Shown here one piece after another: positions 1 through 64,000 of a DNA stretch of 64,000 nt. The DNA comes from Cardiobacterium hominis (GTDB lineage Bacteria > Pseudomonadota > Gammaproteobacteria > Cardiobacteriales > Cardiobacteriaceae), in contig NZ_LR134365.1 of NCBI RefSeq assembly GCF_900637305.1, forward strand, positions 2,596,501-2,660,500. The letters are read 5' to 3'. Below the pieces are notes generated by a model. It searched no databases and was not told where the DNA came from. It saw nothing but the letters and a program-made list of their open reading frames with translations. The translations under genes and the position numbers were made by a program. Positions within the stretch are counted from its first letter, which is position 1, and every line of letters begins with the position of its first letter.

Positions 1-75
1 AACCAGCGCCAGCCAGACGGCGCTCGTGATGAAGGCGAGGAGTGCGAAAAAAGAAAGGGTTTTAGAGGGGGTCAT
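1..75 (-). CDS. FecCD-family iron ABC permease, N-terminal fragment (cut by window edge)
   Basis: Only the first 25 codons are inside the window. They read MTPSKTLSFFALLAFITSAV followed by WLALV, the start of a first transmembrane helix. It lies downstream of a FecB-like binding protein and a FecE-like ATPase on the same strand, so it is most likely the inner-membrane permease of that siderophore/haem importer. The identification rests on this context and on the hydrophobic N-terminus, because no family motif is visible. A gap of 331 bp with hairpin repeats separates it from the binding protein, so it may have its own promoter or have been displaced by repeat insertion. Confidence 0.6.
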   Translation of the reverse strand, partial: MTPSKTLSFFALLAFITSAVWLALV

Positions 76-406
76 AAATCAAAGCGATAAAGTGGGGAAA
101 GCCGTTTACATACAGGTTGAGCGCTCAGGTGTATGTAAATAGAAGATCGGGTAGTGGGCGTAGCAAACAGAAGCCCGAAAAACCACGGAAAACCCCCTCC
201 CCCAGTGAGGGAGGGTTGGGGTGGGGGTTAAGTGGCATACCTCGCGGTTGAACAAACACGCCTTCACACTTCTCGCACCTCCCGCCGCCGCAATCGGTTC
301 CCATGAAAAACGCCAATGCCTTGTTCATGGGCGCCTCCCCCCCACGGGGAAGGGACTTTCCGCTGTTGTTGTCGCGCCTGTTCTCCCAGAGCGGTCAAGG
401 TGTCCT
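76..406. other. Repeat-rich gap inside the iron-uptake operon
   Basis: No convincing gene is present; the frames here are shadows. From about 200 to 240 there is a C-run/G-run inverted element (CCCTC...GAGGG and flanking C and G tracts). From 301 to 330 an inverted repeat CCATGAA...TTCATGG is followed by a CCCC...GGGG hairpin ending near 360. The same two-hairpin arrangement recurs at 46030-46085, so this is probably a dispersed non-coding repeat inserted between binding protein and permease. Confidence 0.55.
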
Positions 407-1269
407 CTACTTCCCATCCCCCACCATCGCCTCATGCACATAGCGCCCAAACAGCGCCACCGACTCCGGCCCGCCAAAAAGCCACACCGCCGGCACCTTG
501 CGCAAACAGCGGCGCGCGCCAAAACCAATGCGCTGCCACAAATAACTGCGCGAGAGCTCCACCTCCGTCATCCGCGGAAACGGCCCGACGATGATGAGGC
601 AGGTGTCTTCCGGCAACTGCGCCAACTCCGGCAGCGCAATCAGGCGGCTACCCCAGCGGTTGCCCGCACCCAAATCCGCCTGCTCCAGCCCCATCAAATC
701 CAGGGAAACCCGGAACAAACTGTTCGGCGCAAAAATCCGCAACTGGCGCGCATCGGCAAACTGCACCACCGCATAACGCCGCACCTGCGGCGCCGCCGCG
801 CGAACCTCGCGGCCATAAGCGGCAAGCGCGCTTTCCACCTGCTGCAAATAAGCGTCTGCCGCGGCGCGCTCGCCGATGGCATCGCCCATTTGTTGAGTCG
901 CCGTTACATACGTCGCCCAACTTTGCTGCGGCGCCTCATTGCCGCCATCAAACAACACATCCACCACCGGCACATCCGGCGGATACACCGCGCGCAGATG
1001 CGTATAAAAAAATTGTCGAACACCAACGACAGCGGCAACTGCGCCAACAACTCACGGTTGGGACGATAACGCTCGCCCAAATCCATCACCGACGGCGGCT
1101 GCACCGGATCACTCATCCACAGCGGATAAATGCGCTTGTCGCCCATCGCCAGCGGCGGAAAACCCATCGCCGTCAGCGTGGAGGCCATCGCCCAATTCGG
1201 CGTCACCACCCGTTCCGCGGCAAAAAGCGGCAGCGCCAGCGCGCACAACAAAAAGAGCCAAACCCTCAT
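407..1269 (-). pseudogene. FecB/FhuD-like iron-siderophore periplasmic binding protein, frameshifted
   Basis: The first part (start at 1269) has a cleavable signal peptide (MRVWLFLLCALALPLFAAE) and a periplasmic binding fold start (RVVTPNWAMASTLTAMGFPP). It reads to about codon 86 at NFF. The remainder (YTHLRAVYPPDVPVVDV to GDGK) continues in another frame and ends at 407. The switch coincides with an A7 tract at 1006-1012 (T7 in the coding strand), so a one-base slip explains the break. Start codon and ATPase stop overlap (1266-1269), showing translational coupling. Family role: binds a ferric siderophore or haem and hands it to the permease. The break could be a real mutation, homopolymer phase variation or a sequencing error. 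Restoring the frame gives about 287 residues, normal for class III binding proteins. Confidence 0.8.
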
Positions 1270-2030
1270 ACCACCGCCACCCGGTGCTTGCCGTCAGGAT
1301 GATCGAGCAAATGCAAATCCACACCAAACACCTCGCGCAGGGCAGCAGCCGACATCACCTCGCCAACCGGCGCAAAACGGCACAACCGCCCCGCCTTCAG
1401 CGCAATCAACACATCACAAAAACGCGCCGCCAAATTGATGTCATGAATAATCATCACCACCGTCAGCCCGCGCTCGGCCACGAGCCGCCGCACCAACTGC
1501 AACACCTCGACCTGATAAACAATATCCAGCGCCGCCAGCGGCTCATCGAGCAACAACACCTCACTCTGCTGCGCCAAACACAGCGCCAGCCACGCCCGCT
1601 GCCGCTCGCCGCCAGAAAGCGTATTGACCGGCTGCGCGGCAAAACGCGCCACATCCGTCTGCGCCATCGCCGCCTCCACACAGGCGACATCCTCCGCCGA
1701 AGGCCGCTGCAACCAGCCCTGCCAAGGAAAACGCCCCAACATCACCAGCTCGCGCACCAAAAAATCCGCCGCATCCGGCAACTTCTGCGGCAACGACGCA
1801 ATCCGCCGCGCCTGCGCCTTCGCCGAAAACGCATGCACCGCCGCGTCATCGAGCAACACCGCGCCGGAAGACGGCAACAACTCGCCGCCCAGCAGACGAA
1901 TCAGCGTGGACTTGCCCGCGCCGTTATGCCCGATCACCCCATAAAACTGACCGGGCGCCAAAGAAAAAGAAACCGCATCGAGCAGGACGCGGTCGCCAGA
2001 GCGAAAAGAAACGCTATCGAGAGAAAGCAT
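1266..2030 (-). CDS. FecE/FhuC-type iron-siderophore ABC transporter ATPase
   Basis: A 254-residue cytoplasmic ATPase that powers ferric-siderophore or haem import with the FecB-like and FecCD-like products downstream. Visible motifs are Walker A GHNGAGKST (residues 34-42), signature LSGGERQR, Walker B EVLLLDEPL followed by the D-loop region ALD, and the switch histidine in MIIHDINLAARF. The length is typical of FecE/FhuC. It is the first gene of a minus-strand operon whose promoter should lie in the AT-rich stretch at 2040-2140. A 7-bp inverted repeat there is a candidate iron-regulator site. The exact substrate cannot be read from the sequence. Confidence 0.92.
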   Translation of the reverse strand: MLSLDSVSFRSGDRVLLDAVSFSLAPGQFYGVIGHNGAGKSTLIRLLGGELLPSSGAVLLDDAAVHAFSAKAQARRIASLPQKLPDAADFLVRELVMLGRFPWQGWLQRPSAEDVACVEAAMAQTDVARFAAQPVNTLSGGERQRAWLALCLAQQSEVLLLDEPLAALDIVYQVEVLQLVRRLVAERGLTVVMIIHDINLAARFCDVLIALKAGRLCRFAPVGEVMSAAALREVFGVDLHLLDHPDGKHRVAVV

Positions 2031-2075
2031 AAAAAAAGCAGGGAGAAAGAAAACGCGGGCAGCATAAATATCGCC

Positions 2076-2098
2076 TTAATAATAGCCAATCTTATTAA
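2076..2098. promoter_or_regulatory. Inverted repeat upstream of the iron-uptake operon, possible Fur-type operator
   Basis: A perfect inverted repeat TTAATAA-N9-TTATTAA sits in AT-rich DNA about 46 bp upstream of the ATPase start. The position and AT-rich character suit a Fur box in front of an iron importer, but the match to the GATAATGATAATCATTATC consensus is only partial, so the regulator is a guess. Confidence 0.35.
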
Positions 2099-2174
2099 AA
2101 TTTTTAATTTCAGCGCGGGTCGATGAAAAATCCGCAAGCATACGCGCCGCCCCCGCGAACGCCCGACAAAAGAC

Positions 2175-2208
2175 TATAATTTGCGCCAGTTTTCCCCCCA
2201 ACAAGGAG
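2175..2208 (+). promoter_or_regulatory. -10 element and ribosome binding site for the 368-aa secreted protein
   Basis: A consensus TATAAT lies at 2175-2180 and an AAGGAG Shine-Dalgarno at 2203-2208, eight bases before the ATG at 2216. No good -35 hexamer is visible 17 bp upstream. Confidence 0.5.
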
Positions 2209-2215
2209 TATCCCG

Positions 2216-3322
2216 ATGCACCACAAACCCCTCGCCCTGCTCGTCGCGCTTTTCGCGGGCAGCGCCCACGCCGCCGCGACATCCTTCGCCGACAGCGTCC
2301 CCGAAAAAGCCGAAGGCGTACCGCTCGCCTACATCGGCAAAACCACCACCGCCGCCACCGCCCTGACACTCACCTTCAAGCCCGACGGCGGCCACGACAT
2401 CGGCGCGCTGCCACAAGGCGGCAAACTGCAAGTATTGCTCGTCGATGACAAAGGCAACCACCTCGTCGCCAGCGACTACGGCATCGTCGGCTGGGCGCAG
2501 GCGCGCGAAAACAAAGACGCAGGCAGTGAGGCCTTCCCCGCACTGGAAACCGTCGAAGACAAAGAAGCCTACGCCACCATCCACTACAACCCGCAACTCG
2601 CGGAAAAACGCGACGAACGCTACTACTTCGCCAACGAAGGCGAGGATAACCCCGCCATCGCGGGCGTACCCCAGCCGAAAAAAGACGGCGAAGACGACTA
2701 CAGCGAGACCCGTCACCGCCTGCTCGAAACCGCGCTTGCGCCGGGCGGCGCGCGCTACCACGTCGATTGCAGCCCCGGCGTTGAAGGCGGGCCGTACTGC
2801 GTCCTCGTCCCCGTCAGCAAAACCCTGCCGGCAAGCGACGACGGTATCGGCGTCCCCGAAAACCTGACCCTGCCCGGCAACGGCTACCTCTACAGCCACA
2901 CCGACGACGGCGCCCGCTACTTCCGCGCCCGCGAAAAATGGCGCGTCAAAGACAAAGACGCGCAAAACATCGAACAGCCCTACTACTACCTCGGCGTGGA
3001 AACCACCTACCACGGCCGCTGGCACCAGGACGAAAGCGGCGACAACGCGCCGGAAAACCGCGCTGAGCCGCTGAAACTCACCGACCGCATCGACGGCAAC
3101 AAAACCGTCGCCGAAGTCGCGCCCGGCAGCAAAATTACCCTCGTCCTGATTCAGCAGCGCTTTGTCGAGCGCGAAGGCGAAGAACTCGATTACGAACAGC
3201 GCATCCCCGCCTGGCTGCTCGTCAAAACCGCGGATGGCAAAAGCGGTTGGGTAAAAATCGAGACGATGAACCCGGACAACCCCTTCCCGAACATCGAAGA
3301 ACTGCACGGCTTCGCCGGCTAA
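2216..3322 (+). CDS. Secreted acidic protein of unknown function
   Basis: A 368-residue protein with a clear Sec signal peptide (MHHKPLALLVALFAGSAHAA, cleavage after AHA). The mature part is rich in Asp, Glu, Gly and Pro and has no motif I recognise. The C-terminal third (WLLVKTADGKSGWVKIE) resembles a bacterial SH3-like strand pattern, but weakly. ATG at 2216 is chosen because of the AAGGAG at 2203-2208. The gene stands alone between the divergent iron operon and an intrinsic terminator at 3339. A 5' fragment of a close paralogue (same signal peptide style and the VPLAYIGK motif) begins 66 bp downstream, so the locus once held at least two tandem family members. A periplasmic or extracellular location is likely. 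Function is unknown. Confidence 0.75.
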   Translation: MHHKPLALLVALFAGSAHAAATSFADSVPEKAEGVPLAYIGKTTTAATALTLTFKPDGGHDIGALPQGGKLQVLLVDDKGNHLVASDYGIVGWAQARENKDAGSEAFPALETVEDKEAYATIHYNPQLAEKRDERYYFANEGEDNPAIAGVPQPKKDGEDDYSETRHRLLETALAPGGARYHVDCSPGVEGGPYCVLVPVSKTLPASDDGIGVPENLTLPGNGYLYSHTDDGARYFRAREKWRVKDKDAQNIEQPYYYLGVETTYHGRWHQDESGDNAPENRAEPLKLTDRIDGNKTVAEVAPGSKITLVLIQQRFVEREGEELDYEQRIPAWLLVKTADGKSGWVKIETMNPDNPFPNIEELHGFAG

Positions 3323-3338
3323 ACCGCCACCACACCGC

Positions 3339-3368
3339 CCGGACGACACCCCTGCCGTCCGGTTTTTT
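3339..3368 (+). terminator. Rho-independent terminator
   Basis: Stem CCGGACG (3339-3345) pairs with CGTCCGG (3356-3362) and is followed by T6. It closes the 368-aa secreted protein gene. Confidence 0.85.
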
Positions 3369-3378
3369 GCATACATCA

Positions 3379-3915
<537 letters not shown>

Positions 3916-3959
3916 TTAATGATGCAATCATTATGTTCCATCGTCTGTTAGGAGGGGAA

Positions 3960-4520
3960 ATGCTCAAAAATCTCATCGATCCAAACGAAACTATCTTGTG
4001 GCAGGGTAAACCGCACCATTTTTTATATACACTAGGTAATCCGCTCATTTATCCTTTTGCTCTGTGTTGGGGGATTTTTGACTTGTTTTTTATGACAAAG
4101 TTCAATGCCGCATCGCACGGAATCTTCCCGTTTATGAATTTCTTTATGTTTCTTCACCTGGCCCCGGTGTGGTACGCGCTGTTTTCGCCTGTTTATCGTT
4201 TTTTTAATTGGTACCGCATTGATTATGCACTTACCGATAAACGCCTGTATTTCACCGCTGGGCTTATCGGGCTGGATATCACCAGTGCCGAACTGCCCGA
4301 AGTGCAGAATTTGCGCGTGTATGTGGGCGTGATGGAAACCCTGTTCAAGCGGGGGACCATTCGTTTTGGTAATACAAATGCCCTACGTTTCGTGGAAAAG
4401 CCTTACGAGGTTTATAAGCAGATTCAGCAAACCGCGATGGATATCACCACAGACCGTCAATTTCCCAACCAATTGCGTCCCCAAGAAAATCCGGGCTATC
4501 AAACCCGGTATAAGCCTTAA
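3960..4520 (+). CDS. Membrane protein with bacterial PH (bPH2/DUF304-like) domain
   Basis: 186 residues from ATG 3960, chosen because GGAGGGG lies just upstream; the open frame extends further 5' without a ribosome site. Residues about 25-45 and 60-85 are membrane segments (FLYTLGNPLIYPFALCWGIF; the FMFLHLAPVWYALFSPVYRF region). The rest (IDYALTDKRLYFTAGLIGLD...ELPEVQNLRVY) is the beta-rich bPH2 pattern found in many small membrane proteins of unknown role. Base composition is more AT-rich than the neighbours. The gene ends in a terminator built from the AG-muc variant of the Neisseria uptake sequence, so acquisition from a Neisseria relative is likely. Confidence 0.75.
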   Translation: MLKNLIDPNETILWQGKPHHFLYTLGNPLIYPFALCWGIFDLFFMTKFNAASHGIFPFMNFFMFLHLAPVWYALFSPVYRFFNWYRIDYALTDKRLYFTAGLIGLDITSAELPEVQNLRVYVGVMETLFKRGTIRFGNTNALRFVEKPYEVYKQIQQTAMDITTDRQFPNQLRPQENPGYQTRYKP

Positions 4521-4541
4521 TATTTTTGAGCTACCTAAAAC

Positions 4542-4581
4542 AGGTCGTCTGAAAGCAGGTTTTGCTACTTTCAGGCGGTCT
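4542..4581 (+). terminator. Terminator formed by a Neisseria-type DNA uptake sequence
   Basis: AGGTCGTCTGAA at 4542-4553 matches the AG-mucDUS dialect of Neisseriaceae. It forms the left arm of a hairpin whose right arm CTTTCAGGCGGTCT (4568-4581) is an imperfect inverted copy followed by T-rich DNA. Inverted uptake sequences used as terminators are typical of Neisseria genomes. Confidence 0.8.
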
Positions 4582-4613
4582 TTAATTTAGGGGCTGTACT
4601 AGATTAGCCCTAA

Positions 4614-5445
4614 GAACGTGTTCATTCTCTGCTGTAAACTATCGGCATGAACAGAAAAACCTACCCAAGCGATATCAGTCGCGAGCAATTTGCGCCTCTC
4701 CTCCCCCTGTTGGAAAGTGCCCGTAAACGCACAGCGCCACGCCAGGTGGACTTGTACGATGTCTCGTGCCATTCTCTATCTGCAACGCACCGGCTGCTCC
4801 TGGCGCGCTTTGCCGGGCGATTTCCCCAAATGGCGCACCGTGCATTCCTACTTCCAGAGATGGACTGCGCCACGCGAGAGTGGCATCAGCATCCTTGAGG
4901 AAGCATTAAAAAAATCAGGTAGTTGCGAAGCGCCGCAAGCAGGGGCGCCATGAAGCAACCACTTTCCTGATTATTGATGCGCAGAGTGTGAAGAACACGG
5001 ATACCGCCATGGAAAAAGGCTACGATGCGGGCAAGAAAGTGAGCGGTATCAAGCGGCATATAGCGGTTGACACGCAGGGTTTGCCGCATGCGCTTGCGGT
5101 AACGACGGCGGATGTTACGGATAGAAAAGGTTGTCTTTTGGCACTAAAACGCGAGCTGGATAGTCTTGGTGCGATACAAAAAATCCTTGCTGACGGTGGT
5201 TACACGGGTCAGGCATTTGCTTTGTCGGTACAGGAGTTGATTGGTGCGGAGGTAGAGATTGCCAAACGAAACGAATTACACCGTTTTGCAGTATTGCCGA
5301 AGCGATGGGTAGTAGAGCGCAGCTTTTCCTGGTTGGAAAAGAACAGGCGGCTTTGGAAAAACTGCGAGCGTAAGTTGAGTACCAGTCTGCAAATGGTAGC
5401 TTTGGCTTTCTTGGGAGTCCTGCTACGAAGACTGTGAACACGCTC
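4614..5445 (+). mobile_element. IS5-family insertion sequence (IS427-type layout), copy A
   Basis: 832 bp bounded by the inverted repeats GAACGTGTTCA and TGAACACGCTC. Relative to intact copy B it lacks 8 bp near the left end and 2 bp inside the first transposase frame. The flanking trinucleotides are TAA on the left and TTA on the right, so no direct target duplication remains. Four copies of this element occur in the window (A-D), all in the same orientation. Confidence 0.9.
4647..5437 (+). pseudogene. IS5-family transposase, copy A (orfA frameshifted)
   Basis: The first frame starts MNRKTYPSDISREQFAPLL as in copy B but loses frame after VDLYDV because of a 2-bp deletion, and stops at 4898. 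The second frame (4988-5437) keeps DAQSVKNTD, the second catalytic Asp in ILADGGYTG and the Glu in WVVERSFSWLEKNRR, so the DDE catalytic half is intact. Without orfA the element should be immobile on its own but could be moved by copy B. Confidence 0.85.
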
Positions 5446-5614
5446 TTAGAGCGCAGGATGCCACACAGTGTAAAACCGGCACAGCGGTAAATGCCAAGAG
5501 CGGGATAGTTGCAGGATAGTGCAGAGCGAAATTCAGTCTGCCATGCATTTCTTCACTTTCACCACCCGACATACGCCGCTTGACGCACATCCAAACTCGA
5601 ATTTCGCGCAAAAG

Positions 5615-5638
5615 AAAACCCCGCTCAAGCGGGGTTTT
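5615..5638. terminator. Bidirectional terminator next to yceI
   Basis: AAAACCCCGC (5615-5624), loop TCAA, GCGGGGTTTT (5629-5638). It serves the minus-strand yceI gene. The 170 bp between IS copy A and this hairpin hold no gene I can recognise. Confidence 0.85.
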
Positions 5639-5657
5639 CTTATTCAGGCGAAGCCTT

Positions 5658-6224
5658 TTACTTCGCCGCTTCTTTCTTGTCACCGGCACGGATGCCTTCG
5701 CCGGAAACGCTGACCTTCACCAGCGGCGCGACCTCGATATTGGCGCCGTAATCGGCGGGTTTCAGATCAAAGGCAGTGCTGAAGCCACTGCGGTAGCCGC
5801 CCCACGGGTCGCTGCCTTCGCCCACTTTGCTAACCGGCACGGTGATGCTTTGCGTTTTACCGTGGAAGGTGAGGTCGCCAGTGAGTTGACCGTCTTTCCA
5901 GGCGGTGGATTTGAAGGTGGCTTCCGGGTACTGGCTGCTTTCCAGGTATTTTTGCAGGTGTTCGTCGCGCTCGCCGAAGCCGGTATCCAGCGAAGGGATT
6001 TTGACGGTTACGGTTACGTCTTTGATTTCGCCGCTGTCGCTGTCGTAGGTGTAGCTACCGCTTACGTCTTTGAAGAGACCGGGAATGGTGCTATAGCCAA
6101 GGTGGGAAACGCCGATTTGCACGTAGAAGTGGGTTGGGTCAATGTCGTATTTGACTGGGGCGGCGATGGCGGCGCTGCCAGCAAACAGGGCGGCAGTTAA
6201 AAGTGCGCTGCGGATAGTTGTCAT
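5658..6224 (-). CDS. YceI-family periplasmic lipid-binding protein
   Basis: 188 residues from ATG 6224 (the upstream in-frame Met at 6338 gives an unlikely leader; GGAG lies about 10 bases before 6224). Signal peptide MTTIRSALLTAALFAGSAAI with cleavage after AIA-A. The mature protein follows the YceI beta-barrel pattern: YDIDPTHFYVQIGVSHLGYS, then LFKDVSGSYTYD, IPSLDTGFGERDEHLQKYL, YPEATFKS and the C-terminal SGFSTAFDLKPADYG. Family members form an extended lipocalin-like barrel binding isoprenoids such as octaprenyl phosphate or quinones in the periplasm. The gene is monocistronic between terminators. Confidence 0.9.
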   Translation of the reverse strand: MTTIRSALLTAALFAGSAAIAAPVKYDIDPTHFYVQIGVSHLGYSTIPGLFKDVSGSYTYDSDSGEIKDVTVTVKIPSLDTGFGERDEHLQKYLESSQYPEATFKSTAWKDGQLTGDLTFHGKTQSITVPVSKVGEGSDPWGGYRSGFSTAFDLKPADYGANIEVAPLVKVSVSGEGIRAGDKKEAAK

Positions 6225-6368
6225 GGAGGTTCTCCGGTTGTGAATGAAGCGGCGCATGGTAGCCACTATGCTTTGCGGGGTCGTTACGGTTTGGCTATTT
6301 GCAATCCTGTGCACAAAAAGCGCTGCAAACAGATGCAAATTCTGAACGAATGCCGCGTGAACGCTGAT

Positions 6369-6397
6369 AAAAAACTCCGCTCGAGGCGGAGTTTTTT
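6369..6397. terminator. Bidirectional terminator after pcp
   Basis: ACTCCGC (6374-6380), loop TCGAG, GCGGAGT (6386-6392), flanked by A and T runs on both sides. It ends the minus-strand pcp operon. Confidence 0.85.
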
Positions 6398-6412
6398 AAT
6401 CGTGGCTGCCGC

Positions 6413-7033
6413 TTAATCCAAAGCTGCAATCATCGTTTCAAACCCTTTGAGCAGGGTATCGAGCGACATGGTGGCGACTTGCGCGTCTTTGCCGCTGCGC
6501 ACCGCCATTTGTTCCGGCAGGTAGGGGATGTGGATGAAGCCGGCGGGGATGGCCGTTTTGCCTTGCGTGGTGAGGTAGTGCAGCAGGCCGTAGAGCAGGT
6601 GGTTGCAGACGTAGGTGCCAGCCGAGTTGGAGACGCTGGCCGGGATGCCCTGCGCCTTGACGTTCGCGACCATTTTTTTGATCGGCAGCGTCGCCCAGTA
6701 GGCGACCGGGCCGCCAGTGACGACGGGTTCGTCAATCGGCTGGTTGCCTTTGTTGTCGGGGATACGGAAGTCGTCGATATTGATGCCGACGCGTTCCACC
6801 GTGATGTCCGGACGGCCGCCCGCCTGGCCGATGGTGATGACGGCATTGGGCTGCAATTCTTCAATCGCCGCCTGCACGGCTTTCAGCGCCTCAAAACGCA
6901 CCACCGGGATTTCCCGCGCGATGACTTCGTAGCCGTTGATGGTTTTGCCTTGCAGGCCTTTCGCCACTTCCAGCGCGGGGTTGACGGATTCGCCGTCGAA
7001 GGGTTGGAAGCCGGTAATCAGCAGTTTTTTCAT
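6413..7033 (-). CDS. pcp: Pyrrolidone-carboxylate (pyroglutamyl) peptidase I
   Basis: 206 residues, the usual length for family C15. The cytoplasmic cysteine peptidase removes N-terminal pyroglutamate from peptides, releasing 5-oxoproline. Catalytic residues are in the expected places: Glu80 in DITVERVGIN, Cys143 in SNSAGTYVCNHLLYGLLHYL and His168 in GFIHIPYLPEQ. Start MKKLLITGFQPFDGESVNPA is the canonical N-terminus. It is the last gene of a three-gene operon after the DUF969 and DUF979 membrane proteins (15 bp gap), which probably import its substrates. Confidence 0.97.
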   Translation of the reverse strand: MKKLLITGFQPFDGESVNPALEVAKGLQGKTINGYEVIAREIPVVRFEALKAVQAAIEELQPNAVITIGQAGGRPDITVERVGINIDDFRIPDNKGNQPIDEPVVTGGPVAYWATLPIKKMVANVKAQGIPASVSNSAGTYVCNHLLYGLLHYLTTQGKTAIPAGFIHIPYLPEQMAVRSGKDAQVATMSLDTLLKGFETMIAALD

Positions 7034-7048
7034 GGTTTACCTCGTTAT

Positions 7049-8026
7049 TCAGAAGCCAAGGAAGTACATCAGAAGGATATTGACGCAGAGCATGATGAGC
7101 GCCATCGGGATTTGCGCCTTGATGACACCATATTTGTTGTCCATTTCCAGGAGCGCCGCCGGAACGATATTGAAGTTGGCGGCCATCGGCGTCATCAACG
7201 TGCCGCAATAACCGGCCAGCATGGCAATCGGCGCGACGATCAACGGGTTGGCGTGATGCAATTGGATGGCAAGCGGGATGCCGATACCGGTCGTCATCAC
7301 CGCAAAGGCGGCGAAAGCGTTGCCCATGATGACGGTGAAGAAGGCCATGCCGATGCAGTAAGCGGCGGCGACGGCGAAGCCGATATGGGTCGGCACGATT
7401 TGCGCGACGATGTAGGAGACGGTACCACCAATGCCGGCCTTGTCGAAGAGCGTACCGAGAGCGGCGAGCAGTTGCGAGAGGATGGCGGCCCAGCCGATGG
7501 CATCAAGCAGGCGGCGGCCTTCATGGAAGGATTGCAGCGGCGAGCCACGGGTGATGAGGAACACAAGCAGCAGCGACAGCAACGCGGCGACACCGAAGCC
7601 GATGAGCGCACCGAGGTCGGTGATACGCGGCCAGGCGATGAAAAAGGTGAGTACACCAACGCCGAGCACCGGGATGAAAAGCAAGTTGCCGAGGCGCGTG
7701 GCGGCAGCCAGTTTCGCAGCCGGTGCAGCTTCCTTGTATTCGCCTTTGCCCAGTTGCTTGGTGGCGACGATGACCGCCATCAGGATGACCAGCCAGCCAG
7801 CAATTTCCCCGGCGGCCAGTCCAGTCAGTTTGGCGAGATGATCGCAGCCGTAAAAGGTAATGGCATAAACAATCCAGAATACCGCTGTGCCAATCCGTTT
7901 CGGGTTCTTGCGGTCAACAATGGTCAAAATGCCGAATATCAGCAGATAAATGGCGCAAAAGATATAGACATAATCTAGAGTAATCACGCTTTTCAGCTGA
8001 AGCAGGGAAATACTTTCTTCTTTCAT
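7049..8026 (-). CDS. DUF979-family integral membrane protein, putative transporter half
   Basis: 325 residues with about nine to ten hydrophobic segments (for example LDYVYIFCAIYLLIFGILTI, WLVILMAVIVATKQL, ALLSLLLVFLITRG, IPMALIMLCVNILLMYFLGF). DUF979 proteins are nearly always encoded beside DUF969 proteins, and the pair resembles a split ion-transporter-superfamily carrier. The operon with pcp suggests uptake of pyroglutamyl peptides or 5-oxoproline; this is inferred from context. The gene lies 9 bp after the DUF969 gene and 15 bp before pcp. Confidence 0.9.
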   Translation of the reverse strand: MKEESISLLQLKSVITLDYVYIFCAIYLLIFGILTIVDRKNPKRIGTAVFWIVYAITFYGCDHLAKLTGLAAGEIAGWLVILMAVIVATKQLGKGEYKEAAPAAKLAAATRLGNLLFIPVLGVGVLTFFIAWPRITDLGALIGFGVAALLSLLLVFLITRGSPLQSFHEGRRLLDAIGWAAILSQLLAALGTLFDKAGIGGTVSYIVAQIVPTHIGFAVAAAYCIGMAFFTVIMGNAFAAFAVMTTGIGIPLAIQLHHANPLIVAPIAMLAGYCGTLMTPMAANFNIVPAALLEMDNKYGVIKAQIPMALIMLCVNILLMYFLGF

Positions 8027-8035
8027 GGCAGTATC

Positions 8036-8779
8036 CTAGGATTTATTGGTAGCAGTATCAGCATGAGAGCCTTGCGCGTTATAAGCGGCAATCTCTTTCT
8101 CAATGGATTTGTCGAAAAGATAGAAACGGATAATGGCCAGCAGTAAAACGATGATCGCTGTTGGTAGGCAATAGAACGCCATCGTCTCTAATTCGCTGGG
8201 CAGATTGTTTTGCTCCAATACGCCTTTAATCAACAATAATCCGCCGGAAGCGACAAACAGCAATTGCCCGAAGAAATTGCCGTAGTTTTCGCTGGCGGCT
8301 GCCTGGGCGCGGATGCGGTCCAGTGTTTCCTTGGAAGCCTGCCGTCCTTTCAGCGCTGCCGCTTCGCCCATCGGTGCAATCAGCGGGCGGATAAAGGTCG
8401 GGTGACCGCCCAGCGATACACCGAGAGCGACGATACATTGACGGATAAACATATAAAGACTGAATATCCGCCCGGCAGTCACGGCTTTCAATTTACCAAT
8501 CAAAATTTCCGCGCGTTCACGCAAGCCGTAATGCTCGGCGAGACCAATCACCGGCAATACCAGCACAAATAGCGACATATAGCGGTTCTTAATAAAGGCG
8601 TCACCAATGATGGTCACGATTTCACGCACACCCATCTTGGCGGCAAGACCGGTAACAAAACCGGCGACGATAACAACTAACAGCGCATTAAAACGCAGGG
8701 CCAAACCGACCACCATCACCAGAATGCCCGAAAGCACCCATAATTGCTGCGCATCCAGAAAATGTTGGGCATTTTCCAT
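8036..8779 (-). CDS. DUF969-family integral membrane protein, putative transporter half
   Basis: 247 residues and several membrane spans (VLSGILVMVVGLALRFNALL, VVIVAGFVTGLAAKMGV, YMSLFVLVLPVIGLAEHYGL, TAIIVLLLAIIRFYLF). LGGHPTFIRPLIAPM is the conserved DUF969 loop. ATG at 8779 is preceded by AGGAG about ten bases upstream, making it the first gene of the DUF969-DUF979-pcp operon. It most likely assembles with the DUF979 product as a two-subunit carrier. The C-terminus is charged and cytoplasmic (SIEKEIAAYNAQGSHADTAT). Confidence 0.88.
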   Translation of the reverse strand: MENAQHFLDAQQLWVLSGILVMVVGLALRFNALLVVIVAGFVTGLAAKMGVREIVTIIGDAFIKNRYMSLFVLVLPVIGLAEHYGLRERAEILIGKLKAVTAGRIFSLYMFIRQCIVALGVSLGGHPTFIRPLIAPMGEAAALKGRQASKETLDRIRAQAAASENYGNFFGQLLFVASGGLLLIKGVLEQNNLPSELETMAFYCLPTAIIVLLLAIIRFYLFDKSIEKEIAAYNAQGSHADTATNKS

Positions 8780-9045
8780 GGGAGAACTCCTAAATCAGAT
8801 AAAGAAAAAGAAAGAGGTTGTGCCATAAGGGGCATAGAAACGGTTGCGTGATGGGTGATTACCTCCTGCAAGGATGCGCCGATACGGCGAAATGTGTGAA
8901 ATTGGTGTGGAAATATGCGCTTTCATTACAAAATTGTCAAGAAATTGTGGAATTGCGCGTGAAATACGGGCGGATTATTGCGTTTTCTTGGGAATATTCC
9001 CGTTCTTTGAGCGAAAAAACGCGTCTTTCATATCATTCATGCTGA
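8780..9045. other. Upstream region of the DUF969-DUF979-pcp operon
   Basis: About 265 bp with no credible gene. It is rich in GAAATTG-like direct repeats (8890-8965) and should hold the operon promoter, but I cannot single out a -35/-10 pair. The small frames here have no ribosome binding site or recognisable product. Confidence 0.4.
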
Positions 9046-9073
9046 AAAAATCCCCTGCTCTGGCGAGCAGGGG
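9045..9073 (-). terminator. Terminator after the gamma-glutamylcyclotransferase-like gene
   Basis: Plus-strand A6 (9045-9050), then CCCCTGCTC (9052-9060), loop, GAGCAGGGG (9065-9073). Read on the minus strand it is a GC stem followed by T6. Confidence 0.85.
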
Positions 9074-9094
9074 TGGAGTTTTACGGCGACAATA

Positions 9095-9538
9095 TCAACT
9101 GCGCACGGCGTTGTGCAAAATATTGGTATCAAAGCCAAAATCACGATAGCCAATTTCACAGATTTCAACATAATGCGCGGCAGGCTGCCCATGCGGCATC
9201 CCATCCACCATCACATAGAGAAACACCTCGGCGGGCGACTCGCTGCCGTCTCTGCCTTGCAGCATGACCGTCATCATTACCTTCCCGTACAAATCGGGAA
9301 AATCCTCATAGACATCCAGCGCCTGCTCATCGGCAGCGCTGACCGCCCAGATACCCAATGGCACCACACCATCCGCCTGCGGCTCGATGGTCAGCATCAC
9401 ATTGCCCGGCCTGCCGCGATAATGCAGGGCATAGCCGCCAAGCAACGCGTGACCGACACGCACCGCCTGCGGACAACGCTGCCGCATATCCGCCAGGTGC
9501 AAATTGCTGCCGTATGCCGCATACAGTTTCTGCTTCAT
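9095..9538 (-). CDS. Gamma-glutamylcyclotransferase-like (AIG2/GGCT fold) protein
   Basis: 147 residues from ATG 9538 (MKQKLYAAYGSNLHLADMRQ); the longer frame from 9613 adds a leader without support. The substrate-loop motif YGSNL is at residues 9-13 and the candidate catalytic Glu78 lies in ALDVYEDFPDLYGK, the LDxxE pattern of the family. These enzymes release 5-oxoproline from gamma-glutamyl dipeptides or gamma-glutamylamines. It lies upstream of, and on the same strand as, the pcp operon, whose peptidase also makes 5-oxoproline, but it has its own terminator. Substrate is unknown. Confidence 0.8.
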   Translation of the reverse strand: MKQKLYAAYGSNLHLADMRQRCPQAVRVGHALLGGYALHYRGRPGNVMLTIEPQADGVVPLGIWAVSAADEQALDVYEDFPDLYGKVMMTVMLQGRDGSESPAEVFLYVMVDGMPHGQPAAHYVEICEIGYRDFGFDTNILHNAVRS

Positions 9539-9689
9539 GATTTTTTTGCCTTTATATCGGTTAAACAAGCGGCGCAAAGTATAGCAGAGGCAATGAAGAA
9601 GCGGTTTTCTCAACCCAAAAATTGGGTCGAAGGAGATTTACCTCGATCTTGTGCTCTCCTTCTCACTACCAGTTATCAACAGGTTAAAA

Positions 9690-9717
9690 AATAATCCCGC
9701 CATGGAGCGGGATTATT
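9690..9717. terminator. Terminator after the TbpB-like lipoprotein gene
   Basis: AATAATCCCGC (9690-9700), loop CATGGA, GCGGGATTATT (9707-9717). The A5 run before it gives a U-tract for the minus-strand transcript. Confidence 0.8.
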
Positions 9718-9741
9718 TATTGGATATTTTAAGATAGAACT

Positions 9742-10605
9742 TTATTGTCGAGTAGCACCAAAGACAGCTTCATTATCATCACTTTTACCTGATGATAAAT
9801 GATCAGTTCTTGTGATATCACCTACTATTTCTTCAGCATTAGGACCTGCAAAGACACCTTCTATCACACCACGCGTATCACTCTCTCTAACTTCAGATTC
9901 CAACTGTCCGCCAATAGTAATCCTATTAGGAATAAAGTAGTTAACGCCAGCATCTGCCTTAACTTTCATTGTTTCTCTATTAAAGAGAGATAAATTTTCA
10001 ACCCTACCTGTAATATCTCGCGTAGAAAAATTAACATTTAGTGATATATTACCATCTTGCGTTCCACGATATAGGATTGGTCCTGAATAAGTAGCATTTC
10101 CTGTTATGGGTACTTTATCAGAAGGAGTTCCCTGAGCAACAAAGAAAATATCATCAAAGTTGTTAACTAAGTTCTTATAATTTCCAAAGGTAGCATAAGA
10201 CATATTATAGTAATCCACAATACCTCCGCCAGGAGTACTAGTATGATGCAACCCCTTTCCCCCATTAAAATAATAAGCTTTCAAGCTATAGTCCTGAGGG
10301 CGATGAACACCATTTAAAATAGTATTTGTATTTTCCGAATATTGTCGTATCGCATCTGTCTGTCCATGAAATAATTTATGATTTTTAAATCCATCTATCC
10401 GTCTCCATTCTTCTGTATTATGACTTCCAATTTGATTATTGGTATTGTTATTAGGCATATCCATCTTTGGTTCAGATGGAATATTGTTAGGGCCCGTCGT
10501 TCTATCAGCAACGCCACCATCTCCACCACTACCACCGCAGGCGGTCAACGCAATGGCGGTAAAGAGACTAATGGCTAGTGGTTTAAAGGTTGTTCCGAGT
10601 TCCAT
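9742..10605 (-). CDS. TbpB-like beta-barrel surface lipoprotein (probable Slam substrate)
   Basis: 287 residues. The lipoprotein signal ends in a lipobox LTAC-GG, followed by a Gly/Asn-rich tether (about residues 23-60). The C-terminal third shows the single-barrel signature of transferrin-binding-protein-like lipoproteins: strands ISLNVNFSTRDITGRVENLS and the closing VIEGVFAGPNAEEIVGDI...EAVFGATRQ. Family members bind transferrin, haemoglobin, haem carriers or complement factors and need a Slam outer-membrane translocon; neither a Slam nor a TonB receptor is visible here. Codon use is clearly AT-richer than the neighbours, pointing to transfer. The ligand cannot be predicted. Confidence 0.8.
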   Translation of the reverse strand: MELGTTFKPLAISLFTAIALTACGGSGGDGGVADRTTGPNNIPSEPKMDMPNNNTNNQIGSHNTEEWRRIDGFKNHKLFHGQTDAIRQYSENTNTILNGVHRPQDYSLKAYYFNGGKGLHHTSTPGGGIVDYYNMSYATFGNYKNLVNNFDDIFFVAQGTPSDKVPITGNATYSGPILYRGTQDGNISLNVNFSTRDITGRVENLSLFNRETMKVKADAGVNYFIPNRITIGGQLESEVRESDTRGVIEGVFAGPNAEEIVGDITRTDHLSSGKSDDNEAVFGATRQ

Positions 10606-10637
10606 AGGAGATTTCCTTTCGGTTATTGAAGAGACTA

Positions 10638-10658
10638 CCTAATAATTTTGCTATTAGG
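10638..10658. promoter_or_regulatory. Inverted repeat upstream of the TbpB-like gene
   Basis: CCTAATA-N7-TATTAGG, a perfect 7-bp inverted repeat about 33 bp upstream of the start codon. It could be an operator (iron control would fit the gene family) but does not match a consensus I know. Confidence 0.4.
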
Positions 10659-10825
10659 CAAAAGCATTTTAACACCCATAAGACAAAATTCCAAATGTTT
10701 TATTAAGAACAAGGTGCTAGGAATGAGGCCTCTATTTACTACCTATTTGCGATGCAGCTTGTTGTTTTTATGCGGCGTATATTGCGCCGCCACGCGGTCT
10801 TTATTCCGCCTGACGGCACCAGTAT

Positions 10826-11068
10826 CTATGGCATTCCCGGCATTGGCGCGGGTTGAGCATTTTGCATCCGCTCTTTGGTCCAATAGCTGCGCGGATCTTC
10901 CGTCGTCGGCGCCGGGGTGGCGGTCGAGCTATCCGAGGCCTCCGGCATAGTGGGAGTTTCCGGCGGTGGCGGTGCGATAAAGTTTTCGCGGCCTCCACCA
11001 CCACCGCCACAGGCGGCAAGAACACTGAGGGAGAGCAAGGCAATCGTCAGTGGTGTCGTGGTTTTCAT
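10826..11068 (-). CDS. Small proline-rich lipoprotein of unknown function
   Basis: 80 residues. The signal peptide ends in the lipobox LAAC followed by GGGGGG. The mature part is disordered, rich in Pro, Thr and Ala, and ends in RSYWTKERMQNAQPAPMPGM. That W-x-x-E-R-M-x-x-A-x-P motif resembles a short segment seen before the catalytic domain of some secreted trypsin-like proteases, but nothing follows it here. AGAGG precedes the ATG. It sits between nagA and the TbpB-like gene on the same strand. I do not recognise the family. Confidence 0.65.
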   Translation of the reverse strand: MKTTTPLTIALLSLSVLAACGGGGGGRENFIAPPPPETPTMPEASDSSTATPAPTTEDPRSYWTKERMQNAQPAPMPGMP

Positions 11069-11104
11069 AAGGACCTCTCTTGGTTGTGGTGAAGCGGGGT
11101 GATG

Positions 11105-12340
11105 TTATGTGGTCGGTAATGCTTGCAACTGCATTGCATCGCTCAGCCACAGCACGTCGTTCACATCGCGACGGGTGATGCGCGCCAGATCAGGGCAGTC
11201 AAGGTAGCGCGCGGGGTTGGTGATAACCATGCCGAGCGCGTCTTCCACCGCGAGGTGCATGTAGCGGATGGCGTTTTGCACGCATTGCAGCAGGGTGACG
11301 TGCGCGCCGGCAAGCGAGCCGTGTTCGTTGACCAGACGGTCTTTTTCGACGAAGACGCGCACCCCGCCCGGCAGGGTAAATTCGCGGATATCCGTGCCGA
11401 TGGTGTGCATGGAATCGGTGACGAGGATGAGGCGGTCTTTGCCGATGAGTTTGCAGGCGGCGGCAAGCGAGAAGGGGTCAACGTGCACACCGTCGGCGAT
11501 GATGCCGCAGTAGAGGCGCAGTTCGGCGGCACTACCGATAACGCTCGGCTCGCGGCCCACCAGCGGCGGCATGGCGTTGTAGAGGTGGGTTACGCCGCCG
11601 AGGCCTTCGGCAAAGGCACGCTGCATATCGGCTTTTGTCGCCATGGTGTGCGCGGCGTTGACGCGGATGCCAAGCTCGCGGATGCTGCGGACGGTGCCCG
11701 CCGGGACGCGTTCCGGTGCCAGCGAGATGATGCTGTGTTGCAGGTCGGCGGCGTGTTTTTCGTAGCAGGCGAAGTCTTTGTCATCGGGGGCGCGGATGAG
11801 GAGCGGATCATGCGTGCCGTGTTTTTCCGGATGGATGAACGGCCCCTCGAAATGCCCGCCGAGGATGCCATGCACATGGCGGCTCGCTTCGGCGATGCTG
11901 GCGATGCCGCGCAGGTAGTTATCCTGCGTGTCGCAGATGAAGGTCGGCAGCATGGCGACGGTGCCATAGGTGCGGTGCGCAGCGAGGATGTGCGCGAGGC
12001 CTTCTGCATCACAGTGCGCATTCACCAGATATCCGCCGCCACCATTTGCCTGCGTTTCGATGAAGCCGGGGCTGATGATGCCGCCGTCCAGGCGGCATAC
12101 GGGTGCATCAACGGGCAGGTCGCTGTCGGCGATGATGGCGACGGTTTTGCCACCGTCAACGAGCAGGCTGTGCTCGTGCAACATGACGCCATCGTGAAAG
12201 ATACGCGCGCCTTGGTAATAGAGGGTTATGGTAGTTCCTGGTGGAGGTGAGGCGGCTATTGTAGCACTGCGACTAGGCGGAGGGTTGCAGGGCAAAAAAT
12301 TTACTTCTATTATCCATTCCTGTATCTCGCAAACAGGCAA
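11105..12340 (-). CDS. nagA: N-acetylglucosamine-6-phosphate deacetylase
   Basis: Amidohydrolase-fold enzyme converting GlcNAc-6-P to GlcN-6-P, used in amino-sugar and murein recycling. Recognisable elements: the metal/substrate loop GGHFEGPFIHPEKHGTHD, the histidines in VNAAHTMATK and GVTHLYNAMPPLVG, and the catalytic Asp in LILVTDSMHTIGTD. Homology begins at TLYYQGARIFHDGVML (about 12227), where no ATG, GTG or TTG is in frame; the aligned position is ATA. The listed start (12340) adds about 38 implausible residues, so the true start is unresolved (ATA, an upstream TTG near 12297, or a mutated ATG). No nagB or PTS gene is adjacent. Confidence 0.88.
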   Translation of the reverse strand: MPVCEIQEWIIEVNFLPCNPPPSRSATIAASPPPGTTITLYYQGARIFHDGVMLHEHSLLVDGGKTVAIIADSDLPVDAPVCRLDGGIISPGFIETQANGGGGYLVNAHCDAEGLAHILAAHRTYGTVAMLPTFICDTQDNYLRGIASIAEASRHVHGILGGHFEGPFIHPEKHGTHDPLLIRAPDDKDFACYEKHAADLQHSIISLAPERVPAGTVRSIRELGIRVNAAHTMATKADMQRAFAEGLGGVTHLYNAMPPLVGREPSVIGSAAELRLYCGIIADGVHVDPFSLAAACKLIGKDRLILVTDSMHTIGTDIREFTLPGGVRVFVEKDRLVNEHGSLAGAHVTLLQCVQNAIRYMHLAVEDALGMVITNPARYLDCPDLARITRRDVNDVLWLSDAMQLQALPTT

Positions 12341-12351
12341 AAAGGTGAATC

Positions 12352-12581
12352 ATGGAGGCAAAGAAAAAATCATCTGGCGGGTGGTTGCATGGCTTTATTT
12401 TTGGGCTTTTACTTTCTATAGCCTTTAATTTTTTCTGGAATTACCTTTATCCAAAATTACAAGTGAAATATGAACTTGAATGGAATAGATTTTTTCCTCT
12501 TTTGGATTTTTTGCACTGACTGTAATGATATATGCTTATTACCAGTACAGAAAGGAACGAAATATAAAGAAGACAGAATAA
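12352..12581 (+). pseudogene. Small two-helix membrane protein split by a frameshift
   Basis: From ATG 12352 (AAAGGTG upstream) a 55-codon frame encodes MEAKKKSSGGWLHGFIFGLL, a helix (LSIAFNFFWNYLYP), then KLQVKYELEWNRFF before ending at 12519. In the next frame the sequence continues as SSFGFFALTVMIYAYYQYRK and a basic tail ending at 12581. The change of frame coincides with a T6 run at 12490-12495. Joined, it would be a roughly 75-residue protein with two membrane helices. It could be a decayed gene, a phase-variable one or a sequencing slip. The family is not recognised. Confidence 0.45.
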
Positions 12582-12603
12582 TCATTCCATCACGAGAAAT
12601 AGC

Positions 12604-13169
12604 ATGGCCCAATTCAACGATCCCGCCGCTTACGAACGCTACATGGGCGGCTGGAGCCGCGCGGCAGGTGAACAATTTTTAGACTGGCTGGGACAACCGC
12701 ACGGCCTGCGCTGGTTGGATAACGGCTGCGGCAACGGCATATTCAGCGAACTGCTCTGGCAACAGGCACAACCGGCAAGACTGGACGGCATTGACATCTC
12801 ACCGGAACTGCTCGCTCACGCGCGGCAGCGTCTGCCGCAGAGAATCACCCTGCACCACGGCGATGCCAATGCCTTGCCCTTTGCCGCTGGCAGTTTCGAT
12901 GCTGCCGCAATGGAGCTGGTCATCGTCTTTCTCGCTGACGCGCTGCAAGCCGTGCGTGAAATGCAGCGTGTGGTGCGTAGCGGCGGGATGGTCGCCACTT
13001 ACATTTGGGATTTGCCGCATGGCTTCCCCTATGCCGACGCTTTTGCCGCCTTATCGGCAGACATGTAGGCGGCAGTGCGCGCGGCATTACAAAAACGTCT
13101 GCCTGCCGCGCCCGACGGCAGCATCCTCGTGACTGCCCGCGCCCACGCGGCAAAGGGAATCCGCGCTTA
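12604..13169 (+). pseudogene. Class I SAM-dependent methyltransferase with internal deletion
   Basis: The N-terminal half is a normal Rossmann methyltransferase: LRWLDNGCGNGIFSELL (SAM motif I), LDGIDISPELLAHAR (motif II), HGDANALPFAAGSFDAAAME and VVRSGGMVATYIWD. A stop (13066-13068) follows ALSADM. The same frame then continues with AAVRAALQKRLPAAPDGSIL and VTARAHAAKGIRA, which matches the usual C-terminus of this family. About 90 central residues are therefore missing as well as the stop being present. The coding remnant ends exactly at the left end of IS copy B, so IS-associated deletion is a likely cause. Confidence 0.75.
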
Positions 13170-13210
13170 GAACGTGTTCATTGTCTCAGCCTCTGCTGTA
13201 AACTATCGGC

Positions 13211-13519
13211 ATGAACAGAAAAACCTACCCAAGCGATATCAGTCGCGAGCAATTTGCGCCTCTCCTTCCCCTGCTGGAAAGTGCCCGTAAACGCACAGCG
13301 CCACGCCAGGTGGACTTGTACGATGTCTTTTGTGCCATTCTCTACCTGCAACGCACTGGCTGCTCCTGGCGCGCTTTGCCGGGCGATTTCCCCAAATGGC
13401 GTACCGTGCATTCCTACTTCCAGAGATGGACTGAGCTACGCGAGAGTGGCATCAGCATCCTTGAGGAAGCATTAAAAAAATCAGGTAGTTGCGGAGCGCC
13501 GCAAGCAGGGGCGCCATGA
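13211..13519 (+). CDS. IS5-family transposase orfA (DNA-binding half)
   Basis: 102 residues beginning MNRKTYPSDISREQFAPLLP. It has the DUF4096-type N-terminal domain of IS5/IS427 transposases (VDLYDVFCAILYLQRTGCSW, then RALPGDFPKWRTVHSYFQRW). An A7 tract at 13474-13480 lies just before the frame diverges from orfB, whose frame opens at 13476. A +1 (or -2) shift there, by ribosomal or transcriptional slippage, would join the two halves into a full transposase of roughly 260 residues. Confidence 0.9.
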   Translation: MNRKTYPSDISREQFAPLLPLLESARKRTAPRQVDLYDVFCAILYLQRTGCSWRALPGDFPKWRTVHSYFQRWTELRESGISILEEALKKSGSCGAPQAGAP

Positions 13520-13553
13520 AGCAACCACTTTCCTGATTATTGATGCGCAGAGT

Positions 13554-14003
13554 GTGAAGAACACGGATACCGCCATGGAAAAAGGCTACGATGCGGGCAA
13601 GAAGGTTAGCGGTATCAAGCGACATATAGCGGTTGACACGCAGGGTTTGCCGCATGCGCTTGCGGTAACGACGGCGGATGTTACGGATAGAAAAGGTTGT
13701 CTTTTGGCACTAAAACGCGAGCTGGATAATCTTGGTGCGATACAAATAATCCTTGCTGACGGTGGTTACACGGGTAAGGCATTTGCTTCGTCGGTACAGG
13801 AGTTGATTGGTGCGGAGGTAGAGATTGCCAAACGAAACGAATTGCACCGTTTTGCAGTATTGCCGAAGCGATGGGTAGTAGAGCGCAGCTTTTCCTGGTT
13901 GGAAAAGAACAGGCGGCTTTGGAAAAACTGCGAGCGTAAGTTGAGTACCAGTCTGCAAATGGTAGCTTTGGCTTTCTTGGGAGTCCTGCTACGAAGACTG
14001 TGA
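13554..14003 (+). CDS. IS5-family transposase orfB (catalytic half)
   Basis: 149 residues from a GTG at 13554; the frame is open from 13476 and translates as RRKQGRHEATTFLIIDAQSV upstream, so it is normally made as a fusion with orfA. DDE residues: first Asp in FLIIDAQSVKNTD, second in IILADGGYTG, Glu in WVVERSFSWLEKNRR. The C-terminal LQMVALAFLGVLLRRL is the family end. Cytoplasmic DNA transposition enzyme. Confidence 0.92.
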   Translation: MKNTDTAMEKGYDAGKKVSGIKRHIAVDTQGLPHALAVTTADVTDRKGCLLALKRELDNLGAIQIILADGGYTGKAFASSVQELIGAEVEIAKRNELHRFAVLPKRWVVERSFSWLEKNRRLWKNCERKLSTSLQMVALAFLGVLLRRL

Positions 14004-14011
14004 ACACGTTC

Positions 14012-17000
14012 TAAACAGCGGTGATGGCATGGTTGCTGCTATCAAATTAAAGAAGAATGACACCTACCAGAGCCCCGCAACCTACCGTTTCGTGGCAAAA
14101 TATTACCGTCACATTACCGGCCTATTTACAAGTTATGAAAGACCCGGGAAAACAACCGCTTAACCAGGAGACCCGTCATGGCCCGCATCACCCTTAGTCT
14201 GAAAAACCCCGTCGGTGACATCCTTGCCACCTACGCGCTTGATACCACTGGCGTGGTACAGCACATCGAGGCAATGGATGACGTGTACTATCAGTTTACG
14301 GATGAGGCGAGCGGGATCGGGCCGGAACAGCTGATCACCGAGCGGAAGGGTGATGACCTCTACATCGCCTTTGATGATGGCACCGACCTGATCATCGACC
14401 ACTACTTTAGCCAGGGAGAAGGCGCGCTGGTTGGCACACAAGCCAACGGCGGACTGCATAGCTACCCCGTGGCCGCCCTTAGCGAACACGAATTGGCAGC
14501 GGAAGTTGCCGCTGCACAAACGTTTGCGCCTGATACTGTGGACAACGCCGGGCTGGCCGCTCTCGGTGGGCTCGCCCTGGTGGGCGGTGGTATCGCACTT
14601 GCCGCGCATAACCACGACAAACATCATCACGACAACAACGTGACACCGCAGCCGCAACCCGAACCACAACCCAACCCGAACCCGCAACCCAACCCGAACC
14701 CGAACCCGAACCCGAACCCGAACCCGAACCCGAACCCGAACCCGCAACCCAACCCGAACCCGCAACCTAACCCGAACCCGCAACCTAACCCGAACCCGCA
14801 ACCTAACCCGAACCCGCAACCTAACCCGAACCCGCAACCTAACCCGAACCCGCAACCTAACCCGAACCCGCAACCTAACCCGAATCCGCAACCCAATCCA
14901 AATCCGCAACCCAATCCAAATCCGCAACCCAATCCAAATCCGCAACCCAATCCAAATCCGCAACCTAACCCGAACCCACAGCCGCCGCAACCCAATCACG
15001 CGGGCAAAATTAGCATCAGCGGCGAGGCGAAAGTCGGACAAACGCTGACCGCCGCCGTTGCCGATGACGACGGCGTACCCGCTAACGTGCAATACCAATG
15101 GCTGCGCGACGGTCGGCCCATCAGCGGACAAACGGGCAGCAGCTACACGCTCACCAAAGACGACGCGGGACACAAAATCACCGTACGCGCGACCTACAAA
15201 GACAACGCTGGACATGATGAAAGCCCGCTGAGCGAGGCAACAGCAGCAGTTGCCGACGTCCCTGCACCGAATCCGCAGCCTAATCCGAACCCGCAGCCGC
15301 AACCCAATCACGAAGGGAAAATCACCCTTAGCGGCGAAGCGAAAGTCGGACAAACCCTGACCGCTGCCGTTAGCGATGACGACGGCGTACCAAGCAACGT
15401 GCAATACCAGTGGTTACGCGACGGCCAGCCGATTAACGGACAAACGGGCAGCAGCTACACGCTCACCAAAGACGACGCGGGACACAAAATCACCGTACGC
15501 GCGACCTACAAAGACAACGCTGGACATGATGAAAGCCCGCTGAGCGAGGCTACCGCTACCGTCGCTGATACCCCTGCACCAAATCCGCCGCCGCAACCCA
15601 ATCACGAAGGCAAAATCAGCATCAGCGGTGAGGCCAAAGTCGGACAAACGCTGACCGCTGCCGTTAGCGATGACGACGGCGTACCCGCTAACGTGCAATA
15701 CCAGTGGTTGCGTGACGGTCAGCCGATTGCCAACCAAACAGGCAACACCTATACCCTCACCCGCGACGACGCGGGACACAAAATCACCGTACGCGCGACC
15801 TACAAAGACAACGCCGGACACGACGAAAGCCCGCTAAGCGAGGCAACAGCGGCGGTTGCTGACGTCCCCGCGCCAAATCCGCAGCCAAATCCGCAGCCAA
15901 ACCCACAACCGAATCCAAACCCGAATCCGCAACCGCAACCCAATCACGCAGGCAAAATCAGTATCAGCGGCGAAGCGAAAGTCGGGCAAACGCTGACCGC
16001 AGCCGTTAGCGATGACGACGGCGTACCAAGCGACGTGCAATACCAATGGCTACGAGACGGCCAGCCGATTGCCAACCAAACAGGCAGCAGCTACACGCTC
16101 ACCCGCGACGACGCCGGGCACAAAATCACCGTGCGCGCGATCTACAAAGACAACGCCGGACACGACGAAACCCCGTTGAGCGAGGCCACGGCTACCGTCG
16201 CCGATACCCCGGCACCAAATCCGCCGCCGCAACCGAATCACGCAGGGAAAATCAGCATCAGTGGTGAGGCCAAAGTTGGACAAACATTGACCGCTGCCGT
16301 TAGCGATGACGACGGCGTACCCGCTAACGTGCAATACCAGTGGTTGCGTGACGGCCAGCCGATTGCCAATCAAACAGGCAACACCTATACCCTCACCCGC
16401 GACGACGCGGGACACAAAATCATCGTGCGCGCGACCTACAAAGACAACGCCGGACACGATGAAAGCCCGACGAGCGAGGCGACGGCGAGCGTGGCAGATA
16501 ACGCTAACGCGCCGTTGATGCACGACGATTTCTCGTCCTATCCACTGCACAAGACTTACGTCGATAACGATACTTTTGGTGCGTGGAAAGTGGCCTTTGC
16601 CGGCTATGGCAACGCTGAAATCATTGATAACGGTGGTGGCAATCAGGCCTTGCAATTAAAGCCGATGGCGCGTAGCGGACAGACAGAGACTTCATCCACA
16701 ATGGTTGTTAGCACCATGCAGACGGGGGATGAGTTCACTTATAGCGGCACCATCGCCACTCCTGAACAGCTGCGTCAGGGTGCAATACCCAATGCTTGGG
16801 AAACGGCATGGCTCGTGTGGAATCACACCGATAACGACCACTACTATTATTTTGTTGCCCGCGCTGATGGTTGGGAACTCGGCAAACGCGACCCTGCTTA
16901 CAGCGGTGGCCAGCGCTTCATGGCGACCGGCAGCGAAAGCTGGCCGTTGGCGGAGCCCAAAAATTTTGTCGTCACGAAAAGCGGCAACACCGTGGAAATC

Positions 17001-18115
17001 AGCATCAACGGCAAGGTGATTACCACCTTTACCGATGACGAAAATCCCTATACCGGCGGCACCATCGGCCTCTATACCGAAGATGCGCGCATCGTCGCCG
17101 ATGACATCAACCTGACGGCAACGGCCAACATCACCGGCACGACCAACCACGGTGGCGTGGCCTCCATCAGCGGCAAGGCCGCGACCGGTGAAGTCTTGCA
17201 CGCCGCCATCAGCGATGGCGACGGTGCTGTCAGCAACGTTAGCTATCAGTGGATGGCCGCCGGCAAGGAGATCAGCGGAGCAACCGGCGAAACCTACACC
17301 GTCACAGCGGATAACAGCGGCAAAATCATCAGCGTGCGCATCACCTATACCGATAGCACTGGCAAAGTGGAAAGCGTCATCAGCCCGCCCACAGCCGTAG
17401 TAGACAGCGGCAATGACGGCGGTGCGAACCAACGGGGGCAAGTCACCCTGAGCGGCACAGCCGCCGTCGGCGAGACCCTGACTGCAAACGTTAGCGATGG
17501 CGACGGCCTGCCTGACCGCATCCAGTACACCTGGCTGGCAAACGGAGCGGCGATCAACGGCGCGAACGGCAGCAGCTATACCATCACCGCCGCCGATGTC
17601 GGCAAAGTCATCAGTGTGCAGGTGTATTACTACGATAAGGCAGGGCATGAGGAAAACCTGCTCAGTGACGCTACAAACGCCGTCACCGACACCGCACCGC
17701 CGCCGGCGGAAAACCACGCACCGACCGGCAGCGTCACCATTACAGGCGAAGCCGTAGTCGGCAAAACCCTCAACGCCTCTAATGACCTGGCCGATGATGA
17801 CGGCTTGGGTAACATTACCTATCACTGGCTGGCGGATGGCAAAGAAATCGGCACGGGGGCGAGCTACACCCTGACCGAAGCCGAAAAAGGCAAAACTATC
17901 ACGGTTAAAGCGACCTATACCGACGGCAAAGGCACAGCAGAAGCGGTGGAAAGCCGTGCGACCGATGCCGTCGCTGAAGATACCCCGCCCCCCGCGAACC
18001 ACGAAGGCACAGTTGCTATCAGTGGTGAAGCCAAGATTGGCAGCACTCTCACCGCTGCCCTTGATGACAAGGACGGTGTTGACACCGCCCAGGCACAATA
18101 CCAATGGCTGCGCGA
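14012..18115 (+). repeat. Large direct duplication, copy 1 (5' half of giant gene plus promoter region)
   Basis: From the right end of IS copy B to 18115 the sequence matches 38464-42873 almost base for base, apart from a different number of PNPNPQ units and one fewer Ig-like repeat. Identity ends inside an Ig-like domain at GCTGCGCGA. The two blocks are direct repeats about 24.4 kb apart. Confidence 0.92.
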
Positions 18116-21100
18116 CGGACAACCCATCGACAAGGCCAACGGCAGCACCTATACGCTCAGTAAAAACGACGCCGGACATAAAATCAGCGTGCAGGCGACC
18201 TATAAAGACAACGCTGGGCATGATGAAAGTCCGACGAGCGAGGTGACTGACATCCCCGCCCCGCCGCCGAATCAACCGGGCACCGTCACCATCACAGGCG
18301 AAGCACTGGTCGACAAAACCCTGACCGCGACCATTGACGACAAAGATGGCGTTGACCCCGCCCAGGCGCATTACCAATGGCTGGTAGACGGTAAAGCCGT
18401 GGATGGCGCGACGAATGCCACCTACAAAGTCCGCCCCGAAGATGCTGGCAAAGCCATCAGCGTGCACGTCGAATACACCGACAACGCCGCGCACGATGAA
18501 AAGCTCGATAGCAGTGCGGCCGATGCCACTGTGGATCACCACAGCGGCTACAAACTTGTCTGGAAGGATGAATTTGACGGCACCACGCTTAACCGCGATA
18601 ACTGGGGCTATCAGACCGGCGGCTGGAACAGCTCGAAAGTGCAGAACTACTACAGCGACAGTGACAAAAACGTCTCCGTCAGCGATGGCAGTCTCAAAAT
18701 CACCACGCACCACGAAAGCACCCCCATCAAGACTGGCTCGGGCGAGAACGAGAAAAGCTACGACTTCTCCTCAGGCTTCGTGCAAACCCAGGGCAAGCAG
18801 GCGTGGACTTACGGCTACTTTGAGGCACGGCTGAAAATGCCGAATGCCGAAAACGGCAGCCTGTGGCCGGCATTCTGGATGAGTCCGGACAAAGCCAAAT
18901 ATGGTGGCTGGCCGCGCAGTGGCGAAATAGACGTCCTTGAAACCCGCAGCTACATCAACAACGAAGACCGCGATCACGACGGGCAAATCAAAGTTGCCGC
19001 CGATGCCCACTGGGGCACCGGCTACGGCAAAGGCAACCACCGCCATAAACAGGGCATCACCTACGTGGATGGCAGCGACGAATGGCACACCTATGCCGTC
19101 AAATGGCAGGAAGGCAAACTCGAATACTACGTTGATGGCCGTCACTACCACACCATTGACAACTTCGCTGCGCCGAACGCCACTGATCACCCCGGCCCGT
19201 TCAATATCCCGTTCTACCTGCGTCTCAACGTTGCGGTCGGTGGCGACTACATGACCGGGAAATACCAAGATGCGCACAACAGCATCGACAAATTCCCGGC
19301 GACGATGGAAGTCGATTACGTCCGCGTTTACCAGTTGGACGGCACGCCGCCGACTCCGCCGCAGACCAATCATGCGCCGACAGGCAGCGTCACCATCACA
19401 GGCGAAGCCGTGGTTGGTAAAACGCTTAGCGCCTCTAATGACCTGGCCGACGAAGACGGCTTGGGCAACATCACCTATCACTGGCTGGCGGATGGCAAAG
19501 AAATCGGCACAGGAGCGAGTTACACCCTGACCGAAGCCGAAAAAGGCAAAACCATCACGGTTAAAGCGACCTATACCGACGGTAAAGGCACAGCAGAAGC
19601 GGTGGAAAGTCGTGCGACCGATGCCGTCGCCGAAGATACCCCGCCGCCGGCGGAAAACCACGCGCCGACTGGAGCCGTGACCGTGAGCGGCGTCGTGCAG
19701 GTTGGCGAGACCCTCGTTGCCGGCAATAACCTAGCCGATGAAGACGGCATGGGGCAAGTCAGCTACCAATGGCTGCGTGACGGCCAGGACATCAGCGGTG
19801 CAACGAGCGACAAATACACCCTGACCGATGCCGATGCCGGGCATCAGATCAGCGTCCGCGCCAGCTATACCGACGGCGCCAGCCACGCTGAACAGAAAGT
19901 CAGCTTCACCACCGGCAATACCGCCGCCGCAGGCAGTGCGCCGACTTACCACGACACCTCAGGTCAAGCGGAAATCGAATGGGCCGGCGTGAAATGGCAT
20001 GTGCGCGACAGCGACTGGAATTCAGGCTCACCCGGCAGTGGCAACTGGTCGCGCGGCAATACGCAGATTGACGGCACCGACATGCATATGTCGCTGACCA
20101 ATCCGGACGGTAAAACCCCGATCGCTTCGGAAATCATCTCCAGCAACGCGATGGGTTACGGCACTTATGAGACCACCTTCCGCGCCGATTTCAGCAAGTT
20201 TGATCCCTACACCGTCTTCGGCTTCTTCACCTATGAATGGTCGCAGACGACTGTGGCTGGCAACCGCGAAATCGACGGCATCGAAGTTTCGCGCTGGGGT
20301 GATCCGACCTTGAAAGGCGTCTTCACCTACTATCCGCCGTCCGCAGCCGACAATGGCATCAAAATGCGGCCGGGATACACCTGGGCGGAAGACGTCAAAC
20401 ACGTCAGCATGAAACTCGAATGGCAGCCCAACAAAATTACCTGGACCCTGCGCAACGCGGAAAACGGCGAAGTGCTGCACCAGGTCGAAAGCACGCGCGA
20501 CATCCCGGATGCAGCGAACCAGCAGGTGCACTTCAACCTGTGGACTTACAAACCGACCGATCCGCCGAACGAATGGTGGACAGCGGCGCCGCAGAAAGTC
20601 ACCCTCGGCTCCTTCAACTACACCCCGCTTGCCGGTGGCAACAATCCGCCACCCGCGAACAAAGAAGGCACCGTCACCATCAGCGGAGACGCGAAAGTGG
20701 GCGGCGTGCTGACGGCGACCGTTACCGACGGCGACGGCATACAGGAAAGCGCCATCACCTACAAATGGCTGCGCGACGGTCAGCCGATTGCGAGTGCCGA
20801 AGGCAAGACCTACACCCTGACTGCGGATGATGCCGGGCATAAAATCACTGTGCAGGCGACCTATAAAGACAATGCCAATCACGACGAAAAACCGTCTGCG
20901 ACCCAAGACATCGCCCAGCAACAGCCGCCAAGCAGTGAAAACCACCTCGGCAGCGTCACCGTCAAGGGTGAAGCCAAAGTGGGCAGCACCATGACGGCGG
21001 AAATCAACGACCAGGATGGTGTACCGGAGAGCGGCATCACTTGGGAATGGTATGGCAACGACACCCTGATCCCCGGTGCCAACAAAGCAACTTTTGAAGT

Positions 21101-23129
21101 TACCGAAGCCGTCAACGGTATGCAGCTACGCGCCAAAGCTATCTATAAAGACAAGCTCGGACACGACGAAAACCCGATCAGCGACCTCACTCCGGCCGTC
21201 GTGCCGAAAGACGGCGGTGATCACAGCGGTCTCTTCCCGCCGCCGGCCGCCGATGCCCCGCGCGTCAACCTGAGTGGCGCGGCGAGCGTCAACGAAGGTA
21301 GCCGTGCCGACTACACCGTCAGCCTTGACGGCGGCAAGGCGCTGGAACAAGACGTCAGTGTGGATGTGCGCATCAAACATGGCACAACCGACACGAATGA
21401 TGCCAATATCACCTGGAAGATCCAGCGGGTGGTCATCCCCAAAGGACAAACCAGTGCGACCTTCCACGTTGATGCCACAGCCGATGGCCAGGCAGAAGGC
21501 AAGGAAAACTACACCGTGGAAATCCACAATGCCGTCGTCGGCAACGTGCAGCCGCAAAGCGTGCCGCCCTTTACCGGCAGCGTCACCGCACAGTCGCAAA
21601 TCATCCCGGCCTACAAATACCCGACCGGCGCTTGGGAAACAGACACCTATTGGGATACCGTGCATAAACTGGGCGGCGGCAAAATCCCCTACACCATCAT
21701 CAATCCGGCAAGCGGGGCAGGCGAAAAAGTTGATCCCAATTACAGCAAACTCGTTGATGACAACATTGCGGCGGGTATCAAGAACATCGGCTACATCCGC
21801 ACCATCTACCAAACCCGCCCGATAGAAGACGTCAAAGCCGAAGTTGACCGCTACATAGAGTTCTACGGCAAAGACAAAGTGCACGGCTTCTTCTTCGACG
21901 AAGTCAGCTCACAAAGCAACGCGGCGACCGCCTATATGGCCGAGCTGTACAAATACGTGAAGAGCAAGGGACTAGAAAAAACCGTGATTGCCAACCCGGG
22001 GACACACATCACCGACGACATCGCGCCTTACGCCGATATCTTCGTAACTACAGAAGTCGGCGCTAACCAGTACATCAACGGATACGAACAGCCGAAATCT
22101 GCCTTTGAGAACGATCCGAAGAACGCGTCACGTATCTACCATATGATCCATGACGTACCGCCGGAACAATACGACCGGGTGCTGCAACTCTCTCGCGAAC
22201 GCAACGCCGGCTGGGTCTTCATCACCAGCGACAAACAGGAAGATCCGCTGCCGTCAAACCAGTGGAAAGAACATCCGGAGCAGGATGGCAACCCGTATAA
22301 CCACCTGCCGGACAACATGGAGTCGCTGAGCGGGCGCATCAGCAACCTGCCCATGCCGGAATCCCCACTGAATCACGACAGCGGCAGCATCGTCAGTGCC
22401 AACATCGGTAACAGCAGCGTGACCACGGAAATCATTGATACCGATTCGGCCAGCGGTCACATGCGCGCACCGGAAGAAGCCGTCATCCAGCATGACGACG
22501 CGACCGCTGCACAAAGCGCACACCACGAACAGGACGACGTTGCGCAGCAGCACAGCGACGATAGCGGGCATAACCCGCTGCTGGGCGAAGAACTGCAACA
22601 CGCCGACCTCAGCGGCCTGCTTAACCTCGACAGCGAAGCCGTGCTCAACTACCTCGGCGAACACGGTGTCGGCCTGCTCGCGCAAGCACAAGCGCACAAC
22701 GGCCTGCACAGCATCGAAGGTAGCGACGCAGCGGACACCTTCATCACTGCGCACGGTAACCACCAGTTGAGCGGCGGCCAAGGCGCAGACACCTTTGCCT
22801 TCCTGCTCGACGGCCACAGCAGCGGTGACCGTATTGCCGACTTCAACATCGCCGAAGGCGACCGCATTGTCTTCGCCGGTGAACACATGAAAGGCGCGCA
22901 AATTTCCGTTTCGCACGAACACGGCGGCACCCAGGTAAACGTCACCGACAGCGCGGGCAATAGCCACAGCGTGGAAATTGCCCGCAGCAGCGGCGAAACC
23001 CTCAGTGATAAAGACCTCCTGAGCCATGTCGAAATCCGCGGCCCGCAGGGCTATCACGACACTGCCTACCACGGTAACGTGAACCAGCACCTGCCGGAAG
23101 AGGAGCACCACAGCGGCATCGTCATCTAA
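14178..23129 (+). CDS. Giant secreted multidomain glycan-active RTX-type protein 1 (two GH16-type domains, Spherulin-4 domain)
   Basis: 2983 residues, AGGAG before ATG 14178. Order: BapA-prefix-like N-terminus with hydrophobic segment (1-155); Pro-Asn-Gln linker (158-271); five near-identical Ig-like repeats (273-775); 3-keto-disaccharide-hydrolase-like jelly roll (778-982); five Ig-like domains (991-1455); GH16 laminarinase-type domain (1455-1723) with intact E1583-I-D1585-V-L-E1588; two Ig-like; second GH16-like domain (1920-2151) with E2031-I-D2033-G-I-E2036; two Ig-like; Calx-beta (2355-2465); Spherulin-4/GH135-like domain (2475-2725) with FFFDE, D2574-E2575; Asp/His-rich stretch; RTX-like C-terminus (GSDAADTFI, SGGQGADTFAFL; about 2848-2904) typical of type I secretion. 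Probably exported and surface-held, cutting beta-glucan and galactosamine-type biofilm polysaccharides. No dedicated secretion genes are adjacent. Family functions are known; the substrates are inferred. Confidence 0.88.
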   Translation: MARITLSLKNPVGDILATYALDTTGVVQHIEAMDDVYYQFTDEASGIGPEQLITERKGDDLYIAFDDGTDLIIDHYFSQGEGALVGTQANGGLHSYPVAALSEHELAAEVAAAQTFAPDTVDNAGLAALGGLALVGGGIALAAHNHDKHHHDNNVTPQPQPEPQPNPNPQPNPNPNPNPNPNPNPNPNPQPNPNPQPNPNPQPNPNPQPNPNPQPNPNPQPNPNPQPNPNPQPNPNPQPNPNPQPNPNPQPNPNPQPNPNPQPNPNPQPPQPNHAGKISISGEAKVGQTLTAAVADDDGVPANVQYQWLRDGRPISGQTGSSYTLTKDDAGHKITVRATYKDNAGHDESPLSEATAAVADVPAPNPQPNPNPQPQPNHEGKITLSGEAKVGQTLTAAVSDDDGVPSNVQYQWLRDGQPINGQTGSSYTLTKDDAGHKITVRATYKDNAGHDESPLSEATATVADTPAPNPPPQPNHEGKISISGEAKVGQTLTAAVSDDDGVPANVQYQWLRDGQPIANQTGNTYTLTRDDAGHKITVRATYKDNAGHDESPLSEATAAVADVPAPNPQPNPQPNPQPNPNPNPQPQPNHAGKISISGEAKVGQTLTAAVSDDDGVPSDVQYQWLRDGQPIANQTGSSYTLTRDDAGHKITVRAIYKDNAGHDETPLSEATATVADTPAPNPPPQPNHAGKISISGEAKVGQTLTAAVSDDDGVPANVQYQWLRDGQPIANQTGNTYTLTRDDAGHKIIVRATYKDNAGHDESPTSEATASVADNANAPLMHDDFSSYPLHKTYVDNDTFGAWKVAFAGYGNAEIIDNGGGNQALQLKPMARSGQTETSSTMVVSTMQTGDEFTYSGTIATPEQLRQGAIPNAWETAWLVWNHTDNDHYYYFVARADGWELGKRDPAYSGGQRFMATGSESWPLAEPKNFVVTKSGNTVEISINGKVITTFTDDENPYTGGTIGLYTEDARIVADDINLTATANITGTTNHGGVASISGKAATGEVLHAAISDGDGAVSNVSYQWMAAGKEISGATGETYTVTADNSGKIISVRITYTDSTGKVESVISPPTAVVDSGNDGGANQRGQVTLSGTAAVGETLTANVSDGDGLPDRIQYTWLANGAAINGANGSSYTITAADVGKVISVQVYYYDKAGHEENLLSDATNAVTDTAPPPAENHAPTGSVTITGEAVVGKTLNASNDLADDDGLGNITYHWLADGKEIGTGASYTLTEAEKGKTITVKATYTDGKGTAEAVESRATDAVAEDTPPPANHEGTVAISGEAKIGSTLTAALDDKDGVDTAQAQYQWLRDGQPIDKANGSTYTLSKNDAGHKISVQATYKDNAGHDESPTSEVTDIPAPPPNQPGTVTITGEALVDKTLTATIDDKDGVDPAQAHYQWLVDGKAVDGATNATYKVRPEDAGKAISVHVEYTDNAAHDEKLDSSAADATVDHHSGYKLVWKDEFDGTTLNRDNWGYQTGGWNSSKVQNYYSDSDKNVSVSDGSLKITTHHESTPIKTGSGENEKSYDFSSGFVQTQGKQAWTYGYFEARLKMPNAENGSLWPAFWMSPDKAKYGGWPRSGEIDVLETRSYINNEDRDHDGQIKVAADAHWGTGYGKGNHRHKQGITYVDGSDEWHTYAVKWQEGKLEYYVDGRHYHTIDNFAAPNATDHPGPFNIPFYLRLNVAVGGDYMTGKYQDAHNSIDKFPATMEVDYVRVYQLDGTPPTPPQTNHAPTGSVTITGEAVVGKTLSASNDLADEDGLGNITYHWLADGKEIGTGASYTLTEAEKGKTITVKATYTDGKGTAEAVESRATDAVAEDTPPPAENHAPTGAVTVSGVVQVGETLVAGNNLADEDGMGQVSYQWLRDGQDISGATSDKYTLTDADAGHQISVRASYTDGASHAEQKVSFTTGNTAAAGSAPTYHDTSGQAEIEWAGVKWHVRDSDWNSGSPGSGNWSRGNTQIDGTDMHMSLTNPDGKTPIASEIISSNAMGYGTYETTFRADFSKFDPYTVFGFFTYEWSQTTVAGNREIDGIEVSRWGDPTLKGVFTYYPPSAADNGIKMRPGYTWAEDVKHVSMKLEWQPNKITWTLRNAENGEVLHQVESTRDIPDAANQQVHFNLWTYKPTDPPNEWWTAAPQKVTLGSFNYTPLAGGNNPPPANKEGTVTISGDAKVGGVLTATVTDGDGIQESAITYKWLRDGQPIASAEGKTYTLTADDAGHKITVQATYKDNANHDEKPSATQDIAQQQPPSSENHLGSVTVKGEAKVGSTMTAEINDQDGVPESGITWEWYGNDTLIPGANKATFEVTEAVNGMQLRAKAIYKDKLGHDENPISDLTPAVVPKDGGDHSGLFPPPAADAPRVNLSGAASVNEGSRADYTVSLDGGKALEQDVSVDVRIKHGTTDTNDANITWKIQRVVIPKGQTSATFHVDATADGQAEGKENYTVEIHNAVVGNVQPQSVPPFTGSVTAQSQIIPAYKYPTGAWETDTYWDTVHKLGGGKIPYTIINPASGAGEKVDPNYSKLVDDNIAAGIKNIGYIRTIYQTRPIEDVKAEVDRYIEFYGKDKVHGFFFDEVSSQSNAATAYMAELYKYVKSKGLEKTVIANPGTHITDDIAPYADIFVTTEVGANQYINGYEQPKSAFENDPKNASRIYHMIHDVPPEQYDRVLQLSRERNAGWVFITSDKQEDPLPSNQWKEHPEQDGNPYNHLPDNMESLSGRISNLPMPESPLNHDSGSIVSANIGNSSVTTEIIDTDSASGHMRAPEEAVIQHDDATAAQSAHHEQDDVAQQHSDDSGHNPLLGEELQHADLSGLLNLDSEAVLNYLGEHGVGLLAQAQAHNGLHSIEGSDAADTFITAHGNHQLSGGQGADTFAFLLDGHSSGDRIADFNIAEGDRIVFAGEHMKGAQISVSHEHGGTQVNVTDSAGNSHSVEIARSSGETLSDKDLLSHVEIRGPQGYHDTAYHGNVNQHLPEEEHHSGIVI
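14650..14990 (+). repeat. PNPNPQ-encoding variable tandem repeat, copy 1
   Basis: Tandem 18-bp units (CAACCTAACCCGAACCCG and variants) interspersed with AACCCG hexamers encode a stiff Pro-Asn linker between the N-terminal module and the Ig-like repeats. The pattern differs from copy 2: this one has a longer uninterrupted PNPN run. Shorter blocks of the same repeat lie between later Ig-like domains. Confidence 0.9.
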
Positions 23130-23149
23130 GCGATAGCGCACGCCGACTG

Positions 23150-23180
23150 ACCGCCTGCCATCACTGGCAGGCGGTTTTTT
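23150..23180 (+). terminator. Rho-independent terminator of giant gene 1
   Basis: ACCGCCTGCCA (23150-23160), loop TCAC, TGGCAGGCGGT (23165-23175), then T-run to 23180. Confidence 0.92.
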
Positions 23181-23267
23181 ATTGCTTCAACTTCCTTCCC
23201 TACCCCAACCTGCCTTGCCGCGCAAAATATCCTCTCGCACGACAACACCCGTCTTGTCCATTACTAC

Positions 23268-23273
23268 TATAAT
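23268..23273 (+). promoter_or_regulatory. -10 element of the type I R-M operon
   Basis: Consensus TATAAT, placing the transcription start near 23280 and supporting hsdR translation from the ATG at 23308 rather than the in-frame ATG at 23272, which overlaps the hexamer. No clear -35 is seen. Confidence 0.45.
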
Positions 23274-23307
23274 GAACGCAACAAAAGAAAACCTATCCAG
23301 AAAAAAT

Positions 23308-26300
23308 ATGCCCCAAACCCACAACGAAAACTCCCGCGTCAAAATCCCTGCAGTCTTACACCTGATGCGGTTGGGCTACGATTACCTCTCACTCAAAAAC
23401 GAAAATTGGGACAAACTAACTAACATCTTTCCTGAAATCTTTATAGAAAGCCTCTGCCGCATTAATCCCGATTTATCGCCGGACGATGCACGCCGCCTGC
23501 TCGCCGACATACGCTTAGAGCTGGATAACGAAGACTTGGGGCAAAAGTTTTACGAGCGCCTCACCAATCAATCTGGTGGCAAGAAACTGATCGACTTCCA
23601 AAATTTCAATAACAACAGCTTCCACGTTGTAACCGAATTGCCCTGTATCAACGGCGATGAAGAATTCCGCCCCGACATTACGCTGCTGGTAAACGGCATG
23701 CCTTTAGTCTTTATCGAAGTCAAAAAACCCAACAACAAAGGCGGCATCGGCGAAGAGCGGGAGCGCATGGGCAAACGTGCGAACAACCCCAAATTCCGCC
23801 GTTTTATCAACATCACCCAATTCATGATTTTTTCCAACAACATGGAATACGATGACGGCGCAACCGAGCCGGCGCAAGGCGCGTTTTACGCCTCGTCTGC
23901 TTACGGCAAGCCAGTGTTCAACTACTTCCGCGAAGAGCACAAATTAAATCTTGCCGAATTATTGAACACGCTTTCAGACGACCTCGAAAACAAAGTCCTG
24001 CAAGACAACAACCTGCCCGTTATCAAACACAGCCCCGAATTTATCAGCAATAAATCGCCCGAAACACCGACCAACCGCATCCTGACTTCGCTGCTTTGCC
24101 GAGAGCGCCTCGCCTTTCTCCTGCAACACGGGTTGACGTATGTCAAAACCGACCAAGGCGCGCTGCAAAAACACATCATGCGCTATCCGCAGCTATTTGC
24201 CACTCTCGCCATTGAAAAACATTTGGCAAACGGCGGCAAAAAAGGCGTGATTTGGCACACCCAAGGCTCCGGCAAAACCGCGCTTGCCTATTACAACACC
24301 CGTTACTTGACCCACTATTACGCCAAACAGGGCATCGTGCCGAAATTCTATTTCATCGTGGATAGGCTCGATTTATTGAAACAGGCGCAGCGGGAATTTA
24401 CCGCCCGCGACTTAATCGTCCATACCATCGACAGCCGCGAAGCCTTTGCTGCCGACATCAAATCCGCCCAAACCCTGCACAACCACGCAGGCAAAGCGGA
24501 AATCACTGTCGTTAACATCCAAAAATTCAAAGACGACCCCGATGTTGTCGCCCGTAACGACTACGACCTCGCCATCCAGCGCGTCTATTTTCTTGATGAA
24601 GTACACCGCAGCTACAACCCCAAAGGCTCGTTTCTTGCCAACCTCAACCAGTCCGACGTAAACGCCGTCAAAATCGGGCTGACCGGCACGCCGCTTATCG
24701 GCGTAACCGCAGGCAACGTCAACACCCGCGAGCTCTTCGGCGACTACATCCACAAATACTATTACAACGCCTCCATTGCCGACGGCTACACCCTGCGCCT
24801 GATTCGTGAAGAAATTAGCAGCCAATACAAAGCCCAATTACAAGAAGCACTGGCGCAGCTTGAAGTCGAAAAAGGCAGCTTTGACCGCAAAGAAATCTAC
24901 GCCCATCCGCATTTCGTCCGCCCGATGCTCGACTATATCTTGGGCGACTTTGCCAAATTCAGAAAAACCAACCAAGACGACAGCCTCGGCGCCATGGTCG
25001 TTTGCGACAGTGCAGAACAGGCGCGGCAACTCTTTGACCATTTTCAGACGGCCTCAGACCACAATCTCACCGCTACGCTGATATTGCACGACGTCGGCAC
25101 TAAAGACGAGCGCGACCAATGGGTCAAAGATTTTAAAGCGGGCAAAACCGACATCCTGTTTGTGTACAACATGCTTTTGACCGGTTTTGACGCGCCGCGC
25201 CTGAAAAAACTCTATTTGGGCAGACTGATAAAAGCCCATAACCTTTTACAAACCCTGACCCGTGTCAACCGAACCTACAAATCTTACCGCTACGGCTATG
25301 TTGTTGATTTTGCCGACATCGAGCGCGAATTCGACAAAACCAACCGCGCCTATTGGGACGAACTTTCTAACGAATTGGGCGATGAAATCGGCAGTTACAG
25401 CCAGCTTTTCAAAACTGCCGAAGAAATCGAACAGGAAATCACCGGCATCAAAAACGCCCTGTTTGATTTCGATACCGAAAACGCCGAAGAATTTTGCAGC
25501 CAAATTAGCCAAATAGAAGACAAAAAACAGCTTCTAGCCTTAAAAAAAGCCCTGCAAACCGCCAAAGAGTTGTACAACATCCTGCGTTTGCAAGGCAGCC
25601 ATGAATTTCTTGCGCATCTGGATTTTGACAAGCTCAATCTTTTGTACCGCGAAACCGCCGCCCGCTTGGATACCTTAAACCTTGCCGAAAAATTACAGCA
25701 AGGCGACACCGCCCATTTGCTCAATGAAGCGCTGGAAGACGTTTACTTCCAATTCGTCAAAATCGGCGAAGCTGAACTCAAACTTGCCGACGATTTAAAA
25801 GACATCATGCGCAAAGTCCGCGAAGGGCTGGCGGGCAACTTCGACCAAGAAGACCCCGAATACATCAGCCTGCGCGAAGAGCTGGAACGCATCTTCAAGA
25901 AAAAGAACCTCGCCGAAGTCGGGCAGGAAGAAATGCAGGCAAACATCGCCACACTCGAAACCGTCTATACCAAAATCAAAGAGTTGAACCGCCAAAACGA
26001 CCTCTTGCGGCACAAATACGGCGGCGACGCCAAATACGCGCGTACCCACAAGCGGCTCATGGAAAACGCCGCCCTCTACGGCGATAAACTCAAAGTCTTT
26101 AACGCGCTAAACGGTGTAAAAACCGATGCCGACCAAAAAGTGCTGGATATGGAGCAGATTTTGGACAACCAAAATTACTTTGAAAAACAAATGCAGGGCA
26201 TCGTATTAAAACGCTTTAGAACGGAGCAACAATTTCCTGTTCGGCCCCAAGACATCCAAGCCATCAACCGCCTGTTGGTGCGGGAATATTTAAAAGAAAG

Positions 26301-26313
26301 CGGGCGGATTTGA
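23308..26313 (+). CDS. hsdR: Type I restriction enzyme, R subunit
   Basis: 1001 residues from ATG 23308 (frame open from 23182). The motor-nuclease subunit translocates and cuts DNA lacking the host methylation pattern. Nuclease PD-(D/E)xK motif: D123 in FRPDITLLVN and E137-V-K139 in FIEVKKP. SF2 helicase motifs: Walker A HTQGSGKT (317-324), DEVH (430-433), GLTGTPL, and later FVYNMLLTGFDAPRLKKLYL. The coiled C-terminal part (EELERIFKKKNLAEVGQEEM and after) is the HsdM/S-binding region. Base composition is lower in GC than the flanks, and an AG-type Neisseria uptake sequence lies inside the gene at 25043. First gene of hsdR-rhuM-hsdS-hsdM. Confidence 0.96.
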   Translation: MPQTHNENSRVKIPAVLHLMRLGYDYLSLKNENWDKLTNIFPEIFIESLCRINPDLSPDDARRLLADIRLELDNEDLGQKFYERLTNQSGGKKLIDFQNFNNNSFHVVTELPCINGDEEFRPDITLLVNGMPLVFIEVKKPNNKGGIGEERERMGKRANNPKFRRFINITQFMIFSNNMEYDDGATEPAQGAFYASSAYGKPVFNYFREEHKLNLAELLNTLSDDLENKVLQDNNLPVIKHSPEFISNKSPETPTNRILTSLLCRERLAFLLQHGLTYVKTDQGALQKHIMRYPQLFATLAIEKHLANGGKKGVIWHTQGSGKTALAYYNTRYLTHYYAKQGIVPKFYFIVDRLDLLKQAQREFTARDLIVHTIDSREAFAADIKSAQTLHNHAGKAEITVVNIQKFKDDPDVVARNDYDLAIQRVYFLDEVHRSYNPKGSFLANLNQSDVNAVKIGLTGTPLIGVTAGNVNTRELFGDYIHKYYYNASIADGYTLRLIREEISSQYKAQLQEALAQLEVEKGSFDRKEIYAHPHFVRPMLDYILGDFAKFRKTNQDDSLGAMVVCDSAEQARQLFDHFQTASDHNLTATLILHDVGTKDERDQWVKDFKAGKTDILFVYNMLLTGFDAPRLKKLYLGRLIKAHNLLQTLTRVNRTYKSYRYGYVVDFADIEREFDKTNRAYWDELSNELGDEIGSYSQLFKTAEEIEQEITGIKNALFDFDTENAEEFCSQISQIEDKKQLLALKKALQTAKELYNILRLQGSHEFLAHLDFDKLNLLYRETAARLDTLNLAEKLQQGDTAHLLNEALEDVYFQFVKIGEAELKLADDLKDIMRKVREGLAGNFDQEDPEYISLREELERIFKKKNLAEVGQEEMQANIATLETVYTKIKELNRQNDLLRHKYGGDAKYARTHKRLMENAALYGDKLKVFNALNGVKTDADQKVLDMEQILDNQNYFEKQMQGIVLKRFRTEQQFPVRPQDIQAINRLLVREYLKESGRI
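25043..25054 (-). other. Neisseria DNA uptake sequence (AG-DUS), inverted, inside hsdR
   Basis: TTCAGACGGCCT, the exact reverse complement of the 12-mer AGGCCGTCTGAA used by many Neisseria species. Confidence 0.85.
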
Positions 26314-26361
26314 GGAGTAGATTTTTAGGCAGCCTTAACCATTTATAAATACAGGAAAGCA

Positions 26362-27351
26362 ATGCACAACAACAACATCATCATCTACACCACGGAAGAC
26401 GGACTATCCGAATTTACCCTGCGCGAGCTTGACGGCGAACTATGGCTTACCCAAAAAGAAATTGCCGAACTCTACCAAACCAGCAAACAAAACATCGGTA
26501 AACACATCAAGGCGATATTTGCAGAACAAGAACTGGACGATTCAGTTGTAAACTTTCAGTTTACAACTGCCGCAGACGGCAAGAACTACCGCATGGGGCT
26601 TTATCCCCTCTCCCTAATCATCGCCGTCGGCTACCGCGTCCGCTCCACACGCGGTACACAATTCCGCCAATGGGCAACACGGACATTGGGCGAATACATC
26701 AGCAAGGGCTTCGTATTAAACGACGACCGGCTGAAAAACCCGCCTGTCGGGACAAACCGTGCCGAAGATCAGTTTGAACAGTTGCTCAACCGCATCAGGG
26801 ACATCCGCAGCAGCGAACGGCGGATGTATCTGCGTGTGCGCGAAATATTCGCCATGGCGGCGGATTACCAGCCCAGCTTCAAAGAAACCACCCGGTTTTT
26901 CAAAATCATACAAAACAAACTTCATTACGCCTGCACCCGTCATACCGCCCCTGAAATTATTTACCAAAGGGCGGATGCGGGGAAACCTAATATGGGTCTG
27001 ACCCATTGGCGGGGCAAAGAAATCGCCAAAGCCGATGTAACCGTTGCCAAAAACTACCTGAATGAAAAAGAAATCGATGCCCTCAACCGCATTGTTTCCA
27101 TGTGGCTGGATTTTGCCGAAGACCAGGCGAGCATGAAAAAACAGATATTCCTGCAAGACTGGACAGAAAAACTGGATGCCTTTCTCGCCTTCAATGACCG
27201 CCAAGTTTTACAAACAGCAGGGACAATCAGTAAAACGCAGGCAGACGAAAAAGCCTGTATCGAATATGAAAAATTTGCCGCCGCACGCAGACTGGAAAAA
27301 GAACGCGAGGGCGAACGCCATATTGCCGAACTGCTGAGCCTGAAAAAATAG
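26362..27351 (+). CDS. rhuM: RhuM-family protein
   Basis: 329 residues. The N-terminal half matches the virulence-RhuM family: IIIYTTEDGLSEFTLRELDG, ELWLTQKEIAELYQTSKQNI, then GKNYRMGLYPLSLIIAVGYR and FRQWATRTLGEYISKGFVLN. The N-terminal region looks like a helix-turn-helix (TQKEIAELYQTSKQNIGKHI). RhuM homologues are common passengers inside type I R-M operons, often between hsd genes, but their biochemical role is not established; the name comes from a Salmonella island gene. It sits 48 bp after hsdR and 92 bp before hsdS, the latter gap holding uptake sequences. A regulatory or accessory defence role is inference. Confidence 0.9.
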   Translation: MHNNNIIIYTTEDGLSEFTLRELDGELWLTQKEIAELYQTSKQNIGKHIKAIFAEQELDDSVVNFQFTTAADGKNYRMGLYPLSLIIAVGYRVRSTRGTQFRQWATRTLGEYISKGFVLNDDRLKNPPVGTNRAEDQFEQLLNRIRDIRSSERRMYLRVREIFAMAADYQPSFKETTRFFKIIQNKLHYACTRHTAPEIIYQRADAGKPNMGLTHWRGKEIAKADVTVAKNYLNEKEIDALNRIVSMWLDFAEDQASMKKQIFLQDWTEKLDAFLAFNDRQVLQTAGTISKTQADEKACIEYEKFAAARRLEKEREGERHIAELLSLKK

Positions 27352-27376
27352 CAGGCATCGATGCAGGCTGCTTAAA

Positions 27377-27385
27377 AAGTGCGGT
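27377..27385 (+). other. 9-mer matching the Haemophilus uptake signal core
   Basis: AAGTGCGGT occurs 19 bp before a Neisseria-type uptake sequence in the rhuM-hsdS gap. A single 9-mer could be chance. Confidence 0.35.
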
Positions 27386-27403
27386 CGGATTTTGAAATGT
27401 TTT

Positions 27404-27415
27404 TTCAGACGACCT
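27404..27415 (-). other. Neisseria DNA uptake sequence (AG-mucDUS), inverted, between rhuM and hsdS
   Basis: TTCAGACGACCT, the reverse complement of AGGTCGTCTGAA. It is the same dialect as the terminator at 4542 and differs from the two AG-DUS copies in hsdR and hsdM by one base. Confidence 0.8.
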
Positions 27416-27443
27416 TTGAAGAGTTTTTAGAGATGAATTTAAG

Positions 27444-28619
27444 ATGAAAGAAGAATTAAAAATAAAATTTTTATCGGATTTAATTGATTTCAAAAATGGA
27501 AAATCAATTAAACCTTCTAGTGGGGATATCCCTATTTATGGTGGAAATGGTATTCTAGGGTATAGCGAAAAATATAACTATAACAACATATTGATTATTG
27601 GGCGCGTTGGTGCTTACTGCGGAAGTATTCATTATCACAAAGAAAAATGCTGGGTTTCTGATAATGCCATAGCAGGCGAAGTCAAAAGCGATTATTCGAT
27701 TGACTATTTGTACTATTTGATGAAATCACTGAATTTAAATGATAGACAGGTCGGTTCAAGCCAACCACTTTTGACACAAGGGGTTTTGAATAATATTTCT
27801 GTAAAGATATATGAATCTTCACAAACCCAACAATCCATCGCCGCCGTCCTATCCGCTTTGGACAAAAAAATCGCCCTGAACAAACAAATCAACGCGCGCT
27901 TGGAAGAGATGGCGAAAACCCTGTACGACTACTGGTTTGTGCAGTTCGATTTCCCTGATGCCAACGGCAAGCCCTACAAATCCTCAGGCGGCGAAATGGT
28001 GTTTGACGAAACCTTGAAACGGGAAATTCCGAAGGGGTGGGAGGTGAAGAGTTTGGGAGAAATTGCCTCAACAAGTTCTGGGGGGACTCCAACATCAACT
28101 ATTCAAGAATATTATAAAGGTGGGAATATTCCTTGGATAAACAGTGGGGAATTAAATAATAATTTTATTGTCCACACAGATAATTTTATTACTCAAACAG
28201 GAATGGATAATTCAAGTGCAAAACTTGTATCTGAAAAATCTATATTACTTGCTATGTATGGAGCAACAGCAGGAAAAACAAGTCTGATATCTTTTAAAAC
28301 TACAACAAATCAAGCTATTTGCTCAATCCTTCCCAAAGATATGAATCATAGAGTTTATATAAAAAGTTATTTAGATAATATGTACCTATACTTGGTTCAG
28401 CTAAGTTCGGGTTCTGCTCGTGATAACTTATCGCAAGACAAAATTAAACGACTACACCTTGTAATTCCAGAGAGTGGAATTTTGGAAATCTTCTCAAAAG
28501 TTACAGAGGATTTTTATAAAAAAATCGAAACAAATCTAAAACAAAGCCACCACCTGACCCAACTACGCGATTTCTTACTGCCCATGCTGATGAACGGACA
28601 GGTATTCGTGGCGAAATAA
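27444..28619 (+). CDS. hsdS: Type I restriction enzyme, specificity (S) subunit
   Basis: 391 residues with the usual two target-recognition domains and two conserved helical spacers. TRD1 spans about 1-125 (FLSDLIDFKNGKSIKPSSGD, IPIYGGNGILGYSEKYNY), the central spacer QQSIAAVLSALDKKIALNKQ then INARLEEMAKTLYDYWFVQF, TRD2 about 195-355 (IASTSSGGTPTSTIQEYY, IPWINSGELNN) and the C-terminal spacer KKIETNLKQSHHLTQLRDFL. It fixes the bipartite DNA target for HsdM and HsdR. Both TRDs are strongly AT-rich while the spacer is GC-rich, the usual sign of TRD exchange between species. The recognition sequence cannot be read off. Confidence 0.94.
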   Translation: MKEELKIKFLSDLIDFKNGKSIKPSSGDIPIYGGNGILGYSEKYNYNNILIIGRVGAYCGSIHYHKEKCWVSDNAIAGEVKSDYSIDYLYYLMKSLNLNDRQVGSSQPLLTQGVLNNISVKIYESSQTQQSIAAVLSALDKKIALNKQINARLEEMAKTLYDYWFVQFDFPDANGKPYKSSGGEMVFDETLKREIPKGWEVKSLGEIASTSSGGTPTSTIQEYYKGGNIPWINSGELNNNFIVHTDNFITQTGMDNSSAKLVSEKSILLAMYGATAGKTSLISFKTTTNQAICSILPKDMNHRVYIKSYLDNMYLYLVQLSSGSARDNLSQDKIKRLHLVIPESGILEIFSKVTEDFYKKIETNLKQSHHLTQLRDFLLPMLMNGQVFVAK

Positions 28620-28666
28620 GCCAGCTTTAAGAATCCGACTACGCGATAAAACAAACGAGATAAAAA

Positions 28667-30277
28667 ATGACCGAACAACATTTTACCGAACAAACCAAAG
28701 CCCTGATTGACAGTTTGAAAACCATCTGCGTCAACTACGGTTTAGGCAATGACGGCAACGAGTTCAAAATTATCAGTCAGGCGTTTCTGTATAAATTCCT
28801 AAACGACAAATACGATTTCGAAGTTAAACAAATTCGCAAAAAAAAGCCCGACGAGCTAATCGAGTTCGTCAATATGGATATTGAGGGAAAAACAGCCGTT
28901 TTGAAGCCCGAACATTCCATAAAATATCTGTCCGAGCGACAAAACGGCGCGGACTTTGCCAAACTCTTTGACGATACGCTGACCGATATTGCCGCTTGTA
29001 ATGCGGATTTGTTTTCAGTGAAAACCGAAGGCGGGGCGAAAATTGTGTTGTTCGAGCGTATCAGTCAATATATTACCGACGAAGGCCGACGCGATGATTT
29101 TTGCCGCGCGTTGATTTCCAAGCTGGCAGGTTTCAGCTTTGAGGTGATTTTTGCGCAAAAATTTGATTTTTTCGCCACGATTTTTGAATACCTGATTAAA
29201 GACTACAACAGCAATTCCGGCGGCAAATACGCCGAATACTACACGCCGCATGCGGTGGCGCGGATTATGGCGGATATTTTGGTGCCAGAGGCGGTGCGCG
29301 GGCAAATCCGCAGCGTGGACGTTTACGACCCGTCGGCTGGCTCGGGAACGCTGTTGATGAATGTCGCGCACGCCATCGGCGAAGACAAATGTATGATTTA
29401 TACGCAGGATATTTCGCAAAAATCGTCCAATCTGTTGCGGCTGAATCTGATTTTGAACAATTTGGTGCATTCACTGAATAATGTGGTTCAGGGCAATACG
29501 ATTTTGTCGCCCGCTCATAAAGACGCTTCAGGCCGTCTGAAAAAATTTGATTTCATCGTTTCCAATCCGCCGTTTAAATTGGATTTCAGCGATTTTCGCG
29601 ACCAATTGGAAGGCGAGGAAAACCGCGAACGCTTTTTTGCCGGTATCCCGAAAATCAAAGCAAAAGATACGGATAAGATGGAAATCTATCAGCTTTTTAT
29701 CCAGCATATCTTGTTTAGCCTGAAAGAAAACGGCAAAGCGGCAATTGTGTTGCCGACGGGCTTTATCACCGCTCAATCGGGCATCGACAAAAAAATCCGC
29801 GAACATTTGGTAGAAAATAAAATGCTCGCCGGCGTGGTTTCTATGCCTTCAAATATTTTTGCTACCACGGGAACTAATGTTTCCATCCTGTTTATCGATA
29901 AAGCTAATAAAAACAAAGTAGTATTAATCGATGCATCGGGATTGGGCGAAAAAATCAAAGACGGCAAAAACCAAAAAACCGTACTTTCCCGCGCAGAAGA
30001 ACAAAAAATCTGCAATACCTTCACGCACAAACAGGTAGTGGAAGATTTCAGCGTGGTGGTCAGCTACGATGAAATTAAAGCCAAAAACTACAGCCTGTCC
30101 GCGGGGCAGTATTTCGAGGTAAAGATTGATTATGTAGATATTTCCGCCGACGAATTTGCGCAGAAAATGGCGGAATTTTCGGCGGATTTGGACAAACTCT
30201 TCACTGAATCTGCCGAATTGGAACGGGAAATCAAGGATAAATTGCAAAGACTGCAATTCAACGGTGATTATTCATAG
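28667..30277 (+). CDS. hsdM: Type I restriction enzyme, N6-adenine methyltransferase (M) subunit
   Basis: 536 residues. SAM-binding motif DPSAGSGTLLMN near residue 222 and catalytic NPPF at 300-303 (DFIVSNPPFKLDF) identify an adenine-N6 gamma-class methyltransferase. The N-terminal helical domain (LIDSLKTICVNYGLGNDGNE onward) and the C-terminal helices that bind HsdS are present. It methylates host DNA at the HsdS target and forms the M2S core. An AG-DUS lies inside the gene at 29530. Unusually it is the last gene of the operon, after hsdS; hsdM more often precedes hsdS. Confidence 0.96.
   Translation: MTEQHFTEQTKALIDSLKTICVNYGLGNDGNEFKIISQAFLYKFLNDKYDFEVKQIRKKKPDELIEFVNMDIEGKTAVLKPEHSIKYLSERQNGADFAKLFDDTLTDIAACNADLFSVKTEGGAKIVLFERISQYITDEGRRDDFCRALISKLAGFSFEVIFAQKFDFFATIFEYLIKDYNSNSGGKYAEYYTPHAVARIMADILVPEAVRGQIRSVDVYDPSAGSGTLLMNVAHAIGEDKCMIYTQDISQKSSNLLRLNLILNNLVHSLNNVVQGNTILSPAHKDASGRLKKFDFIVSNPPFKLDFSDFRDQLEGEENRERFFAGIPKIKAKDTDKMEIYQLFIQHILFSLKENGKAAIVLPTGFITAQSGIDKKIREHLVENKMLAGVVSMPSNIFATTGTNVSILFIDKANKNKVVLIDASGLGEKIKDGKNQKTVLSRAEEQKICNTFTHKQVVEDFSVVVSYDEIKAKNYSLSAGQYFEVKIDYVDISADEFAQKMAEFSADLDKLFTESAELEREIKDKLQRLQFNGDYS
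29530..29541 (+). other. Neisseria DNA uptake sequence (AG-DUS) inside hsdM
   Basis: Exact AGGCCGTCTGAA. With the copies at 25043 and 27404 it marks the hsd locus as neisserial in origin. Confidence 0.85.
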
Positions 30278-30410
30278 TGTCTCTGTATTCCGCATGGATA
30301 GTCACCATGGCAAATGTTATTTGGGGATTTATTTTATCGATATGGGTTTTACCCATCCCCTCACACACATCTTTTACAGTCGTTGCAGAGGATTGATACG
30401 GCGTTGGTCC

Positions 30411-30508
30411 GCCAAGCGGCGTAAATACTGGGCCCGTCAAGCGGCGTAAATACAGGCCTCGTCAAGCGGCGTAAACACTGAGCTCACCAAGCGGCGTAAA
30501 TACTGGCG
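30411..30508 (+). repeat. Tandem 25-bp units of the CAAGCGG dispersed repeat
   Basis: Four units of about 25 bp (GCCAAGCGGCGTAAATACTG plus GGCCC and variants) fill most of the gap between hsdM and IS copy C. It is the same family as the arrays at 46121 and 62817. Confidence 0.85.
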
Positions 30509-30551
30509 TAATGGACAAAATAGGTGTTTTTTTCGAGACGTAACGCTCTAA

Positions 30552-31391
30552 GAACGTGTTCATTGTCTCAGCCTCTGCTGTAAACTATCGGTATGAACAG
30601 AAAAACCTACCCAAGCGATATCAGTCGCGAGCAATTTGCGCCTCTCCTTCCCCTGCTGGAAAGTGCCCGTAAACGCACAGCGCCACGCCAGGTGGACTTG
30701 TACGATATCTCGTGCCATTCTCTATCTGCAACGCACCGGCTGCTCCTGGCGCGCTTTGCCGGGCGATTTCCCCAAATGGCGCACCGTGCATTCCTACTTC
30801 CAGAGATGGACTGAGCTACGCGAGAGTGGCATCAGCATCCTTGAGGAAGCATTAAAAAAATCAGGTAGTTGCGGAGCGCCGCAAGCAGGGTCGCCATGAA
30901 GCAACCACTTTCCTGATTATTGATGCGCAGAGTGTGAAGAACACGGATACCGCCATGGAAAAAGGCTACGATGCGGGCAAGAAGGTTAGCGGTATCAAGC
31001 GGCATATCGCGGTTGACACGCAGGGTTTGCCGCATGCGCTTGCGGTAACGACGGCGGATATTACGGATAGAAAAGGCTGTCTGCTAGCCTTGGAACATGG
31101 GCGGGATAATCTTGGTGCGGTACAAAAAATCCTTGCTGACGGTGGTTACACGGGTAAAGCATTTGCTTCGTCGGTACAGGAGTTGATTGGTGCGGAGGTA
31201 GAGATTGCCAAACGAAACGAATTGCACCGTTTTGCAGTATTGCCGAAGCGATGGGTAGTAGAGCGCAGTTTTTCCTGGTTGGAAAAGAATAGGCGGCTTT
31301 GGAAAAACTGCGAGCGTAAGTTGAGTACCAGTCTGCAAATGGTAGCTTTGGCTTTCTTGGGAGTCCTGCTGCGAAGACCATGAACACGTTC
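30552..31391 (+). mobile_element. IS5-family insertion sequence, copy C
   Basis: 840 bp, inverted ends GAACGTGTTCA / TGAACACGTTC. It is the only copy with matching flanks: TAA on both sides (30549-30551 and 31392-31394), the TNA target duplication expected for this family, so this copy arrived by simple transposition. It carries the 2-bp deletion in orfA. Confidence 0.92.
30593..31383 (+). pseudogene. IS5-family transposase, copy C (orfA frameshifted)
   Basis: orfA loses frame after VDLYDI through the same 2-bp deletion seen in copies A and D. orfB (30934-31383) keeps all DDE residues. The orfB segment ALEHGRDNLGAVQKILADGG groups this copy with D, whereas A and B read ALKRELD. Confidence 0.85.
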
Positions 31392-31434
31392 TAAGGTGTA
31401 CACGCTTACGAATGTTTTTAACGCAGCAGATACC

Positions 31435-31531
31435 GAATCTAGACTTGAAAAACCACGCGATGGTGGGAGTCGGTAGGTCCTCCTTGCAACAGTGACCGTA
31501 AACCGATGAAATCACGCGGTTTTTTTCATAG
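31435..31531 (+). ncRNA. Candidate structured leader or small RNA ending in a terminator upstream of rpmE2
   Basis: AAAAACCACGCGAT (about 31447-31460) can pair imperfectly with ATCACGCGGTTTTT (about 31511-31524), enclosing shorter helices such as CGGT/ACCG. A smaller alternative hairpin AAACCG...CGGTTT just before the T7 run works as an intrinsic terminator. It ends about 20 bp before the rpmE2 ribosome site. Two mutually exclusive folds suggest attenuation, but I know no matching RNA family; a free small RNA is equally possible. Confidence 0.4.
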
Positions 31532-31550
31532 CAACCCGAATGGAGATTTC

Positions 31551-31796
31551 ATGAAACCCGATATTCATCCGAACTACCGTCCGGTCGTCTTCAAAGACAA
31601 CAGCGCCGACTTCGCCATCCTGACCCGTTCTACCGTCGAAACCAAAGAAACAATCACTTGGACCGATGGCAAAGAATATCCGCTGGTGCGCGTTGATATC
31701 AGCAGCCAATCCCACCCGTTCTATACCGGCAAACAGAACATTGTTGATACTGCCGGTCGTGTGGATCGCTTCAAACGCAAATACGGCAAGAAATAA
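31551..31796 (+). CDS. rpmE2: Ribosomal protein bL31, type B (zinc-independent paralogue)
   Basis: 81 residues from ATG 31551 (GGAG at 31542-31545; the longer frame from 31506 lies in the leader). [20 protein letters not shown], then [20 protein letters not shown] and RKYGKK are diagnostic of L31. It lacks the CxxC zinc-binding cysteines of type A, so it is the C-minus form that replaces the zinc protein on the 50S subunit during zinc starvation and is usually Zur-controlled. I see no clear Zur box; the structured leader is the more obvious control element. Terminator at 31812. Confidence 0.95.
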
Positions 31797-31811
31797 ACCG
31801 CTTTCTGCGAT

Positions 31812-31840
31812 AAAAAAACCGGCGTCAAGCCGGTTTTTTT
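31812..31840. terminator. Bidirectional terminator between rpmE2 and pgmB
   Basis: A-run then CCGGC, loop GTCAA, GCCGG then T7 (31834-31840). Works for both strands. Confidence 0.88.
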
Positions 31841-31910
31841 ATCGCAAGTTCGGTAGAAGAAAAAAGGCTCCATCATGGGGCTTGTTATTTTTGTTTGTCG
31901 CATTGATGCT

Positions 31911-32573
31911 TCAATGCAGCGCCGCCCAAACTTCATCTAGATAGGCGAGAGTCAGGTGGGCAGTATCGGGGACGAGGGCGATGTCACTGCCCAGGTCTTC
32001 TGCTTTGCCCACGCCGACAGGCAGCGCACCGGCGGCTTTGATGGCGGTGATGCCGGCGGCGGCGTCTTCAATGCCGATGCAGTCGCGGATGTCCACCCCC
32101 ACGCCTTGCGCGGCGGCGAGGAAAATGTCCGGTGCCGGTTTGGAGTGGGCGACGGCGGCAGGGTCGGCAATGGCGTCGAAGTAGGCGGTGAGCTGCATTT
32201 TTTCGAGCAGGAAGGGGCCGTTTTTGCTCGCCGAGGCCAGCGCGATTTTTTTGCCCGCCGCGCGCAGGGCTTGCAGCAGGGCGAGGATGCCCGGGTACAC
32301 GTCTTCAGGACGGACGGCCTGAATCATTTCGACGTAGTTGTCGTTTTTGCGTGTGGTCAGGCGGGCAAATTCGGCATCGTCCACACTTTTGCCGCCGTAG
32401 GCGAGAATGCGGCGCAAGGAATCGTCACGCGAGACGCCTTTGAGTTGTTCGTTGAAGGCGCGGTCGATATGAATGCCCTGTTCTTCGGCGAGTTTTTTCC
32501 AGGCCAGGTAGTGGTATTCGGCAGTGTCGGTGATGACGCCGTCGAGGTCGAAGAGGACGGCTTGGTAGGTCAT
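31911..32573 (-). CDS. pgmB: Beta-phosphoglucomutase
   Basis: 220 residues, HAD superfamily. Converts beta-glucose-1-phosphate from maltose phosphorylase into glucose-6-phosphate. Nucleophile and acid/base Asp9 and Asp11 in [13 protein letters not shown]; cap-domain KGVSRDDSL; motif [10 protein letters not shown]; Lys in HSKPAPDIF; metal-binding [22 protein letters not shown] precedes the start. It is the last gene of the transporter-galM-mapA-pgmB operon, separated from mapA by 127 bp that contain dispersed repeats. Confidence 0.96.
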
Positions 32574-32597
32574 GGTTGTTCTCCTGTGTTGAGAGAT

Positions 32598-32690
32598 TCG
32601 TCAAGCGGCGTACGCGGGGTTTGCGCATAGTCTTCCCCCTTGCGTCGCTGCGTGACACCTTTCCCCGCAAGCGGGGGAAGGGATTTTTCT
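32598..32690. repeat. Dispersed repeats between mapA and pgmB
   Basis: A single CAAGCGGCGT unit near 32609 and a hairpin CCTTTCCCCGC (32658-32668) / GCGGGGGAAGGG (32671-32682). The same hairpin sequence recurs at 55976-56001 and, in variant form, at 46063-46085. Confidence 0.65.
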
Positions 32691-32700
32691 CTGTGGTTTT

Positions 32701-34965
32701 TTACCCGTTTTTTTGCAGTGGCGCGCTGTGGCTGTCTTTCAGGGTCAGGGTTTCGCCATAGAGTTTGAGCGGCAGGGCGTCACCTTTGAGCAGGCGCAGG
32801 GTGACGTTTTTGCCGTCCACTTCTATTTTTATCAGGCGGCCACGGTAGTTGATATGGAAGGTGTAGCCCGTCCAGTCTGATGGCAGGAAGGGCGCGAAGC
32901 TGAGGGTACCACCCCAGGTTTTCATTTGTGCGAAGCCCTGGACGATGGCCAGCCATGAACCGGTCATGGAGGTGATGTGCAGGCCGTCTTCGGTGTCGTT
33001 GTTGTAGTTGTCGAGGTCGAGGCGGGCAGTGCGCTGGTACATTTCCACGGCTTTGGCTTCTTTGCCGAGTTCGGCGGCGAGGATGGCGTGGATGGAGGGC
33101 GACAGCGAGCTTTCGTGCACGGTCATCGGTTCGTAGTAGTCGAAGTTGCGCCGTTTTTCGTCGAGGGTGTAGCGGTCGCCGAAGAAGTAGATGCCTTGCA
33201 GGACGTCGGCCTGTTTGATGAAGGGCGAGCGCAGGATTTTGTCCCACGACCATTTCTGGTTCAGCGGCAGGTCGTCCGGCGAGAGGGCGGAGACGGGGCG
33301 GATGTCTTTGTCGAGGAAGCCGTCGTGCTGGACGAAGATGCCCTGTTCTTTGTCTTCGGGATAGTACATGTTCGCGATGATGTCCTGCCATTTGCCGCGC
33401 TCGGCGTCGCTGATGTTGAGGTCGGGGCGCGGGTGTTTTTGCAGGGCCTCCAGGGTGTATTGCAGTACCCAGGCGGCGAGGGTGTTGGTGTACCAGTTGT
33501 TGTTGATGTTGTTTTCGTATTCGTTCGGCCCGGTCACGCCGTGGATCATGTATTTGCCGTGGCGTTTGGAGTAGTGGACGCGGTCCGCCCAGAAGCGCGA
33601 GACTTCGACCAGCACTTCCAGACCTTCTTTGGCGAGGTAGCTGTCATCGCCGGTGTAGTTGGTGTAGTTGTAGATGGCGTAAGGGATGGCACCGTTGCGG
33701 TGGATTTCTTCGAAGGTGATTTCCCATTCGTTGTGGCATTCGACGCCGGTGAAGGTAACCATCGGGTAGAGCGCGCCGGCGAGGCCTTGCTGTCGGGCGT
33801 TGTGCTGGGCCTGCGGCAACTGGTTGTGGCGGTATTTGAGCAGGTTGCGGGTGACGTTCGGCTCGGCCAGGGCGAGGTAGAGTGGTACGGCGTAGGCTTC
33901 GGTGTCCCAGTAGGTGGCGCCGCCGTATTTTTCGCCGGTGAAGCCTTTCGGGCCGATGTTGAGGCGGGCGTCTTCGCCGTAGTAGGTGGCGAATAGCTGG
34001 AAGAGGTTGAAGCGGATGCCTTGTTGTGCTTCGTTGTTGCCGCTGATGACGACGTCGGCGATATCCCAGCGCTGTTTCCAGCCCGCTTCGTGGGCGGCGA
34101 GGAGGTCGGCGTGGTTTTGTCCGCTGATGTTTGCGGAGAGGTCGCGTCCGGCTTTTTGTACGGCGGCGAGACCGTCGTAGTCGCGGCTGGTGGTGATGAT
34201 GACGCGTTTTTCAAAGGTTTTCGGCGCCGCGCCCACTTCGGCTTCGAAGCGGTTAGTCACGCGCCAGTCGCTGCTGTCGTGGCCGGTGGCGGTGAAGTCG
34301 CCAGCGAAGGTTTGTTCGGCGTTGACGATGAATTGGTCAACGCCGAAGGGATTGGCGACGGTTTGGGTGGCAATGCTGCCACGGTCGGCGGCAACGTCGC
34401 GCGCCAGTACTTGCCAGAATTTTTCTTCGTAGTTGGCGTCTTCGTTTTTCACGTCGGCGTCAATGACGGCGTCAATGCGTACTTTGTGGGTTTTGCCGTC
34501 GGTGGCGGTGATGTCCCAGCGGATGAGCGCCAGTTCTTTTTGCGCGACGGAGAGGAATTTGCTGATGCGGAACTGGACGCCGAAGAGGGTGAACTGGCGG
34601 TGCAGGACGCCAGTGTGCATGTCGAGTTCGAGGACGAAGTCGGTGGGGGCGTGTTTGCCGAGGTCAACTTCCTGGCCGTCAACGTAGATGGCAACTTTGC
34701 TGTAATTCAAGGCGTTGATGGCTTTGCCGAAGTATTTGGGGTAGCCGTTTTTCCACCAGCCGACGCGGGTTTTGTCCGGGAACCACACGCCGCCGATGTA
34801 GGTGCCGAGGTGGCTGTCGCCGCTGTAGGTTTCTTCGAAGTTGCCGCGCATGCCCATGTAGCCGTTGCCGAGGCTGGTCAGGCTTTCTTGCAGGCGCTTG
34901 TGTTCTTTTTCCAGTTTGGTGCTGCGGATGCTCCAGGGGTGGATTTCCATGATTCTCAGGTACAT
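32701..34965 (-). CDS. mapA: Maltose phosphorylase (GH65)
   Basis: 754 residues from ATG 34965, which follows the galM stop by one base and has GAGGA upstream; the frame is open further 5' but into galM. Cytoplasmic enzyme: maltose + phosphate gives beta-glucose-1-phosphate + glucose. GH65 features: N-terminal [20 protein letters not shown], the beta-sandwich, then the (alpha/alpha)6 barrel with [32 protein letters not shown], and the general acid Glu482 in [18 protein letters not shown]. The length equals that of characterised lactobacillar maltose phosphorylases. Trehalose or kojibiose phosphorylase is possible within GH65, but the operon with galM, pgmB and an MFS maltose-type carrier favours maltose. 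Confidence 0.94.
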
Positions 34966-34966
34966 A

Positions 34967-35944
34967 TCAGTGTCCTCTTTCGGGTTGGAAGATGATGGTG
35001 GATTGGTGGCGCGCGCCGTCTTTGAGGCGGATGTCGCCGTATTCGGGACGGTGCAGGCTGTTGGGCAGGGTTTGCAGTTCGGTGGCGAGTGCGTCGTAAG
35101 TGCCCGCGTCATGCGCGGTGCTGTCCTGCGGTGCAGCGGTGAAGATAATCAGGCCGTTGCGGTCGCCATAGAGGCGGACGCGGTAGTCGGGGGTACTCAG
35201 GATGGCTGCTGCCTGGCGGATGTCAGCGGGGACGCGGTAGATGTCGTCAAAACCCCCGCTTGCGCGCACGGCATCATCCAGCGGACGCGCAAGGCGGAAG
35301 TCGTAAGCGGGATTGTCGTCTGCATTGAGCGGCAGTTTTTCCGCATTGACGGCGATATGTTCGCCCTGCGGGATGTGCAGGGTGCAGCCGTGCAGGCCGC
35401 GCGGCAGGCGCCAGTAGATATGCAGGGTCGGGTCAAACACGGTGTCGCCATGCGCCGTCGCTTCGTAGCGGAGGGTGAGGCGGTCGTCCGCGGCCAGCTG
35501 GTAATCAATGCTGAGTTCAAGGTCGCCGGGGTAGCCGTCCTGCGCCGCAGTCACGGTCGTGCTGAGGCGCAGTAACTGCGCATCCAGCCGCTGCACGGTG
35601 AAGAGCCTCCCCGCCAGCCCGTGCGAACCGCCGTGCAGGGCGTTACGCCCTTCGTTCGCCTCCACGCGGCAGGATTTGCCGAAGAGGTCGAATGCGGCCC
35701 CAGCGATGCGTCCGGCGACGCGGCCAATCTGCTTGTTAATCTGAAACGGGTTCTGCACATAATCGGCGGCGTTGTCGTAGCCGATGACCAGCGGCAGGCG
35801 GCCATTATCTGTGCGCAGCGAGTAATCTTGGACGATACCGCCAAGATTGAGCACACACACCCGTGTGCCGCGCGCATTTTCCAGGTAATAGCCGACGACC
35901 GGCACCCCGTGCAGGGTGCCGAACGGTTTGGACAGCGCATCCAT
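34967..35944 (-). CDS. galM: Aldose 1-epimerase (mutarotase)
   Basis: 325 residues. Interconverts alpha and beta anomers of glucose, supplying the right anomer for glucokinase or the phosphorylase. Family hallmarks: [56 protein letters not shown] with the catalytic His, and the [15 protein letters not shown] region. Its ATG overlaps the transporter stop (ATGA at 35942-35946) and its own stop is one base from the mapA start, so all are translationally coupled. Confidence 0.93.
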
Positions 35945-37302
35945 CAGGCGTGATCCGTCTTGGCGTGCGTTTCCTTAATCAGGAACACCGAAAACGCGCC
36001 GGCAAGCAGGATGATCCCGGCGGCAATAAACATATTGGCCTGTGTGCCGCCCAATAACGGGTAGAGGCCGAAACTCATAAGCGAAGCGACAATCTGCGGC
36101 AGGCAAATCGAGCCGTTAAAGAGGCCGAGATAGGTGCCCATATGTTTGCCGGAAAGGGCATTGGTCACGATTGTCAGCGGGTAAGTGATAATCCCCGCCC
36201 AGGCAATGCCGACCAGGATAAAGGACAGAATCAGCACATATTTATTGCCGACATAGGCGATGGAGAGGAAACCCAGCGCACCCAGTGCCAGACAGGCGAA
36301 ATAACCGTGCTTATGGAACTGGTTCGGCACCTTCGCCAGCACATACGAGCACGCGACTGCCGCGATGGACTGCACCGCCGCCAGCATCCCGTACCAGTTG
36401 CCCGCTTCCTGATAGCCGGCAGAAGCGGCGTCTGTGGTCTGCCAGACATTGGCGGCAATCGCGCCTGCGGAATACGTCCACAAATACTGGAAGGCAAACC
36501 AGCAGAAAAACTGCGTCAATGACACCGTCCAGAAGGCCTTGGGCGCGGTTTTCAGCAGCGTCAGCCAGCTCACCTTGTCCTGATTGTCCTGCACTGAAAT
36601 ACCGTGATAACGCGCATAAGTGGCAGGGTCGTACTCCTTCACCTTGAAAATCGTGAAGGCGCTGGTAATGACGAGCAGCGCCGCGCCGACATAAAACGCG
36701 ACCACCACCGTCTGCGGCACCACGCCCGCCGGTGCCGTGTTGGCGAGACCGATATAGGCGAACACGAACGGCAACACGGCGGCAATCACCGAACCGGCAT
36801 TGGCGAGAAAACTCTGAATACCGTAGGCATAACTCTTCTGCTCGTCGTTAACCATATCGCCGACCATCATCTTGAACGGCTGCATTGCCATGTTGGACGA
36901 CACATCCAGCAGGGCAATCATCAGCGCGCCAAATACCAGCGCGGCAAGTGGGCCAAAGCCGAAACTGCCGGAGTTCGGCATCAAAATCATGACCAGCACG
37001 GCAATCAGCGCGCCATACAGCAGATACGGCAGGCGGCGGCCACCGAGACGCGGTGCCCAAGTGCGGTCCGAATAATGGCCGACGATGGGCTGTACCAAAA
37101 GACCCGCCAGCGGCGGCAGGATAAAGAACCAGCCGAGACTGTGCGGGTCAGCGCCGAGTGTTTGGAAAATGCGGCTCATCTGCGAGCTTTGCAGGGTGAA
37201 GGCCGTCTGCACGCCGAGAAAACCGAAGCTGATCATCCAGATAGTACTTTGGGGCAGCGTGGGCAGGCCTTGCTGCGCCGTTTGCGGGGTGAGTTCCGAC
37301 AT
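35944..37302 (-). CDS. MFS sugar (maltose-type) transporter
   Basis: 452 residues with 12 predicted membrane helices. STIWMISFGFLGVQTAFTLQ, then SLGWFFILPPLAGLLVQPIV and GHYSDRTWAPRLGGRRLPYL (the MFS loop 2-3 motif D-R-x-x-x-R-x-G-R-R) place it with the SLC45/GPH-like maltose-sucrose carriers. First gene of the maltose operon, GAGGAG before ATG 37302. It would bring in maltose by proton symport for phosphorolysis inside the cell. The order transporter-galM-mapA-pgmB is, as I recall, that of the meningococcal cluster. Confidence 0.9.
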   Translation of the reverse strand: MSELTPQTAQQGLPTLPQSTIWMISFGFLGVQTAFTLQSSQMSRIFQTLGADPHSLGWFFILPPLAGLLVQPIVGHYSDRTWAPRLGGRRLPYLLYGALIAVLVMILMPNSGSFGFGPLAALVFGALMIALLDVSSNMAMQPFKMMVGDMVNDEQKSYAYGIQSFLANAGSVIAAVLPFVFAYIGLANTAPAGVVPQTVVVAFYVGAALLVITSAFTIFKVKEYDPATYARYHGISVQDNQDKVSWLTLLKTAPKAFWTVSLTQFFCWFAFQYLWTYSAGAIAANVWQTTDAASAGYQEAGNWYGMLAAVQSIAAVACSYVLAKVPNQFHKHGYFACLALGALGFLSIAYVGNKYVLILSFILVGIAWAGIITYPLTIVTNALSGKHMGTYLGLFNGSICLPQIVASLMSFGLYPLLGGTQANMFIAAGIILLAGAFSVFLIKETHAKTDHA

Positions 37303-37623
37303 AAGAAAACTCCTCTGATGGGCGGAATGCTCCTGATTGCGGCATTCCGGTGATTAATCATTCCGTGGGAAAACGCTTTAATAATTTTTGAATTAAAGTT
37401 CCGGTAAAAACAAGATTCTCCACCCCCTACGATTGATAAATCTTGAATAAGATTAACTGAAATAGTAAAAAAAATCTAGAAATTCCACGGTTATTTTCAC
37501 AAAGACAGGAGTGATGATTATCAGGGGATAACATCTGCATATGTGGCAACAGGCAGGACTAACGCCGCTTGGCGGGATTTTGCAGTCAGGCAGAAAGCCG
37601 GAGAGATGACCGGGGACGGCTTA
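37303..37623. other. Promoter region of the maltose operon
   Basis: 321 bp without a gene. The half next to the operon (37340-37500) is AT-rich and contains the LacI-type operator at 37370. The distal part (37550-37620) holds one CCGCTTGGCGG unit of the dispersed repeat and then IS copy D. Confidence 0.6.
37370..37379. promoter_or_regulatory. LacI-family operator upstream of the maltose operon
   Basis: AAAACGCTTT fits the AAANCGNTTT core recognised by many LacI-family (MalR/CcpA-like) regulators, centred about 72 bp upstream of the transporter start. No regulator gene is in the window. Confidence 0.45.
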
Positions 37624-38463
37624 GAACGTGTTCATTGTCTCAGCCTCTGCTGTAAACTATCGGCATGAACAGAAAAACCTACCCAAGCGATATCAGTCGC
37701 GAGCAATTTGCGCCTCTCCTTCCCCTGCTGGAAAGTGCCCGTAAACGCACAGCGCCACGCCAGGTGGACTTGTACGATATCTCGTGCCATTCTCTATCTG
37801 CAACGCACCGGCTGCTCCTGGCGCGCTTTGCCGGGCGATTTCCCCAAATGGCGCACCGTGCATTCCTACTTCCAGAGATGGACTGAGCTACGCGAGAGTG
37901 GCATCAGCATCCTTGAGGAAGCATTAAAAAAATCAGGTAGTTGCGGAGCGCCGCAAGCAGGGGCGCCATGAAGCAACCACTTTCCTGATTATTGATGCGC
38001 AGAGTGTGAAGAACACGGATACCGCCATGGAAAAAGGCTACGATGCGGGCAAGAAGGTTAGCGGTATCAAGCGGCATATAGCGGTTGACACGCAAGGTTT
38101 GCCGCATGCGCTTGCGGTAACGACGGTGGATGTTACGGATAGAAAAGGCTGCCTGCTAGCCTTGGAACGTGGGCGGGATAATCTTGGTGCGGTACAAAAA
38201 ATCCTTGCTGACGGTGGTTACACGGGTAAAGCATTTGCTTCGTCGGTACAGGAGTTGATTGGTGCGGAGGTAGAGATTGCCAAACGAAACGAATTGCACC
38301 GCTTTGCGGTATTGCCGAAGCGATGGGTAGTAGAGCGCAGCTTTTCCTGGTTGGAAAAGAACAGACGGCTTTGGAAAAACTGTGAGCGTAAGTTGAGTAC
38401 CAGTCTGCAAATGGTCGTTTTGGCTTTCTTGGGAGTCCTGCTACGAAGACTGTGAACACGTTC
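37624..38463 (+). mobile_element. IS5-family insertion sequence, copy D
   Basis: 840 bp, ends GAACGTGTTCA / TGAACACGTTC, flanks TTA (left) and TAA (right), the same mismatched pair as copy B. It stands directly in front of giant gene 2 as B does in front of giant gene 1. It has the 2-bp orfA deletion, which B lacks, so the two copies are not simply products of the same duplication without later exchange. Confidence 0.92.
37665..38455 (+). pseudogene. IS5-family transposase, copy D (orfA frameshifted)
   Basis: orfA breaks after VDLYDI. orfB (38006-38455) retains the DDE residues (ILADGGYTG, VVERSFSWLEKN). Its internal segment ALERGRDNLGAVQ resembles copy C. Confidence 0.85.
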
Positions 38464-41400
38464 TAAACAGCGGTGATGGCATGGTTGCTGCTATCAAATT
38501 AAAGAAGAATGACACCTACCAGAGCCCCGCAACCTACCGTTTCGTGGCAAAATATTACCGTCACATTACCGGCCTATTTACAAGTTATGAAAGACCCGGG
38601 AAAACAACCGCTTAACCAGGAGACCCGTCATGGCCCGCATCACCCTTAGTCTGAAAAACCCCGTCGGTGACATCCTTGCCACCTACGCGCTTGATACCAC
38701 TGGCGTGGTACAGCACATCGAGGCAATGGATGACGTGTACTATCAGTTTACGGATGAGGCGAGCGGGATCGGGCCGGAACAGCTGATCACCGAGCGGAAG
38801 GGTGATGACCTCTACATCGCCTTTGATGATGGCACCGACCTGATCATCGACCACTACTTTAGCCAGGGAGAAGGCGCGCTGGTTGGCACACAAGCCAACG
38901 GCGGACTGCATAGCTACCCCGTGGCCGCCCTTAGCGAACACGAATTGGCAGCGGAAGTTGCCGCTGCACAAACGTTTGCGCCTGATACTGTGGACAACGC
39001 CGGGCTGGCCGCTCTCGGTGGGCTCGCCCTGGTGGGCGGTGGTATCGCACTTGCCGCGCATAACCACGACAAACATCATCACGACAACAACGTGACACCG
39101 CAGCCGCAACCCGAACCACAACCCAACCCGAACCCGCAACCCAACCCGAACCCGAACCCGAACCCGAACCCGCAACCTAACCCGAACCCGCAACCTAACC
39201 CGAACCCGCAACCTAACCCGAACCCGCAACCTAACCCGAACCCGCAACCTAACCCGAACCCGCAACCTAACCCGAACCCGCAACCTAACCCGAACCCGCA
39301 ACCTAACCCGAATCCGCAACCCAATCCAAATCCGCGACCCAATCCAAATCCGCAACCCAATCCAAATCCGCAACCCAATCCAAATCCGCAACCCAATCCA
39401 AATCCGCAACCTAACCCGAACCCACAGCCGCCGCAACCCAATCACGCGGGCAAAATTAGCATCAGCGGCGAGGCGAAAGTCGGACAAACGCTGACCGCCG
39501 CCGTTGCCGATGACGACGGCGTACCCGCTAACGTGCAATACCAATGGCTGCGCGACGGTCGGCCCATCAGCGGACAAACGGGCAGCAGCTACACGCTCAC
39601 CAAAGACGACGCGGGACACAAAATCACCGTACGCGCGACCTACAAAGACAACGCTGGACATGATGAAAGCCCGCTGAGCGAGGCAACAGCAGCAGTTGCC
39701 GACGTCCCTGCACCGAATCCGCAGCCTAATCCGAACCCGCAGCCGCAACCCAATCACGAAGGGAAAATCACCCTTAGCGGCGAAGCGAAAGTCGGACAAA
39801 CCCTGACCGCTGCCGTTAGCGATGACGACGGCGTACCAAGCAACGTGCAATACCAGTGGTTACGCGACGGCCAGCCGATTAACGGACAAACGGGCAGCAG
39901 CTACACGCTCACCAAAGACGACGCGGGACACAAAATCACCGTACGCGCGACCTACAAAGACAACGCTGGACACGACGAAAACCCGCTAAGCGAGGCCACC
40001 GCTACCGTTACCGATACCCCGGCACCAAATCCGCCGCCGCAACCCAATCACGCGGGCAAAATTAGCATCAGTGGTGAGGCCAAAGTTGGACAAACATTGA
40101 CCGCTGCCGTTAGCGACGACGACGGCGTCCCCGCTAACGTGCAATACCAATGGCTGCGCGACGGCCAGCCGATTAGCGGACAAACGGGCAGCAGCTACAC
40201 CCTCACCCGTGACGACGCGGGACACAAAATCACCGTGCGCGCCACCTACAAAGACAACGCCGGACACGATGAAAGCCCGCTAAGCGAGGCAACAGCGGCG
40301 GTTGCCGACACCCCTGCACCAAATCCGCAGCCGAATCCAAATCCGCAGCCGCAACCCAATCATGAAGGCAAAATCACTATCAGCGGTGAGACCAAAGTCG
40401 GACAAACGCTGACCGCTGCCGTTAGCGATGACGACGGCGTACCCGCTAACGTGCAATACCAGTGGTTGCGTGACGGTCAGCCGATTGCCAACCAAACAGG
40501 CAACACCTATACCCTCACCCGCGACGACGCGGGACACAAAATCACCGTACGCGCGACCTACAAAGACAACGCCGGACACGACGAAAGCCCGCTAAGCGAG
40601 GCAACAGCGGCGGTTGCTGACGTCCCCGCGCCAAATCCGCAGCCAAATCCGCAGCCAAACCCACAACCGAATCCAAACCCGAATCCGCAACCGCAACCCA
40701 ATCACGCAGGCAAAATCAGTATCAGCGGCGAAGCGAAAGTCGGGCAAACGCTGACCGCAGCCGTTAGCGATGACGACGGCGTACCAAGCGACGTGCAATA
40801 CCAATGGCTACGAGACGGCCAGCCGATTGCCAACCAAACAGGCAGCAGCTACACGCTCACCCGCGACGACGCCGGGCACAAAATCACCGTGCGCGCGATC
40901 TACAAAGACAACGCCGGACACGACGAAACCCCGTTGAGCGAGGCCACGGCTACCGTCGCCGATACCCCGGCACCAAATCCGCCGCCGCAACCGAATCACG
41001 CAGGGAAAATCAGCATCAGTGGTGAGGCCAAAGTTGGACAAACATTGACCGCTGCCGTTAGCGATGACGACGGCGTACCCGCTAACGTGCAATACCAGTG
41101 GTTGCGTGACGGCCAGCCGATTGCCAATCAAACAGGCAACACCTATACCCTCACCCGCGACGACGCGGGACACAAAATCATCGTGCGCGCGACCTACAAA
41201 GACAACGCCGGACACGATGAAAGCCCGACGAGCGAGGCGACGGCGAGCGTGGCAGATAACGCTAACGCGCCGTTGATGCACGACGATTTCTCGTCCTATC
41301 CACTGCACAAGACTTACGTCGATAACGATACTTTTGGTGCGTGGAAAGTGGCCTTTGCCGGCTATGGCAACGCTGAAATCATTGATAACGGTGGTGGCAA

Positions 41401-42873
41401 TCAGGCCTTGCAATTAAAGCCGATGGCGCGTAGCGGACAGACAGAGACTTCATCCACAATGGTTGTTAGCACCATGCAGACGGGGGATGAGTTCACTTAT
41501 AGCGGCACCATCGCCACTCCTGAACAGCTGCGTCAGGGTGCAATACCCAATGCTTGGGAAACGGCATGGCTCGTGTGGAATCACACCGATAACGACCACT
41601 ACTATTATTTTGTTGCCCGCGCTGATGGTTGGGAACTCGGCAAACGCGACCCTGCTTACAGCGGTGGCCAGCGCTTCATGGCGACCGGCAGCGAAAGCTG
41701 GCCGTTGGCGGAGCCCAAAAATTTTGTCGTCACGAAAAGCGGCAACACCGTGGAAATCAGCATCAACGGCAAGGTGATTACCACCTTTACCGATGACGAA
41801 AATCCCTATACCGGCGGCACCATCGGCCTCTATACCGAAGATGCGCGCATCGTCGCCGATGACATCAACCTGACGGCAACGGCCAACATCACCGGCACGA
41901 CCAACCACGGTGGCGTGGCCTCCATCAGCGGCAAGGCCGCGACCGGTGAAGTCTTGCACGCCGCCATCAGCGATGGCGACGGTGCTGTCAGCAACGTTAG
42001 CTATCAGTGGATGGCCGCCGGCAAGGAGATCAGCGGAGCAACCGGCGAAACCTACACCGTCACAGCGGATAACAGCGGCAAAATCATCAGCGTGCGCATC
42101 ACCTATACCGATAGCACTGGCAAAGTGGAAAGCGTCATCAGCCCGCCCACAGCCGTAGTAGACAGCGGCAATGACGGCGGTGCGAACCAACGGGGGCAAG
42201 TCACCCTGAGCGGCACAGCCGCCGTCGGCGAGACCCTGACTGCAAACGTTAGCGATGGCGACGGCCTGCCTGACCGCATCCAGTACACCTGGCTGGCAAA
42301 CGGAGCGGCGATCAACGGCGCGAACGGCAGCAGCTATACCATCACCGCCGCCGATGTCGGCAAAGTCATCAGTGTGCAGGTGTATTACTACGATAAGGCA
42401 GGGCATGAGGAAAACCTGCTCAGTGACGCTACAAACGCCGTCACCGACACCGCACCGCCGCCGGCGGAAAACCACGCACCGACCGGCAGCGTCACCATTA
42501 CAGGCGAAGCCGTAGTCGGCAAAACCCTCAACGCCTCTAATGACCTGGCCGATGATGACGGCTTGGGTAACATTACCTATCACTGGCTGGCGGATGGCAA
42601 AGAAATCGGCACGGGGGCGAGCTACACCCTGACCGAAGCCGAAAAAGGCAAAACTATCACGGTTAAAGCGACCTATACCGACGGCAAAGGCACAGCAGAA
42701 GCGGTGGAAAGCCGTGCGACCGATGCCGTCGCTGAAGATACCCCGCCCCCCGCGAACCACGAAGGCACAGTTGCTATCAGTGGTGAAGCCAAGATTGGCA
42801 GCACTCTCACCGCTGCCCTTGATGACAAGGACGGTGTTGACACCGCCCAGGCACAATACCAATGGCTGCGCGA
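38464..42873 (+). repeat. Large direct duplication, copy 2
   Basis: Matches 14012-18115 nearly perfectly including the 163-bp promoter region. Differences are repeat-number changes: fewer PNPN units but six instead of five first-block Ig-like repeats. After 42873 (GCTGCGCGA) the two genes diverge, first within a homologous Ig-like domain and then completely. Confidence 0.92.
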
Positions 42874-45800
42874 TGGTCATCCCATTAACGGGCAGACAGG
42901 CAATACCTATCAGCTCATCCAAGAGGATGCCGGGCACAAAATTACCGTGCAGGCGACCTATAAAGACAACACCGGACATGATGAAAGCCCTGTCAGTGAA
43001 GCAGCGGATATCCCCGCCCTGTCTGCCAACCATCAGGGCAGCGTTGCCATTAGTGGCGAAGCGAAAGTGGGCAATACTCTTACTGCGACTGTAAGCGACG
43101 GCGATGACTTCGCTGCTGACAAAGTGCAATACCAATGGCTGCGCGACGATCAGCCTATTGATAGTGCCAACAGCAGCACCTACACCCTGACCAAAGACGA
43201 CGCCGGACATAAAATCACCGTGCGCGCCACCTATCAGGACAATGCCGGGCATGATGAAAACCCGACCAGTGATGGGACTGACATCCCCATGCCGCCGCCG
43301 TCTGGCAAAGTCGGTGAATATGTACCGAAGCCGACCACCGACTTTATTGCCAACGTCAAAGATGCGGAATATGGCGCCAAGGGCGACGGGCAAACGGATG
43401 ACACGGCTGCTATCCAGAAAGCCATTGATGCGGTCGCGGAAAAAGGCGGCGGTATCGTCGATATTCCAAACGGCACCTATCTGATTGACGCCATGCGTCA
43501 GGAAACCTCGTCCTACGAAACCAGCGGCCTCGTCCTGAAAAGCAACGTCATCCTGCGCATGGCTGACGGCACTGTGCTCAAATCGCTGCCGAACGACTCG
43601 CAGTTCGCCTCCGTCATCACCATCAAAGACGCCAACAACGCCCATATGTACGGCGGTACGGTAGTAGGCGACCGCAGCATCCACACTGGCGAATACGGCG
43701 AATGGGGTCACGGTGTGCGCATCACAAATTCCACCAACGTCGTCATCGAGAAAGTCACCTCAAAAGAAAACTGGGGTGACGGCTTCTACGTCGGCAAGCG
43801 CGGCGGCAGCGACATCGAGACCCAAAACATCACCTTCTATCAGGTGAACGCCGATCACAACCGCCGCCAGGGCATCTCCATTACCCACGGCAAGGGCATC
43901 AAAGTCCTCAACTCCGTCTTCAAGGATACCGACGGCACCGACCCGCGCGCCGGCATCGACATCGAGCCGAACAAAAACGAACAAGTCAGCGACGTGGAAT
44001 TGCGCGGCAACACCTTCTCCGGCAACCGCTACGGTATCGTTGCCTCGAACCACATGCACGGCGGCAGCACGGCGGTGAAAAACGTTACCTTCGAAAACAA
44101 CATCGTCGAGGATAACCACGTTGGCATCCTCTACGTCGGCGTCGAAGGCGGCACCATCCGCCACAACACCGTGCGTCAAAAACACGATATGCCCGAGAAA
44201 TACCCCTATCACCACCAGTACGGCATAGAACTGCGCAACGGGGCCGTGCATCCGACCACCGGCGTTACCGTCAGCGATAACGACCTCTACGGCGGCAACG
44301 TCATCGACCGCCAGACCAGTGGCAACACCATCGGCACCAACCACTTCAAGAGCGCCGTGTACATCAAGGGGATTGCCCAGCCGGGACAAACCCTCACTGC
44401 CGAAGTCTATGACGGTGATTACGGCGAACTGTACCGCCACATCAGCATTAAAGTGCCGGCCAAATCCGTGACCAGCTACCGCTGGTATGCCGACGGCGTA
44501 GAAATTGAAGGGGCGCACGAATCCACCTACACCCTGACCGAGGCGGAAAAAGGCAAGAAAATCACCGTCAAAATCGCCTACACCGACACCGCCGGGCAGG
44601 AAGAAAGCGCCACCAGCACCGATACCATGCCGGTTGGCTACGAGAACCACGCGCCGACCGACATCACCCTCGATCCACTCGTCATCTACGGCAACGAAGA
44701 CCAGGCTGAAGTCGGCACCCTCAAAGCCATTGACGCGGACAAGGGCGACCGCTTCACCTACACCGTCAATGACGACCGTTTCGAAGTCAACGGCGACATG
44801 CTGCGTCTGAAAAAAGGACAAAGCCTCGACTACGACAAAGTGAACAGCGTCACCCTCACCGTCACCGCGACCGACCAGATGGGAGCAAGCTACAGCAAAA
44901 CCTTCACCACCTACATCCGCGCGCCGAAAGGAATGCCCGGCTTCGACTACTACGACCTCACCCTGTCTGCCAACAAACTGATGGAAGGACAGGATGGCGC
45001 CAGCGTCGGCAAACTCACCCTGCGTGACCGCAGCGTCGGCAAAGACTACACCTACCACGTCAGCGACCCGCGTTTCGAAATCGTGGACGGCACCCTCAAA
45101 CTCAAAGCCGGGCAGAAAATCAACTACGACCAGGAACAAACCGTCGCCGTCAGCGTGACCGTCAGCAACAGCGGCGGCATGACCATGCGCAAAACCTTCA
45201 CCCTGCACGTCGAAGACGACCCGAACTACCCGCCCAGCGGCAACAACGTACTGCCTGAACCTGTGGACATCCACAACGCCACCGAGGCGGCTGATGCCCT
45301 GCACAAACACGACGCCGACAGCGCAGACAGCCCTAACCACAGCGGCCAAAACAGCGACGGCCACGGCGCAGCGGCAAACCACGCGGAAAGCGGCGATACC
45401 CATACCACCACTGACCACGCGCAGCACGACGGCGCCGCAAACAACGCCGCGCAGACCCTGGGCGATAGCGATGCCCCCATCCACCTCAGCGCGCCCCTCA
45501 ACGCCGCGGATCACGCCGAACTGGCAGACAAGAGCAGCGCAGAAATCCTCGACCACCTCGGCGAGCATGGCGGCGACGCCTTCACCTTTGACGCCAGCGA
45601 AACCCCGCACACCCTCACCGGCACGGACGGCAACGACAACCTCGTCGCGGTCGGCGGCGCGAACACCCTCAAAGGCGGCGAAGGTGCGGACCAGTTCATC
45701 TTCATCACCCAGCCAAAAGACGGGGCCAGCCCGGCGCTGAGCCAAATCCTCGACCTCAACAGCGGGGAAGACCGAATCCGCCTCGTCGCAGGCAAAGGCG

Positions 45801-45961
45801 AAAGCATCAGCGACCTGCAATACGACGCCGACAGCCGCCTCCTCAGCTACACCCTGCACGACAGCGAAAATCGCAGCTACCACAACAGCATCACGGTGAA
45901 CGCGCACGACGGCCACGCCCTGACGCAGGAAGAAGTGCTGGCGGCGGTGAGCATCCTGTAA
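38630..45961 (+). CDS. Giant secreted multidomain RTX-type protein 2 (parallel beta-helix lyase-like domain)
   Basis: 2443 residues. Residues 1 to about 1415 repeat giant protein 1: BapA-prefix-like N-terminus, Pro-Asn linker (158-267), six Ig-like repeats (269-883), 3-keto-disaccharide-hydrolase-like jelly roll (883-1084) and Ig-like domains to about 1555. Then comes a pectate-lyase-3-type right-handed beta-helix (about 1571-1907) with its hallmark AEYGAKGDGQTDDTAAIQKA (from 1579), GHGVRITNSTNVVIEKV, RRQGISITHGKGIKV and PRAGIDIEPNK. After that follow one Ig-like domain, two cadherin-like domains (2006-2100, 2107-2198), an Asp/His-rich stretch and an RTX-like C-terminus (GTDGNDNLV, LKGGEGADQFIFI; 2328-2374). 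Likely exported by type I secretion. The helix could be a polysaccharide lyase, hydrolase or epimerase; I cannot pick the catalytic residues. Confidence 0.87.
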   Translation: MARITLSLKNPVGDILATYALDTTGVVQHIEAMDDVYYQFTDEASGIGPEQLITERKGDDLYIAFDDGTDLIIDHYFSQGEGALVGTQANGGLHSYPVAALSEHELAAEVAAAQTFAPDTVDNAGLAALGGLALVGGGIALAAHNHDKHHHDNNVTPQPQPEPQPNPNPQPNPNPNPNPNPQPNPNPQPNPNPQPNPNPQPNPNPQPNPNPQPNPNPQPNPNPQPNPNPQPNPNPRPNPNPQPNPNPQPNPNPQPNPNPQPNPNPQPPQPNHAGKISISGEAKVGQTLTAAVADDDGVPANVQYQWLRDGRPISGQTGSSYTLTKDDAGHKITVRATYKDNAGHDESPLSEATAAVADVPAPNPQPNPNPQPQPNHEGKITLSGEAKVGQTLTAAVSDDDGVPSNVQYQWLRDGQPINGQTGSSYTLTKDDAGHKITVRATYKDNAGHDENPLSEATATVTDTPAPNPPPQPNHAGKISISGEAKVGQTLTAAVSDDDGVPANVQYQWLRDGQPISGQTGSSYTLTRDDAGHKITVRATYKDNAGHDESPLSEATAAVADTPAPNPQPNPNPQPQPNHEGKITISGETKVGQTLTAAVSDDDGVPANVQYQWLRDGQPIANQTGNTYTLTRDDAGHKITVRATYKDNAGHDESPLSEATAAVADVPAPNPQPNPQPNPQPNPNPNPQPQPNHAGKISISGEAKVGQTLTAAVSDDDGVPSDVQYQWLRDGQPIANQTGSSYTLTRDDAGHKITVRAIYKDNAGHDETPLSEATATVADTPAPNPPPQPNHAGKISISGEAKVGQTLTAAVSDDDGVPANVQYQWLRDGQPIANQTGNTYTLTRDDAGHKIIVRATYKDNAGHDESPTSEATASVADNANAPLMHDDFSSYPLHKTYVDNDTFGAWKVAFAGYGNAEIIDNGGGNQALQLKPMARSGQTETSSTMVVSTMQTGDEFTYSGTIATPEQLRQGAIPNAWETAWLVWNHTDNDHYYYFVARADGWELGKRDPAYSGGQRFMATGSESWPLAEPKNFVVTKSGNTVEISINGKVITTFTDDENPYTGGTIGLYTEDARIVADDINLTATANITGTTNHGGVASISGKAATGEVLHAAISDGDGAVSNVSYQWMAAGKEISGATGETYTVTADNSGKIISVRITYTDSTGKVESVISPPTAVVDSGNDGGANQRGQVTLSGTAAVGETLTANVSDGDGLPDRIQYTWLANGAAINGANGSSYTITAADVGKVISVQVYYYDKAGHEENLLSDATNAVTDTAPPPAENHAPTGSVTITGEAVVGKTLNASNDLADDDGLGNITYHWLADGKEIGTGASYTLTEAEKGKTITVKATYTDGKGTAEAVESRATDAVAEDTPPPANHEGTVAISGEAKIGSTLTAALDDKDGVDTAQAQYQWLRDGHPINGQTGNTYQLIQEDAGHKITVQATYKDNTGHDESPVSEAADIPALSANHQGSVAISGEAKVGNTLTATVSDGDDFAADKVQYQWLRDDQPIDSANSSTYTLTKDDAGHKITVRATYQDNAGHDENPTSDGTDIPMPPPSGKVGEYVPKPTTDFIANVKDAEYGAKGDGQTDDTAAIQKAIDAVAEKGGGIVDIPNGTYLIDAMRQETSSYETSGLVLKSNVILRMADGTVLKSLPNDSQFASVITIKDANNAHMYGGTVVGDRSIHTGEYGEWGHGVRITNSTNVVIEKVTSKENWGDGFYVGKRGGSDIETQNITFYQVNADHNRRQGISITHGKGIKVLNSVFKDTDGTDPRAGIDIEPNKNEQVSDVELRGNTFSGNRYGIVASNHMHGGSTAVKNVTFENNIVEDNHVGILYVGVEGGTIRHNTVRQKHDMPEKYPYHHQYGIELRNGAVHPTTGVTVSDNDLYGGNVIDRQTSGNTIGTNHFKSAVYIKGIAQPGQTLTAEVYDGDYGELYRHISIKVPAKSVTSYRWYADGVEIEGAHESTYTLTEAEKGKKITVKIAYTDTAGQEESATSTDTMPVGYENHAPTDITLDPLVIYGNEDQAEVGTLKAIDADKGDRFTYTVNDDRFEVNGDMLRLKKGQSLDYDKVNSVTLTVTATDQMGASYSKTFTTYIRAPKGMPGFDYYDLTLSANKLMEGQDGASVGKLTLRDRSVGKDYTYHVSDPRFEIVDGTLKLKAGQKINYDQEQTVAVSVTVSNSGGMTMRKTFTLHVEDDPNYPPSGNNVLPEPVDIHNATEAADALHKHDADSADSPNHSGQNSDGHGAAANHAESGDTHTTTDHAQHDGAANNAAQTLGDSDAPIHLSAPLNAADHAELADKSSAEILDHLGEHGGDAFTFDASETPHTLTGTDGNDNLVAVGGANTLKGGEGADQFIFITQPKDGASPALSQILDLNSGEDRIRLVAGKGESISDLQYDADSRLLSYTLHDSENRSYHNSITVNAHDGHALTQEEVLAAVSIL
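39110..39430 (+). repeat. PNPNPQ-encoding variable tandem repeat, copy 2
   Basis: Same 18-bp units as at 14650 but with different unit order and number, including a CGACCC (PRPN) variant unit near 39335. Such reiterated DNA is prone to slippage. Confidence 0.88.
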
Positions 45962-46376
45962 ACAGCGCCAAGCGGGACAAACACTGTTTTATATTCCCCC
46001 TTCCGGCCTTCGGCCACCTTCCCGGGTACCCATGAAAAAAATGCGAGCATTTTTTTCATGGAGCCCCGTCCCCCGTAAGCGGGGGAAAGGATTTTTTCCG
46101 TGCAAGATTCGGGCTTGGGCGCGCGCCAAGCGGATAAACACTGGGTTCGTGGGCAGCGCGCCAAGCGGGGTAAATGCTGGGTTCGTGGCGAGCCTCCAAG
46201 CGGGATAAACGCTGGGCTCGCGGCGTTTTTCACTCGTTCAGGCGGCGCAGGGCGGCGGCGAAATGATAGGGTGTTGCGTTTTCGGTATTGCCGCAGCTAT
46301 CCGCTTCGCGGATGGTTTTTCCGGTGGATTTATATTTTTAAACCCCATTTGTTAATTCATGGTAATGGCATTTAAC
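45962..46376. repeat. Repeat-rich gap between giant gene 2 and the microcin promoter
   Basis: Right after the giant gene stop there is one unit of the dispersed repeat (CGCCAAGCGGGACAAACACT at about 45967). Then comes a two-hairpin element: CCATGAAAAAAATGC (46030-46044) with GCATTTTTTTCATGG (46047-46061), followed by a CCCCCG...CGGGGG hairpin to about 46085. Next are three units of the dispersed repeat with a 33-36 bp period (46121-46223). No gene is supported here and no separate terminator for the giant gene is obvious; the perfect 15-bp hairpin may serve. Confidence 0.75.
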
Positions 46377-46407
46377 TTGAATATTTTCTTAGGGGGGGGG
46401 CTAATAT
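46377..46407 (+). promoter_or_regulatory. Microcin promoter with a G9 tract in the spacer, probable phase variation
   Basis: TTGAAT (46377-46382) and TAATAT (46402-46407) flank a 19-bp spacer that contains G9 (46392-46400). The optimum spacer is 17 bp, so loss of two Gs would give the optimum. This is the arrangement of known phase-variable neisserial promoters in which poly-G or poly-C length sets promoter strength. Confidence 0.65.
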
Positions 46408-46464
46408 CCATACCCGCAAGTAAACTTGCATTAACTTGTTCAACAAACTTAATGGAGTAAAACC

Positions 46465-46743
46465 ATGAAAGAGTTAACTATTAATGAAGTGAAAAAAGTA
46501 TCTGGTGCAAGAGGCTTTGATTCAGGAGATTTTTCTACTATTACTGGAATGGCAGGCGCCGCTTTTGGTAATAAAGTTTTTCCTGCTTGGAGATTTGCAG
46601 GTCCTTTTTGGCCAGGTTTAGCAGCTTGGGCTTTTGTACGTTTTGTTGCTGAGCCACAAATAAATATGACAAAACAAGATGTACAGAACTTAGGACAAAA
46701 CTATATTGACCGTGTTAATCGTGGTGAATACGTTCCTGACTGA
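46465..46743 (+). CDS. Class II microcin (bacteriocin) precursor
   Basis: 92 residues with GGAG before ATG 46465. The leader MKELTINEVKKVSGA is a double-glycine-type microcin leader: the pattern M(K/R)ELTxxEVxxVSG-A matches those of colicin V and microcin L, the latter also ending in GA. Cleavage after residue 15 gives a 77-residue product rich in Gly, Ala and aromatic residues (ITGMAGAAFGNKVFPAWRFA, GPFWPGLAAWAFVRF) with a polar tail (QDVQNLGQNYIDRVNRGEYV). There is no Ser/Gly-rich siderophore-attachment tail and no Cys pair, so it is neither a siderophore microcin nor disulfide-bridged. Downstream exporter genes (HlyD, C39-ABC, TolC) complete a colicin-V-type locus. Target receptor is unknown. 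Confidence 0.8.
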   Translation: MKELTINEVKKVSGARGFDSGDFSTITGMAGAAFGNKVFPAWRFAGPFWPGLAAWAFVRFVAEPQINMTKQDVQNLGQNYIDRVNRGEYVPD

Positions 46744-46754
46744 TATTTGTTATG

Positions 46755-46778
46755 GAGCCATCTTTTACTAGATGGCTC
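46755..46778 (+). terminator. Hairpin after the microcin gene
   Basis: GAGCCATC (46755-46762) and GATGGCTC (46771-46778) around an 8-base loop. It lacks a strong T-run, so it may be a partial terminator or mRNA-stabilising element between microcin and immunity genes. Confidence 0.55.
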
Positions 46779-46805
46779 TAATACTTAATAGTAAGTATAG
46801 AATTA

Positions 46806-46985
46806 ATGATGAGAAAATATAGCTTTATATCTTTGGTTGTTCTTTATGCCATAATACTATTTGGACTAAATTATATTATAAGAATTTTCCAAATTCAGGA
46901 ACCATATCATACTATTATTATGATTATGGGGTTTGTCTTGATTGGTTTACTTAATGTTGTCTTTGGCAAATTCTTCCCCAAATAA
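46806..46985 (+). CDS. Small two-helix membrane protein, microcin immunity candidate
   Basis: 59 residues: MMRKYSFISLVVLYAIILFG then LNYIIRIFQIQEPYH then TIIMIMGFVLIGLLNVVFGK and FFPK. There are two clear membrane helices joined by a short polar loop, with positive ends. Class II microcin immunity proteins are typically small inner-membrane proteins encoded next to the precursor, and this gene is 62 bp downstream of it. The sequence is strongly AT-rich like the precursor. No recognisable family; the role is inferred from size, topology and position. The Shine-Dalgarno is weak. Confidence 0.6.
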   Translation: MMRKYSFISLVVLYAIILFGLNYIIRIFQIQEPYHTIIMIMGFVLIGLLNVVFGKFFPK

Positions 46986-47000
46986 TATAGACGCAGTTAT

Positions 47001-47417
47001 ATGCTCCTATTCCGCAAGGAAGCGCTTGAAGCGCAGCAAGTTTCCGCGTTAGGGCGGATTTTGCTGTTTACGCCGCGCATTGCTGACGTCTTAATCGCGC
47101 TGGTGTTGTTATTTACGTTTTTATTGCTGCTATTCGTGATTTTCGGCAGTTATACGCGCAAGGCGACGGTCTATGGCGAGCTGGTGCCGGTGTCCGGTGT
47201 GATCAAGGTGTATCCGCCGCAAGGCGGGCGCATCGAGGCAGTCGAGGTGCAAAGCGGTGCGCGGGTGGCGAAGGGTGCGGTGTTGGTGCGCATCAACAGT
47301 GCGGTGGATACGGCGGGCGGCGATACGCAGGCGCGGGTGCTGGCCGCCTTGCAGGCGCAGCACTTGGTAAACAAACTTGCCTCTATATATCTGAATATAG
47401 AGGCAACATTTAATTAA
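47001..47417 (+). pseudogene. Truncated 5' copy of the HlyD/CvaA-like gene
   Basis: Residues 1-121 repeat the N-terminus of the full-length adaptor at 47790 almost exactly (membrane helix, YTRKATVYGELVPVSGVIKV, YPPQGGRIEAVEVQSGARVA). At 47362 the match stops and a short unrelated tail (LVNKLASIYLNIEATFN) ends the frame. The 362-bp repeat (47001-47362 and 47790-48151) brackets the 120-aa membrane protein gene. A truncated product could be made but would lack the periplasmic coiled coil, so it should be non-functional. Confidence 0.85.
47377..47406 (+). terminator. Perfect 12-bp hairpin between the HlyD fragment and the 120-aa gene
   Basis: TTGCCTCTATAT (47377-47388), loop ATCTGA, ATATAGAGGCAA (47395-47406). 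It lies in the unique DNA at the repeat boundary. Only a weak T-run follows, so it may be a terminator or a structural feature of the inserted segment. Confidence 0.55.
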
Positions 47418-47423
47418 GAAATC

Positions 47424-47786
47424 ATGAGCTCAAATAAAAGAATATTTATAATCAATGCAATAAATATACTTTTTATTGCATTAGCCTTTGTGTCCAAGGA
47501 TCACCTATATAACAACTATATAGGTAACAATTCTTTCATAAATTACGCTTTTATATTATTAACTATAATAATTAGCATAGCACTTACTATTTCAACTAAT
47601 TTAGCAACTCTTACTGATAAGTATAGAAGACTTAACATTAGAAAATACTGCATTTATAATGCCATATTTCTTCCTATATTAGCTCTTATTTTCTTTCTTA
47701 CTAGAGATTTTTTCCTAATAATTTATATTATGCTGCTTTTTAATGCAATTGTGTCCGCAAAATTTCTTTATCAAATTTATAATTAA
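47424..47786 (+). CDS. AT-rich polytopic membrane protein, second immunity candidate
   Basis: 120 residues with four membrane helices (IFIINAINILFIALAFVS, FINYAFILLTIIISIALTIS, YCIYNAIFLPILALIFFL, FFLIIYIMLLFNAIVSAKFL). It is extremely AT-rich compared with the HlyD sequence on both sides. It lies between the two copies of the HlyD 5' repeat and ends three bases before the full-length HlyD start, so it was probably inserted into the exporter operon. In microcin loci such genes are usually immunity proteins; here that is inferred from position and topology. No family recognised. Confidence 0.65.
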   Translation: MSSNKRIFIINAINILFIALAFVSKDHLYNNYIGNNSFINYAFILLTIIISIALTISTNLATLTDKYRRLNIRKYCIYNAIFLPILALIFFLTRDFFLIIYIMLLFNAIVSAKFLYQIYN

Positions 47787-47789
47787 GAT

Positions 47790-49052
47790 ATGTCCCTATT
47801 CCGCAAGGAAGCGCTTGAAGCGCAGCAGGTTTCCGCATTAGGGCGGATTTTGCTGTTTACGCCGCGCATTGCTGACGTCTTAATTGCGCTGGTGTTGTTG
47901 TTTACGTTTTTATTAGTGCTGTTCGTGATTTTCGGCAGCTATACGCGCAAGGCGACGGTCTATGGCGAACTGGTGCCAGTGTCCGGTGTGATCAAGGTGT
48001 ATCCGCCGCAAGGCGGGCGCATCGAGGCAGTCGAGGTGCAAAGCGGTGCGCGGGTGGCGAAGGGCGCGGTATTGGCGCGCATCAACAGCGCAGTGGATAC
48101 GGCGGGCGGCGATACGCAGGCGCGGGTGCTGGCCGCCTTGCAGGCGCAGCATGATGCCTTGCAGGAGAATCTCGGCCGCAATGCCCGCGCGCAAAAGGAG
48201 TATGCGGCGCAGATGACGGGGCGGCGCGAGGCGCTGGCCACGCAGGCGCAGATGCTGGCAGGGCAGGAGAAGCTGCTCGCCAGCCGGCAAGGATTGGCGG
48301 CGAAGAATGAGGTGCGCTACAAACGGCTGATGCAGCAGGATTATGTGGCGCGCGAGTCGTATGAGGAACGGGTGCAGGAGCGTTTGTCGCTGGATGTGCA
48401 GTTGCAGCAGGCAAAGCGGGAGCGGCAGTCGGTGGCGCAGCAGTTGTTGTCGCTGGATAACGAGCGCTCGCAGCAGTTGGATAGTTTCAGCCGCGAAGCG
48501 CATGAGTTGTCGCGGCAGTTGGCGCAGGTGGAAGCACAGATAGCCGAGACAGAATCGCGGCAGGCGGTATTGCTGCGCGCGCCGCAGGACGGGGTGGTGT
48601 CTGCCCTGTTTGTTGAGGCGGGGCAGCAGGCGGCGGTGAATCAGCCGCTGCTGGCTCTGGTGCCGGAGGATGCCCGCTATGAAGCGGATTTGTATGCCCT
48701 CAGCCACAATATGGGCTTCGTCCACCCCGGGCAGACGGTGTATGTGCGCTATGGCGCGTATCCGTATCAGAAGTTCGGGCAATATGCCGCGACGGTGCGG
48801 GATGTGGCGAAGACGGCATCCCCGCTCAATGAGTTGACGGATACGGTTTTCCCTGCCTTGCAGGGGCAGTCGGTGTACCGCATCCGCGCCGATTTGGCGC
48901 AGGATTTTGTTCTCGCGTATGGCGAGAAGCAGCCGTTGATGGCCGGAATGCAGTTTGAGGCGGACATCGTGCAGGAGAAGCGGCGAATTTTTGAATGGAT
49001 GGTGGAGCCGCTGTTTTCTATTCGCGAGAAGTGGGGCGCTCATGCTGAATAA
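47790..49052 (+). CDS. HlyD/CvaA-family periplasmic adaptor of the microcin exporter
   Basis: 420 residues. A single membrane helix near the N-terminus (IADVLIALVLLFTFLLVLFV), then a biotinyl-lipoyl half (GELVPVSGVIKVYPPQGGRI), a long coiled-coil hairpin (about 125-245: EYAAQMTGRREALATQAQML, QQAKRERQSVAQQLLSLDNE), the second lipoyl half (VLLRAPQDGVVSALFVEAGQ) and the beta-barrel domain. It bridges the inner-membrane ABC exporter to TolC. The C-terminal YEADIVQEKRRIFEWMVEPL-like end (here FEADIVQEKRRIFEWMVEPL) is CvaA-like. Its stop overlaps the start of the ABC gene (49042-49052). Confidence 0.93.
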   Translation: MSLFRKEALEAQQVSALGRILLFTPRIADVLIALVLLFTFLLVLFVIFGSYTRKATVYGELVPVSGVIKVYPPQGGRIEAVEVQSGARVAKGAVLARINSAVDTAGGDTQARVLAALQAQHDALQENLGRNARAQKEYAAQMTGRREALATQAQMLAGQEKLLASRQGLAAKNEVRYKRLMQQDYVARESYEERVQERLSLDVQLQQAKRERQSVAQQLLSLDNERSQQLDSFSREAHELSRQLAQVEAQIAETESRQAVLLRAPQDGVVSALFVEAGQQAAVNQPLLALVPEDARYEADLYALSHNMGFVHPGQTVYVRYGAYPYQKFGQYAATVRDVAKTASPLNELTDTVFPALQGQSVYRIRADLAQDFVLAYGEKQPLMAGMQFEADIVQEKRRIFEWMVEPLFSIREKWGAHAE

Positions 49053-51174
49053 GCTGAAACTGGGCTTCGGGCGCAAGCTGCCGCTGCTGTTGCAGAATGA
49101 AGCGGCGGAATGCGGCCTCGCCTGCCTCGGCATGGTGAGCGGTTTTTACGGACACCGCTTCGATATGCTCACGCTGCGCCGCCGCTTCGCCACGACGCTG
49201 AAAGGCGCGACGCTGGAGCAGTTGATGGATATGGCAGGCCGTCTGCAACTGGCAAGCCGCCCGCTGCGTCTGGATTTGCACGAGCTGCGCGAGTTGCGCC
49301 TGCCCTGTGTGCTGCACTGGAATTTGAACCATTTTGTCGTGCTGCAAGCGGTCGGGCGGCAGCATATTGTGATTGTTGACCCCGCCAGCGGGCGGCGCAA
49401 GGTGCCGCTGGCCGAGGTGTCACGCGCCTTCAGCGGTATTGCCCTGGAATTGTGGCCGCTGGCGGATTTTGAGGAGAAGGACGAGGCGCGCCCCGTGCCG
49501 CTGAAGAAGCTGGTCGGACATTTGCAGGGGCTGTGGCCTGCTGTCGTCAAAATCTTGCTGCTGGCGCTGTGCATCGAGGTGTTTACCCTGCTCTCGCCGC
49601 TGTATTTGCAGTGGGTGCTGGATCAGGTGGTGGTGTCTGCTGACCGCGATTTGCTGACCACGCTCGCCATCGGTTTTGCGCTAGTCGCCATTCTGCGCGT
49701 CCTCACCACGGCGTTGCGCGGTTATTTGTTGATGTATGTGTCGTCGCTCGCCAGTGTGCAGTGGCAGAGCAATGTGTTTGCCCATCTGCTGCGCCTGCCG
49801 ACGGCGTATTTCGAGAAGCGGCATATCGGCGACGTGGTGTCGCGTTTTCATGCGGTGGACAGCATTCAGCAAACGCTGTCGTCGTCGTTTTTCAGCACGG
49901 TGCTGGACGGCATCATGGGCATCGCCGTGCTGGTGATGATGATGCTGTACAGCTGGCAGTTATCGCTGCTCTCTTTTTTGCTGGTGTTCCTGTACCTGTT
50001 GCTGCGGGTGCTGTGGTACAGCCCGCTGCGCGCCACCACGGAGGAAGGGATTATTCATGCGGCGGCGCATGACAGCAATTTTCTGGAGACCATTCGCGGT
50101 ATCAAGACTATCAAGCTGTTCAACAGCCAGCAGCAGCGGATGTCGCTGTGGCAAAGCCTGCTCGCCGATAAAGTGAACGCCGGGCTGCGCGTCAGCAAGT
50201 TGCAGCTTTTTTACGGCCTGGGGAGCGGACTGTTATCTGCGCTGGGTTCTATCCTGATGGTCTTCCTCGGCGCGCGCATGATTCTCGCCGGACAGTTCAC
50301 CGTGGGTGCATTGATGGCCTTCATGTCGTATCAGGGGATGCTGGATTCTCGCATTACCCAGTTAATCAACAACTACTTCACCCTGAAGATGCTGCGCATC
50401 CAGACTTCCCGCCTGGGCGATATTGTGATGAGCAAGGCGGAACCCGTCGTTACTGAAATCGTCCCCACCACCCGCCAGCCGATGCGTATCCGCATTGAGC
50501 ATTTGCGTTTCCGTTACAGCGAATATGAGCCGTATGTGCTGGATGATGTGTCTTTTACGATTAACACGGGCGAATCGGTGGCAATCGTTGGGGCGTCCGG
50601 CTGCGGCAAAACGACGCTGCTTAATGTATTGCTCGGCAATCTCGCCGCCGAATCAGGCGAGGTTTATCTGGATGAGCGGAAATGCAGCATGGAAGACATG
50701 ATTGCCGCGCGCAACCGCATGGGCATTGTGATGCAGGATGATGTCCTCTTTGCCGGCTCGATTAGCGACAATATTGCATTCTTCGCCACGCCAGCCGATC
50801 AGGAGAAAGTGGTGATGAGTGCCAGACTGGCTGCCATCCATGATGAAATCGAAGCGATGCCGATGGGGTATCACACACTGGTAGGCGACATGGGCACGGT
50901 CTTTTCCGGCGGGCAGAAGCAGCGCATCCTGCTTGCCCGCGCGCTCTACCGCGAGCCGGACGTGCTCTTTCTCGACGAAGCGACCAGCCATCTCGATATT
51001 GCCCGCGAAAATGCCGTCAATCAGGCGGTGCGCGCCCTGCCGGTGACCCGCGTGATTATTGCGCACCGCATGGAAACCATCTTGAGCACCGAGCGGGTTA
51101 TCGTGCTGGAACAGGGGAAAATAAAAATGGACATGAGCCGCGATGATTTTCTGCACATGAGGATGCCGTCTTGA
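49042..51174 (+). CDS. Microcin ABC exporter with N-terminal C39 peptidase (CvaB-type)
   Basis: 710 residues from ATG 49042, overlapping the HlyD stop. It processes and exports double-glycine peptides. The C39 peptidase domain is catalytically complete: Gln18, Cys24 (NEAAECGLACLGM), His97 (LNHFVVLQ) and Asp113 (VDPASG). A six-helix exporter domain follows (about 155-440), then the ATPase: Walker A GASGCGKTT (517-525), signature SGGQKQR from 622, Walker B with Asp645-Glu646 (VLFLDEATSHLD). The intact Cys distinguishes it from HlyB-type transporters, whose C39-like domain is dead, so it fits the VSG-A leader of the peptide at 46465. It is not an obvious exporter for the giant RTX proteins. Confidence 0.95.
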   Translation: MLNKLKLGFGRKLPLLLQNEAAECGLACLGMVSGFYGHRFDMLTLRRRFATTLKGATLEQLMDMAGRLQLASRPLRLDLHELRELRLPCVLHWNLNHFVVLQAVGRQHIVIVDPASGRRKVPLAEVSRAFSGIALELWPLADFEEKDEARPVPLKKLVGHLQGLWPAVVKILLLALCIEVFTLLSPLYLQWVLDQVVVSADRDLLTTLAIGFALVAILRVLTTALRGYLLMYVSSLASVQWQSNVFAHLLRLPTAYFEKRHIGDVVSRFHAVDSIQQTLSSSFFSTVLDGIMGIAVLVMMMLYSWQLSLLSFLLVFLYLLLRVLWYSPLRATTEEGIIHAAAHDSNFLETIRGIKTIKLFNSQQQRMSLWQSLLADKVNAGLRVSKLQLFYGLGSGLLSALGSILMVFLGARMILAGQFTVGALMAFMSYQGMLDSRITQLINNYFTLKMLRIQTSRLGDIVMSKAEPVVTEIVPTTRQPMRIRIEHLRFRYSEYEPYVLDDVSFTINTGESVAIVGASGCGKTTLLNVLLGNLAAESGEVYLDERKCSMEDMIAARNRMGIVMQDDVLFAGSISDNIAFFATPADQEKVVMSARLAAIHDEIEAMPMGYHTLVGDMGTVFSGGQKQRILLARALYREPDVLFLDEATSHLDIARENAVNQAVRALPVTRVIIAHRMETILSTERVIVLEQGKIKMDMSRDDFLHMRMPS

Positions 51175-52592
51175 AATGCCCCCGCCACATCATTCTTGCC
51201 ATCCCGTTTTTCCTCGCCGCCTGCGCACCGGATGATTATCGCGACGACAGCTTTTTGCATGACCCCTTCCGCGTCAAAACCGTGATGCAGGAAACCCTGC
51301 ATGAAACCCCGCGCCTACTGCCGGAGGATTGCCCCGCACCAGACTGGCAGCAACTGGATTTCGCACAAAGCATTGCCACCGGCCTGTGTCATCACCCCGA
51401 AACCCGCGCCGCTTATGCCGCCATCGAAAAACAGGCGGCAGCCTGGGGCGAAACACAAGGCAGCTATTTGCCGACGCTATCCCTGAGTTACCGCAAAGAA
51501 CGCAGTCAGCAGAAAACGGCGGTCAAAAGCGCCACCCCCGCCGCACGAAACCGTCAGTACCCTGACCGCAGCTTGCTGGAATTGCAATGGGTACTCTTCG
51601 ATTTTGGCGAACGTGCGGCAAGAAGCGCGCAAAACCGCAGTCAAATCAAAGCCGCTGCTGCCGCTTACGACCGGCAGTTGCAACAGCGCTACCGCACCAT
51701 TGCCAACCATTACCTCAATCTGGACATCGAACAGCGCCGCATGGAAATTGCCGAACAAAACATGGATGTGACCGCCGAAGGCAAGGCCAGCGCGCAAACC
51801 CTGCACGAAGAAGGCGTCGTGATTGCTGCCGATGTCAGCCAGGCAGAAGTGGAATACGACGCCGCCCGCCTGCAATACCTGCAAGCCGAAAGGGACAGGG
51901 ACAATGCCGCCGCCGCACTCGCCGAAAGCATGGGCTATCCTGCCAATACCGCCCTGCATCATGCGCCATTGCCGGACAACCCCTTTTCTGCCGACACCTT
52001 CGCCAACATCGAGCAGCTTATCGGGGCAGCGATGGATACCCATCCCGATATCAAAGAAGCGAAAGCGGCACTGGAGGCAACGAAAGCCGCCGTGCAAGCG
52101 GTGAAAAAAGCTGGTGCGCCGCAAGTCTTCCTCTACGCCAACACGCAGGATAACGCCCACCTGCGCACAGGTGGCGGCCTTTCCTACCGCGAGCGGGAAA
52201 ACACCATCGGTCTCGGCATCCGCTGGCCGCTGTTCGAGGGCTACAAACGCCACTATCAAGAGAAGGCGCTACTGGCGCAGCAAGAACAGGAAGAAGCAGC
52301 ACTTGCCGCCTTGCAAAGCCGACTGTCACTAGAAATGCGCCAGGCCTATCGCCAACTGACAACCGCCGTCGAAAAACAGGCGATAGCGGAAAAGAGCGCT
52401 GCATCCGCCCAGCTCAATTACCAGACACGGCTGGGACGCTACCGCGCCGGCGTCGGCAGCCTGAATGAACTGTTACAGGCACAACGCTCGCTGAACACCA
52501 TGCGCATCGCCCTGGCCGACGCCACTCGTGAACGGCATCAGGCGGCACTGCAATTGCTGTTCAGCGTCGGCAAGGCGTTTCCTGCCGAATGA
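51171..52592 (+). CDS. TolC-family outer-membrane channel lipoprotein
   Basis: 473 residues starting at TTG 51171, which overlaps the ABC stop (TTGA) and has GAGGA upstream. The signal ends in a lipobox (FFLAAC-AP), so it is lipid-anchored. Two outer-membrane efflux repeats are visible, each with long helices (IATGLCHHPETRAAYAAIEK, QAEVEYDAARLQYLQAERDR; AAMDTHPDIKEAKAALEATK, ALQSRLSLEMRQAYRQLTTA and VGSLNELLQAQRSLN near the end). It completes the tripartite exporter with the HlyD and C39-ABC proteins. A dedicated TolC within a microcin operon is unusual for enterobacterial systems, which use the housekeeping TolC. Confidence 0.92.
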   Translation: MKCPRHIILAIPFFLAACAPDDYRDDSFLHDPFRVKTVMQETLHETPRLLPEDCPAPDWQQLDFAQSIATGLCHHPETRAAYAAIEKQAAAWGETQGSYLPTLSLSYRKERSQQKTAVKSATPAARNRQYPDRSLLELQWVLFDFGERAARSAQNRSQIKAAAAAYDRQLQQRYRTIANHYLNLDIEQRRMEIAEQNMDVTAEGKASAQTLHEEGVVIAADVSQAEVEYDAARLQYLQAERDRDNAAAALAESMGYPANTALHHAPLPDNPFSADTFANIEQLIGAAMDTHPDIKEAKAALEATKAAVQAVKKAGAPQVFLYANTQDNAHLRTGGGLSYRERENTIGLGIRWPLFEGYKRHYQEKALLAQQEQEEAALAALQSRLSLEMRQAYRQLTTAVEKQAIAEKSAASAQLNYQTRLGRYRAGVGSLNELLQAQRSLNTMRIALADATRERHQAALQLLFSVGKAFPAE

Positions 52593-52599
52593 GAGGGCG

Positions 52600-52690
52600 A
52601 TTAACCCCGCTTGGTAACTGCCACGAATCCAAGTTTTACCCCGCTTGGAGAGCCCAGTAATGACGCCGCTTGGCGGCCGCCCTGCCCTTT
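52600..52690 (-). repeat. Inverted units of the CAAGCGG dispersed repeat
   Basis: Three copies of the CCGCTTGG form (reverse complement CCAAGCGG) lie between the TolC stop and the terminator, with an irregular spacing of about 30 bp. Confidence 0.7.
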
Positions 52691-52764
52691 TCAATAAATC
52701 GCACGACTATCCTGCCTAGTAGATTCAGTGTTTGCGTCGCTTACCGCATCCAAAGACAACCATA

Positions 52765-52793
52765 AAAAAACGGCGGAATAACCGCCGTTTTTT
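52765..52793. terminator. Bidirectional terminator between the tolC-like gene and the kinase gene
   Basis: AAAAAACGGCGG (52765-52776), loop AATAA, CCGCCGTTTTTT (52782-52793). Confidence 0.92.
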
Positions 52794-52805
52794 GCCGAGA
52801 CCATT

Positions 52806-53192
52806 TCATTTCCAGTCATCGTCATCATCTTCATCGTCACGCAGGCGGTAGATTTTTTCGGCGAATTTGTGTTTGCGCGCGAGTCGCAGCAGGTGGATGC
52901 AGGCGGCGGATTTTTGGTTGGTGTTGGAGTTGATGATGAGGATGTGTTCGTGCGGGTTGGCGCGGCCGCGTTCGCAGGCTTCCTGCATCATGGCGAGGCC
53001 TTTTCGTTGTGCGGCGTCCACCGCTGGGCCGGAGAAACGGTATTCGCCGTTTTCGTCGGTCAGGAGCAGGTCGTTTTCGATGTGGACGATGTGCGCGTCC
53101 GGGTATTGTTTTTGGAAGGCGGCGATTTGTGCGTGGGCGAAGGTGGTTTTGCCCGATCCTTGGTGGCCGCGCAGGAGGATGAATTGTTGCAT
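52806..53192 (-). CDS. Small P-loop kinase-like ATPase (AAA_33/zeta-toxin-like fold)
   Basis: 128 residues from ATG 53192 (AAGGA just upstream; the alternative ATG at 53210 has none). Walker A GHQGSGKTTFA near residue 9, IVHIENDLLLTDENGEYRF with an acidic substrate loop, and an HILIINSNTNQKSA strand suggest a small nucleotide/polynucleotide or peptidoglycan-sugar kinase of the AAA_33 type. It ends in an acidic tail (RLRDDEDDDDDWK). It follows an 18-35 bp gap after a 52-aa gene on the same strand and lacks the antitoxin partner expected for a true zeta toxin. Substrate unknown. Confidence 0.75.
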   Translation of the reverse strand: MQQFILLRGHQGSGKTTFAHAQIAAFQKQYPDAHIVHIENDLLLTDENGEYRFSGPAVDAAQRKGLAMMQEACERGRANPHEHILIINSNTNQKSAACIHLLRLARKHKFAEKIYRLRDDEDDDDDWK

Positions 53193-53227
53193 GGGGTTTC
53201 CTTTTGTCATGTTGGTGTTTTTGTTGT

Positions 53228-53386
53228 TCAGTCCGTCGCCGAGGCGATGATGCCGGTGTAGCGGCCATTGTGCGGGCTATACACGGTCCAGAAGTGGACG
53301 CCGCCGCAGCGATGGTAGTCGCGGATAGCGGCGGCAATGGCAGGGTTTTTCTCGATGATTAGGCCGGTTGGCGGCAGGGTTTTCAT
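53228..53386 (-). CDS. Short hypothetical protein upstream of the kinase gene
   Basis: 52 residues: MKTLPPTGLIIEKNPAIAAA, IRDYHRCGGVHFWTVYSPHN, GRYTGIIASATD. A compact sequence with Cys/His and aromatic residues and normal codon use, on the same strand and just upstream of the kinase gene, so probably co-transcribed. The start context has no strong Shine-Dalgarno. I do not recognise the family. Confidence 0.45.
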   Translation of the reverse strand: MKTLPPTGLIIEKNPAIAAAIRDYHRCGGVHFWTVYSPHNGRYTGIIASATD

Positions 53387-53419
53387 GGCTGTCGGGTGAT
53401 AGGGGTTTTGTTTGATGGG

Positions 53420-53552
53420 GTCAAGCGCCCAGGTTTTTTCCCGCTTGGCGGAGTCGCCCAGCGTTTCTTTTCTGTCATTGCGTTACAGGTCAGCGGGGAA
53501 GGGATGCTGCGTTGCGCGCAAAGCCTGTGTTTATCCCGCTTGGCGGGCTGAA
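53420..53552 (-). repeat. Two inverted units of the CAAGCGG dispersed repeat
   Basis: CCCGCTTGGCGG near 53440 and ATCCCGCTTGGCGGGCTG near 53532, the latter a few bases after the stop of the gene that ends at 53558. Confidence 0.65.
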
Positions 53553-53557
53553 CGGTT

Positions 53558-54313
53558 TTAGGTTTGCGCGGGGGTGTCGATGCTGCCGGTCATCCAGTAG
53601 AGTCCGCTGATGATGTTGCCCGCTTGCGGCGGCGTGGTGAAGGCTTTTGCCGGATAGACGGCTTCGATTTCCATGCCGTAGGTGGCGAGGCGGCACCAGT
53701 AGTAGGTTTGGCCGGTGAGGGCGTTGGTTTTGCAGGCGGTCGCGAGGACGGTGCCATTGATCATGGCGGTCGGGCGCGGCAGGCCGCTGTTGGTGAACAT
53801 GCCGGTGGGGATGACAGCGTTCGCGGCGATGCTGCCTTCGCCGGTTTGCGTCGCGGTGTAGGCGGCGGTATCAGCGTAGGTGCTGATGTCGTCGTCAGCG
53901 ATGGCGATGAGGCGCGCGGTCGTGGTTTTACCGGGCAGTTTGCGCGGCAGCAGCTGGCCGTTCGGGACGGAGATGATGAGCGGGTAGTCGCCGTCGCTGC
54001 ATTCGTCGCCGTCGAAGGTGCGGCCATTCAGCCACAGGTGGATTTCCGCCGTGCCGTCGTCTTCAACGCGCGAGAGGCCCTGAATGGCGACGTGTTGCAC
54101 GGTCGTGGCGTGGTAGGCGGGTTCGACGGCGCGGATGTTGCCGTGTTTGTCGGTATTGAGCCACAGTTGCGCGCCGCTTTCGTCGTCGTAGCGGTGGTAT
54201 TCCATGGTTTTGCCTTCGTATGTGGCACTGATGTGGTCAATGCAGCGGTGGATGAGGTGTTCGAAGGCGTCGTCGTTTTGGCTGTCGAAGCCGATGGCGC
54301 TGTAATGGCTCAT
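53558..54313 (-). CDS. Hypothetical cytoplasmic protein (251 aa)
   Basis: Starts at ATG 54313 (MSHYSAIGFDSQNDDAFEHL) with GGAAACCC upstream, the same leader string as the kinase gene. No signal peptide or membrane helix. An N-terminal FEHLIHRCIDHISATYEG, a central beta-rich region (TAEIHLWLNGRTFDGDECSD, GDYPLIISVPNGQLLP) and YYWCRLATYGMEIEAVYP near the end show no motif I can name. It could be an immunity or phage-type protein, but nothing nearby supports that. Confidence 0.6.
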   Translation of the reverse strand: MSHYSAIGFDSQNDDAFEHLIHRCIDHISATYEGKTMEYHRYDDESGAQLWLNTDKHGNIRAVEPAYHATTVQHVAIQGLSRVEDDGTAEIHLWLNGRTFDGDECSDGDYPLIISVPNGQLLPRKLPGKTTTARLIAIADDDISTYADTAAYTATQTGEGSIAANAVIPTGMFTNSGLPRPTAMINGTVLATACKTNALTGQTYYWCRLATYGMEIEAVYPAKAFTTPPQAGNIISGLYWMTGSIDTPAQT

Positions 54314-54739
54314 GATGGGTTTCCAGTCGTGGGTTGGCGTCAAGTGTGCCTGTTTTTTCTCCCCTTCCGGTCTTTAGCGACCGTCCGGGATTCCCCGGCA
54401 AGCGGGTTTTGCCTTTGTCTGGCGGGCGAGCCTGCTCGATGATGTTTGTGCGGCATAACGGTTTCCCGCGCCACCCTCCCTCGTTATTTCAAGCCGATAT
54501 CTGGTTGTATGGGTTCGTTGTGTGGGTTGCTGTTGCGCTGTTGGATGAGCGATGTTGGGCGGTCGTTGTTCGGTTTAACGGTAGCCCGCTACCAGCTCCA
54601 ATTGCTTTTAAGGGTTTGACATCCACATCTTGAAGTAACTACTGAAACGGTTATGCCGCTTGGGTTTTATGGTCCTTTTTGCTGCATGGCGTAAGGGTTA
54701 TGAGGAATGTTTTTTCCATTAACGCCATAATTTTATGCC
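54314..54739. other. Gap with a dispersed hairpin element
   Basis: 426 bp. At 54350-54415 there is a palindromic block (CTTCCGGTC...GACCGTCCGG, then CCCCGGCAAGCGGG) related to the one at 46003-46030. The rest, to 54739, shows no gene, RNA or promoter I can support. Confidence 0.45.
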
Positions 54740-55210
54740 TTAGCCAGCCTCCTCTTCCGCAATGTCGTTTTCCCAGTTCGCCTGCTGGATTTGGATATCC
54801 AGTTCGCGGCAGCGTTTGGCGACGTTGTCCGCCTCAACCCGCAGGGCACGGATGTCCACGGCGGCGAGGGTGCGGATTTCGCTGCGGCTGTAGCGGGACT
54901 GGTCGGCCATGGCGGCGTCGGCGACTTTGCCGAGCATGGCGTGTTCGGCTTTCAAGCGGTCGCGCTCGGCCAGTGCCGCCAGCATGGTGGTGCCGTCGGC
55001 GAGGGTCACGTTGTGGTTGGCGCGGTTGATGGCGACGATAAGACGGGTCAGCGCCGCCGCACTGCGGCGGTAGTCGGTGAGCAGGTCCTGCGGGTCTTCG
55101 GCAGGCGCTTCACCTTCCTGGTATTGGGCGTTTTGTTGCAGGCGGGCGCCGAGTTGCGCTAGTTTGCGTTGCAGGTCGGCGCGTTCGATAAGGGCTTGGG
55201 CAAGTTTCAT
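54740..55210 (-). CDS. DIP1984-family protein
   Basis: 156 residues, all-helical. The start MKLAQALIERADLQRKLAQL, then RLQQNAQYQEGEAPAEDPQD, LIVAINRANHNVTLADG and the C-terminal ELDIQIQQANWENDIAEEE are the defining pattern of the DIP1984 family (also called septicolysin-like), whose function is not known. It is cytoplasmic, probably a coiled-coil bundle. It lies 15 bp downstream of the PIN-domain toxin gene on the same strand. Confidence 0.9.
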   Translation of the reverse strand: MKLAQALIERADLQRKLAQLGARLQQNAQYQEGEAPAEDPQDLLTDYRRSAAALTRLIVAINRANHNVTLADGTTMLAALAERDRLKAEHAMLGKVADAAMADQSRYSRSEIRTLAAVDIRALRVEADNVAKRCRELDIQIQQANWENDIAEEEAG

Positions 55211-55225
55211 GGTTGTTGTTCCTTT

Positions 55226-55642
55226 TTATTCAAATGGGTTTTCCAGCATCAGCGGTAATCCTTGGAAATCTCGCACGTTACGGGTAACAGGGGTCCGGTT
55301 ATGCGCGATAGCGGTTGCCGCGATATAGGCGTCGTTTATTGGCCGTTTAGCGGGGATGTGTAATTGTACGCATATGAGCGCGACTTCTGTATCAACAGAC
55401 AATGTCCTGGTACGGTAGGCAGGCAAGAGGCGGTTGGTGAACCAGTTATCGAGCGATGCCGCCTGCGCTTGGTCTTTGCGGGCAAGGGACAGGATGCCCG
55501 TGCGTATTTCTGTGATGCTGACGACGCTGATTTTGGTCTGCATCAGGTTAATGCTGTATGCCCAACGCTGTACTTGCGGGTGTATTTTTCCTGAATCGAG
55601 CTTTTTCAATTCGGAAATGATGTTGGTGTCGAGCAGATACAT
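55226..55642 (-). CDS. PIN-domain ribonuclease toxin (VapC/FitB-like)
   Basis: 138 residues. The acidic metal-binding residues are in place: Asp5 in MYLLDTNIISE, Glu in SVVSITEIRTGI, and Asp in INDAYIAATAIAHNRTPVTR with the following NVRDF. PIN toxins cleave RNA (often tRNA or rRNA) and are held by a cognate antitoxin. The antitoxin gene is directly upstream, its stop TAA touching this ATG. The pair should work as a type II toxin-antitoxin module. The ISELKK N-terminal pattern is the FitB-like subgroup found in Neisseria and relatives. Confidence 0.93.
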   Translation of the reverse strand: MYLLDTNIISELKKLDSGKIHPQVQRWAYSINLMQTKISVVSITEIRTGILSLARKDQAQAASLDNWFTNRLLPAYRTRTLSVDTEVALICVQLHIPAKRPINDAYIAATAIAHNRTPVTRNVRDFQGLPLMLENPFE

Positions 55643-55900
55643 TTAGTCAAACGCTATGATGCGGGGTAATGATTTGTCACGCTCAAATTCGATTTCTATT
55701 TCCGCGGCGGGATGGTAGCCGCCAAGGGCTTCCGCGATGGTGAGTGTTTCCGGTTCTGCCGGTTCGGTTTGTCGGGCGATAAAGCTGCGCATGTAATTAC
55801 GCAGGAGTTCGGCGGCGTCAAGGTGTTGCCGGGCGGCGGCACGGTTAAAGGCTTGTTGCAGGGCGTCATTGACGCTGAATGTGTAGTGGCTTTGGTGCAT
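55643..55900 (-). CDS. Antitoxin partner of the PIN toxin
   Basis: 85 residues from ATG 55900 (AAGGAAAA upstream; the longer frame from 55960 starts in a repeat). YTFSVNDALQQAFNRAAARQ, HLDAAELLRNYMRSFIARQ looks like a ribbon-helix-helix DNA-binding domain, followed by a flexible acidic C-terminus (EIEIEFERDKSLPRIIAFD) suited to wrapping the toxin. As usual it would repress its own promoter; I do not see a clear operator palindrome. Confidence 0.85.
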   Translation of the reverse strand: MHQSHYTFSVNDALQQAFNRAAARQHLDAAELLRNYMRSFIARQTEPAEPETLTIAEALGGYHPAAEIEIEFERDKSLPRIIAFD

Positions 55901-55975
55901 GGTGTTTTCCTTTTTCCAGTGATGTGCGGCTACTTTATGTTGTCCCGCTTGCCTGGGCAATGCGTTATCGTATCC

Positions 55976-56001
55976 CCCTTCCCCCGCAAGCGGGGGAAGG
56001 G
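55976..56001. repeat. Dispersed C/G hairpin upstream of the antitoxin gene and after rsr
   Basis: CCCTTCCCCCGC (55976-55987), AA, GCGGGGGAAGGG (55990-56001), a perfect 12-bp inverted repeat also found at 32658-32682. It sits 8 bp beyond the rsr stop and may end that transcript although no U-tract follows. Confidence 0.7.
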
Positions 56002-56009
56002 ATTGGGCG

Positions 56010-57599
56010 TTACGCTGCTTCGCGCAGCAGTTCGATGGCTTCGATGTTACGCACCCAGTGGTCGTCGCCGCTGTTGTGCGTCGCGAAGTCGCCGAGCAGG
56101 GTGAAGACGTGGTCGCTGAAACCGCCGATGTTGAGGATGTCCGCGCGGTTTTTCGCGGGCGTCGTCACATACGGCTGGATGTCGATGCAGACGAGTTTGG
56201 CCTGCGGGCAGCGCCGTTTCAGAGTGTCCCATTCGGCGAGCAGGGCGCTTTTGTGGCCGTGCACCTGATCCGCCCACGATTCGTTGTCCGAGACGATGAT
56301 GACCATGTCAACGCGCGCTTTTTCGCGATTAAGCAGGCGCAGCGGCGCGCTGCACGCGGTGCCGCCCCCGCCGATGTCCGCCAGTTTTTCGGCGTTGGTC
56401 ATGATGCTGTCGCGCGGGTTGAGGCGCACGTTCACCGTGACCATTTCGAACGGGATGACGCGGGCCTGCGGGTTATGGCGCAGCACGGCGGCGCTGATGA
56501 GCGCGGCGACGTCGATACAGCGGGTTTTGCTGGTTGCACCTGCGCGATAGCCGGTGACGGGGCTTTGCATCGAGCCGGAGACGTCCGGACAGACGACGAT
56601 GTTGCCCGGTAGCTGCGGCACGTTTTGCACCGCGATTTCCATCGCATCCTGCAAGGCGTCACGGATGGTGCCCGGTATGGCATCACCGGCGGCCTGCCAG
56701 GTGGTAAGCAGTTGGTACGGCATGGCATGAGCACGGGCGATGGCAGCCGGGTCGCGCAGTTTGGCGGCGACGCTACGGATGTGTCTGTCTTTGTTGTGTT
56801 TGTCTTTATCAAAAACGCCGTGGCGCGCGAAGGTGTTGAGATTCTGCCGCACTTGCTGCCATGAGCCGTTCTTCGCGATTTGCGCCCAGGCATCGCCGTC
56901 CAGGTTGAGCGCGGTCAGCATCTGGAAGGGGACAGGCGGCAGCGCGCCACGCGGTTTGCTTTTGTTGCGTTTGTAGGTTTCAAAGGCAGCAGTCAAAGGC
57001 GGCAGGGCGGCGTATTCATACGGCTTGCCGATGAGCCAGGCGAACCAGGCGGCGCGCCATGCTTCGCGCGGCTGCGGGTGCACCATTTTCACCACGTCCG
57101 CCAGCGACGGGTTGTTGCCGATGGCAGCATTAAGCAGTTGCGTTTCCGTCGCGGTGTTCAGCCAGTGCTGGATGAGTTTTTTTGGGCGGGTACCGAAGGA
57201 CTTGCGCCCAACCACGCCGCTGCGCACGATTTGCGCGAAGTTGCGCAGCATCTTGCCGCTGTCCACGACGCGGTCAAACACCGCCGCGCACAGCGCTACG
57301 TCGCGCACCGCCAGCACCGCCAACAGCAGCGCGGGCATGTCTTTCATGTAGCCGCGTTCGCGGGCGTAAATCGCAGTCTTGGCAAGAAATTCCGGGGAAA
57401 CCTGCCGAGCGAGTTCGAGCACTTGCGTCAGTTGGCTTTCCGCACTTGCATAGTAGGTGCTGTTCAGGCAGCCGGTGGCGGCAAGCTGCGCCAGTTGTTG
57501 TGCCGGGGTTTGCGTGTAGGCGCGGCCGCCCGCTTCGTTGTAGGTGTCGGTGGCAGTCTGTTTTTGTTTGCGCGATGGGAACAGTTTGAAATTAGCCAT
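56010..57599 (-). CDS. rsr: TROVE-domain Ro60 homologue (Rsr), Y RNA-binding protein
   Basis: 529 residues from ATG 57599 (AAGGA upstream; the frame extends 5' into RNA-coding DNA). The N-terminal two thirds is the TROVE HEAT-repeat ring: GGRAYTQTPAQQLAQLAATG, YYASAESQLTQVLELARQV, ERGYMKDMPALLLAVLAVRD, GRKSFGTRPKKLIQHWL. The C-terminus is a von Willebrand A domain with intact MIDAS D339-x-S341-x-S343 (VCPDVSGSMQSP) and VDMVIIVSDNESWADQVH. Bacterial Rsr binds Y RNAs and, with polynucleotide phosphorylase, forms an RNA-degradation machine or assists rRNA maturation under stress. Five Y RNA genes lie directly upstream on the same strand. No rtcB/rtcA genes accompany it here. Confidence 0.95.
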   Translation of the reverse strand: MANFKLFPSRKQKQTATDTYNEAGGRAYTQTPAQQLAQLAATGCLNSTYYASAESQLTQVLELARQVSPEFLAKTAIYARERGYMKDMPALLLAVLAVRDVALCAAVFDRVVDSGKMLRNFAQIVRSGVVGRKSFGTRPKKLIQHWLNTATETQLLNAAIGNNPSLADVVKMVHPQPREAWRAAWFAWLIGKPYEYAALPPLTAAFETYKRNKSKPRGALPPVPFQMLTALNLDGDAWAQIAKNGSWQQVRQNLNTFARHGVFDKDKHNKDRHIRSVAAKLRDPAAIARAHAMPYQLLTTWQAAGDAIPGTIRDALQDAMEIAVQNVPQLPGNIVVCPDVSGSMQSPVTGYRAGATSKTRCIDVAALISAAVLRHNPQARVIPFEMVTVNVRLNPRDSIMTNAEKLADIGGGGTACSAPLRLLNREKARVDMVIIVSDNESWADQVHGHKSALLAEWDTLKRRCPQAKLVCIDIQPYVTTPAKNRADILNIGGFSDHVFTLLGDFATHNSGDDHWVRNIEAIELLREAA

Positions 57600-57643
57600 G
57601 ATTTTTGTCCTTCTTATATGAATTTGAGATGGCGACAAGTCGT

Positions 57644-57792
57644 GGCAGGACGTCGTTTTCGAGATGTAGTCCTGCCGGCATTCGCCAGATGCGCCGTGCT
57701 GCATGGCAGCGTGACGCGGCGGGTTGCCTGGATGCCCACAGCGGACATCCTGCAAACAAAACGGTTATGCAACCCGCCGCGCCACAGCGGCG
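57644..57792 (-). ncRNA. Possible sixth Y-type RNA lacking a tRNA-like module
   Basis: Between the last tRNA-mimic RNA and rsr, GCGGCGGGTTGC (57769-57780) pairs perfectly with GCAACCCGCCGC (57716-57727), enclosing a small hairpin GGATG...CATCC (57730-57750). Next comes GGCAGGAC...GTCCTGCC (57644-57676), and a GGCGAATG matching the GNCGAANG Ro-site motif lies near 57680. This could be a YrlB-like RNA or simply the structured rsr leader. Confidence 0.4.
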
Positions 57793-57940
57793 CAACGCAT
57801 AGCGGACAACAAGAGTGAAGAAACAGACGGTCGTGTTCTACCGCTAAACTACCCTGCCATCGTGCAGCAGGGGCGGGATTCGAACCCGCGCCACGACCCG
57901 GGAATGCTGTAATTCCTTCGGCATTTGTCCGCTCTGCGCT
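57793..57940 (-). ncRNA. YrlA-type Y RNA 5 (tRNA mimic)
   Basis: The outer stem AGCGCAGAGCGGACAA pairs with TTGTCCGCTATGCGTT (one mismatch, one G-U), a covarying change from RNAs 3 and 4. GCCGAAGG lies in the 5' strand. The tRNA-like core has T-loop TTCGAAT, acceptor-like stem CCCTGCT/GGCAGGG closed by GCACGAT, and D-arm TAGTTTAGCGGTAGAACA. It is the last of the five and nearest to rsr. Confidence 0.85.
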
Positions 57941-57954
57941 ACACCGCGCGACGC

Positions 57955-58103
57955 AGCGCAGGACAGTCAACGAGGGGTGAAGAAATTTTTACGTGCTCTA
58001 CCTCTGAGCTACCCTGCCATTGATGGCGGCAGGGACGGGATTCGAACCCGCGACCACGAGCGTTGGAAGCTGTAATTCCTTCGGCATTTGACTGCCCTGC
58101 GCT
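57955..58103 (-). ncRNA. YrlA-type Y RNA 4 (tRNA mimic)
   Basis: 149 nt, nearly identical to RNA 3. Outer stem AGCGCAGGGCAGTCAA/TTGACTGTCCTGCGCT, motif GCCGAAGG, second stem GAAGGAATT/AATTTCTTC-type, T-arm GCGGG-TTCGAAT-CCCG(T), acceptor-like CCCTGCC/GGCAGGG with loop GCCATCAAT, D-arm GCTC-AGAGGTA-GAGC. Confidence 0.88.
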
Positions 58104-58117
58104 ACACCGCGCGACGC

Positions 58118-58266
58118 AGCGCAGGACAGTCAACGAGGGGTGAAGAAATCGTTACGTGCTCTACCTCTGAGCTACCCTGCCATTGCTGGCGGCAGGGGCG
58201 GGATTCGAACCCGCGACCACGAGCGTTGGAAGCTGTAATTCCTTCGGCATTTGACTGCCCTGCGCT
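58118..58266 (-). ncRNA. YrlA-type Y RNA 3 (tRNA mimic)
   Basis: 149 nt. Ends pair over 16 bp (AGCGCAGGGCAGTCAA with TTGACTGTCCTGCGCT). An internal loop then carries the Ro-binding motif GCCGAAGG (fits GNCGAA-N0-1-G), followed by a 9-bp helix GAAGGAATT/GATTTCTTC. The distal part folds like tRNA: T-arm GCGGG-TTCGAAT-CCCGC, a closed acceptor-like hairpin CCCTGCC-GCCAGCAAT-GGCAGGG and D-arm GCTC-AGAGGTA-GAGC. In place of the anticodon arm is the Y stem, as known for bacterial YrlA RNAs. Probably co-transcribed with rsr and cut from a common precursor. Confidence 0.9.
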
Positions 58267-58286
58267 ACACCGCAAGGGCATAGCGC

Positions 58287-58411
58287 CGCGCCGACGAGGT
58301 AGCGGGAAACACGCCATGTTCTATCCAACTGAACTACCCGTTGGCGGGCCAACGGGGCGGGACTCGAACCCGCGACCTTGTTTTTCTGTAGTTTCCCGCG
58401 CATTCGGCGCG
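58287..58411 (-). ncRNA. YrlA-type Y RNA 2 (divergent tRNA mimic)
   Basis: 125 nt. The outer stem CGCGCCGA/TCGGCGCG and inner stem GCGGGAAAC/GTTTCCCGC are both perfect and unlike those of RNAs 3-5. Motif GCCGAATG fits the Ro-site pattern. T-arm GCGGG-TTCGAGT-CCCGC; acceptor-like CCCGTTGG/CCAACGGG with a four-base loop CCCG; D-arm TAGTTCAGTTGGATAGAACA. The compensated base pairs are strong evidence for a conserved fold. Confidence 0.87.
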
Positions 58412-58542
58412 TACAGATAACGAGGGGAGAAGAAACCTTTTCCGCGCGGCTACCCTTTCGCCTCGGCATCCGGAGACACCGGCGGGACTCGAACCCGCTA
58501 TCACGGAACCCTTGATGTAGTTCCTTCGGCATTTATCTGCAC
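58411..58542 (-). ncRNA. YrlA-type Y RNA 1 (most divergent)
   Basis: 132 nt and first in the array. Outer stem GTGCAGATAA/TTATCTGTAC (one G-U); motif GCCGAAGG; helix GAAGGAAC/GTTTCTTC; T-arm GCGGG-TTCGAGT-CCCGC; acceptor-like CGGTGTCT/GGATGCCG, which needs wobble pairs; D-arm-like GGC-GAAAGGGTA-GCC. Its 3' end abuts RNA 2. I cannot pick the promoter with confidence in the AT-rich DNA at 58560-58620. Confidence 0.8.
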
Positions 58543-58727
58543 CTACCTTACTGCCGGGGATGTGCCAAATCGCAAAAGGCCGCAAAAAACTTTCACAACA
58601 CAATGATAATAAAGAGAGAAATTGAAGCGCATGTGGCAAGAGATTTATCCAGAAATCGTAAGAAAACTATCCATATAAATCGTTATCTAGAAAATAAGAT
58701 AGAAATCTCGCGTATGCCTATCCCGCC

Positions 58728-59412
58728 CGTTTGGCAGTGTTCTTGCAAAGAACGCATTCCCGGTTTTCAGCTGGCAAAACGTCCGCCTCACCCTCGACCG
58801 CACGACATGGGAATACGGCAAATCCTGTATCAACATCCTGGTGCTGACCATCGTCTGGCGTGGTGTTGCTATCCCTGAACTATGGGAAACGCTGGATAAA
58901 AAGGGAACGCCAACACAGGCGAACGAATAGTTTTGCTGGAACTTTCCCGTGAGACCTTTTCCGAAGTCCATATAGAAACCCGCTATGCCGACCGGGAATT
59001 CATTGACAATGAATGGCTGGCGTATCTGCGTCAAGCCGGGATTTCTTACTGCATCCGCTGCAAGGAAAACGCGCAGATAGCGGGAAAAGGTGGCACAAGA
59101 CAGGCGTTGGATGGCCACTTACAGGCGCTGAAAACAGGTGAGGGTAAAAGATTGGGGCCGGTGATGCTGTATGGGCAACAACACTATCTTGAGGCAACCC
59201 GTCTGAGCGACGGGCAACTGCTGGTGGTTTGCAGTGACAAAGAGGGTAAGGGGATTGAAGCATACGGTAAGCGTTGGCAGGCCTGTGCAAAGTTTATTCC
59301 GGGCGGGGTTGGACCGGCTGGTTTCTGTGTTATTCAGGGGGATATGAGGCCGTTGGAGGTATTAGGCGGTGAGGTGATGGATTTACTGGTGGTCAAGGAG
59401 GATGTGGGATAA
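58728..59412 (+). pseudogene. IS4-type DDE transposase remnant
   Basis: The first part reads VRLTLDRTTWEYGKSCINIL then VLTIVWRGVAIPELWETLDK with the catalytic Asp in LDRT, and stops (TAG) at about 58930. A frame change then gives VLLELSRETFSEVHIETRYA, DREFIDNEWLAYLRQAGISY (second catalytic Asp in ADREF) and RCKENAQIAG. It ends at 59412 without the usual catalytic Glu region, so it is truncated and frameshifted. I see no terminal inverted repeats. The 180 bp before it hold no gene. Confidence 0.75.
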
Positions 59413-59504
59413 AGAATCTTTTTGTCGTGTACGAAGGGGGATGAATAAAACCCGGGTTCTTCCGCAGGGCAGGGCACTATGCAGCAGACAGGCATGACAG
59501 CCCT

Positions 59505-59535
59505 TGCTGCCGCCAAGCGGGATAAAACCTGGGTT
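59505..59535 (+). repeat. Single unit of the CAAGCGG dispersed repeat
   Basis: GCCGCCAAGCGGGATAAAAC followed by CTGGGTTCCC, ten bases before the stop of the DUF421 gene. Confidence 0.7.
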
Positions 59536-59544
59536 CCCGATGTC

Positions 59545-60171
59545 TCAATACCCCGTCACCGTTATCTCTCCGCTGTCGTATTCCGCGAGGAACACCGCGT
59601 CCACCTCCGCATAGCCCTGCGCCTGCAATGCCGCCAGTAGCCAGGCTTCGTCCTTGTCGATCATTTCCAGCGTGGCGTGCTGGATGACACCGTCGGTAAT
59701 CAGCGGGTATTTCGGCTTCTCTTCGTCCATCTGCGTGATGATGAGCTGTCCGTCCTGTTCGAGGATGGCCTGTTTGACGTCTTTCACCGCATACACGCCT
59801 TTTGCACGCAGTTTGAAGGCGAGTTCATGCGCCGATATGCCCACCCGCCGTATCGCTTCCACATCCAGCTGGCCACGTGAAATCAGCAGCACCGGCTGTC
59901 CGTCCACCATCCGCTTGACCAGGTTGTTGTGTTTTTTCAGCCAGCGTAGCGACAGCACCAGCGCGAACCAGATCACCAGGATTAGCAGGAATTCAAGTAT
60001 GGTGATGTCGGGGTTGTAAATCACCCCGCCGACAATCCCGCCCAGCACATAGTTCTGCACTTGATCGCTGGCCGAGGCGGGCGCGAGATTGCCTTTGCCG
60101 GTCAGGTTGATGACCAGCACCAGTGCCAGGAAACCGAGAATCAGCTTGACTGCAACTAATAGGTAAAACAT
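59545..60171 (-). CDS. DUF421/YetF-family membrane protein
   Basis: 208 residues from ATG 60171 (the longer frame to 60285 has no ribosome site). There are three N-terminal membrane helices (YLLVAVKLILGFLALVLVIN, VQNYVLGGIVGGVIYN, ILEFLLILVIWFALVLSLRW), then a cytoplasmic domain with VDGQPVLLISRGQLDVEAIR, GVYAVKDVKQAILEQDGQL and AEYDSGEITVTGY. This is the DUF421 (YetF/YdfS) architecture. Family members are implicated in spore or envelope functions in Bacillus, but the molecular role is unclear. Monocistronic. Confidence 0.88.
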   Translation of the reverse strand: MFYLLVAVKLILGFLALVLVINLTGKGNLAPASASDQVQNYVLGGIVGGVIYNPDITILEFLLILVIWFALVLSLRWLKKHNNLVKRMVDGQPVLLISRGQLDVEAIRRVGISAHELAFKLRAKGVYAVKDVKQAILEQDGQLIITQMDEEKPKYPLITDGVIQHATLEMIDKDEAWLLAALQAQGYAEVDAVFLAEYDSGEITVTGY

Positions 60172-60324
60172 CGCCGTATTCCTTAAGTAGATAAAACACT
60201 GCGCCATTTTAGCGCAGCACACGGCAAGGCCGTGCCCGCCTGTCTGCGCGTTAACTGCACCGTTGGCGGACTTCTTGTCTTGCATGTATGGCTATGCGGC
60301 AAAGGCTGTATTTGTTCTGCCTGG

Positions 60325-60360
60325 CCGCGAACCCAGTGTTTGCCTCGCTTGGCGCAGCCC
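60325..60360 (-). repeat. Single inverted unit of the CAAGCGG dispersed repeat
   Basis: ACCCAGTGTTTGCCTCGCTT followed by GGCGC, the reverse complement of the usual unit, immediately before the IS1249-like element. Confidence 0.7.
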
Positions 60361-60369
60361 GAAGTTTTA

Positions 60370-61433
60370 GGCGTATAGGACAAAAAAGGAGCCAAGAATC
60401 GCTGTAAGCCTTATGCTGCAAGGCTTTAAGCGGGGTCAAAGGCTTTGAACACAAAAAATGCTTTTTCTGCGGCTCAAAGCAGATCAAAAAAGATGGCTGG
60501 CAAAATGGCAAGCAACGATATAAATGCAAGGCTTGCGGCAAACGTTTTGACGGCGGCAAGCGCCTTCAAAACGACGAGCTTTGGACAGCTTATAGCGCAG
60601 GCAAACAAACGGCCGCGCAGCTTGCCAAGCAGTATGGATGCAGCAGCAAAACCATCTATCGCCGCCTTCGCAGTGTGCAAATCAGGGAGCGCTACCCGCT
60701 GCCCGAAAAAGCCAACATCATCATGGATACCACGTACTTCGGACGCAGTTTCGGCGTGATGGTGCTGATGGACAGCATCAGCCAGCAGGCGCTGTCCGTC
60801 GATGAAGTCAAATACGAAACCAACGCCCTGTATGCCGCGGCGCTGAGCGAGCTTCGGGAAAAAGGCGTTGTAATACAGAGCATCGTTTGTGACGGGCGGA
60901 AAGGATTGTTGCAGCTGTTCCCCGAGATTCCCGCGCAGCTATGCCCAGTTTCACCAGGTCAAAACCGTCAGCCGTTATCTGACACGTAACCCGAAAACGG
61001 CGGCAGGCAAGGCGCTGTGGCGACTGACGCTCACCCTGAAGGACAGCGGCAAGACAGCGTTTCAAGGCGCGCTGCAGGCATGGTTTGAGCAGCATGAGGG
61101 CTTCCTCAACGAACGAACGGTCAACGAGGAAAGCGGCAGTTCGCACTACACGCACAAGACGCTGAGAAGCGCGTATTTGAGCCTGAAACGGAACTTGGAC
61201 TACCTGTTTACCTTTGAAGCGTATCCCGTTTTGGGCATGTGCAACACCACCAATTTGCTGGATGGGCGCTTTGCCGACTTAAAGCGCAAATTGGGGTGTC
61301 ATCACGGGATGAAAAGAGATAATAAGGTCAGGTTTATAAAGGATTATTTCGCCATGCCTGACGATGGATAGCTCCTTTTTTGTCCTATAGACACAAGGTC
61401 CTCCAAGATGGCTCCTTTTTTGTCCTATACGCC
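60370..61433 (+). mobile_element. IS1249-like (IS256-family) element, inactive
   Basis: 1064 bp with perfect 25-bp terminal inverted repeats (GGCGTATAGGACAAAAAAGG onward at 60370-60394; the matching end at 61409-61433). A second, slightly different right-end copy (TAGCTCCTTTTTTGTCCTAT) lies inside at 61369-61389, so the element has a duplicated right terminus. The flanks extend the inverted repeat imperfectly (GTTTTA / TGAAAC). Confidence 0.85.
60420..61371 (+). pseudogene. IS1249-type transposase with a one-base insertion
   Basis: A zinc-ribbon start (KKCFFCGSKQIKKDGWQNGK, QRYKCKACGKRF), a helix-turn-helix (GKQTAAQLAKQYGCSSKTIY) and the catalytic core with IIMDTTYFGRSFGVMVLMDS and VVIQSIVCDGRKGLLQLFPE run in one frame to about 60948. 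An extra C there (TGCCCAG for TGCCAG) moves the rest (FHQVKTVSRYLTRNPKTAAG to RFIKDYFAMPDDG) into the next frame. No ATG is available at the 5' end in the main frame. Not functional as it stands. Confidence 0.82.
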
Positions 61434-61463
61434 TGAAACGGCGGTGGCTACGCAGGCATAAAA

Positions 61464-61485
61464 AATCGCCGCAAATGCGGCGATT
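61464..61485 (-). terminator. Terminator-like hairpin after the IS1249-like element
   Basis: AATCGCCGC (61464-61472), AAAT, GCGGCGATT (61477-61485), preceded on the plus strand by an A-run, so it terminates minus-strand transcription. Confidence 0.75.
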
Positions 61486-61633
61486 AGCATGGTGGCGGAG
61501 AGACAGGATGATTTACCATATAGTAATATTGAGTAAAAACATAATGTTACAACGTAGGCAATCTTTCTTTTTACCCCTCTACAAACCCCGTTTTCTCACT
61601 TTCGGCGACTTTCTTTCACCTTTGTTTGTTCGC

Positions 61634-62770
61634 TCAAGCACATGCTTGTTGGGCTCGCGAATCCGCCGTACTGCGGCGGATTCTTTTCACTAAGAGCGAG
61701 TTCATGGTCCGGACGCGGGCGTTATCGCCATCGCTCAGGGTTTTCATGGTTTGCAAGGCGGTCTGGGCGACGTTGACCACGGCGCCGCCCAGGTTGGCGG
61801 TGAAGCCGGTCTGTTTGTAGTGGCTGTGCATTTCGTGGTCTTGGCTGCCGCGCGCCGCGCGCAGGCTGCCGCTTTCGGCACTGAAGTAGATGTTGCCGGC
61901 ACGGTTGCGTTCGGCTTCGCTCATCTGCAGCCATTGTTCTTTGGTAAGCGGCCCGCCTTCGCGTCCGGCATGCACCAGGGCACCCGTGCCATCGTAGTGG
62001 CCGCCGGCCTGGATGTGGATGTTGCCGTCGATCGCGCCAACCAGGGTCGGGGCGGGCGCCTTGATGTCGAGTTCGGTCTCGCCGTTCTGGTGGCGGCTGC
62101 CGAGGAATACGCCCCAGCCGCCGGAGCTCATCAGACCGGTTTTGTTTTTGTTGTGTTTTTCGATGCTGTGGTAGCTGTTTTTGTCGGCTTTGAGGTTGAT
62201 GTAGCCTTTGTCGGTGTGCAGCACGGTGCCGTGGTCGCTGACGATGTGCATGCCAGTGGCGTTGATGTCGCCTTGTCCCGCCGCCACGACGACGGTATCG
62301 CCGGTGATGGTGCCAGCTTTGTTCTGGTGGATTTCGGTTTCGACGTAGTCGCGCGTGTGGGTGCGTTTGAAGAGGCCGCGTTGTTTGCTTTCGCGGGCAC
62401 TGATGATGTGCTCAACGATTTCTCCCGCCTCGGCGTCAACGCCTTTGGCACCGTAGAGGTATACCTGGCTTTTGCCGCTGTCGAGTTCGGCGGCTTTCAT
62501 GGTCAGTTTGCCATCGGTAGCGATGACGGCCAGTTTGCCGTCGCCGGTGGTGTGTACGCCTTTGTGTTCGCTCTGGTAGTGGTAGTCCTAGTTGCCCGCG
62601 TCCTTTTTGTCGAGGGTTTGTTCGTAGACAAATTCTGCACCCAGGTCGGTTTTTTGGCCTTCGGCGGTGATGCTGTGGCAACTGGAAAGGCAGGCAAGCA
62701 AAACCGGCAGCAGCATCACTATCGCCCATAGGCGGTGTTGAGGCTGTGCCGGTTTTGCGGTGGTGGTCAT
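61634..62770 (-). pseudogene. Filamentous haemagglutinin/CdiA-type exoprotein fragment
   Basis: One frame runs from ATG 62770 to 61634, broken only by an in-frame TAG at 62588-62590. After a lipoprotein-like signal (LWAIVMLLPVLLACLSSC) it reads like an internal haemagglutinin-repeat segment: DLGAEFVYEQTLDKKDAGN, HKGVHTTGDGKLAVIATDGK, VDAEAGEIVEHIISARESK, THTRDYVETEIHQNKAGTIT, DTVVVAAGQGDINATGMHIV. The fragment ends in the structured DNA at 61659-61683. It lacks the TPS signal and toxin domain of a complete FhaB/CdiA, so it is a relic, probably of a two-partner-secretion toxin. The fusion of a lipoprotein signal to an internal FHA segment is odd and may reflect a deletion. Confidence 0.75.
61659..61688 (+). 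terminator. Hairpin with T-run
   Basis: GAATCCGCCG (61659-61668), TACTG, CGGCGGATTC (61674-61683) then TTTT. It overlaps the 3' end of the haemagglutinin relic, whose last codons are probably not original coding sequence. Confidence 0.75.
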
Positions 62771-62816
62771 GGGGTTACTAGATGTGTAAGGGATGCGGGC
62801 ATTATGCTTGTTTGGG

Positions 62817-63093
62817 GCCAAGCGGGGCAAACACTGGGCTCGTCGTCAAGCGAGAAAAACACTGGGCGCGTCGTCAAGCGAGGTAAACGCTGGGCTTGTC
62901 GTCAAGCGGGATAAATGCTGGCTTCGTCGCCAAGCGGCGTCATTACTGGGCTCACCGTCAAGCGGGATAAATACTGGCTCCGCCGCCAAGCGGGATAAAT
63001 GCTGGGCTCACCAATAAGCGAGGCAAATACTGGCTTCGCGCCAAGCGGGATAAATACTGGCTTCGCGGCCAAGTGGGATAAATGCTGGGGTCG
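62817..63093 (+). repeat. Ten tandem 28-bp units of the CAAGCGG dispersed repeat
   Basis: Ten units with an almost strict 28-bp period; consensus GCCAAGCGGGATAAATACTG then GGCTCGTC. Units differ at several positions, and there are no unique spacers of CRISPR type. The array fills most of the 62771-63267 gap between the haemagglutinin relic and the SUKH genes. The remaining 174 bp to 63267 hold one inverted unit (near 63210) and no gene I can support. Confidence 0.9.
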
Positions 63094-63267
63094 TACAAAA
63101 AAATCCGTCGCAGGGCGGCAGATTTTTGGTTTTCACCAAGGCGAAAGTGTCAGCTTTGAGCATTGTGCCTGTCTCGCCGCATGGGTAAACGGCAAGAAGC
63201 CTTTGTTTATCCCGCTTGGTGGCTTTTTCCTATTGCAAACCGCGTGGGCAGTGTCCTCATCCTGCGC

Positions 63268-63717
63268 TTATTCTTCATCATCAGTACCCGTCAGATACCA
63301 CACCATAAATTCGTAAAAGCTGTTCCAATGTGGCAGTGCATCCGTACCAAGCAGTTTTTGTTCGCCCAAATTAAAATCCCATACGGTGCCGTCATCTTTG
63401 TTATACAGATAACCTCCTTCGCCTTCACCGGTAGAAAAAAGGATGTATTGTTCGGGCACTTCCCAGACTTCGCGGGCGAAGAAGGCTGTGCGAAGTAATG
63501 ATTTTTGTGGTGGTGAAGGATCTACAATGGGAGAAGCGCCACCCCGATAGTTCAAATTTCGGCCATAGTAAGTTGAATAAAATTCATAGAATTCAGAATT
63601 TTTGGGTATATTTAGTTCATCTAATATCAACATACTTTCTTTTCTTCGTTGTTCACTTTTCAATGTCTGAAAAGGCTGTTTGCTCATAAGGTTTGCAACT
63701 TGTTCTTTCAGGTTCAT
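63268..63717 (-). CDS. SUKH (SMI1/KNR4)-type immunity protein, copy 1
   Basis: 149 residues, GGAGG before ATG 63717. YGRNLNYRGGASPIVDPSPP, VPEQYILFSTGEGEGGYLYN, KDDGTVWDFNLGEQKL and WNSFYEFMVWYL follow the SUKH-superfamily pattern (the strand with E-G-G-Y and the aromatic C-terminal helix). SUKH proteins commonly neutralise toxins delivered by contact-dependent or type VI systems. It lies 39 bp after a tandem paralogue and upstream of the haemagglutinin relic, so these look like orphan immunity genes. The toxin partner is not visible. Confidence 0.8.
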   Translation of the reverse strand: MNLKEQVANLMSKQPFQTLKSEQRRKESMLILDELNIPKNSEFYEFYSTYYGRNLNYRGGASPIVDPSPPQKSLLRTAFFAREVWEVPEQYILFSTGEGEGGYLYNKDDGTVWDFNLGEQKLLGTDALPHWNSFYEFMVWYLTGTDDEE

Positions 63718-63756
63718 TATTATCCTCCAAAAATAAATTACTATACTCTATGCTTG

Positions 63757-64000
63757 TTATTCATCATCGGTTAGATACCACACCATAAATTCGTAAAAGC
63801 TGTTCCAATGTGGCTGTGCATCCGTACCAAGTAATTCTTGTTTACCCACATAGTAATCCCATACGGTGCCATCATCTTTGTTATACAGATAACCTCCTTC
63901 GCCTTCACCAGTGGAAAAAAGTATGTATTGTTCGGGCACTTCCCAAGCATCGTGACCAACGAAAGCAGCATGCAATAAATAATTTTGTGGTGGCGAAGGA
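63757..64000 (-). CDS. SUKH-type immunity protein, copy 2 (cut by window edge)
   Basis: The C-terminal 80 residues are inside the window; the frame is open to 64000. PSPPQNYLLHAAFVGHDAWE, VPEQYILFSTGEGEGGYLYN, KDDGTVWDYYVGKQELLGTD, PHWNSFYEFMVWYLTDDE closely match copy 1, with most differences in the middle (HDA for REV, YYVGKQE for FNLGEQK). The duplication has a 480-bp period. The internal Met at 63975 is not the real start. Confidence 0.8.
   Translation of the reverse strand, partial: PSPPQNYLLHAAFVGHDAWEVPEQYILFSTGEGEGGYLYNKDDGTVWDYYVGKQELLGTDAQPHWNSFYEFMVWYLTDDE

What the first reader, a model, noticed from the sequence alone, without database searches (positions are those of the whole stretch)
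46377..46407. G9 tract in the microcin promoter spacer: likely ON/OFF switching
TTGAAT and TAATAT are separated by 19 bp containing nine Gs. Changing the tract to seven would give the ideal 17-bp spacing. Poly-G or poly-C spacers are the established mechanism of phase-variable promoters in Neisseria (porA, opc). Switching toxin production while keeping immunity would be a bet-hedging strategy; I know of no phase-variable microcin.
Basis: partly seen in the sequence, partly recalled or inferred. Interest (0 to 1): 0.82.

Follow-up and report, generated by a model that had tools for sequence, protein, structure and literature searches.

The report
Poly-G promoter shared by microcin genes
A run of nine Gs sits between the two RNA-polymerase contact boxes of a bacterial toxin-peptide gene, and the same run, in different lengths, sits at the same spot in front of three related genes, which suggests (but does not yet prove) that the bacterium turns its antibacterial peptides up and down at random by lengthening and shortening the run.

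Summary
Comparison strengthens it. The same genome holds a second locus with two microcin-like genes. A Cardiobacteriaceae MAG holds a third locus. All four genes share one promoter module: TTGA(C/A), 9-10 divergent bases, a G run, a -10-like hexamer 0-1 bp later, then at about +1 an invariant GCAAG-N4-CTTGC dyad. The G runs are 7, 7, 9 and 10 long and give spacers of 16, 16, 19 and 20 bp. In the whole 2.67-Mb genome only four sites fit -35/poly-G/-10, and three are these promoters. Four microcin-like genes beside related exporters outside the family lack any G/C run of 5 or more. A DNA methylase gene of the same genome is split at C11, and its congener orthologue has C9 there, so long G/C runs in this genus probably do change length. 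Best reading: porA/tp0126-type transcriptional phase variation of a cassette-borne microcin promoter. Not shown: length change in one clone, promoter activity, antibacterial activity, or separate expression of immunity.

The parts
46377..46382 (+). -35-like hexamer TTGAAT (aligned with TTGACG, TTGACG and TTGACA of the related promoters)
46392..46400 (+). G9 run in the promoter spacer; 7, 7 and 10 Gs at the same place in the three related promoters
46402..46407 (+). -10-like hexamer TAATAT
46416..46429 (+). GCAAG-TAAA-CTTGC dyad about 8 nt after the -10: 5'-end mRNA stem-loop or operator; only three such dyads in the genome, all at microcin promoters
46465..46743 (+). microcin-like precursor, 92 aa, leader MKELTINEVKKVSGA, good ribosome-binding site GGAG
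   Evidence: leader pattern as in the related genes; no family match in Pfam or NCBIfam
46753..46783 (+). strong hairpin between the microcin and immunity-like genes (region folds at -21.9 kcal/mol); similar hairpins in both L060 cassettes, not in L061
46806..46985 (+). 59-aa hydrophobic ORF, putative immunity protein (inferred from place and size)
   Evidence: no family match
46999..47376 (+). duplicated 5' end of hlyD, about 96% identical to the true gene: scar of cassette insertion
47424..47786 (+). 120-aa AT-rich hydrophobic orphan ORF, possibly the immunity gene of an earlier cassette (inferred)
   Evidence: no family match
47790..49052 (+). HlyD-type periplasmic adaptor
   Evidence: Pfam PF13437
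49042..51174 (+). ABC exporter with C39 peptidase domain (leader-cleaving, CvaB-like)
   Evidence: Pfam PF03412, PF00664, PF00005
51171..52592 (+). TolC-like outer-membrane channel
   Evidence: Pfam PF02321

Best explanation
The G9 run is a contingency tract in the spacer of a cassette-borne microcin promoter. Slipped-strand mispairing during replication adds or removes Gs, moving the -35 and -10 boxes closer or further apart (16 to 20 bp in the copies seen). Transcription is highest near 17 bp and low at 19-20 bp, so a clone would hold cells with high, medium or low microcin output, as for meningococcal porA and treponemal tp0126. In the sequenced genome this locus (19 bp) would be low, the two genes at the second locus (16 bp) moderately active, and the MAG copy (20 bp) off. 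Shown here: conserved placement of the run, different run lengths between loci, and the resulting spacer changes. Inferred: slippage within a clone, the expression effect, and the antibacterial role of the peptide.
For: Exact -35/G9/-10 architecture. Same module at three related microcin-like genes with G7, G7, G10 and spacers of 16, 16, 20; the spacer bases other than G have diverged (ATTTTCTTA, CCTTTTGCC, AAATGTTACA) while the G run stays. Three of four genome-wide matches to -35/poly-G/-10 are these promoters. A conserved dyad 7-8 nt after each -10 supports the promoter assignment and a start near 46414. Between the two paralogous promoters a block of about 80 bp around the G run has no difference, while the rest of the 276-bp alignment holds all 25 mismatches and 6 gap positions. 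Four microcin-like genes beside related exporters outside the family have no G/C run of 5 or more within 150 bp upstream. Same genome: a DNA methylase is frame-split at C11; the congener's orthologue has C9 there and is also split. porA and tp0126 precedents.
Against: No two strains or reads of the same locus could be compared; length differences are between paralogues or species, not within a clone. The two most similar promoters both have G7, which is short for frequent slippage (or was kept equal by gene conversion). The MAG -10 (TAAGGT) is weak. Only 17 runs of 8 or more G/C exist in the genome, so it is not rich in such loci. Sample: four promoters, at most three independent.
Confidence: 0.62

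Rival explanations
1. The G run is a fixed part of a regulator-dependent promoter: a protein binds the over-long or GC-rich spacer (as MerR-type activators bind 19-20-bp spacers), possibly together with the GCAAG-N4-CTTGC dyad as an operator, and tract length does not change within clones.
For: Spacers of 19 and 20 bp in two copies; a perfect dyad near +1 at all four promoters, found nowhere else in the genome; an invariant block of about 80 bp in the paralogues.
Against: Spacer length is not constant (16, 16, 19, 20), which MerR-type action needs; the G run has no dyad; no regulator gene was recognised among the genes of the window operon.
Confidence: 0.2
2. The run only tunes basal promoter strength over evolutionary time: a slowly drifting homopolymer in promoters inherited with the cassette, with no biologically relevant switching.
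For: Both near-identical paralogues keep G7; no within-clone data.
Against: The run is kept while neighbouring spacer bases diverge; lengths of 9 and 10 lie in the range that varies within isolates for the treponemal tprL poly-G (7-11 G; PMC7864442).
Confidence: 0.14
3. Chance homopolymer next to chance hexamers; the real promoter lies elsewhere.
For: A 19-bp spacer is poor for sigma-70, and the promoter scan, limited to 16-18 bp, did not list it.
Against: Four microcin promoters share the arrangement, and the genome-wide pattern search finds almost only these.
Confidence: 0.04

Closest known systems
porA promoter, Neisseria meningitidis (PMC3639595)
   Same: poly-G run between -35 and -10; length sets expression (11G high, 10G about 2-fold lower, 9G about 13-fold lower on the surface)
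   Different: controls a porin; switching shown experimentally. Here the target is a microcin-like gene, the promoter is repeated at three genes of one genome and switching is not shown
tp0126 promoter, Treponema pallidum (described in PMC7864442)
   Same: poly-G between -35 and -10; optimum when the box distance is 17 nt
   Different: OmpW-like protein; different phylum; effect of tract length measured there, not here
opc promoter, Neisseria meningitidis (discussed in PMC7864442)
   Same: homopolymer in the promoter changes transcription
   Different: its poly-C covers the -35 region and is thought to act through a regulator, so it is not a spacer mechanism
nap island, Neisseria gonorrhoeae (PMC11798529)
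   Same: class II microcin-like peptides with GG leaders and a C39 peptidase; poly-G in napR and poly-T in napC, judged phase-variable from tract-length variation between isolates; bet-hedging proposed
   Different: tracts lie in reading frames (translational), not promoters; the peptides showed no antibacterial activity and cause autolysis
Class II microcins with CvaB/CvaA/TolC export (e.g. microcin V, E. coli; from general knowledge)
   Same: leader peptide, C39-ABC exporter, HlyD adaptor, TolC-like channel
   Different: no sequence relative of this peptide found; known ones are, as far as recalled, regulated by iron or growth phase rather than a homopolymer

Membership tests
Phase-variable promoter of porA/tp0126 type | homopolymer of about 7 or more G/C lying between -35 and -10 | tested here: met
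Phase-variable promoter of porA/tp0126 type | tract length differs between copies of the promoter and changes the spacer length | tested here: met
   7, 7, 9, 10 Gs; spacers 16, 16, 19, 20; between paralogues and species only
Phase-variable promoter of porA/tp0126 type | tract length changes reversibly within a clone or between strains of the species | not testable with these tools
   one genome per species held; no reads or strain sets of this species
Phase-variable promoter of porA/tp0126 type | expression follows tract length | not testable with these tools
   needs reporter fusions or RNA measurements
Class II microcin with C39-ABC export | short precursor with double-glycine-type leader (consensus M(K/R)xLxxxEvxxVSG(G/A)) | tested here: met
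   MKELTINEVKKVSGA here (GA instead of GG); GG in the three related genes
Class II microcin with C39-ABC export | adjacent C39-peptidase ABC exporter, HlyD adaptor and outer-membrane channel | tested here: met
   PF03412+PF00664+PF00005, PF13437, PF02321
Class II microcin with C39-ABC export | sequence relationship of the mature peptide to a known microcin | tested here: inconclusive
   no Pfam or NCBIfam match, no relative in genome contigs, 57 relatives or plasmids; known microcins have very diverse mature parts, so a missing match says little and this is not a strict defining feature
Class II microcin with C39-ABC export | kills related bacteria; cognate immunity gene | not testable with these tools
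   needs an inhibition assay and immunity knock-out

The most novel reading that the evidence does not exclude
Cardiobacteriaceae carry a mobile microcin cassette whose own promoter is a poly-G contingency module. Each inserted toxin is switched independently by its own tract, so one clone becomes a mixture of cells making different combinations of microcins: combinatorial, stochastic chemical warfare at the transcriptional level.
Probability: 0.4. Interest if true: 0.8.

Novelty: new variant of a known kind. Interest (0 to 1): 0.62.

Why it matters
Bacteriocin production is usually described as induced by stress, iron or quorum. A heritable random switch on the promoter itself would be a different strategy: a few producers hedge for the clone while most cells save the cost. 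Because the same promoter drives three microcin-like genes in one genome, the prediction is testable by amplicon sequencing of three short tracts. It would also be a first such promoter family for the Cardiobacteriaceae as far as the held literature shows, and adds a probable phase-variable DNA methylase in the genus.

Tried and rejected
Microcin relatives: none in 57 related genomes, genome contigs or plasmids. Promoter module in 84,980 species: 8 hits, only the Cardiobacteriaceae MAG (the same contig as G008) is real, the other seven are chance by context; the one viral hit is chance; 369 Gammaproteobacteria: only the own genome. Sigma-54 promoter: the -24/-12 bases do not fit (inspection). 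Translational reading of the G run through the short ORF 46359-46460: not a plausible gene, and the run is upstream of the expected start. Compensatory changes in the dyad stem: none, the stem is invariant, so stem-loop and operator cannot be told apart. An own promoter for the immunity-like gene: only a 9/12 site inside the microcin gene (46680-46707), not convincingly above background. Most other long G/C runs in the genome are not in promoter-like positions. Literature: no paper on a phase-variable bacteriocin promoter found in the held library; subscription journals are mostly missing.

Full report
Observation. The sequence at 46377-46407 is as described: TTGAAT, nine bases (ATTTTCTTA), nine Gs, one C, TAATAT; the spacer is 19 bp. 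Downstream lie a good ribosome-binding site and a 92-aa ORF with a C39-type leader, MKELTINEVKKVSGA. Then come a 59-aa hydrophobic ORF, a duplicated 5' end of hlyD, a 120-aa AT-rich orphan ORF, and intact hlyD, C39-ABC exporter and TolC-like genes. The run is the only one of 8 or more G/C in the window, and the genome (2.67 Mb, one contig) has 17 such runs, of which seven are 9 or longer. Judged alone, against dinucleotide shuffles of its own 150-bp upstream region, the run is only moderately unusual (p about 0.012).

The comparison that matters. The exporter and HlyD searches found a second locus in the same genome (exporter 86%, HlyD 78% identical) and one in another genus of the family (exporter 75%), namely the contig JAUMXB010000022.1, a Cardiobacteriaceae MAG. 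They carry two and one microcin-like genes (leaders MKTLTANEVQTVSGG, MKELTVNEVQAVSGG, MKELTLNEVKEVSGG). Each is preceded by the same arrangement at nearly the same distance: TTGACG-CCTTTTGCC-G7-TACTAT (twice, spacer 16) and TTGACA-AAATGTTACA-G10-TAAGGT (spacer 20). After each -10, 7-8 nt on, comes GCAAG-N4-CTTGC; the dyad in its GCAAGNNAACTTGC form occurs three times in the genome, always at these promoters. As RNA this is a 5-bp stem with a GNRA loop (GGAA, GUAA, GAAA) in three of four and UAAA in the window copy, placed at the expected 5' end. It supports the assignment of the -10 and of the start near 46414-46416. It could equally be an operator; the invariant stem does not decide.

Why chance is excluded. 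A search of the whole genome for TTGA-N5-20-G6-N0-4-TANNNT gives four sites, three of them the microcin promoters, and the reversed-pattern control gives one. The non-G spacer bases differ between the loci while the G run stays. In the two paralogous promoters an 80-bp block holding the run is identical, and the remainder of the 276-bp alignment holds all 25 mismatches and 6 gap positions. As a control I took 20 exporter regions 31-47% identical from other Gammaproteobacteria. Four had a recognisable microcin-like gene nearby and none of these had a G or C run of 5 or more within 150 bp upstream. The arrangement is thus a trait of this family's cassettes, not of microcins in general; a pattern scan of 84,980 species found it nowhere else.

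Does poly-G change length in this genus? Direct data are missing: one genome per species is held and there are no reads. Indirect support comes from another gene. In the own genome a DNA methylase (PF01555) is split at a run of eleven C. The orthologue in another species of the genus has nine C at the same place, and its two parts also lie in different frames. A homologue in another family of the order is unbroken and has no run. That is the signature of a translational contingency locus and makes slippage of long G/C runs in this genus plausible.

Mechanism. Shown: position, conservation, and different run lengths with correspondingly different spacers (16, 16, 19, 20). Inferred: that runs slip in growing cultures; that expression peaks near 17 bp; that the peptide kills competitors. 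The experimental models are porA, where 11, 10 and 9 G give graded expression (PMC3639595), and tp0126, where the optimum is a 17-nt box distance (PMC7864442). On that model the window gene is low in the sequenced state and the second locus is moderately active. The main rival, a fixed regulator-dependent promoter, is weakened by the changing spacer length. The second rival, slow drift without relevant switching, remains open until a clonal culture is sequenced.

porA is graded rather than ON/OFF. Independent immunity is not shown: the immunity-like ORF follows the microcin gene after a strong hairpin (region -21.9 kcal/mol) that may lower its expression but does not give it its own promoter. 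A phase-variable microcin-like system has been predicted in gonococci (nap island, reading-frame tracts; PMC11798529), so the novelty lies in a transcriptional, cassette-borne, repeated switch.

Cassette history. Copies of the hlyD 5' end lie downstream of a microcin/immunity pair in the window (342/357 identical) and between the two pairs of the second locus (143/161). The simplest account is that microcin-immunity cassettes, each with its poly-G promoter, were inserted one after another by recombination at the hlyD start, leaving scars. If so, the switch travels with the toxin. This step is inference.

Noticed in passing
own genome G000:C1:1600346-1600356 (L020 around 1501-1511; L124); congener L129 3021-3029: DNA methylase gene split at a run of eleven C; the orthologue in another species of the genus has nine C at the same place and is also frame-split, while a homologue in another family (L128) is unbroken without a run. 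Candidate phase-variable methylase (phasevarion) of the genus.
   Followed up: partly
window 46999-47376 and 47788-48165; L060 between the two microcin cassettes: Duplicated 5' ends of hlyD flank the cassettes: scars suggesting stepwise insertion of microcin/immunity cassettes by recombination at the hlyD start.
   Followed up: partly
window 47424-47786: 120-aa AT-rich hydrophobic ORF with no microcin partner between two hlyD copies, preceded by a 12-bp hairpin (47377-47406); possibly an orphan immunity gene kept from an earlier cassette.
   Followed up: no
window 46753-46783; L060 both cassettes: Strong hairpins between the microcin and immunity-like genes in three of four cassettes, without a clear T run; perhaps partial terminators or 3'-end stabilisers.
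   Followed up: partly
own genome G000:C1:580364-580376 (L007, L125): Longest run of the genome, thirteen C, between genes just after a terminator-like hairpin; not in an obvious promoter.
   Followed up: partly
window 46125-46225 and 52620-52675: Degenerate repeats (about 35 nt, CCAAGCGG..AAACGCTGGGTTCGTGG) bracket the microcin operon, in inverted orientation on the far side; possible boundary or repeat element of the island.
   Followed up: no
window 38630-45961: Very large repetitive protein (2443 aa, many repeats, proline-asparagine-rich linker) directly upstream of the microcin locus; possibly a type I secreted adhesin.
   Followed up: no
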